From contig JAFMKA010000007.1 of the NCBI GenBank assembly GCA_017853175.1, positions 1 through 49,297 of the forward strand: DNA of 49,297 nucleotides. Reading direction: 5' to 3'. The stretch's first letter is position 1, and every line of letters starts with the position of its first letter. A model generated the notes under the pieces. The model saw only the letters and a list, made by a program, of their open reading frames with translations. It was not told the origin of the DNA and did not search any database. The DNA comes from Steroidobacteraceae bacterium. Lineage in GTDB: Bacteria > Pseudomonadota > Gammaproteobacteria > Steroidobacterales > Steroidobacteraceae. Both the position numbers and the translations under genes were made by a program. This document shows, one piece after another, positions 1 to 49,297 of this stretch.

Positions 1-2
1 GT

Positions 3-1034
3 CGACTCGACGGCGAGGCGCTCGCGCTCGACACCGAATTCCTCCGCGAACGCACTTATCGAGCCGAATTGTGCTTGCTCCAGCTTGCCTCCTCCCGCGA
101 GTCCGTCTGCGTGGATCCGCTCGCACTCGGTGATCTTGGTCCCCTGCGTGCCGCTCTCTGTGCCGGAGGGCCTGTCAAAATTCTGCATGCCGGCCGACAA
201 GACCTCGAAGTGCTCGCGCCTGTCATCGGCACGGTCGCACCCCTCTTCGATACGCAGATCGCCGCTGCGCTTGCAGGTTTTCCGGCCCAAGTGGGTTACG
301 CCGAACTCGTACGTCGCTTGCTCGATCGCGAACTTCCCAAAGGTCAAACTCGAACCGACTGGTCGCGACGACCCTTGACTCCAGAACAAATCGAGTACGC
401 CCTCGACGACGTGCGTTATCTACACGCGCTTCGCGATCGCCTCTCAAGCGAACTCGCGCGACTCCATCGCGAGGCGTGGCTCAAAGAAGACCTCGAGGGT
501 CTGCACGATCCGAAACTACTCGTCGTCGATCCCGACAAGGCCTGGCAACGGTTCAAGGGCACGCAGGGCTGGGACGACGGACGTATGACACTGCTGCGCG
601 AGCTCGCTGCATGGCGCGAGCGACGCGCCATGTCAAAGAATCGACCACGCGGCTGGATTCTCGATGACTCCGTACTACGCGAGATCGTGCAGCGTGTGCC
701 GAGAGATCGCGAAGCACTCGCGCAAGTTCCGGAGATACCCGACGGGGTCGTCAAACATTCGGGCGACGAAATCTTGGGTCTCGTCGAAGCAGCGCGCATC
801 GATCATCCGCCGCCACCCCTTCCGCGGCGCGAGCGACCCGATCCGGCCTTGCTCGCGAGAACAAAACGCCTCTCTCAAGTGGTGCAGGCGGCCGCACAAG
901 AGCTGTCGATCGCCCCCGAGGTGCTGGCGACCCGCAAAGATCTCGAAGATATCGCTCGTGGAGACGATGCCGCGGACACGCTCTGCGGTTGGCGAGCCGA
1001 ACTACTCGCCGATCGATTACGCGCCGCGCTGTAA
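3..1034 (+). CDS. rnd: Ribonuclease D (5' end cut by window edge)
   Basis: This is a 3'-to-5' exoribonuclease that trims tRNA 3' ends. The frame is open from base 3 with no start codon, leaving 343 residues; about 20 N-terminal residues lie outside the window if it matches the E. coli length of about 375. The DEDDy exonuclease motifs are visible, counting from the first codon: Exo I as DTEF near residue 10, Exo II as HAGRQDLEVL near 62-71, and Exo III as YALDDVRYL near 132-140. The C-terminal half has the basic helical character of the HRDC region. The stop lies inside the 3' end of convergent adk, an 18-base tail-to-tail overlap. Confidence 0.93.
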   Translation, partial: RLDGEALALDTEFLRERTYRAELCLLQLASSRESVCVDPLALGDLGPLRAALCAGGPVKILHAGRQDLEVLAPVIGTVAPLFDTQIAAALAGFPAQVGYAELVRRLLDRELPKGQTRTDWSRRPLTPEQIEYALDDVRYLHALRDRLSSELARLHREAWLKEDLEGLHDPKLLVVDPDKAWQRFKGTQGWDDGRMTLLRELAAWRERRAMSKNRPRGWILDDSVLREIVQRVPRDREALAQVPEIPDGVVKHSGDEILGLVEAARIDHPPPPLPRRERPDPALLARTKRLSQVVQAAAQELSIAPEVLATRKDLEDIARGDDAADTLCGWRAELLADRLRAAL

Positions 1035-1673
1035 CGCCGCTTCGACTCGCGCCGTCACTTCGGCGAGCGAGGCATCGGCATCCACCGTTTTGAGCAACCC
1101 GCGCTCTTTGTAGAAGCCGACGAGCGGTGCCGTTTGGGCTTCGTACACGCCGAGACGCTTGGTCACGGTCTCCTCCGCGTCGTCGGGACGCTGAATGAGA
1201 CGAGGCGCGGGGCACTGCCCATTGCAGGGCGGTGGCACCGGCACCGGAGCGGTGTGAACATTGAACACCCGGCCACAGTCTTGGCAGCTGCGACGACCCG
1301 AGATGCGTTTGACGAGCAACGCCGGATCAACGTCGAAGAGAATGACCGCATCGAGCGGCTTGCCGACCTCGGCGAGCATCGTCGAAAGCCCCTCGGCCTG
1401 CGGGATGGTGCGAGGAAATCCGTCGAGGATGAATCCGCGAACGGCATCTGGCTCGGCGAGACGCGCGCGAACCATGCCAAGAATGGTGGCGTCATCGACG
1501 AGCTGACCGGCATCCATCACCGACTTCGCGCGACGACCGAGCTCGGTGCCCTCGCGAACATGCGCGCGCAAAAGATCGCCCGTCGAAATCTGCGGGATAC
1601 CGTGGCGCTCGATGAGGCGCTGGGCCTGAGTGCCCTTGCCGGAGCCAGGGGCCCCAAGAAATACGATTCTCAT
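1017..1673 (-). CDS. adk: Adenylate kinase, zinc-type LID
   Basis: It interconverts AMP + ATP and 2 ADP in the cytoplasm. The 218-residue protein has the P-loop GAPGSGKGTQ (7-16), the DGFPRT motif (84-89) and the long-form LID. The LID carries Cys130, Cys133, Cys150 and Cys154, the pattern of zinc-binding adenylate kinases; the E. coli enzyme lacks these cysteines. In Bacillus enzymes the last two ligands are spaced C-x2-C/D, whereas here they are C-x3-C after a proline-rich insertion. I chose the ATG at 1673 because the family N-terminus MRIVFLGAPG begins there; the frame stays open for 27 more codons upstream without family likeness. It is divergent from the phosphofructokinase gene, with 62 bases between starts. 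Confidence 0.95.
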   Translation of the reverse strand: MRIVFLGAPGSGKGTQAQRLIERHGIPQISTGDLLRAHVREGTELGRRAKSVMDAGQLVDDATILGMVRARLAEPDAVRGFILDGFPRTIPQAEGLSTMLAEVGKPLDAVILFDVDPALLVKRISGRRSCQDCGRVFNVHTAPVPVPPPCNGQCPAPRLIQRPDDAEETVTKRLGVYEAQTAPLVGFYKERGLLKTVDADASLAEVTARVEAALQRGA

Positions 1674-1683
1674 GACGGCCGGC

Positions 1684-1712
1684 ACAGTAACCGGGCGATT
1701 CCGACAGGTCAA
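1684..1712 (-). promoter_or_regulatory. Candidate adk promoter
   Basis: On the minus strand TTGACC (1707-1712) is separated by 17 bases from TACTGT (1684-1689). The -10 element is only 10 bases from the adk ATG, so a start site 6-7 bases downstream of it would leave a 5' leader of only a few bases. No Shine-Dalgarno sequence is visible before the ATG. The -10 match is moderate. Confidence 0.35.
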
Positions 1713-1727
1713 ACCCTGCGTTATGCT
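1699..1727 (+). promoter_or_regulatory. Candidate phosphofructokinase promoter
   Basis: TATGCT (1722-1727) could be a -10 element, with a weak -35 TTCCGA (1699-1704) 17 bases upstream. It ends 8 bases before the ATG at 1736, and no Shine-Dalgarno is visible, so a near-leaderless transcript is possible. The -35 is poor, so the call is tentative. Confidence 0.25.
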
Positions 1728-1735
1728 CGCCGCCC

Positions 1736-3004
1736 ATGAAAAAGACCAAGCCACGCAATGCGTTTTATGCCCAATCGGGCGGCGTCACCGCCGTCATCAA
1801 CGCCTCGGCTGCCGGGGTGATCGAAACCGCGGCCCGCTACCCGAAGGCCATCGGCAAAGTGTATGCCGGCCGCCACGGCATCGTCGGCGCCCTCGAGGAG
1901 GATCTGATCGACTGCTCGAAAGAGAGTAAGGCGACGATCGCGGGGCTGCGCCATACGCCCTCGGGCGCCTTCGGCTCGGCCCGCTTCAAGCTCAAAGGAC
2001 TCGATAAAAACCGTCGCGAATACGAGCGCCTGATCGAGGTCTTCAAGGCCCACGATATCGGGTACTTCTTTTACAACGGCGGCAACGACTCCATGGATAC
2101 GGCGCACAAAGTGGCGCAGATGGGCGAGCAGCTCGGTTACCCGATCACCTGCATCGGCGTCCCCAAGACCGTCGACAACGACCTGCCCTTCACCGATGCC
2201 TGTCCGGGATTCGGCTCGGTGGCCAAATATGTCGCGATCTCGACGCTCGAAGCCTCGCTCGATGTGGCCTCGATGGCACGCACGTCGACCAAAGTATTCG
2301 TGATGGAGGTCATGGGTCGGCACGCGGGCTGGATCGCGGCAGCCGGCGGTCTCGCGGGTAAAGGTCGTGACGCCCCGCCGCATATCATTTTGTTTCCGGA
2401 AATCGCCTTCGATCAAAAGGCTTTCCTGAAGCGCGTCAAAGAAACCGTCGAACGCGTCGGTTACTGCGTGATCGTGGTTTCTGAGGGCACGGCCTATGCG
2501 GACGGCCGCTTTCTAGCCGATGCCGGGACCAAAGATGCCTTCGGTCATACCCAGCTCGGCGGTGTCGGACCCGTCGTCGCAAACATGGTGCGTGAGGCGC
2601 ACGGCTACAAATACCACTGGGCCGTTGCCGATTACCTGCAGCGCGCGGCGCGACACATCGCTTCGAAGGTCGACGTCGAGCAGGCGTATGCCATGGGTCA
2701 AGCGGCCGTCGAACTCGCAGTGAAGGGTCACAACGCCGTCATGCCCATCGTGGTCCGCAAATCGTCCAACCCCTATCGTTGGACGGTGGGTCACGTGCCG
2801 CTCGCCAAAGTCGCCAACGTCGAGAAGAAAGTTCCGCGCGATTTCATCACGCCCGACGGCTTCGGCATTACCGAGAAGTGCCGTCGCTACTTGCTGCCGC
2901 TCATCGGTGGCGGCGATCCGCCGCCCTACAAAGACGGTTTGCCCGTCTACGTGAAGTTGAAAGGCGTCGCTGTCAAAAAGAAATTGCGGGCCTTCAAGGT
3001 CTAG
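1736..3004 (+). CDS. pfp: Pyrophosphate-dependent 6-phosphofructokinase
   Basis: It phosphorylates fructose 6-phosphate to fructose 1,6-bisphosphate and should use PPi rather than ATP; the PPi reaction is reversible. The 422-residue protein is a PfkA-fold member. GGNDS (115-119) puts Asp where ATP enzymes have the second Gly of GGDG. PKTVDND (143-149) has the Lys that blocks ATP binding and is typical of PPi enzymes. MGRHAGW (193-199) is the sugar-phosphate site. The next gene downstream on the same strand is a membrane H+-pyrophosphatase, 108 bases away, which supports a PPi role. In methanotrophs such as Methylococcus capsulatus PPi-PFK is reported to be co-transcribed with an H+-PPase gene. 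The donor assignment rests on motifs only. Confidence 0.9.
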   Translation: MKKTKPRNAFYAQSGGVTAVINASAAGVIETAARYPKAIGKVYAGRHGIVGALEEDLIDCSKESKATIAGLRHTPSGAFGSARFKLKGLDKNRREYERLIEVFKAHDIGYFFYNGGNDSMDTAHKVAQMGEQLGYPITCIGVPKTVDNDLPFTDACPGFGSVAKYVAISTLEASLDVASMARTSTKVFVMEVMGRHAGWIAAAGGLAGKGRDAPPHIILFPEIAFDQKAFLKRVKETVERVGYCVIVVSEGTAYADGRFLADAGTKDAFGHTQLGGVGPVVANMVREAHGYKYHWAVADYLQRAARHIASKVDVEQAYAMGQAAVELAVKGHNAVMPIVVRKSSNPYRWTVGHVPLAKVANVEKKVPRDFITPDGFGITEKCRRYLLPLIGGGDPPPYKDGLPVYVKLKGVAVKKKLRAFKV

Positions 3005-3018
3005 CGCCGCAGCTTGCC

Positions 3019-3046
3019 GCACCCCCGGACGGGCGTTCGGGGGTGC
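3019..3046 (+). other. GC-rich hairpin between pfp and hppA
   Basis: GCACCCCCG (3019-3027) and CGGGGGTGC (3038-3046) form a perfect 9-bp stem with a 10-base loop, 15 bases after the pfp stop. No T-tract follows, so it is not a standard intrinsic terminator. It could protect the pfp mRNA 3' end or pause polymerase. TATATT (3052-3057) just after it could be a -10 element for hppA. Confidence 0.5.
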
Positions 3047-3112
3047 TGTGCTATATTTCGCCGCCGTTTAGGCATGTATTCCTAAGGTTTTTTCTCAGGG
3101 GGACTCAAGAAC

Positions 3113-5146
<2,034 letters not shown>

Positions 5147-5180
5147 GAGGCGACTCGATCAGGGTGTCGATTCCCTGAAA

Positions 5181-5206
5181 GCCCCGCCGAAAGGCGGGGC
5201 TTTTTC
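5181..5206 (+). terminator. hppA: Intrinsic terminator after hppA
   Basis: GCCCCGCC (5181-5188), loop GAAA and GGCGGGGC (5193-5200) make an 8-bp GC stem followed by TTTTTC. It sits 34 bases after the hppA stop. On the minus strand it has only a poor U-tract, so it serves mainly plus-strand transcription. Confidence 0.9.
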
Positions 5207-5253
5207 TTTAGCGATGCGCCGTCGTGAATCACGGACGCGATCATGACGATCGA

Positions 5254-5649
5254 TCAGTAGATTTTTCCGGGCTCGCCGATGCGCACCCGGTGGGCTCCGG
5301 GTGGCTCGCGAGGCTCGTCGCCATCTCGTTCAGGCACAGACACGTTGGGATCGGGCACAAGGAGCCGCCAGCTCTGAGTGGGATGACGCAGTCCCCAAAG
5401 CAGCCCACCGGGGCCCTGTGGTACCGCCTTTCGGTAGGGAAGCTCACCGGGCTGGCGACGGCCACGCACGATCACCTCATCGATCTCTGCGGGCAACGGC
5501 AAAAACCAGTCCTTGGGTGCCATGAAACCGTTCAACCGACCGACGGAGAGGTCGAGTGGTGGACGCGTCGCCCGAGTATCGGGGGGCGCCGGCTCGAGGG
5601 TTTGCGGATCGGCGTGGACGAGAGGCATGCACAGAATGAGAGCGCTCAC
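5254..5649 (-). CDS. Small secreted protein of unknown function
   Basis: I do not recognise this protein. From the GTG at 5649 it has 131 residues and starts with a short hydrophobic export signal ending at VHA|DP. The mature part is proline- and arginine-rich, with a short E-V-I-V segment (DEVIVRGRR), aromatic-rich stretches and a charged tail ending GKIY. The cysteine in the signal is preceded by Leu, so it does not form a good lipobox. An AAGG stretch a few bases before the GTG is a possible ribosome site. It is head-to-head with the M16 peptidase gene, with 70 bases between starts. The frame stays open to 5952, but that part is antisense to the peptidase and unlikely to be coding. Homologues would decide whether it is real. 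Confidence 0.55.
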   Translation of the reverse strand: MSALILCMPLVHADPQTLEPAPPDTRATRPPLDLSVGRLNGFMAPKDWFLPLPAEIDEVIVRGRRQPGELPYRKAVPQGPGGLLWGLRHPTQSWRLLVPDPNVSVPERDGDEPREPPGAHRVRIGEPGKIY

Positions 5650-5719
5650 GCAAGACCTTGCAAAGGCCGTGCGGACGGATACATTGGCCGCCTCTGCCTT
5701 GAAGCCTGGAGTGTCTCTC

Positions 5720-8500
5720 GTGCGCAATATCGTCTCCCGTCTGACCACGGCGTTCGTCGCGTTCGCCTTGGTGTTCGCCCTGCCCGTCGGCCTAGCTGCC
5801 GATAAGCCTGCCGCCGCAAAGACGGCACAGTCAACCCGACTCGCGCCGCCGGAAAAAATCACCTCCGTCGAAGGCATCACCGAATACCGCCTCGCCAATG
5901 GCATGAAGGTACTGCTGTTTCCTGACCCGTCGAAGTCGACCATCACGGTCAACGTGACCTACCTCGTCGGTTCGCGCCACGAAGGCTATGGCGAAAGCGG
6001 CATGGCTCACCTGCTCGAGCACCTCGTATTTAAGGGCACGCCCCGCTTCCCGAACATCCCACAAGAGCTCACCAAGCGCGGAGCGCGACCGAACGGCACC
6101 ACGTGGTACGACCGCACCAATTACTTTGAAACGTTCGCAGCGACCGACGACAACCTGCGCTGGGCGCTCGATCTCGAAAGCGACCGCATGATCAACTCGT
6201 TCATCGCCGAGAAAGATCTGCAGAGCGAGTTCTCGGTCGTACGCAACGAATTCGAGTCCGGCGAGAACGATCCGAGCGGTGTGCTGCTCGAGCGCGTGAT
6301 GTCGACCGCTTACCTCTGGCACAACTACGGCAAGTCGACCATCGGCTCGCGCGAAGACATCGAGCGCGTGCCCATCGAAAACCTGCGGGCGTTTTACAAG
6401 AAGTTCTATCAGCCCGATAACGCCGTGCTCATCGTCGCCGGCAAGATCGACGAAGCGAAGACCATCGGCTGGGTCAACGAATTCTTCGGCAAGATTCCGC
6501 GACCGACGCGCGTGCTGCAGCCGACGTATACCGTCGAGCCAGTGCAGGACGGCGAACGTCATGTCGTGTTACGCCGCGTCGGTGACGTACAAGTCACCTC
6601 GGCGGGTTATCACATTCCGCCGGGCGGCCATCCGGACTTCGCCGCCGTGCAAGTGCTCGCAGACGTCTTGACGAACGAACCTTCGGGTCGTCTCTACAAG
6701 GCGCTCGTCGAAACCGGCAAGGCGAGCAGCGTCGGTGGCGTTGCGTTCAGCCTCAAAGATCCGGGCTATATGTACTTCGCAGCAGAAGTCCTCAAAGACA
6801 AACCCGTTGCCGATGCGACTCAAACCATGCTCGCCGTGCTCGACGGCATGAAATCGCAGCCTGTCACCGATGACGAAGTCGCGCGCGCTCGTAATAAGTT
6901 CCTGCGCTTCTTCGAGCAGACCTACAACAACAGTGATCGTGTGGGCCTCGGCCTCTCGGAGTACATCGCCAAAGGCGACTGGCGGCTGTGGTTCCTCTCG
7001 CGCGATCAGATGGAAAAGGTCACGGCAGCCGACGTCAATCGGGTGGCCTCGACCTATCTGAAGCCCGCCAATCGAACGACCGGCTTGTTCGTTCCCGACT
7101 CGACCCCGGATCGTGCCGCGATCCCGCAAGCACCGGATCCGGCGGTCATCCTCAAAGATTACCAAGGCAAGCAGGCACTCAAGCAAGCCGAGGTGTTCGA
7201 TCCCTCGCCCGCCAATATCGTCTCGCGCACTCGCTCGGAGACTTTCCCTGGTGGCGCGGAATACAGCTTCCTCAGCAAATCAACGCGGGGCAGCTCGGTC
7301 AACGTCACGATGACGCTACGAGTGGGCAGCCTCGCCTCGCTCGAGGGTAAGGCGACGACCGCAGAGCTCACTGCAGCCATGCTGCGTCGCGGCACCAAAA
7401 ATCGCACGCTGCAGCAGATTAACGACGAGCTCGACAAGTTGAAGTCGTCGGTGGGTATCGGCGGCGGTGGTCAAAACGTCTCCGTGAGCATTACCTCGAC
7501 CCGCGAGAACCTCGTGCCGACGCTCGAAATCGTCGGCGATATCTTGCGCAACCCCGTGTTCCCGGACGCAGAGCTCACCAAGCTTCGCGACGAGGTGCTG
7601 GCGGCCATCGAGCAGCAGCGCAGCGAACCGCAGGCCATTGCGGCACAGGAGATCAACCGCATCACGTCACCCTATGCGGCCAAAGATTTCCGTCGCACGC
7701 TCAGCTTCGATGAGCAGGCGGCGGCTGTCCGAGCCGTGACTGCAGCAGATCTGCGCAAGTTCCACGCGGAGTTCTACGGCGCGGCTCGCGCGACCGCGGC
7801 CGTCGTCGGCGACTTCGACGAGAACATGGTGCGCTCGGCACTCGGTGCCATCCTCGCCGGATGGGCTTCGAAGATGCCGTACGAGCGCGCGGTCTCGCCG
7901 TTCTTCGACGTGCCCTCGGTAGTCCGTAAGATCAACACGCCCGATAAAGCGAACGCCGTGATGATCGCAGGCCTCAACCTCGAGCTGCGCGACGACAACG
8001 CGGACTACCCGGCACTCGTCATGGCCAACTACATGCTGGGCGGCGGCTTCCTCAACTCGCGTCTTGCCGTGCGCATTCGTCAGAAGGAAGGCATCAGCTA
8101 CGGCGTGTCGTCGTTCCTGACGGCCGATCCGCTCGACAAGGACGGCAACTTCGGCACCTTCGCGATCTACAACCCGGAAAACTCGGCGCGACTCATCGCC
8201 GCGTACCGAGAGGAGCTCGCGAAGATCCTCACCGAAGGCTTCGGCGAAGCGGAGCTCAAGGACGCCAAGAACGGTTGGCTGCAAAGTCGCAACGTCAGCC
8301 GCTCGCAGGATCGCGAGCTCGTCGGACGTCTGTCGAGCTATCTCTTCCTCGATCGAACCCTCGAGTGGGACGCGGACTTCGAGAAGCGCGTGGCCGCACT
8401 CTCTGTGGCCGACGTCAACGCTGCAGTGAAGCGCTGGATTAAGCCCGATGCGATCAGCATCATCGAGGCCGGCGACTTCCAGAAGTCGGCAGCCAAGTAA
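5720..8500 (+). CDS. M16 family zinc metallopeptidase (two-domain, exported)
   Basis: It is a pitrilysin/insulinase-type peptidase of 926 residues, likely periplasmic. From the GTG at 5720 it begins with a signal peptide (hydrophobic 10-26, likely cleavage after GLAA). The N-terminal M16 unit has the inverted zinc motif HLLEH (97-101) and the third ligand Glu in RNEFE (near 176), 76 residues later as expected. The C-terminal half (from about residue 480) is a second M16 repeat without HxxEH, the usual arrangement of one active and one inactive half. I chose GTG 5720 because GGAG (5707-5710) is properly spaced and the signal starts there; the longer frame upstream overlaps the divergent gene. 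No partner peptidase gene is adjacent, which suggests both halves work in one chain. Substrate unknown. Confidence 0.92.
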   Translation: MRNIVSRLTTAFVAFALVFALPVGLAADKPAAAKTAQSTRLAPPEKITSVEGITEYRLANGMKVLLFPDPSKSTITVNVTYLVGSRHEGYGESGMAHLLEHLVFKGTPRFPNIPQELTKRGARPNGTTWYDRTNYFETFAATDDNLRWALDLESDRMINSFIAEKDLQSEFSVVRNEFESGENDPSGVLLERVMSTAYLWHNYGKSTIGSREDIERVPIENLRAFYKKFYQPDNAVLIVAGKIDEAKTIGWVNEFFGKIPRPTRVLQPTYTVEPVQDGERHVVLRRVGDVQVTSAGYHIPPGGHPDFAAVQVLADVLTNEPSGRLYKALVETGKASSVGGVAFSLKDPGYMYFAAEVLKDKPVADATQTMLAVLDGMKSQPVTDDEVARARNKFLRFFEQTYNNSDRVGLGLSEYIAKGDWRLWFLSRDQMEKVTAADVNRVASTYLKPANRTTGLFVPDSTPDRAAIPQAPDPAVILKDYQGKQALKQAEVFDPSPANIVSRTRSETFPGGAEYSFLSKSTRGSSVNVTMTLRVGSLASLEGKATTAELTAAMLRRGTKNRTLQQINDELDKLKSSVGIGGGGQNVSVSITSTRENLVPTLEIVGDILRNPVFPDAELTKLRDEVLAAIEQQRSEPQAIAAQEINRITSPYAAKDFRRTLSFDEQAAAVRAVTAADLRKFHAEFYGAARATAAVVGDFDENMVRSALGAILAGWASKMPYERAVSPFFDVPSVVRKINTPDKANAVMIAGLNLELRDDNADYPALVMANYMLGGGFLNSRLAVRIRQKEGISYGVSSFLTADPLDKDGNFGTFAIYNPENSARLIAAYREELAKILTEGFGEAELKDAKNGWLQSRNVSRSQDRELVGRLSSYLFLDRTLEWDADFEKRVAALSVADVNAAVKRWIKPDAISIIEAGDFQKSAAK

Positions 8501-8524
8501 GCGCTGGCCGAACGTCATGAGACA

Positions 8525-8558
8525 GGTCGCCGGCTCGGTAAAAGCCGGGCCGGCGACC
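8525..8558. other. Perfect inverted repeat after the M16 peptidase gene
   Basis: GGTCGCCGGC (8525-8534) and GCCGGCGACC (8549-8558) form a 10-bp stem with a 14-base loop. No T-tract follows on either strand, so it may act as an mRNA 3'-end stabiliser rather than a classical terminator. Confidence 0.5.
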
Positions 8559-8597
8559 ACCCCCTGCCGCTCCGTAGTTCTACTGGCTTGGCAGTGA

Positions 8598-8622
8598 GCG
8601 GGAAAACCCGTATTTTTCCCGC
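8598..8622. other. Inverted repeat upstream of the PCMT-like gene
   Basis: GCGGGAAAA (8598-8606) and TTTTCCCGC (8614-8622) are a perfect 9-bp pair with a 7-base spacer, ending 30 bases before the next ATG. The U-run lies inside the stem and is followed by GC-rich sequence, so terminator function is doubtful; a protein-binding operator or a 5'-UTR structure is possible. Confidence 0.4.
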
Positions 8623-8652
8623 CCTTCGCTCAAACCAGACGGAAATCGATCG

Positions 8653-9324
8653 ATGCCGATGACCCCTGTCGCCACCGAGGCCGCACGCGCCCAGATGATC
8701 CAGCAGCAGCTGCGCGCTTGGGAGGTGCTCGATCCCGGCGTGCTCGAGATATTCGCTCGCGTACCGCGTGAGAAGTTCGTGCCACCGGCCTACGCCGAGC
8801 TCGCTTTTGCCGATATCGAAATTCCTCTCGGCGGCGGCGATCGCATGCTCGCCCCCAAAGTGGCGGGTCGCATCGTTCAGGCGGTCTCACCTCAGCCGAC
8901 CGACCGCGTCTTGTTGGTCGGTGTCGGGAGTGGCTATCTCGCCGCCTGCCTCGCTGCGCGCGCCTCCAGTGTGCGCGGACTCGAGTTGCGGGAAGATCTT
9001 GCGTCGATGGCGACGAGTCATCTCAAGCATGCGGGTGTCGGCAACGTCACCGTCGAATGTCGCAATGCGTTCGAGCCCGAAGCACTCGGTAGCGGCGCGT
9101 ACGACGTCATCGTGCTCACGGGCTCGTTACCCCTGCCGGATGAGCGTTTTGCTCGACAGCTCGCTATCGGCGGCAGAATGTTCGTGGTGATCGGATCCGG
9201 CCTCGTCATGGAGGCCCGACTCGTCGAGCGCACGGCCGCCGAGTCGTTCAGGTCCACCTCCCTCTTCGAGACTGCACTGAAGCCACTGGTTGGCGCACAT
9301 CAACCCGAACGCTTCAATTTCTGA
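8653..9324 (+). CDS. Protein-L-isoaspartate O-methyltransferase-like SAM methyltransferase
   Basis: This 223-residue protein belongs to the PCMT family, which repairs isoaspartyl residues. The N-terminal helix region (MIQQQLRAWEVLDP) and PREKFVPP match the family, and the SAM-binding motif I reads LVGVGSGYLA (88-97). The substrate loop that in true PIMTs reads like GQTISQP is replaced by GGGDRMLAPKVA, and the usual E of the motif I EIGTGSGY is missing, so repair activity is uncertain. GACGGA upstream of the ATG is a plausible ribosome site. It runs into the rhodanese and TolC genes (23- and 68-base gaps), suggesting one transcription unit with a cell-envelope theme. Confidence 0.82.
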   Translation: MPMTPVATEAARAQMIQQQLRAWEVLDPGVLEIFARVPREKFVPPAYAELAFADIEIPLGGGDRMLAPKVAGRIVQAVSPQPTDRVLLVGVGSGYLAACLAARASSVRGLELREDLASMATSHLKHAGVGNVTVECRNAFEPEALGSGAYDVIVLTGSLPLPDERFARQLAIGGRMFVVIGSGLVMEARLVERTAAESFRSTSLFETALKPLVGAHQPERFNF

Positions 9325-9347
9325 TCGACCCCGCGCAGGATGCGACG

Positions 9348-9668
9348 ATGATCAAGGAAATGACCGTTGAAGAACTGAAGGCCCGCATCGATGCCGGCGA
9401 ACAGCCGCTCGTCGTCGACGTTCGCGAGGGCTGGGAGCTCGACATCTCGAGTTTGCCGTTCGCGCGGCATATCCCCATGGGGCAAATCGCCGACCGAGTC
9501 GGTGAGCTCGACCCGACGACCCCGCTGATCATCATGTGCCGTTCGGGCGGTCGCAGCATGCAGGTCGCGCGGGCGCTCGAGGCCCACGGGTTTGGTTCGG
9601 TAGCCAACCTGACGGGTGGAATTCTGGCCTGGGGGGAACGCATCGACCCCTCGTTACGTCCATACTGA
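9348..9668 (+). CDS. Single-domain rhodanese-like sulfurtransferase
   Basis: This is a 106-residue cytoplasmic protein consisting of one rhodanese domain. The active-site loop CRSGGRS has catalytic Cys64, the form found in thiosulfate or polysulfide sulfurtransferases of the GlpE/PspE size class. DVREGWE (24-30) is the conserved N-terminal signature, and the C-terminal LTGGILAW motif is intact. The AGGA before the ATG supports the start. The physiological sulfur donor and acceptor are unknown. Its place between the PCMT-like gene and the TolC-family gene suggests co-expression, but the functional link is unclear. Confidence 0.92.
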   Translation: MIKEMTVEELKARIDAGEQPLVVDVREGWELDISSLPFARHIPMGQIADRVGELDPTTPLIIMCRSGGRSMQVARALEAHGFGSVANLTGGILAWGERIDPSLRPY

Positions 9669-9680
9669 CGCTGCGCCCCG

Positions 9681-9720
9681 TTGGCGGGCTCGGCTTTTAT
9701 CTGTTATAGTGATATATAAC
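9681..9720 (+). promoter_or_regulatory. Candidate tolC promoter with overlapping AT-rich palindrome
   Basis: TTGGCG (9681-9686), an 18-base spacer and TATAGT (9705-9710) resemble a sigma70 promoter. The inverted repeat GTTATA-N6-TATAAC (9703-9720) covers the -10 and likely start site, where a repressor would act. This AT-rich patch stands out from its GC-rich surroundings. It would let tolC be expressed separately from the upstream genes. Confidence 0.5.
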
Positions 9721-9736
9721 ACTAATTGAGGTTCGA

Positions 9737-11146
9737 ATGATGTCGCGTTTACTCGTACTCGCCCTCGGCATGCTCCTCGCGGCTACCGCAGCGCCCGCCG
9801 AGGACCTCAAGGCCGTGTATGAGCGCGCCCTCGCCAATGACCCTCAGATCCGTGAGGCTGACGCTCTGCGCCGCGCAGCGCGCGAATCCCGGCCTCAGGC
9901 GTGGGCGGCGATCCTGCCGCAGGTGTCAGGCTCGGCCAGCAAGACCAAGTCCGACACCACGAGCTCGGGTCAATTCCCTCAAGAACAACAATTGCCTAAC
10001 GGGCAGACCATCGTCCTCAACTTCCTGTCCTCGAGCGTTGCGAAGCCGGAAACGGACCGCTGGAGTCTCGATCTTCGCCAGAGCCTGATCTCCTGGGACA
10101 ACTGGGTCGCGATCAAGCGTGCCAGCCGTCAGGTCGCACAGGCCGAAGCGGACTTCCGTGCCGCCGAGCAGCAATTGATCCTTCGCGTCTCCGAGGCGTA
10201 CTTCAACGTCCTCGCGGCGCAAGATTCCGTCGAGGCGCAGTCCTCCGCCTTCGAAGCCATCTCGCGTCAGCTCGAGCAGGCGGAGAAACGTTTTGAGGTC
10301 GGTCTCATCGCCATCACCGACGTGCAAGAAGCCAAGGCCGCTCGCGACAGCGCAGCCGCGGCCGTCATCGCGGCCAAGCGCCAGCTCGCCTCGACCGAAG
10401 AGCTCCTTCGCGAAATCACTGCCGAAAAATACTCGGCGCTCGCCAAACCGGGCGACGCGATGCCGCTCAAGTCGCCCGAGCCTGCCGACGAAACTCAATG
10501 GGTCGAGCGATCGATGGAGCAGAACCTCGCTCTCGTCTCGAGTCGCCTCGCCGCCGACATCGCTCGCGACAACGTGCGAGCTGCCTTCGGCGGCCACCTG
10601 CCCGAACTCGATCTCGTAGCGAGCAAGAGCAAAGTCGAAACCACGAGCCCGATCAACTTCGTCAGTGGCAACGTCGGCACCCGTCTCTCCGATACCGAGG
10701 ACGAGAGCTACTCTCTGCAGGTCACGATGCCGATCTTCAGCGGCGGCGCCGCACAGTCTCGGGTTCGTCAGAGCGAATTCCAGTGGCGCGCAGCGCGTGA
10801 ACGTCTGACACGCGTCTCGCGACAAACGGAGCGCCAAGCGCGTGACGCCTACCTGGGCGTGATCAGCGAAATCTCCAGAGTGAATGCGCTCGGTCAGGCG
10901 CTCGAGTCGAGCCAGACGGCACTCAAGGCCACCGAAGCGGGTTACGAAGTGGGTACGCGCACGGCCGTCGACGTGCTCGAAGCCCGACGCAGTCTTGCGG
11001 TTGCACAAACGAACTACTCGCGCAGCCGATACGACTATATTTTGAACGTGATGCGTCTGCGTCTCGCCTCGGGCACGCTCGATCGCGCTACGCTCGAGGA
11101 CGTCAACGGCTGGCTGTCGACGACCGCGGCGGCAACTCAGCCATAA
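9737..11146 (+). CDS. tolC: TolC family outer-membrane efflux channel
   Basis: It is the outer-membrane duct for tripartite efflux pumps or type I secretion. The 469-residue protein begins with a signal peptide (likely cleavage after APA|EDL) and has the two-repeat TolC layout. LKAVYERALANDPQIR opens repeat 1, and long alanine/glutamine-rich coiled-coil helices follow. A second repeat carries the strand segment LQVTMPIFSGG and the helix segment TKATEAGYEVGTRTAVDVL-like sequence near the C-terminus. GAGG precedes the ATG. No pump or adaptor gene is adjacent, so it is likely a shared channel. Its 3' end overlaps convergent waaA by 44 bases. Confidence 0.93.
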   Translation: MMSRLLVLALGMLLAATAAPAEDLKAVYERALANDPQIREADALRRAARESRPQAWAAILPQVSGSASKTKSDTTSSGQFPQEQQLPNGQTIVLNFLSSSVAKPETDRWSLDLRQSLISWDNWVAIKRASRQVAQAEADFRAAEQQLILRVSEAYFNVLAAQDSVEAQSSAFEAISRQLEQAEKRFEVGLIAITDVQEAKAARDSAAAAVIAAKRQLASTEELLREITAEKYSALAKPGDAMPLKSPEPADETQWVERSMEQNLALVSSRLAADIARDNVRAAFGGHLPELDLVASKSKVETTSPINFVSGNVGTRLSDTEDESYSLQVTMPIFSGGAAQSRVRQSEFQWRAARERLTRVSRQTERQARDAYLGVISEISRVNALGQALESSQTALKATEAGYEVGTRTAVDVLEARRSLAVAQTNYSRSRYDYILNVMRLRLASGTLDRATLEDVNGWLSTTAAATQP

Positions 11147-12413
11147 GCGGCTCGAGACGCGCGAGCAGTCGCGCTAGCGTGCCTCGGTTTTCTTCGACGA
11201 AGGCCCGACCGAGGGCTCCGCGTCGCACTCGCTCCTCGTCATGGGTCGCGAGCGTTCTCACCTGAGAGAACAACTCTTCTGCATCCGCGACGATGGCAAG
11301 CGCCCCCGCAGCCTCGAGCGCGCCGGTAATGTCGGGCGAGTTATAGCCATGCGGGCCCGTGAGCGTCGCTACGGCGAGCGCCGCGGGCTCAATCACATTG
11401 TGTCCTCCGACATCGCTGACGAGACTGCCGCCGACGAACGCCAAGTCCGCGGTCGCATACGCACTCATTAACTCGCCGAGCGTGTCGAGTAGCAGTACGT
11501 CGACTGAGGCGTCACTGGGAGTCGGCGACAAAGAAGATCGCCTCACGAAAGCTACACCCGTCGCCTTCAGATGAGCCGCTACCGCCTCGAAACGCGAGGG
11601 ATGACGCGGCGCGAGCACGAGTGCGATATCGATTCCTTCGGCACGTAATCGACGCTGAGTATCGAGCAACACGGATTCCTCGAGCTCGTAGGTGCTGCCA
11701 CCGACGAGCAGCAGCCGTTGCGGCCAACCACACGCGGTCCGTAACGCCGCGCCCTGCCCAGAAAGTTGAGGTGACTCGATCCGATCGAACTTCAGATTGC
11801 CCACCACCTGCACCCGTGAGGCCGCGACGCCGAGCTGCCGAAAACGATCGGCATCGATCTCAGATTGCGCAGCGACGATGACGCTGTGCTCAAACACCTC
11901 GCCAAACAAGGGTGCGAACATTCGCCACCGATCGACGGTGCGCGCCGAAATCGTCGCGCTCGCGAGCACAAGGGGAATGCCTCGCGCCGCGCACTCACCG
12001 AATAAATTTGGCCACAACTCTTTTTCGATGATGATCGCGATGCGCGGCTGAACGCGATCGAGAAAACGTCGGACGCAGCCCGACGAATCGAACGGCAGGA
12101 AGCGCACGTCCACGACATCACCGAACAGCTCTCGCGCGCGTGCAGCGCCGGTGCCCGTCGTCGTCGTCAGTGTGATCGGTACGTCGGGGTAGCGGTTCCG
12201 TAAAGCGCGCACGAGCGCGGCCGACGCCTGAACTTCACCCACCGAAACCGAGTGAATCCAGATCGTCTTCGCGGCGTGACGAGCTCCGAAGCCCAGGCGC
12301 TGCGAGAGCCCACGTAACTCACCTGGATTGCCGCGCAGGCCGCGCACGACGAACAGCGCGAAGGCGAAAGGCAGTACGGCCACAAGGAGCACTCGGTAGA
12401 AAAAACGCATCAT
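11103..12413 (-). CDS. waaA: 3-deoxy-D-manno-octulosonic acid (Kdo) transferase
   Basis: It transfers Kdo from CMP-Kdo to lipid IVA at the inner membrane, the first LPS-core step. The 436-residue protein has an N-terminal membrane anchor (about 5-24), the SVSVGE motif with the catalytic-base Glu60, and a GT-B C-terminal domain with LAPRHPSRF and FVGGSLVSDVGGHN. Two family motifs are altered: EKELWPN (130-136) instead of ETELWPN, and GGSTYELEE where most have ASTHEGEE. The ATG overlaps the kdkA stop (ATGA), so the two are co-translated. With a Kdo kinase as partner, a monofunctional (single-Kdo) transferase as in Haemophilus is likely, though this is inferred. Confidence 0.95.
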   Translation of the reverse strand: MMRFFYRVLLVAVLPFAFALFVVRGLRGNPGELRGLSQRLGFGARHAAKTIWIHSVSVGEVQASAALVRALRNRYPDVPITLTTTTGTGAARARELFGDVVDVRFLPFDSSGCVRRFLDRVQPRIAIIIEKELWPNLFGECAARGIPLVLASATISARTVDRWRMFAPLFGEVFEHSVIVAAQSEIDADRFRQLGVAASRVQVVGNLKFDRIESPQLSGQGAALRTACGWPQRLLLVGGSTYELEESVLLDTQRRLRAEGIDIALVLAPRHPSRFEAVAAHLKATGVAFVRRSSLSPTPSDASVDVLLLDTLGELMSAYATADLAFVGGSLVSDVGGHNVIEPAALAVATLTGPHGYNSPDITGALEAAGALAIVADAEELFSQVRTLATHDEERVRRGALGRAFVEENRGTLARLLARLEPLMAELPPRSSTASR

Positions 12414-13162
12414 GATGAACCGTCGCGAGACCTGCCCTCGCGATAACCCTGCAGCAACGTCGCCCAGAGGGCTTCGTCGAGTCGAGCGTTCAAAGAATCG
12501 AGGATCTTGAGTATCGAGCGACGTAATCGAACGAGATTGGCATCACACCACAAGCCCGGGTCGCGAAAACTCGCGCGATCAAAATCGATGAGAGACCACT
12601 GCCCGGCGTCGTCGACGAGCAGGTTGTGGGCATTGAGATCAGCATGATGCAACCCCACCCGATGAAAGCGGGCAATCGTGGCGCCCACGCCCGACCAGTC
12701 GATCGAATCCGGCGCGCGCGTGAGACGCTCAGCGAGCGTACTGACACCGACGAGGCGGCGGGTGATGAGGTCGCCGCGGCACCAGAGCGTACGCGGCTCG
12801 TGCAACGCCGCCACGACCGGGGCGACGGGCAGACCGAGACGCTGCAGTCTTTGGATGACACGAAACTCTCGGAAAGGTCGGGAACGCGATTCGCCGACAT
12901 TGAGATAGCGATCACCGAGCACTGCAGCAACGAGGCCCCCACGTCGATAATGCCGCAAGGCGTAACCGGCCCCCTCGGCCTCGAAGAAAAGCGTACTCCC
13001 ACGGCCCGGGGCCTCGCCGCGCAACGCACCCGTTCGGCTCCAGTGCTCGGGCTCGAACCAGCGCGGATCAAAATTGCCGACGAGGGAGGGGTCATATAGC
13101 ATCACGCAGCGGCCGACTTGGATCCTGTCCTCCAGCGGTTCGTGTGCGCGACCCTCGTTCAT
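12410..13162 (-). CDS. kdkA: 3-deoxy-D-manno-octulosonic acid kinase
   Basis: It phosphorylates O-4 of Kdo on the LPS precursor at the inner face of the membrane. The 250-residue protein has a kinase-like fold with the catalytic segment HADLNAHN (173-180) and the metal-binding DFD (193-195), and the family features YALRHYRRGG and the N-terminal MLYDPSLVG-like region. The ATG at 13162 has GAGGGCGGA just upstream; a longer frame to 13249 would run over the start of the divergent glycosyltransferase gene. It is immediately upstream of waaA with a 4-base overlap and 22 bases from the divergent start. Together they point to a phosphorylated single-Kdo core. Confidence 0.92.
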   Translation of the reverse strand: MNEGRAHEPLEDRIQVGRCVMLYDPSLVGNFDPRWFEPEHWSRTGALRGEAPGRGSTLFFEAEGAGYALRHYRRGGLVAAVLGDRYLNVGESRSRPFREFRVIQRLQRLGLPVAPVVAALHEPRTLWCRGDLITRRLVGVSTLAERLTRAPDSIDWSGVGATIARFHRVGLHHADLNAHNLLVDDAGQWSLIDFDRASFRDPGLWCDANLVRLRRSILKILDSLNARLDEALWATLLQGYREGRSRDGSS

Positions 13163-13184
13163 TCCGCCCTCACCGCCTGAAGCC

Positions 13185-14237
13185 ATGCTGCCGCTCATCA
13201 CGCCGCCCGAATCCGTTTGCCTCTTGAGGCTCTCGGCCATCGGCGACACCTGTCATGTCGTGCCCCTGCTGCGCACGTTGCAGCGTGCGTGGCCGGATAC
13301 CCGATTTACCTGGATCATCGGTCGTGCCGAAGCGCGACTCATGACCGTGCTGCCGGGGGTCGAGTTTATCACCGTGGACAAACGCGCCGGCTTGGCGGGC
13401 CTCAGAGCCCTCCGAAAGACGCTGCAGGGTCGGCAGTTCGACCTGCTACTGCATTTGCAGCTGTCGTTCAGGGCGAGCGTCGTCGCTGCACTCATACCCG
13501 CACGCATCAAACTCGGTTTCGATCGAGCCCGTGCCCGCGAGTTGCAGTGGCTCGTCACCCATGCGCGCATTGCGCCGCGCCAACGCGAACACGTACTCGA
13601 CAGCTTCATGGGCTTCGCCGAAGCCGCCGGCGTCGGACATCGCGTACTCGAGTGGAACCTTCCGCTTCCCATCGACGCCATCGAGTATGCACAACGGCTG
13701 ATTCCCGACGGAGCGCCGCGCACGTTGGTGATCAGCGCATGCTCGAGCCATGTACGAAGAAACTGGCTCGCCGAGCGCTATGCCGCCGTCGCGCGCCACG
13801 CCATCGACACCCACGGGATGCGCGTGATTTTGGCGGGCGGCCCCAGCGAAACCGAAAAGTCGATGGCGCGCGCCATCGCTGCAGAGTGCCCGGGCGTCAT
13901 CGATCAGGTAGGCAAAGATACCTTGCCGCAACTGCTTGCCCTGCTCGGACGAGCGACGGTGCTGCTCGCACCGGATACGGGTCCGGCTCATATGGCCACC
14001 ATGGTCGGCACGCCCGTCATCGGGCTCTATGCCGCCACCAATCCGGCGCGCAGCGGGCCCTATCTCTCGCGTCAGTGGTGTATCGACGCCTTCCCGCGAG
14101 CCGCTCAAAAGTTTAGGCACAGCACGCCGGATGCCCTGCCCTGGGCCACAAAAATCGAAGAACCCGGCGTCATGGAGCTCATCGAGGTCGCCGAGGTCTG
14201 CAGAGGTCTCGACGCCCTGCTAGCATCTCGATCATGA
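13185..14237 (+). CDS. Glycosyltransferase family 9 (heptosyltransferase-like)
   Basis: It is a GT-B glycosyltransferase, most likely adding ADP-heptose to the Kdo of the LPS inner core. The 350-residue protein opens with LLRLSAIGD (13-21), the GT9 signature, and has LAPDTGPAHMA (262-272), the nucleotide-sugar site of heptosyltransferases. It fits WaaC-like enzymes from xanthomonads, but I cannot separate heptosyltransferase I, II or a related transferase by eye, so no symbol is given. The ATG at 13185 precedes the conserved N-terminus; the frame open to 13074 runs over kdkA. It overlaps the next gene by ATGA. Confidence 0.87.
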   Translation: MLPLITPPESVCLLRLSAIGDTCHVVPLLRTLQRAWPDTRFTWIIGRAEARLMTVLPGVEFITVDKRAGLAGLRALRKTLQGRQFDLLLHLQLSFRASVVAALIPARIKLGFDRARARELQWLVTHARIAPRQREHVLDSFMGFAEAAGVGHRVLEWNLPLPIDAIEYAQRLIPDGAPRTLVISACSSHVRRNWLAERYAAVARHAIDTHGMRVILAGGPSETEKSMARAIAAECPGVIDQVGKDTLPQLLALLGRATVLLAPDTGPAHMATMVGTPVIGLYAATNPARSGPYLSRQWCIDAFPRAAQKFRHSTPDALPWATKIEEPGVMELIEVAEVCRGLDALLASRS

Positions 14238-14632
14238 AAGACATCCTCGTGCCCATTTCGCCGGGCGAACTGCTCGACAAAATCACCATTCTGCGTCTTA
14301 AAGCCGCGCGCATGACCGACGCGATCAAGGTCGGCAACGTTCGTCTCGAACTCGACCTGCTCGAAAAAACCTGGCGCGACAGTGGTGCTGCTATTCCGGA
14401 AGTGGCGGCCGACGAAGCCGCTCTGCAGCGCGTGAACGAAGCCCTGTGGGACATCGAAGACAAAATACGCGACAAAGAACTCGCACAAGCGTTCGACGCC
14501 GAGTTCATCGAGTTGGCGCGAGCGGTTTACGTGACCAACGACGAGCGCGCCGCGGTCAAGAAGCGCATCAATGTGGCGCTCGGCTCACGCATCGTCGAAG
14601 AGAAGTCCTACAAGCCGTACCGCCCCGTCTGA
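14234..14632 (+). CDS. DUF6165 family protein
   Basis: This 132-residue cytoplasmic protein has no known catalytic motif. The opening VPISPGELLDKITIL is the hallmark of the family named DUF6165, whose members commonly sit beside LPS or glycan glycosyltransferase genes. The rest is largely helical and charged, with possible coiled-coil around residues 25-90, and a conserved end (KPYRP). Its ATG overlaps the glycosyltransferase stop (ATGA), so it is translated with it and may assist in core assembly. The function is unknown. Confidence 0.8.
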   Translation: MKDILVPISPGELLDKITILRLKAARMTDAIKVGNVRLELDLLEKTWRDSGAAIPEVAADEAALQRVNEALWDIEDKIRDKELAQAFDAEFIELARAVYVTNDERAAVKKRINVALGSRIVEEKSYKPYRPV

Positions 14633-14638
14633 GGGCGC

Positions 14639-14830
14639 TCAACGCTGCAGCGTGTACTCCGCTCCGCAATAGGGGCACTTGGCCCAGCCCGTTTTCTCGA
14701 TGGGCAAATAGACTCGCGGATGCGAGTTCCAGAGTTGCATCTGCGGCATCGGACAAGACAGCGGCAGATCTTCGGACGTGACGTCGTACTTGTTCTGCGC
14801 GTTCGGCTGGATGAGAGGCGTCGTCGACAT
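14639..14830 (-). CDS. Zinc-finger (CHCC-type) domain protein
   Basis: A 63-residue protein of the zf-CHCC family, related to the zinc domain of the mitochondrial complex I subunit NDUFS6. The ligands are visible as a cysteine (LSCP), a histidine (NSHPRVYLP) and the CPYCG pair near the end. The ATG at 14830 matches the family start; the frame extends 11 codons upstream into the end of glnE. It lies 7 bases after glnE on the same strand and is convergent with the DUF6165 gene, 6 bases apart. The role in bacteria is not established. Confidence 0.88.
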   Translation of the reverse strand: MSTTPLIQPNAQNKYDVTSEDLPLSCPMPQMQLWNSHPRVYLPIEKTGWAKCPYCGAEYTLQR

Positions 14831-14837
14831 AGGCGGA

Positions 14838-17687
14838 TTATACCGGCGATACGCGACCGGCAAAGGTGTCTTCCCAGATGCGGGTGACGGCGGCGCGCTC
14901 GGTCACGAACTCGCTCGCGTCGATGACACCGCGCTCCTCGCGTAGCGAGCGATGATGATTGCGCATGCGATACGCGCGATATGCACCGGTCAATTGGTCT
15001 ACCGTCGACTGCGGCACGAGATCTCCAGAAGCTAAGGTCTCGAGCTGGCGGATGGTGTCGCTGAACATCAGCACCGCTCTATGCCGCGCGCCCTCGCGCA
15101 GCGCCCAGTACTGAGCCAGAAATTCGATATCGGCAATGCCGCCCCGATCCTGCTTGAGATCGAACTCTCCGACCTTCGACTTGGCGAGTTCGCGCCGCAT
15201 GCGCTCGCGCATTGATCCCACCTCTTCACGCAAGGTGTCGCGTCGAACGAATTCTCCGAGGATGCGTACACGCTCGCGCTCGAATCGCTCACGTAATCGC
15301 GGTGAACCCGCCACCGCCCGCGCGTGCAATAGCGCCTGATGCTCCCACGTCCAAGCCGAAGAATGTTGGTAGTCGACGAAAGCCTCGATTTGCGTGATCA
15401 GCATTCCGCCTTTCCCACCCGGGCGCAGACGGACATCGACGTCATACAAGCGGCCCGCTGCCGAGTGCACCGTGAGGATATGGACGATGCGCTGCGCGAG
15501 CCTCACGAAGAAGAGTTGGTTCTCGATCGGGCGATCGCCGGAGGTCTCCTGTACCGAACCGATCGAATCGTGCAGGAATACGAGGTCGAGATCGGATCCG
15601 TAACCGAGCTCGATCCCGCCGAGCTTGCCGTAACCGACAGCACAGATCTCGACCTCGCGAGGCACGGCCTCGTCGGTGGCGCGACACGTCGGCACACCAT
15701 ACTGACTCGTCATCTGCGACCAGGCTTGCTGCATCGCTTTTTCGAGAATGAGCTCGGCGATATCGGTCAGGCGATCGGACACTCGCATGAGTGGCAAACT
15801 ACCCGAGAGATCTGCGATGGCGACGCGAAACACCGCCGCCCGCTTGAACTGTGCGAGCGCCTCGACGAGTCGCTCCGGATCATCCGCCTCGACTCGGGCG
15901 AGGCGATCCTCGAGATCGGCGAGCAACTCTGCACGTGCCGGCGGCACGGTCAAGGCTCGCTCATCGAGCAGCTCATCGAGTAAGAGCGGATGCGCTGCGA
16001 GCTGCTGCACCAGAAAATCACCGCCTCGACAGACGCGCACGAAACGCTGCCGGGCTGCGGGGTTTTCATTGAGGAGTGCAAAATAGGCCGAGCGCCCGCC
16101 GATCGCCTCGAGCACGCGCAAAAGCCGGCGACCCATGACCAGGTGATCGTCATCGGTCTCGAGCGAGGCCAGCAGTTGCGGCACTAAGAGCTCGAGACGA
16201 CGCAACCCCGTCGCATCGAGCCGCTTCACTTGCGAACTGCTTCGAAAGTCGACCAGCAGTTGCGCGAGCTCTGCGGGGTTGCTCATCCCTCGAGTAGAGA
16301 GCGCCTCGGTGAGGGCCGTAACCCCTGCCGTGTCATCCCACATCATCGACAGGCCAGTGCCGTCGATAGACGATTTCGAAGCAGGATCACGCGTGGCATC
16401 AGCAGCGACGGGCGCAAAGACGAGCGCATTAAATTCACGATGAACGTGCGCCGCATGCCGCTCGTAGTCGTGTCGCAGGGCCTCCCAACTCTCCTTGCCC
16501 ATGGCACGCGCCAATTTCTGTTGCGTGGCCGGGTCTTTCGGAAGCGAGTGAGTCTGAGCGTCTGCAATCATCTGCAGTCGATTCTCGAGTATCCGCAAAA
16601 AGCGATACGCCGTATCGAGTTCGTTGACGGCCTGCTGGCGCAACAGGCGACTACGTGCGAGCTGGGGCAAGATCTCAAATAATCGCGAACCTTGGAGACG
16701 CCGATCTTGACCGCCACGAATCAATTGCATCGACTGCACGATGAACTCGATCTCGCGTATGCCACCGGGCCCAAGCTTCACGTGATCGACGAGCTCTTTA
16801 CGAGCAACCTGCTTTTCGATCAACTGCTTCATTTCGCGAAGCGATTCGAAGACCCCGAAATCGAGGTAACGGCGATACACAAAAGGTCTCACCGCAGAGT
16901 CGTAAAGCTCGGCATACGCCTCAGGCGCGGTGATCGGTCGCGCCTTGATCCAGGCGTAACGTTCCCAGTCTCGACCGTGCTGCAGCAAGTAGTCCTCGAA
17001 AGAGGAAAATCCACAAGCGAGCGGCCCTGAATCCCCGAAGGGACGAAGTCGCATGTCTACGCGGAAGACGAACCCATCGACCGTCACCGACGATAGCAAT
17101 CTCAGCAGGGCTTGCCCGAGGCGCGCAAAGAATTCCTCGTGACTCACCGGTGCGGCATGAATCGTCTCGCCGTAACCCGGAAAAAGGAATACGAGATCGA
17201 TATCGGATGAAAAATTGAGTTCGCGGCCGCCGAGTTTTCCCATGCCGACGACGACGAGTGGCATCGCACCCCCTTCGGCATATTGCGGAGTTCCGTAGCG
17301 CTCACAGGTGCTGTGCCAGGCGACGGCCATCGCACGATTGACGGCATCATCGGCAAAGGCCGAGAGATCCTCGAGCGTCTCTTCGAGACTCGCCCGATCA
17401 TTGAGATCGCGCCAGGCGATCCGCACCATCTCGCGTCGACGCCATCGGCGCAGCCACGCCTGCCACTGCGGCTCCGGCGTGTCGAGCGCCGGCGGCTCCT
17501 CGCCACCGGGCCAACACAACGACCCGCCAGCGATGCGTAGCCGCTGCAAGGCGTCGGAGCGCAGCAGATCAACGAAAAGCTCGGAATCTCGCGCCAGGCT
17601 CTCGGCGACGAAGTCGCTGCAAGCGAGGGCGTGCGCGGCTTCATTGCGCCATTCGGGCGGATAGGCTTCGGTGATAGATGGGGACAT
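14838..17687 (-). CDS. glnE: Bifunctional glutamine synthetase adenylyltransferase/adenylyl-removing enzyme
   Basis: It adenylylates glutamine synthetase when nitrogen is plentiful and removes the AMP when it is scarce, under control of PII and glutamine. The protein is 949 residues, close to the 946 of E. coli. Both nucleotidyltransferase domains keep their signatures: SSDIDLVF (160-167) in the N-terminal adenylyl-removing half and SDLDLVF (698-704) in the C-terminal adenylylating half. I use ATG 17687; ATG 17696 is possible, and neither has a strong ribosome site. Longer frames run into an intrinsic terminator only about 10-20 bases upstream, so transcription must read through it or begin in an extremely short space. 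The zinc-finger gene follows in the same unit. Confidence 0.95.
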   Translation of the reverse strand: MSPSITEAYPPEWRNEAAHALACSDFVAESLARDSELFVDLLRSDALQRLRIAGGSLCWPGGEEPPALDTPEPQWQAWLRRWRRREMVRIAWRDLNDRASLEETLEDLSAFADDAVNRAMAVAWHSTCERYGTPQYAEGGAMPLVVVGMGKLGGRELNFSSDIDLVFLFPGYGETIHAAPVSHEEFFARLGQALLRLLSSVTVDGFVFRVDMRLRPFGDSGPLACGFSSFEDYLLQHGRDWERYAWIKARPITAPEAYAELYDSAVRPFVYRRYLDFGVFESLREMKQLIEKQVARKELVDHVKLGPGGIREIEFIVQSMQLIRGGQDRRLQGSRLFEILPQLARSRLLRQQAVNELDTAYRFLRILENRLQMIADAQTHSLPKDPATQQKLARAMGKESWEALRHDYERHAAHVHREFNALVFAPVAADATRDPASKSSIDGTGLSMMWDDTAGVTALTEALSTRGMSNPAELAQLLVDFRSSSQVKRLDATGLRRLELLVPQLLASLETDDDHLVMGRRLLRVLEAIGGRSAYFALLNENPAARQRFVRVCRGGDFLVQQLAAHPLLLDELLDERALTVPPARAELLADLEDRLARVEADDPERLVEALAQFKRAAVFRVAIADLSGSLPLMRVSDRLTDIAELILEKAMQQAWSQMTSQYGVPTCRATDEAVPREVEICAVGYGKLGGIELGYGSDLDLVFLHDSIGSVQETSGDRPIENQLFFVRLAQRIVHILTVHSAAGRLYDVDVRLRPGGKGGMLITQIEAFVDYQHSSAWTWEHQALLHARAVAGSPRLRERFERERVRILGEFVRRDTLREEVGSMRERMRRELAKSKVGEFDLKQDRGGIADIEFLAQYWALREGARHRAVLMFSDTIRQLETLASGDLVPQSTVDQLTGAYRAYRMRNHHRSLREERGVIDASEFVTERAAVTRIWEDTFAGRVSPV

Positions 17688-17704
17688 GAGAGGCATCAGG
17701 ATAC

Positions 17705-17730
17705 AAAAAAAACCCCGCACGAGGCGGGGC
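17705..17730 (-). terminator. glnE: Intrinsic terminator just upstream of glnE
   Basis: On the minus strand GCGGGG/CCCCGC arms (17713-17718 with 17724-17729) form a 6-bp GC stem with a 5-base loop, followed by eight U (17705-17712). It points toward glnE, whose start is only 9-18 bases further on. No minus-strand gene ends nearby except in the antisense of the flavin reductase gene. It may be a leader attenuator, the end of a small RNA, or a stop for antisense read-through. The plus strand lacks a U-tract. Confidence 0.85.
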
Positions 17731-17773
17731 TATCTCTGCATGCTCTGATCGGAGGGGGAAGATGATCAGAGCA
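17705..17773 (-). ncRNA. Candidate small RNA or glnE leader with C-rich hairpin loop
   Basis: On the minus strand a 10-bp perfect stem TGCTCTGATC/GATCAGAGCA (17741-17773) encloses a 13-base loop ATCTTCCCCCTCC, and the intrinsic terminator follows 11 bases later. A stem with a pyrimidine/C-rich anti-Shine-Dalgarno-like loop followed by a terminator is the layout of small RNAs such as sX13 of Xanthomonas. The 5' end and promoter are not identifiable. It could equally be the regulated leader of glnE. The hairpin is seen in the sequence; the RNA gene is inferred. Confidence 0.35.
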
Positions 17774-17837
17774 CGAATAGGAGACTAATGCCGAAAGCCT
17801 TGGCAGTATGTACGGAGTAGTACCTACCGTGGCCGAC

Positions 17838-18344
17838 ATGAACGTTTCGAGTACCGATTACCGCGCAGCGATCAGCCGATTTTTGACGGGCGTCACCCTC
17901 GTCACCGCCCGACATGAGGGGCTCGCTCAGGGCATCACGGCGAGCGCCGTCGCTTCAGTCACGCTCGAGCCCCCCACTCTGCTCGCCTGCCTCAACCGCC
18001 AGTCTGCGACCTGTCAAGCCGTCAGCGGATCGGGTCATTTTTGCGTGCACATTCTCGCGGAGGACCAGCTCGAACTCGCGAGGCATTTCGCCTCGCGCAA
18101 CTCGGATAAGTTCGCGAGCCTCGCATCACTCGGACTCGGCTCGGTACACGACAGCCCTCTCGGCAACCCACTCATTGCCGGGGCGATCGCCTACCTCGAA
18201 TGCCGAGTCGCGACTCAGACAGATTTCGGAACCCACCGCGTGTTCTTTGGTGAAGTGTTATCCGTAGATGCTCGCGAGGGCTCACCGCTCGCGTACTTCA
18301 GGGGTCAGTTTGCAAGCTTGGGTGGCGGTAAAGCGAGCTCGTGA
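17838..18344 (+). CDS. Flavin reductase domain protein
   Basis: This 168-residue protein belongs to the NADH:flavin oxidoreductase family that supplies reduced FMN or FAD to two-component monooxygenases. The family features are YRAAISRFLTGVTLVTA at the start, the flavin-contact stretch GITASAVASVTLEPPTLLACLN, and a C-terminal segment with THRVFFGEV and PLAYFRGQF. The start is uncertain: ATG 17838 suits the family; GTG 17829 is spaced from a GGAG; ATG 17808 is possible. An LLM oxidoreductase gene lies downstream on the opposite strand and could be a client, but this is inferred. The 3' end overlaps the convergent amidase gene by 40 bases. Confidence 0.85.
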   Translation: MNVSSTDYRAAISRFLTGVTLVTARHEGLAQGITASAVASVTLEPPTLLACLNRQSATCQAVSGSGHFCVHILAEDQLELARHFASRNSDKFASLASLGLGSVHDSPLGNPLIAGAIAYLECRVATQTDFGTHRVFFGEVLSVDAREGSPLAYFRGQFASLGGGKASS

Positions 18345-19990
18345 GCGGCAGCAGCGGCGAGCAACGTCGGCTCGTCGAATGGCGCGCCGACGAGTTGCAC
18401 TCCGATCGGCAAGCCTTGATCGTCGAGCCCGGCCGGCACGCTAATCGCAGGTAGTCCCAAATAATTGAACGGTGCCGTGCAGCGCACGAGATCGCCGAGT
18501 ACTTCCCACAAGCGCGTTCCGGCACCCACATCCGTTTCATCGCGACGCGGCACACGAATGGGCAACGTGGGCGTCAACAAAATCTCGCAACGACAAAAGA
18601 CATCCTTGACGAACTGCTGCAGCAGCGGAATCCGGCCCTGCAAGGCCTCGAGATAGTGCGTACCGGGGATAGCGAGGCCGGTGCTCGCCCTAACGCGAAC
18701 CTGAGGCGAATACTTTGTTCCGCGGGACCGCAGGGTCTCACCGTGAACGGCTGTCGCTTCCGAGTAAACGATGGCGCGACTGAGCTCAGCCAAGTGAGCT
18801 GCGAACGGAACTTCGACTTCGACGAGCTGCGCTCCAGCGGCCTCGAAACTCGCAAGCGAGCGCTCGCAGGCGAATCGAATCTGCGGATCGAGACGATCGA
18901 AGAAATGATTTTTTGGGACGCCGATACGCAGCCCCTCAACGCCTAGACCGAGTGCGTCGGCATAGTTCGGAACGGGACGCATCGAGCACTGCGCATCTTC
19001 ACCATCACTGCCGGCGACGATTTTGAGAATGAGAGCAAGATCGCGTACCGAGCGCGTGATGGGGCCGAGCACATCGATCGAGGGCGAAAGTTTCATACTC
19101 CCGGTTCGAGGCAGTAGGCCGTAGGTGGGCTTTAGACCAAAAACCCCTTGCACAGACGCGGGAATACGCACCGATCCACCCGTATCGGAGCCGAGACTCG
19201 CGAACGCCGCGCCGCAGGCCACCACCGCACCAGAACCGCTCGAAGACCCGCCAGAGATGTAGTCGGGGTTCCACGCATTACGACAGTCTCCCCAAGCGGC
19301 GTTGTGTCCAGTGGCACCGAGCGCGAACTCGGCCATATTGAGCGTACCGAGTGATATCGAGCCCGCCACCTCAAGACGCTGTAACACCGTCGCGTTCCGC
19401 GAGGCTACAACGGGCTCGAGCGCTTTGGAGCCGAAGGTCGCCGCACGACCGACTCGATCGAACATGTCCTTGTGTGCGAGCGGGATGCCGAGCAAGGGCG
19501 CGAGCGGCTCGCGTCCTAATCGTCTCGCATCATCAAGCAAGGCATCGGCCAGTTCAGCGGCGCGCAGAGCGCGCTCTTTATCGAGACTCAAAAAACAATG
19601 TGTTCTCGCCTCAGCCCGTTCGGCGCTCGCGAGAGCCGTACGTACGAGATCGGCGCTACGCAACTCCCCCGCGACGAGTCGTTCGGCGGTTGACACCAGA
19701 TCGGCTCCCTCTGAGTCTTTGACTCCCCGAGAACCGACATCCCTCGATGACGTACCAGGAATGTTCGCAGCGAGCGACTCGAGCGTCGGTAGATAATCGC
19801 TAGGCTCGACATCACTCAGCCTCGCGCCATCGATCTGCCGATGGAGGGCGTTGACCGCCGCAACCGCCGCGGATCCGCCTGCCGCGATACGGGCAGCCAT
19901 CGCCTCGTCGTCGACCGGCACACCGTTGAGTCGCGCAATCTCGAGAACGGCGGCGGCTGACAACGAACTGGCAGAGTCCCTTCGGGTCAT
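18305..19990 (-). CDS. Amidase signature family protein with N-terminal extension
   Basis: It hydrolyses an amide bond with a Ser-cisSer-Lys triad. In 561 residues the core has IPLAHKDMF with Lys174, GGSSSGSGAVVA (247-258) and GSDTGGSVRIP with Ser273. The first ~100 residues are an extra helical region (AVLEIARLNGVPVDDEAMAAR onward); its size and place recall the small GatC/AtzG-like partner subunits, fused here, but that likeness is tentative. No signal peptide is seen, so it is cytoplasmic. It lies 24 bases after the LLM oxidoreductase gene on the same strand, suggesting an operon for breakdown of an amide compound. No gatB or gatC is nearby, so tRNA amidation is unlikely. Confidence 0.88.
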   Translation of the reverse strand: MTRRDSASSLSAAAVLEIARLNGVPVDDEAMAARIAAGGSAAVAAVNALHRQIDGARLSDVEPSDYLPTLESLAANIPGTSSRDVGSRGVKDSEGADLVSTAERLVAGELRSADLVRTALASAERAEARTHCFLSLDKERALRAAELADALLDDARRLGREPLAPLLGIPLAHKDMFDRVGRAATFGSKALEPVVASRNATVLQRLEVAGSISLGTLNMAEFALGATGHNAAWGDCRNAWNPDYISGGSSSGSGAVVACGAAFASLGSDTGGSVRIPASVQGVFGLKPTYGLLPRTGSMKLSPSIDVLGPITRSVRDLALILKIVAGSDGEDAQCSMRPVPNYADALGLGVEGLRIGVPKNHFFDRLDPQIRFACERSLASFEAAGAQLVEVEVPFAAHLAELSRAIVYSEATAVHGETLRSRGTKYSPQVRVRASTGLAIPGTHYLEALQGRIPLLQQFVKDVFCRCEILLTPTLPIRVPRRDETDVGAGTRLWEVLGDLVRCTAPFNYLGLPAISVPAGLDDQGLPIGVQLVGAPFDEPTLLAAAAAHELALPPPKLAN

Positions 19991-20014
19991 GACGTCGCGC
20001 GACTCAATCGACGC

Positions 20015-21046
20015 TTAACGAAAATGAGGCATGACGTCGCTCGCGTAGAGCGCGGCCTGCCTGACCATGGCTTCCTGACGCGCGCCATGCGGGTGCGCCA
20101 CCGGCGAACCGCCAAGCTGGTAGACGTGATCGAGTCCCATGGCGAGGAGTTCGCCCAATCGATCGCGACACTTGGCCGGCGGACCGCAAATGGAAAACCA
20201 ATCGACGAAGCTGTCAGGCACCTCGGCGAGATGGCTTCCCGCCTCCTGCGCATGGTGCTTCATGTCGTAACCGGTCTGCATCTTGGCAGCGAGGTCCTTG
20301 AGTTGCGGCGGCAAATGATCGAGCGGCGCATCTTTCATGCCGGCGAAATGCGCGACCATGCCGGAGATCATGCGACCGAGCGCAATCGCTCGGCGCTCAT
20401 CGGGGTCACACACCAAATTGACGTAGGCGCCGATGCGAATGGACTCTCTCGGGCGGCCCGTTTCGGCAAGACGCGCGAGCGCAACGTCCATGGCCCAGCG
20501 TATGCGCTCGGGTGCGCTGCCCACGGCAAAGCTGATCCGATCACCCACATCGACCGCCATACGTATGGTCTGCGGTCCGGTGCACGCCACATCGATCACG
20601 AGCGGCTCCACCGGCAGAGAGTCATACCATCGGATCCTCGACGCCGTCCCCTCGCGATCGAGGGTTTCCCCGCGCGTGTAGGCGCGTAAGCGCTCGACGA
20701 AGGTGCGTAACTGCGCCGTGGTGCCGTTGCGGACGCCGATGTGCGCAGCCGATGAATCGCCTCGTCCAATGCCGCAAATCATTCGGCCTTTGGACTCCGC
20801 CTGTAGCGTGGAGAATGCACAAGCCGACACGGCGACGTCGCGAGTGACCGGGTTGGTGACTCCCGTACCGAGGCGCAGGGTTCGTGTCGTCTGCGTCGCC
20901 AGCGCCAACTGAGAAAACGGATCGGGGCTCAGATTTTGTGTGTCAGGACACAATAAAATTTCGTATCCCATCGCCTCGATTTCCCGGGCGAGTGTCGCGG
21001 TATAACCGGGCGACGCCTCCATCACGATTCCGAACTCGATACTCAT
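20015..21046 (-). CDS. LLM-class (luciferase-like) flavin or F420 oxidoreductase
   Basis: A TIM-barrel oxidoreductase of 343 residues in the bacterial luciferase-like superfamily. The opening EFGIVMEAS and LGTGVTNPVTRD (strand 4 loop) are typical, as are GIGRGDSSAAHIG and SICGPPAKCRDRL near the C-terminus. This last form is common in members annotated as F420-dependent, but cofactor choice (FMNH2 or F420) cannot be read with certainty. The ATG at 21046 gives the family start; the longer frame adds 14 residues without likeness. It is the first gene of a likely pair with the amidase, and is divergent from the SYLF gene with 87 bases between starts. Confidence 0.87.
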   Translation of the reverse strand: MSIEFGIVMEASPGYTATLAREIEAMGYEILLCPDTQNLSPDPFSQLALATQTTRTLRLGTGVTNPVTRDVAVSACAFSTLQAESKGRMICGIGRGDSSAAHIGVRNGTTAQLRTFVERLRAYTRGETLDREGTASRIRWYDSLPVEPLVIDVACTGPQTIRMAVDVGDRISFAVGSAPERIRWAMDVALARLAETGRPRESIRIGAYVNLVCDPDERRAIALGRMISGMVAHFAGMKDAPLDHLPPQLKDLAAKMQTGYDMKHHAQEAGSHLAEVPDSFVDWFSICGPPAKCRDRLGELLAMGLDHVYQLGGSPVAHPHGARQEAMVRQAALYASDVMPHFR

Positions 21047-21133
21047 TTGCCGAGTGTAACTGTTCGACAAACGCGTTAGCATTCGCATTATGGTTCGCCC
21101 GGTGTCGGGCGCAGATTCACGGAGACTCCACGG

Positions 21134-21751
21134 ATGACACGTTCGCTACGCAGCCTTCTGATCGCCGGTCTCGCGGCCCTCGCTCTGACGTCACAGGCCT
21201 TCGCCGACGAATACGCTGAAACCAAAGAACTCTTCCGTAACGCCGGTCAAAGCGCTTCGTTCTTCGATCGCAGCTACGGATACGCCATTTTCCCGACCAT
21301 CGGCAAAGGTGGTCTCGGCCTCGGGGGTGCGGGCGGCCGCGGTCGCGTTTACGAACAAGGTCGCTACATCGGCGATGTCCGACTCACCCAACTCAGTGTT
21401 GGCTTTCAGGCGGGTGGCCAGGCCTACAGCCAGGTCATCTTTTTGCAAGACAAACGCGCACTCGACGAATTTACCGGCGGGGAATTCACCTTCGGCGCGG
21501 GCGTCAGCGCCGTCGCCATCACAGCTGCCGCCAGCGCGACAGCGGGTACGACCGGCACCAGTGCCGGCGTGAGCGGTGGCAAACGAGACGCCACCACGAC
21601 GGGTGAGTTCTACCGAGGTTTTGCGGTGTTCACGATTGCGAAGGGTGGCCTCATGTATGAGGCAGCTCTCGCGGGACAAAAATATTCCTTCACTCCCGCC
21701 GGCGCAGACGAGAAGAAAAACAGCACCGACCGACGCGTGCCGAAGCGCTAA
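21134..21751 (+). CDS. Exported SYLF/Ysc84-domain lipid-binding protein
   Basis: The 205-residue protein has an N-terminal signal peptide with cleavage likely at AFA|DEY. The mature protein is a SYLF (Ysc84) domain, a module that in other proteins binds phosphoinositides or other lipids. Visible family features are GYAIFPTIGKGGLGLGGAGG, a glycine/alanine-rich centre, and a C-terminal FAVFTIAKGGLMYEAALAGQKY block. GGAG precedes the ATG. Periplasmic SYLF proteins of proteobacteria have no settled role; an envelope or lipid role is inferred. It is convergent with the amidohydrolase gene, 48 bases away. Confidence 0.9.
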   Translation: MTRSLRSLLIAGLAALALTSQAFADEYAETKELFRNAGQSASFFDRSYGYAIFPTIGKGGLGLGGAGGRGRVYEQGRYIGDVRLTQLSVGFQAGGQAYSQVIFLQDKRALDEFTGGEFTFGAGVSAVAITAAASATAGTTGTSAGVSGGKRDATTTGEFYRGFAVFTIAKGGLMYEAALAGQKYSFTPAGADEKKNSTDRRVPKR

Positions 21752-21799
21752 GCCGACAGACCGTCAACCGAAGCTCGATATTAGGGCTCAGCCCTGCCA

Positions 21800-23860
21800 T
21801 CAGCGCGCGGCGGAGTCCTGCCAACGAGGTGGCGTCATAACGAAAGGCTTGATTCCAAGTTCGGTGAACACGGCCGACGGATCAATGCTTCTGCCCTGAG
21901 TCACGACGAGTGCGACATTCCGTATCGCACTGATATCGCGGGTCGGATCGCCGTCAACGAGTATGAGATCGGCGAGCTTTCCGACCTCGATACTGCCTCG
22001 ATCAGCGAGAACCCGACCGTATTTCGCTCCGTTCCAGGTTGCGATGCGCAGGGTTTCCGCAGGGGAAATACCGGCCTGAACGTAAAGCTCCAGCTCTCGC
22101 TGCAAGGTGAAACCAGCGATCGCGTCCGTCCCGGCGACGAGTGGTATTCCTTCTCGATGTAAACGACCGACGAATTCGATCATGCGCGAATAAGACGTGT
22201 TGTAGAGCGCATGCAGACGGGCATTCGGAATGTCCATGCCACCGCTCATCAGGCCACGCTGTAGCGTCGCAGGGAGATGCTCTGCGATCGACGCGTAGGC
22301 CTGCGACATCTCGCCATCGCGCTGCCTCAAAAAGTCGAACGTGGTGAGCGTCGGATCAATCACCGTGCCGCGTGATTTCAGTAGATCAAGGAAATCGCGA
22401 ACCTCTCGTCCCTCGAAGTCGAGCCCTGCGGTCTTCTGAGCGGGCAGATAAAACCGCTGGAGAGTGCGCGTGTCCGTCTTGTCATCGACCAGGAAATTGA
22501 GCATCACCTGATTGATATGATTGATCTCGTCGAAACCCGCCTCGACCACGTCACGCGCCCTGAGGAACGCCGGGACATGCCCACTCACACGCATGCCGCG
22601 CTCGTGGGCATAGGCGACCGTCGCCTTGAGATGCTCGCGCGGAAAACTGTTGTAGATCTTGATCTGCGGGTAGCCGTGAGCCGAGTACCAGTCGATTGCC
22701 GCTTTCGCTTGATCGAGCGTGCTGATGACGAAACCATTACGCGCAGAATAGGGACTCTCGCCTTCGAGGAAACCCGTTGGAACGATACGCGGGCCGAAGA
22801 CCTGTCCCGTTGAAGTCTGATCCATGATCTGCTGAAGGGTGGCGTTATCGTTGCCGAGGTCGCGTACGGTGGTCACACCGGCCGCCAGATTGAGCCCGCC
22901 TTCCCAGCGCCCGACATGACCATGCATGTCGAAGAGCCCGGGCAGCAGCACCCGACCTGCAGCATCGAGACTACGCTCGGCTTTGGTCGCCTCGACGCCG
23001 ACCCCGGCAGGCTTGATCGCGGCGATACGCCCGCGAAGGAGATACACATCGCGCAGACCGTCGAGCAAACGCGCGTGCTCGCTATCGAATACCCGCGCAT
23101 TGCGGATGACGCTCAGGCCATCGAGCGGCGTCGATAATCGACTGAAATACCCCGCGAGCAGTTCCGCCTCAGCGGCCGTCTGCCACTCGACGAGCTTCGG
23201 AATATCGCGCTCGTAGCCTTCCGGCACGGTGACGCTATAACCAGCGATCACATACGAGAAAAATTCTGGCGTTTCGCCTCGGGTGAGCCAAACAAAATCG
23301 GGTGTGAGCCCAAGTCCATTAAATATGACGAGCTCGATATCACGCCGCGAGGCACCCTCGCCCACCGTCGCCGTCTTGAGAGTCCGTCGAACGACAGAGC
23401 CCGTCGGCAACATCGAGGCAGAGCGGCCGTTCGCAGTGAGCCTCGCCATGCGCTCGTAGATCAGCGCGCTGCCGTTCATCGGCAGATACAACTTGCCCGT
23501 CGCCTGATCACTGCGTCCCCGCTCGGTGGTGGACTTCCAACTCGCGCGTGCGCCGCTCGCCTCGAAGCGTTCGTCGACTCGGGAGCCGAATGTGGTCAAG
23601 CCGCTCGCCGTATATCGGGTGTACGAGCCGTCCTCGGCGATGGCGTAACGCTCGCTGATCTCCGGACCACGGCCATTATCTTTGAAAATGAAACGGACTT
23701 CGCAGTCCGTGGGCGACTTGCAGCGCTCGACGATTTCACCAGCGCGATTTCCGCTATCGACGATGCTGACCCATCGACGAACCTTACCCTCGTCGGCGAC
23801 CGCAGGCGCAATGAGAACGCCCGCGCACAGCGATACGATCAGTGCTTTGATGAGTTTCAT
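21800..23860 (-). CDS. Exported metal-dependent amidohydrolase with N-terminal extra domain
   Basis: This 686-residue protein has a signal peptide (cleavage near VAD). Residues 250-686 are an imidazolonepropionase-like amidohydrolase: DMHGH (311-315) gives the first two His ligands, Lys401 (QIKIYNS) is the bridging residue position, His428 (SGHVPA) and His448 (NHINQ) follow, and Asp579 (GTDA) is the catalytic acid. The C-terminal GSIEVGKLADLILVDGDP closes the small beta domain. Residues 24-245 form a separate domain I do not recognise, with paired cysteines at 47 and 53. It is the last gene of a five-gene operon, 23 bases after the M20 gene. A periplasmic peptidase- or amidase-like role is likely; the substrate is unknown. 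Confidence 0.88.
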   Translation of the reverse strand: MKLIKALIVSLCAGVLIAPAVADEGKVRRWVSIVDSGNRAGEIVERCKSPTDCEVRFIFKDNGRGPEISERYAIAEDGSYTRYTASGLTTFGSRVDERFEASGARASWKSTTERGRSDQATGKLYLPMNGSALIYERMARLTANGRSASMLPTGSVVRRTLKTATVGEGASRRDIELVIFNGLGLTPDFVWLTRGETPEFFSYVIAGYSVTVPEGYERDIPKLVEWQTAAEAELLAGYFSRLSTPLDGLSVIRNARVFDSEHARLLDGLRDVYLLRGRIAAIKPAGVGVEATKAERSLDAAGRVLLPGLFDMHGHVGRWEGGLNLAAGVTTVRDLGNDNATLQQIMDQTSTGQVFGPRIVPTGFLEGESPYSARNGFVISTLDQAKAAIDWYSAHGYPQIKIYNSFPREHLKATVAYAHERGMRVSGHVPAFLRARDVVEAGFDEINHINQVMLNFLVDDKTDTRTLQRFYLPAQKTAGLDFEGREVRDFLDLLKSRGTVIDPTLTTFDFLRQRDGEMSQAYASIAEHLPATLQRGLMSGGMDIPNARLHALYNTSYSRMIEFVGRLHREGIPLVAGTDAIAGFTLQRELELYVQAGISPAETLRIATWNGAKYGRVLADRGSIEVGKLADLILVDGDPTRDISAIRNVALVVTQGRSIDPSAVFTELGIKPFVMTPPRWQDSAAR

Positions 23861-23883
23861 GATCTGATGACTCCGTAGACGCT

Positions 23884-25329
23884 TCAGCGCCGATAATCGA
23901 GCGGCGGAGCGCGATCGCCGACGGCGCTCCGATATTTGAACTCGACGCCGCGGCGCTGCTCGAACTCCGCACGGGCACGCGCGACAAGCTCAGGTTGAGT
24001 GAATAAATCGACGGCCGTGAGAGCAAGAATCTTGCTGGCGTTCTCCATCCCTTTCAGACCGATCGTCATGCCGCCCGCGGCCACCGCCTGCCACGAGTGC
24101 GCCGGCGTACCTGGCACCCACGTCGCTGTGCGGAATCCGATGGTCGGAACGACCCAACTGACGTCGCCGACATCCGTCGATCCCATGCCGAGACGTCGGC
24201 CAATCGGTTGAACGTCACGCTCCGAACCGAGCGCCACGTCGGTCTTACCCAGGGTGGCGAACAGCTTTTCGGCGAATGCCTGCTCTGCCGGATCGTAGGT
24301 CACGCCACCCACGCGTCGCAGATTGCCGTCGACGGTCGTCGCCAGCACGTCGTTCGGCAACAGACTGTATGCGCCGTGAATGACTTCGTGCTTGACCGTA
24401 GTACCCGTACCGAGCGCTGCGGCCTCCGATACCGCAACGAGTCGATCAAAGATTTCTGCCATCACCATCGGATTGCGATGGCGCACGTAATAGAACACCT
24501 CCGCAAACTCCGGCACCACATTGGGCGCGTCGCCTCCGCGCGTGATGATGTAATGCAATCGAGCATCCTCGGGGATGTGCTCGCGCATCAGATTGGCCAT
24601 GAAATTCATCGCCTCGACCCCATCGAGCGCGGAGCGTCCGCGCTCGGGTGCCGCGGCTGCATGTGCGGCAATACCGGTGAATCGAAACTTAGCACTCTTG
24701 TTGGCGAGCGTCGGCTCGTTGGTCACGGCATTACGATCACCGGCATGCCAGTGAAGTGCGACATCGACATCGCTGAACAAGCCCTCGCGAACCATGTAGG
24801 ACTTACCTGCACCGCCCTCTTCGGCCGGTGTTCCATACACACGGATCGTGCCGCCGCGACGATTGGCGACCAACCAATTTTTGATGGCGATGCCCGCCGA
24901 GGTCGATCCCGTTCCAAAGAGATGATGCCCGCAGGCATGTCCGGAAATTCGACCTTTCAAAGGTGATCGTTCCGGCGTCGCGGCTTGCGATACGCCGGGT
25001 AAGGCATCCATCTCGGCCAGGATCGCGATGACGGGTTTACCACTACCGTACTCTGCGACGAACGCCGTCGGCATTCCGGCAACCCCCGAACGAACTGAAA
25101 ACCCAGCATCTCGCAGCTCTTTCTGAAGTCGTGCGCTGCTCTGCTCTTCTTGATAACCGACTTCGGCCCAGTTCCACAGCTGTAGCGCGACAGCTCGATC
25201 GGTCGCGCGACGCGCTTCGACCAATTTAAGCAACGCATCATCCGCACTCGCTACGGCGGACGTCAGGAGGACAGTCAACGTAGCGGCGGCGACGGCGAGT
25301 CGTGCCGTAAAATCAGATCGTCCATTCAT
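23884..25329 (-). CDS. Exported M20-family amidohydrolase/peptidase
   Basis: The 481-residue protein has a signal peptide (cleavage near ASA|DDA), so it acts in the periplasm. It belongs to the M20D group (AbgB/IAA-amino acid hydrolase-like) that cleaves N-acyl amino acids or amide-linked compounds. GHACGHH (130-136) and PAEEGG (168-173) carry the metal-binding Cys/His and Glu residues, and a dimerisation lid follows around 205-320 with HAAAAPERGRSALD. The ATG at 25329 has CGGAG upstream; the longer frame lies in the upstream gene. It sits 22 bases after the Mpo1-like gene and 23 bases before the other exported amidohydrolase, which suggests stepwise hydrolysis of an amide substrate. Confidence 0.9.
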   Translation of the reverse strand: MNGRSDFTARLAVAAATLTVLLTSAVASADDALLKLVEARRATDRAVALQLWNWAEVGYQEEQSSARLQKELRDAGFSVRSGVAGMPTAFVAEYGSGKPVIAILAEMDALPGVSQAATPERSPLKGRISGHACGHHLFGTGSTSAGIAIKNWLVANRRGGTIRVYGTPAEEGGAGKSYMVREGLFSDVDVALHWHAGDRNAVTNEPTLANKSAKFRFTGIAAHAAAAPERGRSALDGVEAMNFMANLMREHIPEDARLHYIITRGGDAPNVVPEFAEVFYYVRHRNPMVMAEIFDRLVAVSEAAALGTGTTVKHEVIHGAYSLLPNDVLATTVDGNLRRVGGVTYDPAEQAFAEKLFATLGKTDVALGSERDVQPIGRRLGMGSTDVGDVSWVVPTIGFRTATWVPGTPAHSWQAVAAGGMTIGLKGMENASKILALTAVDLFTQPELVARARAEFEQRRGVEFKYRSAVGDRAPPLDYRR

Positions 25330-25351
25330 CAGAAGAGCTCCGATCGAGAAA

Positions 25352-25855
25352 TCACCAACGCAAACCGAGACCTCGATACCCTTTGGCGAGCACCCAAGGC
25401 GGTCCAATCATTAAGTACACGAGATCGGTAAAGAAACTGGGTCGTCGTCCCTCGATGTGATGGCCGATGAACTGGCCGATCCACGCGACGACGAACACCA
25501 GCGCGCCGATCACGAGTAATGCCATCGCACCCATCGCTTCGAGGATGAGCGAGTTGACCCACAAACCGGCGAATGTCAGCACGGCGATGCCGAGACCGAG
25601 AGGCCTCGACAACCAGAGCCAGAACACCACGGACAGCACGGCGAGCAAGATTGCCAAAACGCCGAACGGCGGAACGACCGCTGCGAGCAACTCGGGCGTC
25701 GGCACGGCGTAGAGCATCGCCATCAGCGACCAGACGATCGCCGGCACGCAGAACACATGCAAACGCTGATTGAGCGGATGCTGATGATCTTGCGAGTACG
25801 CGTTGAACCACCGGTCGACGGGCCTGGCGGACAAAGAAAGATCTGACGTGTTCAT
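25352..25855 (-). CDS. Mpo1-like (DUF962) membrane protein
   Basis: A 167-residue membrane protein with about four hydrophobic segments. It has the conserved histidines of the Mpo1/YGL010w family: YSQDHQHPLNQRLH near the N-terminus and GHHIEGRRPS near the C-terminus. Yeast Mpo1 is an Fe(II)-dependent dioxygenase in the alpha-oxidation of 2-hydroxy fatty acids, so a lipid-oxidation role is possible here. It lies 5 bases after the PLP-enzyme gene and 22 bases before the M20 gene, in the same operon; the metabolic link with them is not apparent. Confidence 0.88.
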   Translation of the reverse strand: MNTSDLSLSARPVDRWFNAYSQDHQHPLNQRLHVFCVPAIVWSLMAMLYAVPTPELLAAVVPPFGVLAILLAVLSVVFWLWLSRPLGLGIAVLTFAGLWVNSLILEAMGAMALLVIGALVFVVAWIGQFIGHHIEGRRPSFFTDLVYLMIGPPWVLAKGYRGLGLRW

Positions 25856-25860
25856 GGTTT

Positions 25861-27105
25861 TCAGCTTACCTCAAGTGCCTTGCGATAGCCGCGCTCGAGC
25901 TGGGCGAGACGATCTTCGAGCCGCCCTGTATACCCGGCTGACAAACGGACCCATCCTGGACTGATCCCGGCAGCCCGTAGCGCCCCTTCATCGAGCTCAC
26001 TCGAGGTGCTGGAGGCGCTTGCGCTCATGAGCGTATCGCTGAACCCGAGACTGACCGCCATGTACCCGAAATCTTCGGTGTTCTGCAGATGCTCCATGAA
26101 GCGATTCGCCCGTTCGGCACTTCCGAAATCGACACTCAATAATCCGCCGGCTCCATACCCGGGATTGGCCAGACGGCGGAACAGCGCGTGATCGGGGTGC
26201 GAAGGCAGACCCGGATATACGACTTTCGCGCCGAGGGCTTCGAGAGCTTGCGCATACGCCAAGGCACGCTCGGCATGAGCCGACATACGCAGGCCGAGAT
26301 TCGGCAGTCGAGTCGCCACCTCGTATGCCGCTCGCGGGTCCATCGCGGGGCCGAGCAACATCAAGCTGCCGGTATGTAGATCGTACATGCCATCGATGAA
26401 TTCACCCTCGGCACACACACAACCGGCGACGATGTCCGAGGCGCCGTTGATGAACTTGGTCAGACTGTGAATGACGACATCGGCGCCATGTAACGCCGGC
26501 GTCACGGTCACCGGCGAAAAAGTGTTATCGACGATCAGACGCGCACCATGCTCATGCGCTATGGCAGCGAGGGCGGGCAGATCTGCCACTCGTAAGGTGG
26601 GGTTCGAGACCGTCTCGCAATAGAGCACTCGGGTTTCTTTCTTGAAGGCTGCTCTGACAGCTTTGAGATCAGAGAGATCGACGAAGGTGGTATGCACGTT
26701 CGCCTTGCGCGGTAAAAAGTCGTGTAGCAACGCCCATGTGCCGCCGTACAGCGCTTGTCCGGCTACCACATGATCGCCCGAGTCACAGGCGTGTAGCAGC
26801 GCACCCGAAATCGCCGCCATTCCACTCGCGGTGCAATACGCATGAGGCGTCGCCTCGAGCGCGGCGAGATGGCGCGCGAGTACCATCACCGTGGGATTAA
26901 AGTGACGCCCGTACAGGAAGCACCCGCCCTTCGGCCCTTCGCGCCCTTCGAAGAGCGCCGGCATCTTGCCGGCCTCCATGACCGTGAAGGTCGCGCTCGT
27001 TTCGATGGAGAGATTCACGCCCCCGTGCTCACCGAACTCATGGCGAGAGCGCGCCACCCGGGCCATCGGATCCGCGACAACCGTTCGGCCGGAAAAATCA
27101 CTCAT
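25861..27105 (-). CDS. Cys/Met metabolism PLP-dependent lyase
   Basis: This 414-residue enzyme belongs to the trans-sulfuration (Cys/Met metabolism) family. SLTKFINGASD carries the PLP lysine (Lys217), YGRHFNPT (65-72) contains the cofactor-contacting Tyr and Arg, and LYGGTW (119-124) has the catalytic Tyr120. In methionine gamma-lyase the residue two after that Tyr is a Cys; here it is Gly122, so methionine gamma-lyase activity should not be assumed. Other reactions of the family, such as cystathionine or homocysteine lyase or O-acyl-homoserine sulfhydrylation, remain open. It lies between the MFS and Mpo1-like genes with small gaps (21 and 5 bases). Confidence 0.9.
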   Translation of the reverse strand: MSDFSGRTVVADPMARVARSRHEFGEHGGVNLSIETSATFTVMEAGKMPALFEGREGPKGGCFLYGRHFNPTVMVLARHLAALEATPHAYCTASGMAAISGALLHACDSGDHVVAGQALYGGTWALLHDFLPRKANVHTTFVDLSDLKAVRAAFKKETRVLYCETVSNPTLRVADLPALAAIAHEHGARLIVDNTFSPVTVTPALHGADVVIHSLTKFINGASDIVAGCVCAEGEFIDGMYDLHTGSLMLLGPAMDPRAAYEVATRLPNLGLRMSAHAERALAYAQALEALGAKVVYPGLPSHPDHALFRRLANPGYGAGGLLSVDFGSAERANRFMEHLQNTEDFGYMAVSLGFSDTLMSASASSTSSELDEGALRAAGISPGWVRLSAGYTGRLEDRLAQLERGYRKALEVS

Positions 27106-27126
27106 GAAACACCCCCAAAAAACGAG

Positions 27127-28797
27127 TCAACCGTGACTGAATGTATCGTCGAGCGGTTCGAGCCGCGACGAATCGGCTCCGAGCGGTGCGGCACCCGGCG
27201 GTCGCTCGATATATCGCCGCATCTTTCCCCGCTCGCCGTCGATGAGCTGCGAAAGCCGACGTCGAATCTCCTGATCAGCCAGCGTCGGACGAGTCTGTCT
27301 ACGCAGATAGTCGATCCAGGTCGGACTTTCGAATCGCTCTGTCCAAAGCACGGGATCGTCCAGGTCCTGACAAACCGACCACCGTCTCGCACCGTCGCGT
27401 CGACGAATTCGACCTAATTCATTGATGACGCCTACGAACTCAACTGCGTTGGCTTCGGGAACACGATACTCGAGCGTGACAACGATGGGTCCCGCTGACT
27501 CGTGCGGCGTCACCTGAGGCGGCTCGAATGACGCCGCGACGTGCGGGTCGAGTGATCCCGAGCGCGCAATCTGAACCGGCAGCCAACGCGCGACGACGAG
27601 CGTAATCAGTACCGTGACACCCGAGATCGCCAAAGCCGAACGAAGACCGATTTCGGAAGCGACCAGACCCCAAGACCACGCGCCAACCGCCATACCGGCG
27701 AAAGCGCAGGTTTGGTAGGTTGCGAGCGTTCGGCCTGTCACCCAGCGCGGCGACGACAACTGCACGGCGATATTGAACGTGGCAAGGCTCAAGGTCCAAA
27801 CGAATCCGGCCACCACATGCGCCAGAAAAGTGGTGAACGCCCAGGGACTCTGCGAGATACCGAGCATCGCTAGCGCGGCCACCACACACAAACCTCGCAA
27901 GAGCGCATCACTCGAAAAACGCGCGCGGAATGCGGCACTCGATAGCGCACCGAGCATGGCACCGAAACCGAATCCACCGAGCAATACGCCGTACGTCGGC
28001 GCACCGCCGCCGAGAAGATCGCGAGCGACGACCGGCATCAATGCGGGCACCGCCGTAATCGGCACGGTGAAGAGCACCGCACGAACCATGATGGCAATCA
28101 GGTTCGGTGACAGACGCACGTAACGGATACCGGCTGAAATGGCCGTGCCGAGCGGCTCGGGGGGCAGCGATCGCTCAGGTTTCGGCAACTTCCAATGCTT
28201 CAACACAAAGATCAGCCCGACATACGACACGGCGTTGATCATGAACGCAGCAACCGCGCCGGCGGCCGCGACGATCACGCCACCGATCGCCGGACCGATG
28301 CTGCGCGCCAAGTTGAACCCCATGGCGTTGGCCATGACCGCCGCGGGAATCACGTCTCGCGGAACCTGCTCTGCGATGCTCGCCTGCCAGGCCGGCGCGA
28401 AAGCGGCTGCGCCGCAGCCAATTAGGAAGGTCAGCCAGAGCAACGAGGCCGGGGTGATCAGGTTAAGAAGTGCGAGCACCGCCAAACACACCGATGCCGT
28501 CAGCGCCAGCCACTGCGAGACGAGCATGATAAAGCGCCGGTCATAGTTGTCGGCTAATGCGCCGGCGATCAAAGACAAGAAGAAAAACGGTAACGCGCCG
28601 ACGGCTTGTACCAGCGCGACCTGGTCGGGCGATGGCGCCATGACCGCCATCTGCCATGAGGCGCCAACCGTCTGGATGAGCCCGCCGAACGACGAGGCGA
28701 GCGAGGCCCACCAAAGCGTCGCGAAAATGCGATGTCGGAACGGCGCGAGGGTCGACGCGCGCCAGCGCTGAAAACGGGACTTCGGAGACTCGCTCAT
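27127..28797 (-). CDS. MFS transporter fused to a C-terminal monooxygenase-like (ABM) domain
   Basis: Residues 1-410 form a major facilitator transporter of the EntS-like (MFS_3) type with about 12 hydrophobic helices and the loop motif GALADNYDRR (78-87). Residues 450-540 are a soluble domain resembling the antibiotic-biosynthesis-monooxygenase fold (VVTLEYRVPEANAVEFVGVI; WTERFESPTWIDYLRR), without an obvious cofactor site. This fused architecture is found in other MFS_3 proteins. It is the first gene of the five-gene minus-strand operon and starts 56 bases from the divergent threonine ammonia-lyase gene. An exporter for a small molecule is likely; the substrate is unknown. Confidence 0.88.
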   Translation of the reverse strand: MSESPKSRFQRWRASTLAPFRHRIFATLWWASLASSFGGLIQTVGASWQMAVMAPSPDQVALVQAVGALPFFFLSLIAGALADNYDRRFIMLVSQWLALTASVCLAVLALLNLITPASLLWLTFLIGCGAAAFAPAWQASIAEQVPRDVIPAAVMANAMGFNLARSIGPAIGGVIVAAAGAVAAFMINAVSYVGLIFVLKHWKLPKPERSLPPEPLGTAISAGIRYVRLSPNLIAIMVRAVLFTVPITAVPALMPVVARDLLGGGAPTYGVLLGGFGFGAMLGALSSAAFRARFSSDALLRGLCVVAALAMLGISQSPWAFTTFLAHVVAGFVWTLSLATFNIAVQLSSPRWVTGRTLATYQTCAFAGMAVGAWSWGLVASEIGLRSALAISGVTVLITLVVARWLPVQIARSGSLDPHVAASFEPPQVTPHESAGPIVVTLEYRVPEANAVEFVGVINELGRIRRRDGARRWSVCQDLDDPVLWTERFESPTWIDYLRRQTRPTLADQEIRRRLSQLIDGERGKMRRYIERPPGAAPLGADSSRLEPLDDTFSHG

Positions 28798-28853
28798 TAT
28801 TGGATTTTTGCGTTGCGCAGCGAAGTGTACAGGCTGGCGAGTATCATATTCAC

Positions 28854-30071
28854 ATGACCGTCACTCTGGACTCTGTTCGCGAGGCCGCCTCCCTGCTGAA
28901 AGGCCGTGTCGTCCGCACGCCCTGTCGGCACTCCTTGACGCTTTCGGCCATCACGGGCGCCGAGATCTATCTCAAGTTCGAAAACCAACAGTTCACGGCG
29001 GCCTTCAAGGAGCGCGGCGCTCTCATCCGATTGCTCAAGCTCGATTCTGAACAACGCAAGCGCGGTGTCGTCGCCATGTCGGCGGGGAACCACGCACAAG
29101 GTGTTGCCCATCACGCCACCAAGATGGGCATTCCAGCAACCATCGTCATGCCCTCCAACACACCGTTCAACAAGGTGCAGCAAACCCAGTTGCTCGGCGC
29201 CAAGGTGGTGCTGCACGGCGAGCAACTGGCCGAGGCCGAGGCCTATGCCCATGACCTCGCCACTCGAGAAAATCTGGTGTTCGTACACCCGTACGACGAT
29301 GAGGACGTCATTGCGGGCCAGGGGACGATCGCACTCGAGATGCTCGAGGAGCATCCCGACATCGACATTCTTTGTGTCCCGATCGGCGGCGGCGGCTTAC
29401 TGTCGGGCATGGCCGTTGCAGCGCGGGGCCTTAAGCCTAATATCCAATTGATCGGCGTGCAGGCGAAGTCTTTCCCCGGAATGATCAATGCCGTGCGTGG
29501 TGAAACGCGCGAGTTCGGTTCGCAGACCATCGCCGAAGGCATCGCCGTGCGTAATGTCGGCAAAATCACTCGCGAACTCATTTCGAAACTCGTCGACGAT
29601 ATCGTTCTCGTCGACGAGGCGGATATCGAGCGCGCTATCAGCCTTCTGATCTCGATCGAAAAAACCGTCGCCGAAGGCGCTGGCGCAGCAGGTCTTGCCG
29701 CGGTGCTCGCGTATCCCGAGCGATTCACGGGGCGCAAAGTTGGGCTCGTGCTCTGCGGCGGCAACATCGATACGCGTCTGCTCGGTATCGTCTTGCAAAG
29801 GCAACTCGTACGCGAGCGCCGTCTCGTGACACTGCGCTTCGAGAGCGCTGATCAGCCGGGCACCCTCGCCCGCATCGCCTCGATCATCGGTGAGGCGGGC
29901 GGCAACATCATCGACGTCACCCACCACCGATTATTCCTCGACGTGCCGGCGAAAGCAGCGGATCTCGACTTTACCGTCGAGACGCGTGACGCCACTCACA
30001 CCGAATCATTGATCGCCGCATTGACCAAAGCCGGCCTCTCGCCCCGCCTCCTCTCATCGAGTGGTGGCTGA
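28854..30071 (+). CDS. Threonine ammonia-lyase (short form with C-terminal ACT domain)
   Basis: This PLP enzyme converts threonine to 2-oxobutanoate and ammonia. In 405 residues, FTAAFKERGA has the PLP lysine (Lys52), GGGGLLSGMA is the phosphate-binding loop, and the last ~75 residues (LVTLRFESADQPGTLARIASI onward) form one ACT domain. Having one ACT domain at this size places it in the short, TdcB/IlvA2-like class rather than the 510-residue IlvA. It could feed isoleucine synthesis or catabolism. The ATG at 28854 matches the family; the frame open upstream runs into the promoter region of the divergent MFS gene. Confidence 0.93.
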   Translation: MTVTLDSVREAASLLKGRVVRTPCRHSLTLSAITGAEIYLKFENQQFTAAFKERGALIRLLKLDSEQRKRGVVAMSAGNHAQGVAHHATKMGIPATIVMPSNTPFNKVQQTQLLGAKVVLHGEQLAEAEAYAHDLATRENLVFVHPYDDEDVIAGQGTIALEMLEEHPDIDILCVPIGGGGLLSGMAVAARGLKPNIQLIGVQAKSFPGMINAVRGETREFGSQTIAEGIAVRNVGKITRELISKLVDDIVLVDEADIERAISLLISIEKTVAEGAGAAGLAAVLAYPERFTGRKVGLVLCGGNIDTRLLGIVLQRQLVRERRLVTLRFESADQPGTLARIASIIGEAGGNIIDVTHHRLFLDVPAKAADLDFTVETRDATHTESLIAALTKAGLSPRLLSSSGG

Positions 30072-30093
30072 TCAAACCTAAAACTTCGGGCGT

Positions 30094-31713
30094 TCAGCGC
30101 GGACAGGCCTGCGGCGGCAACCCCGTCATCGCCGATACGTTGGCATCGAGCGGCCACTTTCGAAGCTCGAGATGCTGAATGCCAGGGCGTGCCGTCGGCG
30201 CCAGCGTCACTGACACCTGAACAAGTCCGCGCTCACACTCGAGTACCCAATCGCCACGCAACGCATTCTCGCTGTAGAGAAACCCGGGTCGCTCACGGCA
30301 CGAACCCACCGCATCACGTAACGTGGCGAACTCGGCACGTCGACGATCTTTGGAGCGATCGAGAAATAAATTCATCGCCGCAAGCCGTTCGATCGACGCG
30401 TCATCCCAGCGCTGCATCAAGGCGTTGACCCCACGCCGTGCCTCGACAAGTGCGGGAGCAGGCTGAACTTGGCGCGGCGTGAGAGCGCCGGTACGTCGCA
30501 GACTCATCAGCGCTTCGTCGAACACCGCACCCCAACCCGTATAGGTTCGATTGCCAAACGCGATGAGCCCGACACCGTACTCAGGCAGCCAACGCATCTG
30601 CGAACCGAAGCCCGGCAAGCCACCACTGTGGGCGACCATGTGTCCGAAGTCGCAAGTCTGCGAAATGCGCAATCCGTATCCATAACCACCCGACGTCAAT
30701 TGGATTGCACCGGTCGAATCGCGCGTCACGGTGGTCGGACGCGCGCGCCAGATCTGTTGCATCTCCCGCAGCGAGGATCGCGATAACGGTGATCGTGAAG
30801 AGCCATCGCGTGCCGGCCACGCGTCGAGGAAGACGCCGACATACCGTGATAAGTCTTCGAGTGAAGTGAGCATGCCGCCCATCGGCCCGAAGGCTCCATC
30901 GGCGAGCTGCGGTTCGAGTTTCCACATGTCGTCTTCACGTCGATAGCCCAAGGCCAATTGATTAGAGGACACCTCGCTGGGCTCTAGCGTCGTCGATCGC
31001 ATGCCGAGCGGCTTGAGAATTTTCTGACGAACATACTCTCCGTAACCGAGGCCCGATACGTTCGCAACGACTCGCCCGAGAATCGCGTAACCGTAGTTCG
31101 AATACTCGTACGCCATACCGGGGGAATTGGAGAAGGCGATGCCCTCTCGCAGTAATTCATTGAAGCGCGATTCGGAAATCGCCAGTTGCTGATCGCCCCA
31201 AGGGTTATCCTCAGGAAATCCCGCTGACATCGTGAGTAAATGGCGGAGTGTGATCCGCGGTGCGTCGGACGTCGGGTACACGAGCGACCGCAACTCGGGC
31301 AAATATTTTTCGACGAGGTCGTCGAGCGAGAGCTTCCCAGCATCGCGTAACTGCAAAATCGCGATCGCCGTGAAACTTTTCGTCATCGATGCAATTCGAA
31401 AGACCGTATCTCGCTGCACCGGGGCCTGCGATGCCACGTCACGCAAGCCCGCGACGCCCACATGGACGAGCTGGCCGTCGATCACGACACCCCAGGCCGC
31501 ACCCGGCACCTTTTCACGGGCGAGAAACGCTCGAACCTGCTCGTCGATCTCCGGAAACGCCACCGCGAGCTGCTCGCGACGCTCAGGGTTGGCGAACGAT
31601 GGCGGCGGCGCAACCCATGACGGCGGACTCGCGGAATTCGCCGTGGTAAACGTTGCGCTGCATACTGTCAGCAAAATGATCCAAAGCCCGAAAGTCGAGT
31701 TACGATGGTTCAC
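30094..31713 (-). CDS. Secreted serine hydrolase of the beta-lactamase/class C penicillin-binding fold
   Basis: A 539-residue protein with a signal peptide (likely cleavage at NSA). The SxxK motif is SMTK (Ser109, Lys112), the second motif is YSN (204-206), and the third is HSGG further on. This set fits the class C beta-lactamase/esterase/D-aminopeptidase group (beta-lactamase-related serine hydrolases). A C-terminal extra domain of about 140 residues, with a C-rich end (two cysteines in CRERPGFLY and WVLECERG), follows the hydrolase. I chose GTG 31713 because GAGG lies 9 bases upstream and the signal starts there; a TTG at 31728 is possible. The divergent protease gene starts 17 bases away. 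The substrate may be a peptide, ester or lactam. Confidence 0.87.
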   Translation of the reverse strand: MNHRNSTFGLWIILLTVCSATFTTANSASPPSWVAPPPSFANPERREQLAVAFPEIDEQVRAFLAREKVPGAAWGVVIDGQLVHVGVAGLRDVASQAPVQRDTVFRIASMTKSFTAIAILQLRDAGKLSLDDLVEKYLPELRSLVYPTSDAPRITLRHLLTMSAGFPEDNPWGDQQLAISESRFNELLREGIAFSNSPGMAYEYSNYGYAILGRVVANVSGLGYGEYVRQKILKPLGMRSTTLEPSEVSSNQLALGYRREDDMWKLEPQLADGAFGPMGGMLTSLEDLSRYVGVFLDAWPARDGSSRSPLSRSSLREMQQIWRARPTTVTRDSTGAIQLTSGGYGYGLRISQTCDFGHMVAHSGGLPGFGSQMRWLPEYGVGLIAFGNRTYTGWGAVFDEALMSLRRTGALTPRQVQPAPALVEARRGVNALMQRWDDASIERLAAMNLFLDRSKDRRRAEFATLRDAVGSCRERPGFLYSENALRGDWVLECERGLVQVSVTLAPTARPGIQHLELRKWPLDANVSAMTGLPPQACPR

Positions 31714-31730
31714 CGGTCTGATCCTCAACC

Positions 31731-32735
31731 ATGAGAAGCGACATGCTCCGCTTCGATGACTCCCAGCATGATCAGCCTCGCGCGCCGAGGCAAGCGACGA
31801 CGCCCTCAGATACCGTTTTCATCGGCGTTGCGATCCTCCTCGGCTTGATGATCTCGGCGGGCGCTCCCGCCCGCGATCCGCCATTGACGGAGGTTCTAGT
31901 CACGGCGCCGGAGCCTCGCTATGTGGCTCCGACCCTGCGTGATCGAATTGGTCGAATCTGGGCACCGGTCTATATCGACGGGCAAGGCCCTCTACGTCTC
32001 GTCCTCGATACCGGCGCCACGACGTCGGCGCTCACTTACGACGCAGCAAACCTACTTGCTCTACCTGTCGACCGAGCGCGCAAAGTATTGCTCCGCGGAA
32101 CGACGGGCGTCGCACCGGCCACCGTCGTCAAAGCAAAGCGAGTCGAGATCGGTGACTTCCTCGCCGAAAATCAACGACTCGTCCTCGTCGACGATGCCTT
32201 CGGCGGAGCCGACGGCGTCCTGGCAACGGGCGCGCTCAGCGAGCGTCGTATCGTTGCCGAGTTTCGTAATGACCGAATCGAGATCACGCGCTCCCGCGGA
32301 CAACCCGCTCCGCCAGGTTTCTCGGTGATTCCGGTGCAAGTTGCTCCAAAGCGTGTGCCATGGGTAGAAGCTTGGGTTGGCCCGGTGAAGGTCAAGGCGG
32401 TGATTGATACAGGCGCGCAGCAGACGCTCGGAAATGTGGCGCTTCGCATGGCACTCATCGAAGCGCGGCGTCGCGGCGTCGAGGGGTATCCGGAGGACGT
32501 CATCGGCATCACCGGCAATGTGCAAGACGGCATCAACTTACGGGTGCCGACGATTCGCTTAGGTGGCGTGCGGGTTAATCACGCGCGTATCAATTTTCTT
32601 GATCTTCACATCTTCGAGCATTGGCGCCTCAACGATGAGCCCGCAATGCTCATCGGTATGGATGTGATCGGCGTCCTCGACACCTTCATCCTCGATTACC
32701 GTCGTCGTGAATTACAGATTCAGACTCGCGGCTGA
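31731..32735 (+). CDS. Retropepsin-like aspartic protease with two DTG motifs
   Basis: This 334-residue protein has a hydrophobic export or anchor segment (28-45). It contains two aspartic-protease half motifs, LDTGATTS (Asp93) and IDTGAQQT (Asp226), each followed by a hydrophobic strand-rich stretch. The length between them fits two tandem retropepsin-like folds in one chain, the pepsin-like arrangement rather than a one-DTG dimer. ALSERRIVAEF and LIGMDVIGVLDTFILDYRRREL resemble the flap and C-terminal strands of gag-type proteases. The start is uncertain: ATG 31731, or 31743 in the same frame. The 3' end overlaps the convergent phosphatase gene by 16 bases. Confidence 0.85.
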   Translation: MRSDMLRFDDSQHDQPRAPRQATTPSDTVFIGVAILLGLMISAGAPARDPPLTEVLVTAPEPRYVAPTLRDRIGRIWAPVYIDGQGPLRLVLDTGATTSALTYDAANLLALPVDRARKVLLRGTTGVAPATVVKAKRVEIGDFLAENQRLVLVDDAFGGADGVLATGALSERRIVAEFRNDRIEITRSRGQPAPPGFSVIPVQVAPKRVPWVEAWVGPVKVKAVIDTGAQQTLGNVALRMALIEARRRGVEGYPEDVIGITGNVQDGINLRVPTIRLGGVRVNHARINFLDLHIFEHWRLNDEPAMLIGMDVIGVLDTFILDYRRRELQIQTRG

Positions 32736-33205
32736 ACTTTGCCGCTAAGCTGCATGAGTGCTGCGCGCGAAGCCTGCTCCAACAGGTCGAGCACCCGCTC
32801 GAAGGCTGCGCTATCTCCGTAGTAAGGATCCGGAACATCTCGCTCGTCGGGATACGATGCAAACTCCAAGAAACGGACGGCTCGAGCGGCACTCGCGGCG
32901 GGCGCCATCGCGAGTAACCTCGAATGATTGTCAGCATCCATCGCAAACAAGAAATCGAACCGATCGAAATCCGCAGGGGTTACCTGTCGAGCCCGCAGAG
33001 GCGTCAAGTCATACCCTCTCCTCTTCGCCGCATCGATCGATCTAGGATCAGGCGGCTCGCCGACGTGATAGGAATGCGTGCCTGCCGAGTCGACTTCAAG
33101 TTGGAGTTGCGGAAACTCTCGCCTGGCAATCTCTCGAAATACGACCTCTGCGGTCGGCGACCGACAGATGTTGCCCATACAGACAAAAAGAACTCGCCTC
33201 GTCAT
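32720..33205 (-). CDS. Low-molecular-weight protein-tyrosine phosphatase
   Basis: It dephosphorylates phosphotyrosine (or sometimes phosphoarginine) in the cytoplasm. In 161 residues the active-site loop CMGNICRS has nucleophile Cys9 and Arg15, and the general-acid loop is DVPDPYYG with Asp126. These match the LMW-PTP family. The ATG at 33205 shares one base with the upstream kinase stop (TGATG), so translation is coupled. Being coupled to a serine/threonine kinase gene and not to a tyrosine kinase or exopolysaccharide cluster is unusual. It is the last gene of the operon and overlaps the convergent protease gene. Confidence 0.93.
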   Translation of the reverse strand: MTRRVLFVCMGNICRSPTAEVVFREIARREFPQLQLEVDSAGTHSYHVGEPPDPRSIDAAKRRGYDLTPLRARQVTPADFDRFDFLFAMDADNHSRLLAMAPAASAARAVRFLEFASYPDERDVPDPYYGDSAAFERVLDLLEQASRAALMQLSGKVQPRV

Positions 33206-34224
33206 CAGCCTTTCTCGAACGCCATCCAATCGGGACTCCGCAGCGCATCGAGTTGCTGCCACAAATCACTCACATGCTCTTGCCAAAAGCGCGGACTCGA
33301 GAACCACGGGAAAGCTCGCGGGAATGCAGGATCCTCCCAGCGTGCCACCACCCAAGCCGAGTGATGCACCATACGCAGCGCCCGTAACGGCTCGATCAGG
33401 GCCAACTCCTGCGACTCGATATGATGAAACTCGCGATAGCCCGCGACGAGTTCCTGCCACTGCCCGCGCCGCTCATCGAGCGATCCGGAGAGGAACATCC
33501 ATAAATCCTGAATACGCGGTCCACTCATACAGTCGTCGAGATCGACGAAGACGGGGCCGCGTTCGTTCCAGAGCACGTTACCGAGATGACAATCGCCATG
33601 TAACCGAATCTTTCCGACCGGTCCGCAGTCTGCGAACACGTCGTCCACGTGCTCGATCAACTCTGCCGAGACCTCGGCGTACTTGTCGATCAAGCTCGCA
33701 TCCAGCGCACCGTCATTGATCATCCGCGCGAGAAACGCCGAATCGAGTAAGGCCTCGCGGGCTCGCCAACCCAGCCGTTCGCTCGTCAATGCCGGACGAT
33801 GATCGAATTTTCGGGTCGCACCGATCGCATGCATTCTTCCAAGCGTACGCCCGATGAGATCGGCGGAGCCGCGCGCGTCGATTTCTGCGGCTCGCGCTGC
33901 AATCCGCGGAAACACCGCAAAACGCAACCCTCCGTGCTGATGCAAGGTGCTACCGTCAAACGTCATGGGCGCAGCGACAGGTAAATCTCCGCCGACGAGC
34001 TCTGCAGCGAAGGCGTGTTCTTCCAAAATCTGCGCGTCGCTCCACCGCGCGGGTCGATAGAACTTGAGCACCAGCGTGCCATGGGTCAGCGAGCCAAGCT
34101 GATAAACACGGTTCTCGTAAGAGTTGAGAGCGAAGAGCCGAGCGTCGCATTCGATACCGAGCGACTCGGCCGCGGCAAGTACGGCGTCTGGCGTCAATTC
34201 TTCGAAAGGACGACTATCGATCAT
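33205..34224 (-). CDS. srkA: Stress-response serine/threonine kinase (YihE/SrkA type)
   Basis: It is a small eukaryotic-like kinase of the aminoglycoside-phosphotransferase fold. E. coli SrkA counters MazEF-linked death and acts in envelope stress. The 339-residue protein has HGDCHLGN (209-216) as catalytic loop and DLDD (228-231) as metal-binding site; YENRVYQ and LKFYRPARW near the N-terminus match SrkA. The ATG at 34224 follows the GMC stop directly (TGA GTG ATG); a GTG start at 34227 is the alternative. The phosphatase gene follows with a one-base overlap, so the two could act as an opposing pair. Confidence 0.93.
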   Translation of the reverse strand: MIDSRPFEELTPDAVLAAAESLGIECDARLFALNSYENRVYQLGSLTHGTLVLKFYRPARWSDAQILEEHAFAAELVGGDLPVAAPMTFDGSTLHQHGGLRFAVFPRIAARAAEIDARGSADLIGRTLGRMHAIGATRKFDHRPALTSERLGWRAREALLDSAFLARMINDGALDASLIDKYAEVSAELIEHVDDVFADCGPVGKIRLHGDCHLGNVLWNERGPVFVDLDDCMSGPRIQDLWMFLSGSLDERRGQWQELVAGYREFHHIESQELALIEPLRALRMVHHSAWVVARWEDPAFPRAFPWFSSPRFWQEHVSDLWQQLDALRSPDWMAFEKG

Positions 34225-34227
34225 CAC

Positions 34228-35820
34228 TCAGCAAGCCGTACCTTTGATGAGATCGGCTGCGCGCTCGGCGATCATGATCGTCGGAGCGTTCGTGTTGCCG
34301 CCAATGAGACGCGGCATCACGGAGGCGTCGATCACGCGTAGCGACTCGACACCCCGCACTCGCAGAGCGGGGTCGACCACCGATTGCTCGTCGCTGCCCA
34401 TCCGGCACGTACCCACGGGATGATAGATCGATTCCGCCTTTTCGCGGATCGCTTGGGCGAGCTCTGCATCGCTGCGCACCGAAGCACCCGGAAAGATTTC
34501 CGCGCCCTTCACATCATCAAACGCTCGCGCCGCCAGCAAATCTCGTGACATCTTCACACCCTCGATGAGGCGCTCTAGATCGCCCTCCGCGCTCAAATAA
34601 TTGGCGTGAATCAGAGGTGCGTCCGTCATTGACCCCGACCGCAACCCGATATGACCTCGACTCGCGGGGCGCAGAAAGCAGGCGTGCAGCGTATAACCGT
34701 GGCCGGGCATACGATTACGACCGTGATCGTCGAGCTGCGCCGGAACGAAATGGAACTGAATGTCTGCGCGCGAATCCGTCGCCAAACGAGAGCGGAAAAA
34801 TCCACCGACTTCGGCGATGTTCGATGCGCCGGGGCCCGAGCGCGTCAACAAGTACCGCAAACCCGCGAGCCCTTCCTCGAAGAGATTCATGTCATAGCTG
34901 ATAGGTCGCGTGCTTTTGTGCAAGGTGCAGTAGTCGAGATGGTCTTGGAGGTTACGCCCGACCTCTGGGTGCGGCACACGAACGGTTATTCCGACTGACT
35001 CGAGCGCATCGATCGGCCCGATACCCGAGCACATCAACAGTTGCGGAGAGTTGATGGCGCCTCCGCAGAGCAATACCTCACGACGAGCTCGTACGCGTTG
35101 GCGCCTCGAGTCACGCTCATACTCCACACCGACTGCTCGATCGCCCTCGAGTATCAACTGCTGTGCGGCCGCACCGGTGAGCACGCGCAAATTTGCACGC
35201 GACGAGGCAGGCCGCAGGTATCCGACCGCGGTGCTGCAGCGTCGGGCACGGCGCAGGGTGGCCTGATATCCGCCGAACCCCTGCTGATTCGCGCCATTGA
35301 AATCCTCGTTCAAAGAATATCCGCGCTCGACTGCAGCCTGCAGGAATACATCACTCAAAGCATTTCGGTGGCGCAGATCTTCGACGTGTAACGGACCGCC
35401 CGCACCGTGATAGACCGAGGCGCCACGCTGCTGATGTTCGGCTTTCCTGAAGTAAGGCAACACGGCATCGAAATGCCAACCCGATGCACCGAGTGCCGCC
35501 CATTCATCGTAATCAGCGGCATCTCCGCGTACGTAGCACATGGCATTGATGGAGCTGCTGCCACCCAGCACTCGGCCTCGTGGCCAATAAAGACGCCGAC
35601 CGAGTAATTGAGGTTCGGGCTCCGTGTCGTAGCTCCAATTGATCTTGCGATGACCGACGAGCCGAGCGAGACCTGCGGGCATATGAATGAGCGGATGCCA
35701 GTCGCGCCCACCCGCCTCGAGCAGCAACACTGACACCTGCGGATCTTCGGTCAGACGATTTGCGAGCACGCAGCCCGCAGACCCGGCACCGACGATGATG
35801 TAGTCGTACTCTCGACTCAT
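34228..35820 (-). CDS. GMC-family FAD-dependent dehydrogenase/oxidase
   Basis: A choline/alcohol dehydrogenase-like flavoprotein of 530 residues. The FAD motif GAGSAG (11-16) is near the start, followed by the GMC signature [18 protein letters not shown]. The C-terminal catalytic His is in [10 protein letters not shown], and [13 protein letters not shown] closes the flavin site. Alcohol oxidation is expected, but the substrate is unknown; an AlkJ-like alcohol dehydrogenase is as likely as a choline dehydrogenase. The ATG at 35820 is the family start ([16 protein letters not shown]). It lies 23 bases after pxpBC and directly before srkA, within the same operon. Confidence 0.93.
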
Positions 35821-35843
35821 GCGTTGCGAGTGTACCCGCCCGA

Positions 35844-37391
35844 TCATCGCTCGATCACGCGAAACCGGATCTTGGCCGATGGCGGTATCTGGCCGGCGAG
35901 ATCGAGGTGATGCTCCGCCACCACGGCGATCACGGGGTAGCCGCCCGTTACGGGATGATCGGCTAGAAGTAACACCGGCTGACCATCGTGAGGAACCTGG
36001 ATGGCACCGCTCGTCATACCCTCGCTTGGTAGCTCGTCGGTCTTCCGTCGTGTCAGCGTTTTTTCACCGTGGAGCCTCAACCCGATGCGGTTCGATTGTG
36101 GCGTTACCCGCCATACTTGGTTGCACAAGAGTTGCAGCGCGTCTTCGGTGAACCACTCATCACGGGGCCCGACAGAGATATCGATCACGACCTCGTCACC
36201 GGCCTTCGGCAGAACCTGCGCCGCATGCGCAGTGATGACCTCAGGCGTCGACCCGTGCGCTGCGCGACCAACCGGGAGGACCGAGCCCTTGACGACGGGT
36301 CCTGGGCCGAGCGCGGCGAGCACATCTCTCGACGAACTGCCTAGGGTCTGTCGTACGTCGATTCCGCCACGTACCGCGAGATAAGTCCGTACACCTTGCG
36401 TGGGATAGCCGAGCTTCACGAGATCACCCGATCTCAGGCTGATCGCCGTATTCATGGCAGCGTCTACGATTTCACCCGAGGCGCGAGTGATCGTGATCGT
36501 CACCGGCGCGCCTGCACAGGCGATCACGACGTCATCCGAACATGTGAACGCCCAATGACCGAATGCGATCTCGAGAGCAGCGAGATTCGGCGGATTTCCC
36601 GCTACGACGTTCGCCCGCTGCAGGGCCTCACGATCGAGGGCGCCCGAAGCCGAGACGCCGATCGCGGCATGACCCGGCCGACCGAGATCCTGCACGAAGG
36701 CAGGGAGCGTCGCAGCGATCACTTCCAGATAGGGACGATCGACAGGATTTTCTTTGGTGGGCGTCTCGGCGATTTGAGCACTGTCGCGAGCGACGAATTT
36801 CACTCGCGTACCCGGCGTGAGAATCGCCGGTGATGCGCGAGTGGGATCCCACATCGGCATCGACGTCGTGCCGATGATCTGCCAGCCACCCGGACTCGCT
36901 TGCGGATACACACCGCAGTACAGGCCACCCAGGGCGACTGACCCCTTGGGGACGATCGTCCGAGGTGTCGACTTTCGCGGTACCCGTAGCGTTGCATCAC
37001 CGCCAACGAGATAGCCAAAGCCCGGCGAAAACCCGCAGAACGCGACCGTGAATTCGCTCTCACCGTGTCGCCGAATCACCTCCTCGATACTGAGTCCGCA
37101 CAGTTGTGCGACCTCGGCGAGATCCTCACCGTCATAGCGCATCGGGATCTCCACCCGATTTCCTTGAGTGCGACTGCTTGCCGTGAGATCGCGCGCTGCA
37201 AGCGCCTCGATAAGCGTCGGCGGGGTCCAACGCGCGGGATCGAAACGCAGCATGAGTGTCTGCGCAGCGGGAAGAATCTCGCTGATCCCGTCGAGTGGCG
37301 CAGTCGTCAGGCTCGCGTGTAGCGCGAGCACATCATTGAGGGTCGCAAGTTCGACGAGCACCGTCGAACGATTGACGGATAAAACACGCAT
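35844..37391 (-). CDS. pxpBC: Fused 5-oxoprolinase subunits B and C (KipI-KipA fusion)
   Basis: It hydrolyses 5-oxoproline to glutamate with ATP, together with PxpA. Residues 1-205 are the PxpB/KipI domain, with [13 protein letters not shown] and the [16 protein letters not shown] stretch. Residues 220-515 are the PxpC/KipA domain (carboxyltransferase-like), with [18 protein letters not shown] and [19 protein letters not shown]. In E. coli and B. subtilis these are two proteins; here they are joined in 515 residues without an intervening stop. The ATG at 37391 lies 19 bases from the pxpA stop. It sits with pxpA and an NRAMP-like gene, the neighbourhood also seen in B. subtilis (ycsFGI-kipIAR). 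Confidence 0.95.
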
Positions 37392-37410
37392 CGTCAGGCG
37401 TAACGCCCTG

Positions 37411-38199
37411 TCATGAGGTGCTTCGCGACACGACGTGCGGCGGCAGAAAAGACGCTATGCCGACGCCCTCAGCCTCGAGACGGCGTCGTACTTCTCGCGC
37501 AATTGCGAGGGCAGCGGGACTATCGCCGTGAACACAGAGCGATTGCGCCTCGATTTGAATCACGCTGCCGTCGATGGCCTCAATCGTTCCGTGCACAGCG
37601 AGTCGGACCATGCGCGCGGCGATCAGGGAAGGATCGTGCAGTACGGCGCCGGGCTCCCGCCTCGGCACGAGCCGCCCCTCTTTCGTGTAGGCGCGATCTG
37701 CATAGGCCTCTGCGACGGCACGAAGGCCTGCAGCGCGGGCCTGAGCCAGGATGGGTGCGTTGGCGAGGCCCACCATGGCGAGCGAGGGATCGGTCGACTT
37801 GATGGCCTCGATCACCGCGGCGCCTTGTACGGGATCAACCGCGATCCGGTTGTAGAGTGCGCCGTGCGGTTTCACATAACTCACCGTCGCGCCGACGATA
37901 TTCGCAAGGCCCTTCAGTGCACCGATTTGATACGCCACATCCGCGATGAGATCTCCTGGCGCGATCTCCATATCGCGCCGACCGAAGCCGACGATGTCGG
38001 GATACGACACGTGAGCGCCGATAGCGACGCCACGCTGAGCGGCGACTTTGAGCGTTCGAAGGATTCCCGCCGGGTCGCCGGCGTGAAAGCCGCAAGCGAT
38101 ATTGGCACTCGAGACGATATCGATCATCGCCGCGTCGTCCCCCATCGACCACGCGCCGTAACTCTCGCCGAGATCGCTATTTAGATCGATCGTTTTCAT
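37411..38199 (-). CDS. pxpA: 5-oxoprolinase subunit A (LamB/YcsF family)
   Basis: It works with the PxpB-PxpC fusion to open 5-oxoproline, which forms spontaneously from glutamine. The 262-residue protein opens with DLNSDLGES, followed by [12 protein letters not shown] and [10 protein letters not shown], all diagnostic of the family; [17 protein letters not shown] appears further on. TTGGAAATC before the ATG contains a usable ribosome site. It follows the NRAMP-like gene by 16 bases and precedes pxpBC by 19, consistent with co-transcription. Confidence 0.96.
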
Positions 38200-38215
38200 T
38201 TTTTGATTTCCAAGC

Positions 38216-39439
38216 TTATGGGTCGAGCAGCGCGAAGATCGGTCCGATCGACTTGTATCCCATGTACCACGTGAGTGCGCAGACGAATACGCCGAGACTG
38301 AGTAGCCCTCGCGGATATCGATGGCCGCCCATCAAGTCGGAGCGAGCCCACGCGGCATAGAGAAAGATTGTTAAACCAATGGGGAGAATCAATCCATTCA
38401 ATCCGCCGACGAACACCAGCATTTTGGCGGGCGGCGTATTGATGACGAGATAGAGCGTCAGTGAGAGGCCAATGAAGCCGACGGTGATGAGATTACGGGC
38501 GCGCTCACTCAGGTTCGATTTAAAAATCGTGAGGAACGACACAGACGTGTACGCCGCTCCGATGACGCTCGTGAGCGCCGCTGACCAAAGAATAGCGCCG
38601 AATATTCTTAACCCCGCTTCACCGGCCGCCGCCTCGAAAGCTTGCGCCGCAGGATTGGCGCGATCACCCGAAACGTCGATCGTGGTGCCCGCATGCACCA
38701 CGCCGAGGACTGCTAGAAACAACACGAAACGCATCACGCCCGTGACGGCAATGCCCGTCAACGCTGCACGACTGACCGCAGACACGTTTTCAGGTCCGAC
38801 CATCCCTTTGTCGAGTAACCGATGCGCACCCGCATACGTGATGTAGCCGCCCACGGTACCGCCGATGATGGTGGTGATCGTCGCGAAATCGACTCGATCG
38901 GGGAAAACCGTCTGACGTAGCGCCTCACCGATCGGCGGCGAAGACATGACTGCGACATAGATCGTCAAGGCAATCATGGCGACGCCCGCGACGATGATCA
39001 CGCGATCAAACGCCATTCCCGCGCGTCGAGAAAGAAAGATACCGGTCGCGAGCAGCGCGCTCACTGCCCCGCCCCATTTCGCATCGAGCCCGACGAGCGC
39101 ATTCAAGCCGAGACCCGTACCACCGATATTGCCGATGTTGAAAAATAATCCGCCGATCACGACGAGCGCTGTGAGCAGATAGCCGGCGCCCGGAATCGCG
39201 GCATTGGCAAGTTCCGACGCCCGCATTCGCGTCAAGGTCACGATACGCCAGATGTTCACCTGAACGACGAAATCGATGAGAACCGAGACGAGAATGGCGA
39301 AGGCGAAGGCCGCTCCCAGTGTGCGAGTGAAGGTCGCCGTCTGGGTGATGAAGCCCGGGCCGATCGCTGAGGTCGCCATCAAAAAAATGGCTGCCGTGAG
39401 CGAAGCACGACGCGATGTCACAAATTCCGCCCCTGTCAT
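38216..39439 (-). CDS. NRAMP-like transporter without the metal-binding site
   Basis: A 407-residue inner-membrane protein with about 11 hydrophobic helices, belonging to the NRAMP superfamily. The TM1 lead-in GPGF (27-30) is conserved, but the DPGN motif that follows in metal transporters reads TRTL here (38-41). In TM6 the MPH motif reads GGY (197-199). The Asp, Asn and Met ligands of manganese/iron transporters are thus absent. It heads the oxoprolinase operon, like YcsG in B. subtilis, so transport of 5-oxoproline or a related compound is more likely than metal uptake. The ATG at 39439 is 44 bases past the groEL terminator; I see no convincing promoter between. Confidence 0.88.
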
Positions 39440-39485
39440 ACCGCAGCACGATACCCGAAGGCGCAAATTCGTCCACGCGGCCATA

Positions 39486-39517
39486 AAGAAAAAGCCCCGC
39501 CGGTTTCCCGACGGGGC
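39486..39517 (-). terminator. groL: Intrinsic terminator after groEL
   Basis: On the minus strand, GCCCCG/CGGGGC outer arms (39512-39517 with 39494-39499) and inner CGG/CCG pairs form a hairpin, followed by TTTTTCTT (39486-39493). It lies 37 bases past the groEL stop and separates it from the NRAMP-like operon on the same strand. Confidence 0.88.
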
Positions 39518-39553
39518 CTTTCATTCATCGGACGATGAGACGCGAGTCGCGTC

Positions 39554-41221
<1,668 letters not shown>

Positions 41222-41227
41222 TTAGGC

Positions 41228-41521
41228 TTACTTGCCTTCGATGATGGCCATGATGTCTTCCTCGCGCATGACGAGGAGATCTTCGCCATCGACCTTCACT
41301 TCGGTACCGCTGTACTTGCCGAAGAGGATCTTGTCGCCGACCTTGACGTCGAGCGCACGGACCGAGCCGTCTTCGAGAATCTTGCCCTTGCCGATGGCAA
41401 TGACCTTGCCCTGCGAGGGCTTTTCGGTGGCTGAGTCGGGGATGACGATACCGCCCGGGGAGGTGCGTTCCTCCTCCAGGCGCTTCACGATCACGCGGTC
41501 ATGAAGCGGACGAATTTTCAT
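41228..41521 (-). CDS. groS: Co-chaperonin GroES
   Basis: This 97-residue lid of the GroEL chamber starts [14 protein letters not shown] and has the mobile-loop stretch [26 protein letters not shown] and [13 protein letters not shown]. The ATG has AGGAG 7 bases upstream. It is the first gene of the operon with groEL. The upstream region holds a promoter overlapped by a degenerate CIRCE element. Confidence 0.98.
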
Positions 41522-41568
41522 GTTTCGCTCCTAAATACAACAGTTGACTGAAAGGATACCGGAGGGTG

Positions 41569-41595
41569 TTAGCACTCCCCCCATGTGGCTGCTAA
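41569..41595 (-). promoter_or_regulatory. Degenerate CIRCE element (HrcA operator) upstream of groES
   Basis: The plus strand has TTAGCACTC, a 9-base spacer, then GGCTGCTAA; the consensus is TTAGCACTC-N9-GAGTGCTAA. One arm is perfect and the other has two mismatches, with exact spacing. It starts immediately after the -10 element of the groES promoter, the usual position for HrcA repression of groESL. Confidence 0.75.
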
Positions 41596-41622
41596 TAATA
41601 GCGACGGAAAGTTCCATTTCAA
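41595..41622 (-). promoter_or_regulatory. groES promoter
   Basis: On the minus strand TTGAAA (41617-41622) is 16 bases upstream of TATTAT (41595-41600), a good sigma70-type pair. The -35 is embedded in CCCTTGAAA, which matches the sigma32 -35 consensus CTTGAAA, but no sigma32 -10 (CCCATnT) is found at the right distance. The CIRCE element overlaps its downstream end. Confidence 0.6.
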
Positions 41623-41692
41623 GGGCGGACCCGGCTATCCTGTTTTGCTCTTCGCAGGCCGGTTTTTGGACCCTCAAAACTCCGCTAACTCA

Positions 41693-43546
41693 ATGAAATT
41701 AAAGACTTTATCGCTGTCGGGACTCGCTCTGATCGCGAGTTTTTTCTCGGGATCGACGTTCGCCCAGCTCGGCGAATCCGAGTTTCTACCCCCCGACCAG
41801 GCGTTTCGGGTCGAGGTGGCGGCCCAAGGCGCCGACATGATTCGGGTCGATTTTCTGGTGACCCCCGGTTATTACCTCTACAGGCATCGGTTCAACTTCA
41901 GCCTCGATACGGCCGCAGGCACCCCGAACGCCACGCTCGGCTCGCCCGATATTCCGGAAGGTGAGTGGAAGGAAGACGAGTTCTTCGGGCGCCAGCAGGT
42001 GTTCCACGAGGGCGTCAGCGTCTCGATTCCGGTATCGCGTACGCCCGGTGGCGTCCTCGAACTGCCGATCATCGTCGGCCTGCAGGGCTGTGCCGATAAA
42101 GGTCTCTGCTACCCGCCTGAAAAGCGTCGTTTCAAAGTGTCGCTGCCGGCGACGAACTCGGCGATCGGTGGTGACCTCGGCGATCGCTCGACCGACCGCG
42201 CATCATCCGCATCGGCGAGAGCGCCGTCTGGCAGCGCTCAAGGCTTCGTCTCAGAGCAAGACCGACTCGCCGAACTCATCCGCACGGGTCATCTGTCGTT
42301 CGTACTTCTCACGTTCTTCGGGCTGGGTTTACTTCTCGCGTTCACGCCCTGCGTGCTGCCGATGGTGCCCATCCTCTCCGGCATCATCGCCGGACAAGGC
42401 AGTGGCGTCACCACGGGCCGTGCATTCGCACTCTCGCTCTCCTACGTGCTGGGTATGGCGGTGATGAATACGCTTGCGGGCGTCGCCGCAGCCGCTGCAG
42501 GGCAGCAGATCCAGGCCCTATTCCAGCAACCTTGGATCATCATGCTCTTTTCTTTGATCTTCGTGGCCCTCGCGCTGTCGATGTTCGGGCTCTTCACCAT
42601 CCAGCTGCCCGCCTCGCTGCAAACTCGTCTGAGCGAAGTCAGCAATCGTCAGCGTGCCGGCACCTTCGGCGGTGTCGCCGTGATGGGCGCCTTGTCCGCG
42701 TTAATCGTTTCGGCCTGTGTGGCACCGCCTCTTTTCGCTGCGCTCGCGGTGATCGCGCAGACCGGCGATATGGTACGCGGCGGCAGCGCGCTCTTCGTCA
42801 TGTCACTCGGCATGGGTGTGCCGCTGCTCGTCATCGGCACTTCCGCCGGTCGTCTGCTGCCCAAAGCGGGCGGTTGGATGGATACGGTCAAAAAATTCTT
42901 CGGCGTGCTAATGCTCGCGGTAGCGGCGTGGATGTTGAGCCGCCTCGTCGAAGATCGCGGGTCGTTGTTGCTGTGGGCCGTACCTGCCAGCATCGGCGCG
43001 TGGCTGCTCCTCAGCGAGTTCAAAACGCGCTCGATCACCGGCTGGGTCATGCGCGGTCTCGGTGCAGTTCTCGGGCTCTATGCACTCGCCTTGATCGCCG
43101 GCGTGTTCTTAGGCGGACGCGATCCGCTCGCACCGATCCCACAGCTGGCCAAACCCGAGAAAACACTTCAGTTCACCGTTATCAAGACGGTGGATGACCT
43201 CGATCGTGTGATCGCCGCGGCAGCGGCCGAAGGTCGTCCGGCCATGCTCGATTTCTATGCAGACTGGTGCGTCTCCTGCAAAGAAATGGAGCGCTACACC
43301 TTTACGGATACTGCAGTGCAAGCCGCGCTCGCGAATGCCGTTTTGCTCAAGGCCGACGTCACCGCGAACGACGAAGCCGATCAGGCTTTGCTACGCCGCT
43401 TCGAAATCTTTGGACCACCGACCATCGCGTTTTGGGGGCCTGACGGCGTCGAGCGAAAGAACTACCGCGTCGTCGGCTTCATGAAGGCCGATGAATTCGC
43501 GCGCGTCGCAGCCGAAGCGACCGGCAACTCCGATACGATCAAGTAA
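41693..43546 (+). CDS. dsbD: Thiol:disulfide interchange protein DsbD
   Basis: It passes electrons from cytoplasmic thioredoxin to periplasmic disulfide-isomerising and cytochrome-maturation proteins. The 617-residue protein has a signal peptide (cleavage near TFA|QLG). Its three modules are the N-terminal domain with the cysteine pair C133/C139 (GCADKGLCYPP), a central eight-helix membrane domain with C220 (FTPCVLPM) and C342 (SACVAPPL), and a C-terminal thioredoxin domain with CVSC (526-529). I chose ATG 41693 because the signal starts there; the frame open to 41585 covers the CIRCE element. It is divergent from groES and is followed 21 bases later by a TlpA-like thioredoxin gene. Confidence 0.96.
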   Translation: MKLKTLSLSGLALIASFFSGSTFAQLGESEFLPPDQAFRVEVAAQGADMIRVDFLVTPGYYLYRHRFNFSLDTAAGTPNATLGSPDIPEGEWKEDEFFGRQQVFHEGVSVSIPVSRTPGGVLELPIIVGLQGCADKGLCYPPEKRRFKVSLPATNSAIGGDLGDRSTDRASSASARAPSGSAQGFVSEQDRLAELIRTGHLSFVLLTFFGLGLLLAFTPCVLPMVPILSGIIAGQGSGVTTGRAFALSLSYVLGMAVMNTLAGVAAAAAGQQIQALFQQPWIIMLFSLIFVALALSMFGLFTIQLPASLQTRLSEVSNRQRAGTFGGVAVMGALSALIVSACVAPPLFAALAVIAQTGDMVRGGSALFVMSLGMGVPLLVIGTSAGRLLPKAGGWMDTVKKFFGVLMLAVAAWMLSRLVEDRGSLLLWAVPASIGAWLLLSEFKTRSITGWVMRGLGAVLGLYALALIAGVFLGGRDPLAPIPQLAKPEKTLQFTVIKTVDDLDRVIAAAAAEGRPAMLDFYADWCVSCKEMERYTFTDTAVQAALANAVLLKADVTANDEADQALLRRFEIFGPPTIAFWGPDGVERKNYRVVGFMKADEFARVAAEATGNSDTIK

Positions 43547-43567
43547 TTCAGTCAGGCCTCTCGACTC

Positions 43568-44260
43568 ATGAAAAAATCCACGATTCTCGTCATCGCTGTC
43601 GCCGTCATGGCGGGCGCCATCGCCTTCGTCGCGATCCGCAGTTTCCTCGAACCCAAAACACCTGCGTCGGTCACGTCGGATATCGCTCCGATGCCGGGCG
43701 CTTCGGCAGCCTCGGCCAGTGCGCCGGCCTCCGTCGCCCGCGCGATCCCTGAGGTGCTCCCCGACTTCTCTCTCGCTACGCTCGAGGGACCTCCTCGCGC
43801 ACTGTCGAGTTTCCAGCAACCGTCGCTCATCGTGAATTTTTGGGCGACTTGGTGCGCTCCGTGTCGTCGCGAAATTCCCTTGCTGCGTCAGTTGCGCGCC
43901 GAACGCGCGGCTCGCGGCGTCGAAGTCGTTGGCGTCGCCGTCGATTTTCGGGAAGACGTCATCAAGTACGCCAAAGAGATCGGTCTCGATTATCCGCTGC
44001 TGATCGGTGAAGAAGACGGTGTGGCTGCGGCAGACCTCTTCGGTGTCAGCACGGCTTTTCCGTTCACCATTTTCGCTGACGGACAACGTCGTATCGTCGC
44101 CGTAAAAATTGGCGAACTGCATGGCGACGAAGCGAATTTCATTCTCGATCAGGTTGAACGCATCAACAGCGGTAAGCTTCCGGTCGAGCAAGCGCGCGTC
44201 ATGATTCGGGATGAAATCAAGCGACTCGACGCCCTGAGGGCGGAGAAATCTCCAAGCTGA
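43568..44260 (+). CDS. TlpA/ResA-like membrane-anchored thioredoxin-fold protein
   Basis: The 230-residue protein has one N-terminal membrane anchor (6-24), an Ala/Ser/Pro-rich linker (about 30-60) and a TlpA-type thioredoxin domain on the periplasmic side. The active site is WCAPC (Cys96, Cys99). Such proteins reduce disulfides in cytochrome c apoproteins or other periplasmic clients. Its place just after dsbD suggests DsbD keeps it reduced. In many gammaproteobacteria aroQ sits between dsbD and accB; here this gene occupies that spot and no aroQ is present. A 39-base gap leads to accB. Confidence 0.9.
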   Translation: MKKSTILVIAVAVMAGAIAFVAIRSFLEPKTPASVTSDIAPMPGASAASASAPASVARAIPEVLPDFSLATLEGPPRALSSFQQPSLIVNFWATWCAPCRREIPLLRQLRAERAARGVEVVGVAVDFREDVIKYAKEIGLDYPLLIGEEDGVAAADLFGVSTAFPFTIFADGQRRIVAVKIGELHGDEANFILDQVERINSGKLPVEQARVMIRDEIKRLDALRAEKSPS

Positions 44261-44299
44261 CGACAAATAGGGTACATTTTCCGCCCCCACGGAGGTCCC

Positions 44300-44761
44300 A
44301 TGGACATTCGCAAGGTCAAAAAACTCATTGAGCTGCTCGAAGAATCGGGTATCGCCGAAATCGAAATCAAGGAAGGCGAAGAGTCGGTGCGCATCAGCCG
44401 CATGTCGACCGGTGCCGTCGTCGCGCAGCCTGCGATGTTCGCGCCGCCTCCGATGCCCGCGCCCGTGGCGGCAGCGGTTGCTGCAGCGCCTGCCGCGTCC
44501 GCCGTGGTACCTGCTTCAGCGTCCGCCGACCATATCGTGCAGGCGCCCATGGTCGGTACCTACTATTCGGCACCAGCGCCCGGTGCGAAGCCGTTTGTTC
44601 AAATCGGTGATGAAGTCAAAGTCGGTCAGGTGCTCTGCATCATCGAAGCCATGAAGATGATGAATCAGATCGAATCTGATCGCGCCGGTAAGATCACCTC
44701 CGTGCTCGTTCAGAACGGAGATCCGGTCGAGTTCGGTCAACCGCTGTTCTCCATTCAGTAA
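44300..44761 (+). CDS. accB: Biotin carboxyl carrier protein of acetyl-CoA carboxylase
   Basis: It carries carboxybiotin between AccC and the carboxyltransferase in fatty-acid synthesis. The 153-residue protein starts [10 protein letters not shown], has an Ala/Pro-rich linker (about 40-75), and a biotinyl domain with EAMKMMN where Lys119 is the biotinylation site. CGGAGG lies before the ATG. accC follows after 14 bases, forming the standard accBC operon. Confidence 0.98.
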
Positions 44762-44775
44762 TCGCTCGTACACCC

Positions 44776-46119
44776 GTGATCGACAAGATCGTCATCGCAA
44801 ACCGAGGTGAAATCGCCCTGCGCGTGTTGCGCGCCTGTCGCGAGCTCGGTATCAAGACGGTCGCCGTACACTCCACGGCCGATGCCAACCTGAAGCACGT
44901 GTTGCTCGCCGACGAATCGGTGTGCATCGGCCCACCGGCGTCGGGCAAAAGTTATCTCAACATGCCCTCGATCATCGCGGCGGCCGAATTGACGGATGCC
45001 GCAGCCATTCATCCAGGCTACGGATTCCTTTCAGAGAATGCCGATTTTGCGGAGCGAGTCGAACAAAGCGGCTTCACCTTCATCGGCCCCAAGGCCGAAA
45101 CGATCCGCATGATGGGCGACAAAGTCTCGGCCATCAAAGTCATGAAAGAGCACGGTGTGCCCTGCGTGCCAGGCTCAGGCGAACCGCTCGGACTCGACAA
45201 CGACGAGAACCTCCGAATCGCCAAAGATATTGGTTATCCAGTGATCATCAAGGCCTCGGGTGGGGGTGGCGGACGCGGTATGCGTGTCGTACATAACCCC
45301 GCGGCACTCATCCACTCCATCAACGTGACCCGATCCGAAGCGCTCGCCGCTTTCGGTAACGATCAGGTCTATATGGAGAAGTTTCTCGAGAAGCCGAGGC
45401 ACATCGAGTTTCAGATTCTCGCCGATCATCACGGCAACGTGATCCACCTCGGTGAGCGCGACTGCTCGATGCAGCGCCGTCATCAGAAGGTGATCGAAGA
45501 AGCCCCTGCGCCCGGCATCACCGACGCTCAACGGCACAAGATGGGTGAGCGCGTGGTCGAGGCCTGCGAGGCCGTGGGCTATCGCAGCGCAGGTACACTC
45601 GAGTTTCTGTACCAAGATGGCGAGTTCTATTTCATTGAGATGAACACGCGCATCCAGGTCGAGCACCCCGTCACCGAACTCATCACGGGTATCGATCTCG
45701 TGAAGGCCCAGTTGCGTATTGCATCGGGTGAAAAACTGCCCTGGAAGCAATCGGACATCGTGCTACGCGGGCACGCGCTCGAATGCCGCATCAACGCAGA
45801 AGACGCAAAAACCTTCATGCCCTCGCCGGGACCTGTGCGACTGTGGCACGCGCCAGGAGGCCCCGGCGTACGCGTCGACAGCCACATGTACTCGGGCTAT
45901 GCCGTGCCGCCTCACTACGACTCGCTCATCGCCAAGTTGATTTCTTATGGTGAAGATCGCGACACGGCCATCGTCCGCATGCGTAATGCACTCGCAGAGA
46001 TGGTGGTCGAGGGCATCAAGACCAATGCAGCCTTGCACCAGGAGATTCTGGCGCACGCCGCGTTCCATCAAGGTGGTCTCGATATCCACTACCTCGAGCG
46101 TCGGCTCGGCCTGAAGTGA
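44776..46119 (+). CDS. accC: Biotin carboxylase subunit of acetyl-CoA carboxylase
   Basis: It carboxylates biotin on AccB with ATP and bicarbonate. The 447-residue ATP-grasp protein starts with a GTG ([16 protein letters not shown]), and has [10 protein letters not shown] in the ATP loop and [19 protein letters not shown]. There is no strong Shine-Dalgarno before the GTG, so it may be coupled to accB. Its stop overlaps the prmA start (GTGA). Confidence 0.98.
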
Positions 46120-47033
46120 CCCGCGCCCCCATGCGCGCGGTGACACTCGATCTTGATGGGCTAGACGCCGACGCCGTAGAAACGGCCTGCTTCGAGGCGG
46201 GCGCCTACTCTGTCGTGCTCACTGATCAACACGATGACGCCATCCTTGAGCCGAAGCCCGGAGAGATCCGACTCTGGCCCACCACTCGTCTGCAAGCGAT
46301 CTTTCCCGACGAATCTGCCAGCGCCGAACAACTCGTTGCGCTAGCCGAACGCCTCGGTTGCGAGCGCTCGCGTCTCGCCGTCGAGGACGTCGAAGAGCGC
46401 GTCTGGGAACGCGAGTGGCTCAAAGATTTCAGGCCGATGCGATTCGGAGATCACCTCTGGATCTGTCCTTCGCATGCCGAAGTGGACGAGCCCGGCGCTA
46501 AGGTCGTTCGCCTCGACCCCGGTCTCGCATTCGGTACGGGCACGCACCCGACCACTCGGCTCTGCCTCGAATATCTCGATATGCGGGCAGCGCGTCGGGC
46601 TCGTGAACCAGACCGCATAGTCGATTTCGGTTGCGGCTCGGGCGTGCTCGCCATTGCCGCCTTGCGGCTGCAGCCGGCCGCACGCGCGTTCGTGCATGAC
46701 ATCGACTCTCAGGCCCTCATCGCAACCTCCGATAACGCGCGAGCAAATGACGTCGATCAGCGTATCGAGTCATTCGTCGAAGCAACGACTCTGTCGACAC
46801 GCCTCACGCAGCAGGGCGGGGTCGAACTCGTACTCGCCAATATTCTCTCCGGCCCACTCTGCGAACTTGCTCCGCAACTGATTGGCTTGCTCGCACCGGG
46901 TGGCGAAATCGTACTCGCCGGCTTGCTCGAGGAGCAGGCCGATGAAGTCATCGCGGCTTACGCTCCCGCGATTTCATTGATGCGTTGGCGCGCGCTCGAA
47001 GGTTGGACCTGCCTCGCGGGGCGCCTCGCATGA
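46116..47033 (+). CDS. prmA: Ribosomal protein L11 methyltransferase
   Basis: It trimethylates ribosomal protein L11 using SAM. The 305-residue protein has the N-terminal substrate-binding domain ([15 protein letters not shown]), then [14 protein letters not shown] and [17 protein letters not shown], and the [12 protein letters not shown] motif near the end. It starts at a GTG overlapping the accC stop; ATG 46131 in the same frame is possible. It overlaps dusB by ATGA. Confidence 0.96.
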
Positions 47034-48031
47034 GCGAGGCGTTTCGCATCGGACCTTGGCGTATCCCGGCGCCCGCGGTGTTGGCGCCGATGGCGGGCGT
47101 CACGGATCGCCCGTTCCGTATTCTGGCGCGGCAACTCGGCGCGAGTCTGGCCGCATCGGAGATGATCACGTCCGATACTCGTCTCTGGAACTCGCGCAAA
47201 TCGCGGCAGCGTATGAACCACGAGGGCGAACCCGAACCGCGCGTAGTGCAGCTCGCCGGCGCGGACCCCGAGGCACTGGCTGAGGCGGCGCGTCGAAATG
47301 TCGATCTCGGTGCTCAGATCATCGACATCAACATGGGTTGTCCAGCCAAAAAGGTCTGCAACCGTCTCTGTGGATCCGCACTGCTTCAGGACGAACCGCT
47401 CGTGGGTCGCATCCTCGAGTCGGTGGTGTCGGCAGTGCAGGCGACTGGCCGAGGTGTCCCGGTGACCCTGAAGACCCGCACCGGCTGGGATCGAGAACAT
47501 CGCAACGGCGTGCGCGTCGCACAGATCGCGGAGGCGAGCGGAATCGCCGCGCTCGCGATCCATGGTCGAACCCGCGCCGATTTTTACGAGGGCGATGCCG
47601 AGTACGACACCATCCGTGCGATCCGAGAGACCGTTCGCATTCCGGTGTTGGCCAATGGCGACATCACGAGTCCCGATAAGGCGCGTGTCGTGCTGCAGTA
47701 CACCGGGACTGCCGGCGTGATGGTCGGTCGCGCCTCCCACGGGACTCCCTGGATCTTCCGTGATATCAACGGTTTATTGACGCAAGGCGTCTTGCCCGAA
47801 CCACTCTCTCGGGCGGAGCGGCGTGATATAGTTTTGGCGCATTTGCAGGCCATCTACGCCTTTCACGGCGAAGAGTCCGGCCTGCGAATCGCACGCAAAC
47901 ATCTCGGCTGGTACGCAAAACTGCTCGAGTCGGCGCCCGATGCACGGGCCCGCCTCATGGCAGAGGTCTCCACGTCGTCGCAGTTCGCGTGTGCGAACGA
48001 GCTGTTCGGCGCTTGGGCGCAAGTACATTGA
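47030..48031 (+). CDS. dusB: tRNA-dihydrouridine synthase B
   Basis: It reduces specific uridines in tRNA with FMN. The 333-residue protein has LAPMAGVTDRPFR for FMN binding, INMGCPAKKVCN with catalytic Cys104, and HGRTRADFYEGDAEYDTI. The ATG at 47030 overlaps the prmA stop and matches the family start; the frame extends 15 codons upstream. It is followed by fis, the same pairing as in E. coli. Confidence 0.96.
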   Translation: MSEAFRIGPWRIPAPAVLAPMAGVTDRPFRILARQLGASLAASEMITSDTRLWNSRKSRQRMNHEGEPEPRVVQLAGADPEALAEAARRNVDLGAQIIDINMGCPAKKVCNRLCGSALLQDEPLVGRILESVVSAVQATGRGVPVTLKTRTGWDREHRNGVRVAQIAEASGIAALAIHGRTRADFYEGDAEYDTIRAIRETVRIPVLANGDITSPDKARVVLQYTGTAGVMVGRASHGTPWIFRDINGLLTQGVLPEPLSRAERRDIVLAHLQAIYAFHGEESGLRIARKHLGWYAKLLESAPDARARLMAEVSTSSQFACANELFGAWAQVH

Positions 48032-48047
48032 CGGTGAGGGGCGTGCG

Positions 48048-48314
48048 ATGTCGGGTGATGGCAATGACGGAACCAAGCGCGAGCTTCCGCTGCGCGGCCA
48101 CACCGAGCGGGCGCTCGAAGACTACCTCCGTCACCTAAACGGACACGCCCCCGCCGACCTCTACAACCTCGTGATTCGCGAAGTCGAAGAACCTCTGCTT
48201 CGCGTCGTGCTGAGACACGCCGACGGAAACCAGTCTCGTGCCGCCGAAATCCTCGGCATCAATCGCGCCACCTTGCGCCGCAAACTGCGCGAGTTCGGCA
48301 TCAACCCGGAGTGA
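48048..48314 (+). CDS. fis: DNA-binding protein Fis
   Basis: A nucleoid-associated factor that bends DNA and activates rRNA promoters. The 88-residue protein has the family's helical core ([16 protein letters not shown]) and the C-terminal helix-turn-helix [19 protein letters not shown]. It is a little shorter than the 98-residue E. coli protein. ATG 48048 lies 16 bases after dusB; the longer frame starting at 47940 lies within dusB. purH follows after 4 bases. Confidence 0.95.
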
Positions 48315-48318
48315 ACTC

Positions 48319-49297
48319 ATGCCCGTCGTCCTGCGTCGCGCCCTGATCTCGGTGTCTGACAAAACCGGCGTCATCGAACTTGCCAAGGCGCTCGCTGCGC
48401 GCGACATCGAGATTCTCTCGACGGGCGGTACGGCGCGTCTGCTCGCCGAGCAAGGCATCACCGTCAAAGAAGTTTCGCAGCACACCGGCTTTCCCGAAAT
48501 CATGGATGGCCGCGTCAAGACGCTGCATCCGCGCATTCACGGCGGCTTGCTCGGCCGACGAGGTGTCGACGAAAGCGTGATGACGCTGCACGGCATCGAG
48601 CGCATCGATCTGCTCGTGGTCAATCTTTATCCGTTCGCCGAAACAGTCGCGCGACCGGCCTGCACGTATTCCGAGGCGATCGAAAACATCGATATCGGCG
48701 GGCCGGCGATGGTGCGAGCCGCATCGAAAAATCACGATGCCGTCACCGTGATCGTCGATCCGGCAGATTACGCCACCGTCCTTACAGAGCTCGACACTCA
48801 CGGGGGTGCGACCTCACCCGCCTTGCGCGCTTGGCTCGCCGCGAAAGCCTTCGCGCACACGGCCCGCTACGACACCATGGTGGCCAATTATCTGCAGGCG
48901 AGAAATCCCGCACCGGGCGCCGCGTTTCCGCAATCGCTGCCGCTCGTGTACGAAAAAGTGCAAGACCTGCGCTACGGCGAAAACCCACATCAGCACGCCG
49001 CGTTTTATCGCGACGTCACGCCGCGGGGCCCCTCGGTATCGAACGCAAAGATGCTGCAGGGCAAGGAGCTCTCGTTCAACAATATCGCCGATGCCGACAC
49101 CGCCATCGAGTGCGTCCGCCAGTTCACGACGCCGGCTTGCGTGATCGTCAAGCATGCGAACCCTTGCGGTGTCGCGACCGCTGCCGATGCCCTCGCCGCA
49201 TACGAGCTCGCTTATCGCACCGATCCGACCTCAGCCTTCGGCGGCATCATCGCCTTCAACCGCCCGGTCGACGCGAAGATGGCCAAAGCGATCCTCG
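48319..49297 (+). CDS. purH: Bifunctional AICAR transformylase/IMP cyclohydrolase (3' end cut by window edge)
   Basis: It performs the last two steps of IMP synthesis. About 326 codons are present out of about 525 in full-length proteins. The N-terminal IMP cyclohydrolase domain ([28 protein letters not shown]) is complete, and the start of the transformylase domain shows RYGENPHQ (219-226) and KHANPCG (278-284), which holds the catalytic Lys-His pair. The frame is open to the right edge. Confidence 0.97.

Follow-up and report, generated by a model that had tools for sequence, protein, structure and literature searches.

An Nramp-related protein of the PxpT/YcsG kind heads a 5-oxoprolinase operon in a Steroidobacteraceae bacterium and probably takes up 5-oxoproline

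The first gene of a 5-oxoprolinase operon encodes an Nramp-related protein, PxpT, that lacks the canonical metal ligands and probably imports 5-oxoproline (pyroglutamate) or a small lactam acid much like it. The earlier note on this DNA had proposed a 5-oxoproline carrier, and 5-oxoproline is indeed supported as the likeliest substrate because the metal site is lost, the operon context recurs in several phyla, relatives of D-glutamate cyclase occur in related loci, and deletion of pxpT in C. glutamicum has a growth phenotype on this compound. The carrier idea is not new, as it has already been published for C. glutamicum PxpT (PMC13274462). The protein described here adds a member to the known PxpT/YcsG kind, among whose relatives 5-oxoproline and manganese are in conflict.

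The pxpT gene, its operon and its kinship

The window, i.e. the whole stretch of 49,297 nucleotides that was analyzed, carries on its minus strand, in this order, groES and groEL (both recognized by eye), pxpT, pxpA, a fused pxpBC and a gene for a GMC oxidoreductase. The following features are referred to below.

38216..39439, minus strand: pxpT (ycsG-type), Nramp-related transporter of 407 aa; PF01566; 49% identity with B. subtilis YcsG as contained in 9a52 (400 residues); model pLDDT 92.7
39350..39361, minus strand: TM1 site G27-P28-G29-F30, most likely in the columns of canonical DPGN; helix broken at 25-27
39128..39139, minus strand: TM3 residues N101 to N104, aligned with the canonical Asp (131) and Glu (134)
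38843..38863, minus strand: TM6 site G193-G194-T195-V196-G197-G198-Y199, in the columns of canonical G-ATVMPH; helix broken at 196-198
37411..38199, minus strand: pxpA (LamB/YcsF), 5-oxoprolinase subunit; PF03746 at 1e-98; 368.8 bits with the PxpA model NF003814 (cut-off 226)
35844..37391, minus strand: fused pxpBC, 5-oxoprolinase subunits (CT_C_D + CT_A_B); PF02682 and PF02626; 241.6 bits with TIGR00724 (cut-off 230.2)
34228..35847, minus strand: GMC oxidoreductase (choline-dehydrogenase-like), overlapping pxpBC by 4 bases
39485..39521, no strand assigned: GC-rich inverted repeat in the groEL-pxpT spacer, seen in the sequence and followed by T on the minus strand

The pxpT reading frame starts with ATG at 39439. 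Its product belongs to PF01566 (Nramp; 6.3e-22, 78.5 bits against a cut-off of 29.8) and scored 23.1 bits with NCBIfam NF037982, the Nramp metal-transporter model, which is below the cut-off of 50. The genes pxpA and pxpBC follow directly downstream, bearing out the earlier statement that pxpT is linked to pxp genes and heads a 5-oxoprolinase operon; as detailed further below, this linkage is specific to the PxpT type. The operon with pxpA, pxpB and pxpC that is expected of a PxpT/YcsG branch member is present for the window gene, with the fused PxpBC scoring below the cut-offs of both the separate PxpB and the separate PxpC model. The oxidoreductase gene is probably co-transcribed with pxpBC and is not a conserved operon partner; a comparison with 97 related pxpT loci at 1e-8 gave no similar gene. 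The inverted repeat likely represents the groEL terminator and was flagged on the plus strand only in a terminator scan. A promoter scan of positions 34000-41700 returned a single promoter-like site, located upstream of groES, and none near pxpT. No Rfam element reached the gathering score within the window. The genes accB and accC are situated about 5 kb from the operon on the other strand, and the operon itself contains no biotin carboxylase. In the assembly to which the window belongs, which is 81% complete, pxpT was the only PF01566 gene found; neither a canonical MntH nor a D-glutamate cyclase (PF07286) was seen in it.

Among structures, the window protein matched the integrative model 9a52 best, in its YcsG chain (Z 61.2); at 49% identity over 400 residues, B. 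subtilis YcsG and the window protein are orthologues. Overlays on DraNramp and EleNRMT gave Z values of about 42 each, at 13-14% and 19% identity, respectively. EleNRMT was also the top solved structure found with the family sequence profile (6.2e-12); this profile was required, as phmmer with the single window protein gave no match in the PDB. A quick tree was built from 76 proteins of PF01566, with YcsG represented by B. tequilensis. The window protein fell into a clade of 22 (SH-aLRT 100) that also includes A. baumannii MumT and the B. tequilensis YcsG, apart from the canonical proteins, which formed a clade of their own; this tree comes with the caution that L171, next to the PxpT clade, is a long branch. 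Identity and common clade thus both support the kinship with YcsG that had been proposed. The additional proposal that the protein evolved from a metal transporter fold found no support. In the rooted tree reported in a preprint (PMC12873925), the Nramp-related proteins are paraphyletic, with the canonical metal transporters branching from within them. The same source places MntG in its 'G-motif 3' group and terms it a hypothesized Mn importer.

Residues at the canonical metal and proton positions

Nine canonical positions of DraNramp were compared with the window protein: D56, N59, A227, M230, H232, H237, D131, E134 and Q378. The window protein has G, F, G, G, Y, G, N, N and G at these places. 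All nine are replaced in 22 of 22 PxpT-type proteins, by the same letters as in the window protein save for one S in place of N101. The letters DPGN and MPH, which make up the metal site of a canonical Nramp (SLC11), occur nowhere in the window protein, and the acidic TM3 residues of DraNramp (D131 and E134) have N101 and N104 as their counterparts. Two earlier claims, that metal ligands are missing and that GGY stands at the columns of MPH, thus proved right. A third claim, that coordination of manganese or iron is impossible by the known mechanism, holds insofar as the canonical ligands are absent, but 'impossible' is too strong because MumT, which shares the motifs, shows Mn phenotypes, as does YcsG/MntG. 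Nramp-related proteins have been described as devoid of the DPGN and MPH motifs (PMC12873925, preprint); therefore, the lack of metal ligands was already known for such proteins.

These positions bear on a different function, namely that of a manganese importer, as published for MumT and MntG/YcsG, which would feed a metal-dependent 5-oxoprolinase operon. The canonical ligand columns hold no Asp, Asn, Met, His or Glu except for Asn at the two TM3 places, which speaks against manganese, and we consider such an importer unlikely. In its favor, MumT and B. tequilensis YcsG carry motifs identical to those of the window protein, and no other PF01566 gene, hence no canonical MntH, was seen in the 81%-complete genome. 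B. tequilensis, however, possesses a DPGN/MPH-type MntH besides YcsG.

Canonical Nramps have two similar motifs in TM1, GPG(Y/A) and, eleven residues on, DPGN, and the TM1 register can therefore slip on sequence alone. The earlier note had placed TRTL (residues 38-41) at DPGN with the GPGF frame kept. Our data indicate that it is probably GPGF (residues 27-30), not TRTL, that occupies the DPGN place. In an L-INS-i alignment with 21 DPGN/MPH proteins, 15 of which are long enough to span both TM1 motifs, the TM1 segment of the window protein paired ungapped, with GPGF on DPGN (D to G27, N to F30). The same register resulted from an earlier alignment with partial rows, where a gap occurred further along, from a profile-profile alignment against 14 canonical proteins, which had no gaps there, and from four of the five HMMER alignments to solved structures that were shown (BfraNramp and three DraNramp variants). 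Two alignments disagree: HMMER with EleNRMT and the profile-profile alignment with DDDPSG-type proteins both put GPGF on the first GPG, each at the cost of a 7-residue gap. The profile alignment with DNDAG-type proteins starts only at residue 39, and the one with GPGT/VPYN-type proteins is gapped in TM1; neither favors one register over the other.

Structural information came from an AlphaFold model (mean pLDDT 92.7, pTM 0.90), the input of which was a 52-row alignment drawing on a chosen 51 of the 80 loci from other phyla described below. TM1 is broken at residues 25-27 and TM6 at 196-198 in this model, and residues 38-41 lie within a continuous helix (28-70). The overlay of the model on DraNramp 8e60 starts with model residue 15 at chain residue 44, which puts residue 27 at D56 if there is no later gap; the overlay on EleNRMT starts with residue 11 at 41 and, with the same proviso, also speaks for the new register. 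TRTL at DPGN was rejected on balance, as the ungapped canonical alignments, the model helix and the overlays speak against it. The earlier assignment is thus probably wrong; the GPGF motif is present as described, and it stands most likely at DPGN itself. Neither register brings an Asp or Asn to the DPGN place, and no Asp occurs in residues 20-45, so the absence of metal ligands does not depend on which register holds. The new register singles out G27, F30, G194, G197, Y199, N101 and N104 as residues of interest, rather than residues 38-41.

Both motifs, GPGF-type in TM1 and GGY-type in TM6, were present in 101 of 101 PxpT-type proteins, comprising the window protein, 20 proteins found by tblastn and the best 80 of the matches listed from other phyla. 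One of the two motifs had served as the search pattern for those 80; the 20 tblastn proteins provide an independent check, and all of them contain both. Judged from the sequences, the motif pair is more than chance. The letters DPGN occurred in one of the 101 proteins (L092), near residue 250 and far from TM1. Acidic residues were found in at least 90% of the proteins at columns 76, 145, 210 and 255. Of these, only 210 belongs to TM6, where it sits at the far end of the second half, and no acidic residue was conserved to this degree at the TM1/TM6 breaks or the TM3 places. M21, H206 and N104 are strongly conserved.

This pattern is relevant to the idea that metal and organic acid are both carried, either as a metal-5-oxoproline complex or as 5-oxoproline with a metal as coupling ion. 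Metal-citrate carriers are an analogue for such joint carriage, and M21, H206 and N104 might serve as ligands. The nearest conserved acidic residue, D210, is at the far end of TM6b, and joint carriage appears very unlikely to us, even though it would reconcile the 5-oxoproline and Mn phenotypes reported for one family (PMC13274462, PMC10448178, PMC5050338).

Linkage of pxpT-type genes to 5-oxoprolinase genes

The neighborhood of PF01566 genes was evaluated in 150 genomes, in which 58 genes scored above the cut-off (18 of 76 rows were below it and were left out). All 5 PxpT-type genes, the window's own included, had a PF03746 gene no more than 5 kb away. The corresponding count was 0 of 21 for DPGN/MPH Nramps, 14 of which occur in genomes having PxpA, 0 of 11 for the DDDPSG type, 0 of 9 for the DNDAG type, 0 of 9 for others and 1 of 3 for the GPGT/VPYN type. 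Chance adjacency of pxpT and pxpA was set aside on the basis of this control. A second set consisted of 25 named genomes selected for a pxp-linked copy. None of their 7 DPGN/MPH proteins (nearest distance 33.6 kb) and none of 7 other rows at 110-268 bits lay within 5 kb of PF03746, compared with 25 of 27 full-length rows at 59-90 bits; the rows were grouped by score, and 8 below-cut-off rows and one fragment were left out. The absence of canonical Nramps from the vicinity of pxpA in both sets (0/21 in the 150 genomes and 0/7 in the 25 others) is a further argument against a manganese importer. So is the lack of any Rfam Mn or Mg riboswitch at the gathering score in the window and 16 related loci; a T-box, a c-di-GMP riboswitch and a tRNA were detected in these 16 loci and were not linked to the operons.

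Among 398 genomes of the phylum, 15 possess a homologue at 1e-5 (own included), and 14 of these are PxpT-type. Genes for pxpA, pxpB and pxpC were found within 6 kb in 11 of the 14 (own included). The 150- and 398-genome draws share genomes, and the other four linked PxpT-type genes of the 150 are also among the 398. Around the remaining three PxpT-type homologues (L027-L029; 36-38% identity), no pxp gene was present in the flanks examined, about 6 kb to one side and 3-6 kb to the other; PF03746 is present elsewhere in two of their genomes and in one it is not. L027, L028, L029 and L035 represent a PxpT-type side branch with no pxp neighbors in the stretches examined. In the alignment, L027-L029 are shorter by two residues behind the GGY of TM6 and carry Q in place of H206, and the L028 frame contains one internal TAG.

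Loci from other phyla were ordered by their similarity to a pxp-operon member from Fusobacterium, so that they indicate breadth and not a rate or a neutral sample. In the best 80 of the matches listed, pxpB was found in 80, pxpC in 79 and pxpA in 71 (once on the other strand). The PxpT-type family spans at least seven phyla here, to which the published C. glutamicum PxpT adds Actinomycetota as an eighth (PMC13274462). Genes of the pxpT type were also seen in records of plasmids from Klebsiella, Citrobacter and Rhizobium, in a collection that includes some chromosome-sized records. One Citrobacter record that was examined contains the whole operon with IS1 and IS5 transposases nearby.

A second clade of PF01566, with IGPGT in TM1 and GTT(I/V)VPYN in TM6 (i.e. 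GPG in place of DPGN), likewise occurs beside pxpA. The motif pair was parsed in its members except for L211 and L216. Among the 15 closest members, pxpA adjoins in four, namely L151 (G075), L030/L207 (G396), L208 (G349) and L209 (G380); the other 11 lack pxp genes in the flanking 1.5 kb. L030 is the fifteenth homologue of the 398-genome draw, which belongs to this other clade and is also located beside pxpABC.

A relative of D-glutamate cyclase was present in 32 of the 97 related stretches (PF07286 in L031) and was not shown by the other 65. D-glutamate cyclase makes 5-oxo-D-proline. A biotin carboxylase was also observed in or near the pxp operon in 32 of the 97 stretches (L017-L026, L031-L117); 5-oxoprolinase has no known requirement for this enzyme. 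Its frequency would fit export of 5-oxoproline or glutamate, or carriage of another lactam or urea-like compound of the operon, and the A. baumannii operon is reported to be tied to urea use (PMC5050338). The window operon lacks a biotin carboxylase of its own, however, and the C. glutamicum mutant is reported not to grow on external 5-oxoproline, which fits import (PMC13274462). Export or carriage of another compound is therefore regarded as highly improbable.

Substrate and comparison with known systems

We propose that PxpT is a secondary carrier of the LeuT/APC fold, in the PxpT/YcsG branch of PF01566, that would import 5-oxoproline, which PxpA and PxpBC would then open to glutamate with ATP. 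In amino acid carriers of the APC type, the carboxylate is held at the backbone of helix breaks. By analogy, the carboxylate of the substrate may rest on the glycine-rich backbone of the TM1 and TM6 breaks, lined by F30, Y199, N101 and N104. Growth data on the homologue, named PxpT in a 2026 paper, agree with this proposal. In-frame deletion of pxpT in C. glutamicum is described to abolish growth on 5-oxoproline; pxpT alone restored it, and growth on glucose was unchanged (PMC13274462). The evidence is a growth phenotype, and according to that report a role in uptake is likely and metal transport is not excluded.

The published phenotypes of other relatives favor manganese. Deletion of mumT is reported to lower cellular Mn and its return to restore it, as determined by ICP-MS and complementation (PMC5050338; PMC11796373). 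For B. subtilis, overexpression of YcsG is stated to raise cellular Mn, MntR to bind the operon promoter, and the triple mutant mntH mntA ycsG to be obtained only with ectopic ycsG (PMC10448178). An efp mutant with induced mntG reportedly grew without added iron or manganese (PMC13055313). On the other side, high Mn is reported to induce the YcsG promoter while MntH and MntABCD go down (PMC10448178), which would be odd for an importer serving under scarcity. The same B. subtilis paper raises a possible polar effect in earlier work on 5-oxoproline.

Uptake of 5-oxoproline remains our preferred function for the window protein. It is also conceivable, although we hold this wider proposal tentatively and with somewhat less than even confidence, that the entire PxpT/YcsG/MumT branch carries 5-oxoproline and no metal, that the manganese names of MntG and MumT reflect indirect effects, and that a separate clade, the GPGT/VPYN one, has also become attached to pxpABC. 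If so, the superfamily would have carried organic acids from early on and acquired the DPGN/MPH metal site later, and two published accounts of Mn uptake, one of them on virulence, would need a second look. The annotated copies seen here go by 'NRAMP family divalent metal transporter' or similar names, or as hypothetical proteins; if they are 5-oxoproline carriers, the transporter names are wrong.

Compared with canonical MntH/Nramp (DraNramp), the window protein has the fold in common, whereas all nine compared metal and proton positions differ. The group of EleNRMT, an Nramp-related Mg transporter, is described as retaining the TM1 Asp in a DxxG motif together with TxxA/T in TM6 (PMC8806188); the window protein is without this Asp and has GPGF and GTVG at these places, the TM1 register being disputed.

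A. baumannii MumT, published as the Mn importer of a urea operon (PMC5050338), is closer, with 60% identity to the window PxpT in tblastn (59% in the alignment) and the motifs GPGFLTQT and GGTVGGY; the locus was called mumT from gene order and kinship, not from the record name. It comprises a LysR regulator, the transporter, PxpA, D-glutamate cyclase, PxpBC and biotin carboxylase. This region (L031:5709-13169) corresponds to the mum ('manganese and urea') operon of the literature. With genes for PxpA, fused PxpBC and a homologue of D-glutamate cyclase, it is a 5-oxoproline operon to which a biotin carboxylase is added.

YcsG/MntG of B. subtilis, published as a Mn importer (PMC10448178), belongs to the same kind of operon as the window gene. 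B. tequilensis YcsG, which stands in for the B. subtilis sequence in the motif comparison, has the motifs of the window protein; the gene order is pxpA-ycsG-pxpB-pxpC there, the stretch also containing a relative of D-glutamate cyclase, and pxpT-pxpA-pxpBC in the window. C. glutamicum PxpT (cg1142), likened to the window protein here by its published description, is a member of the Nramp family with a reported identity of 50% to YcsG. Its operon includes a GntR regulator, PxpR, which has no counterpart beside the window operon, and the gene heads pxpT-A-B-C in the same order as in the window (PMC13274462).
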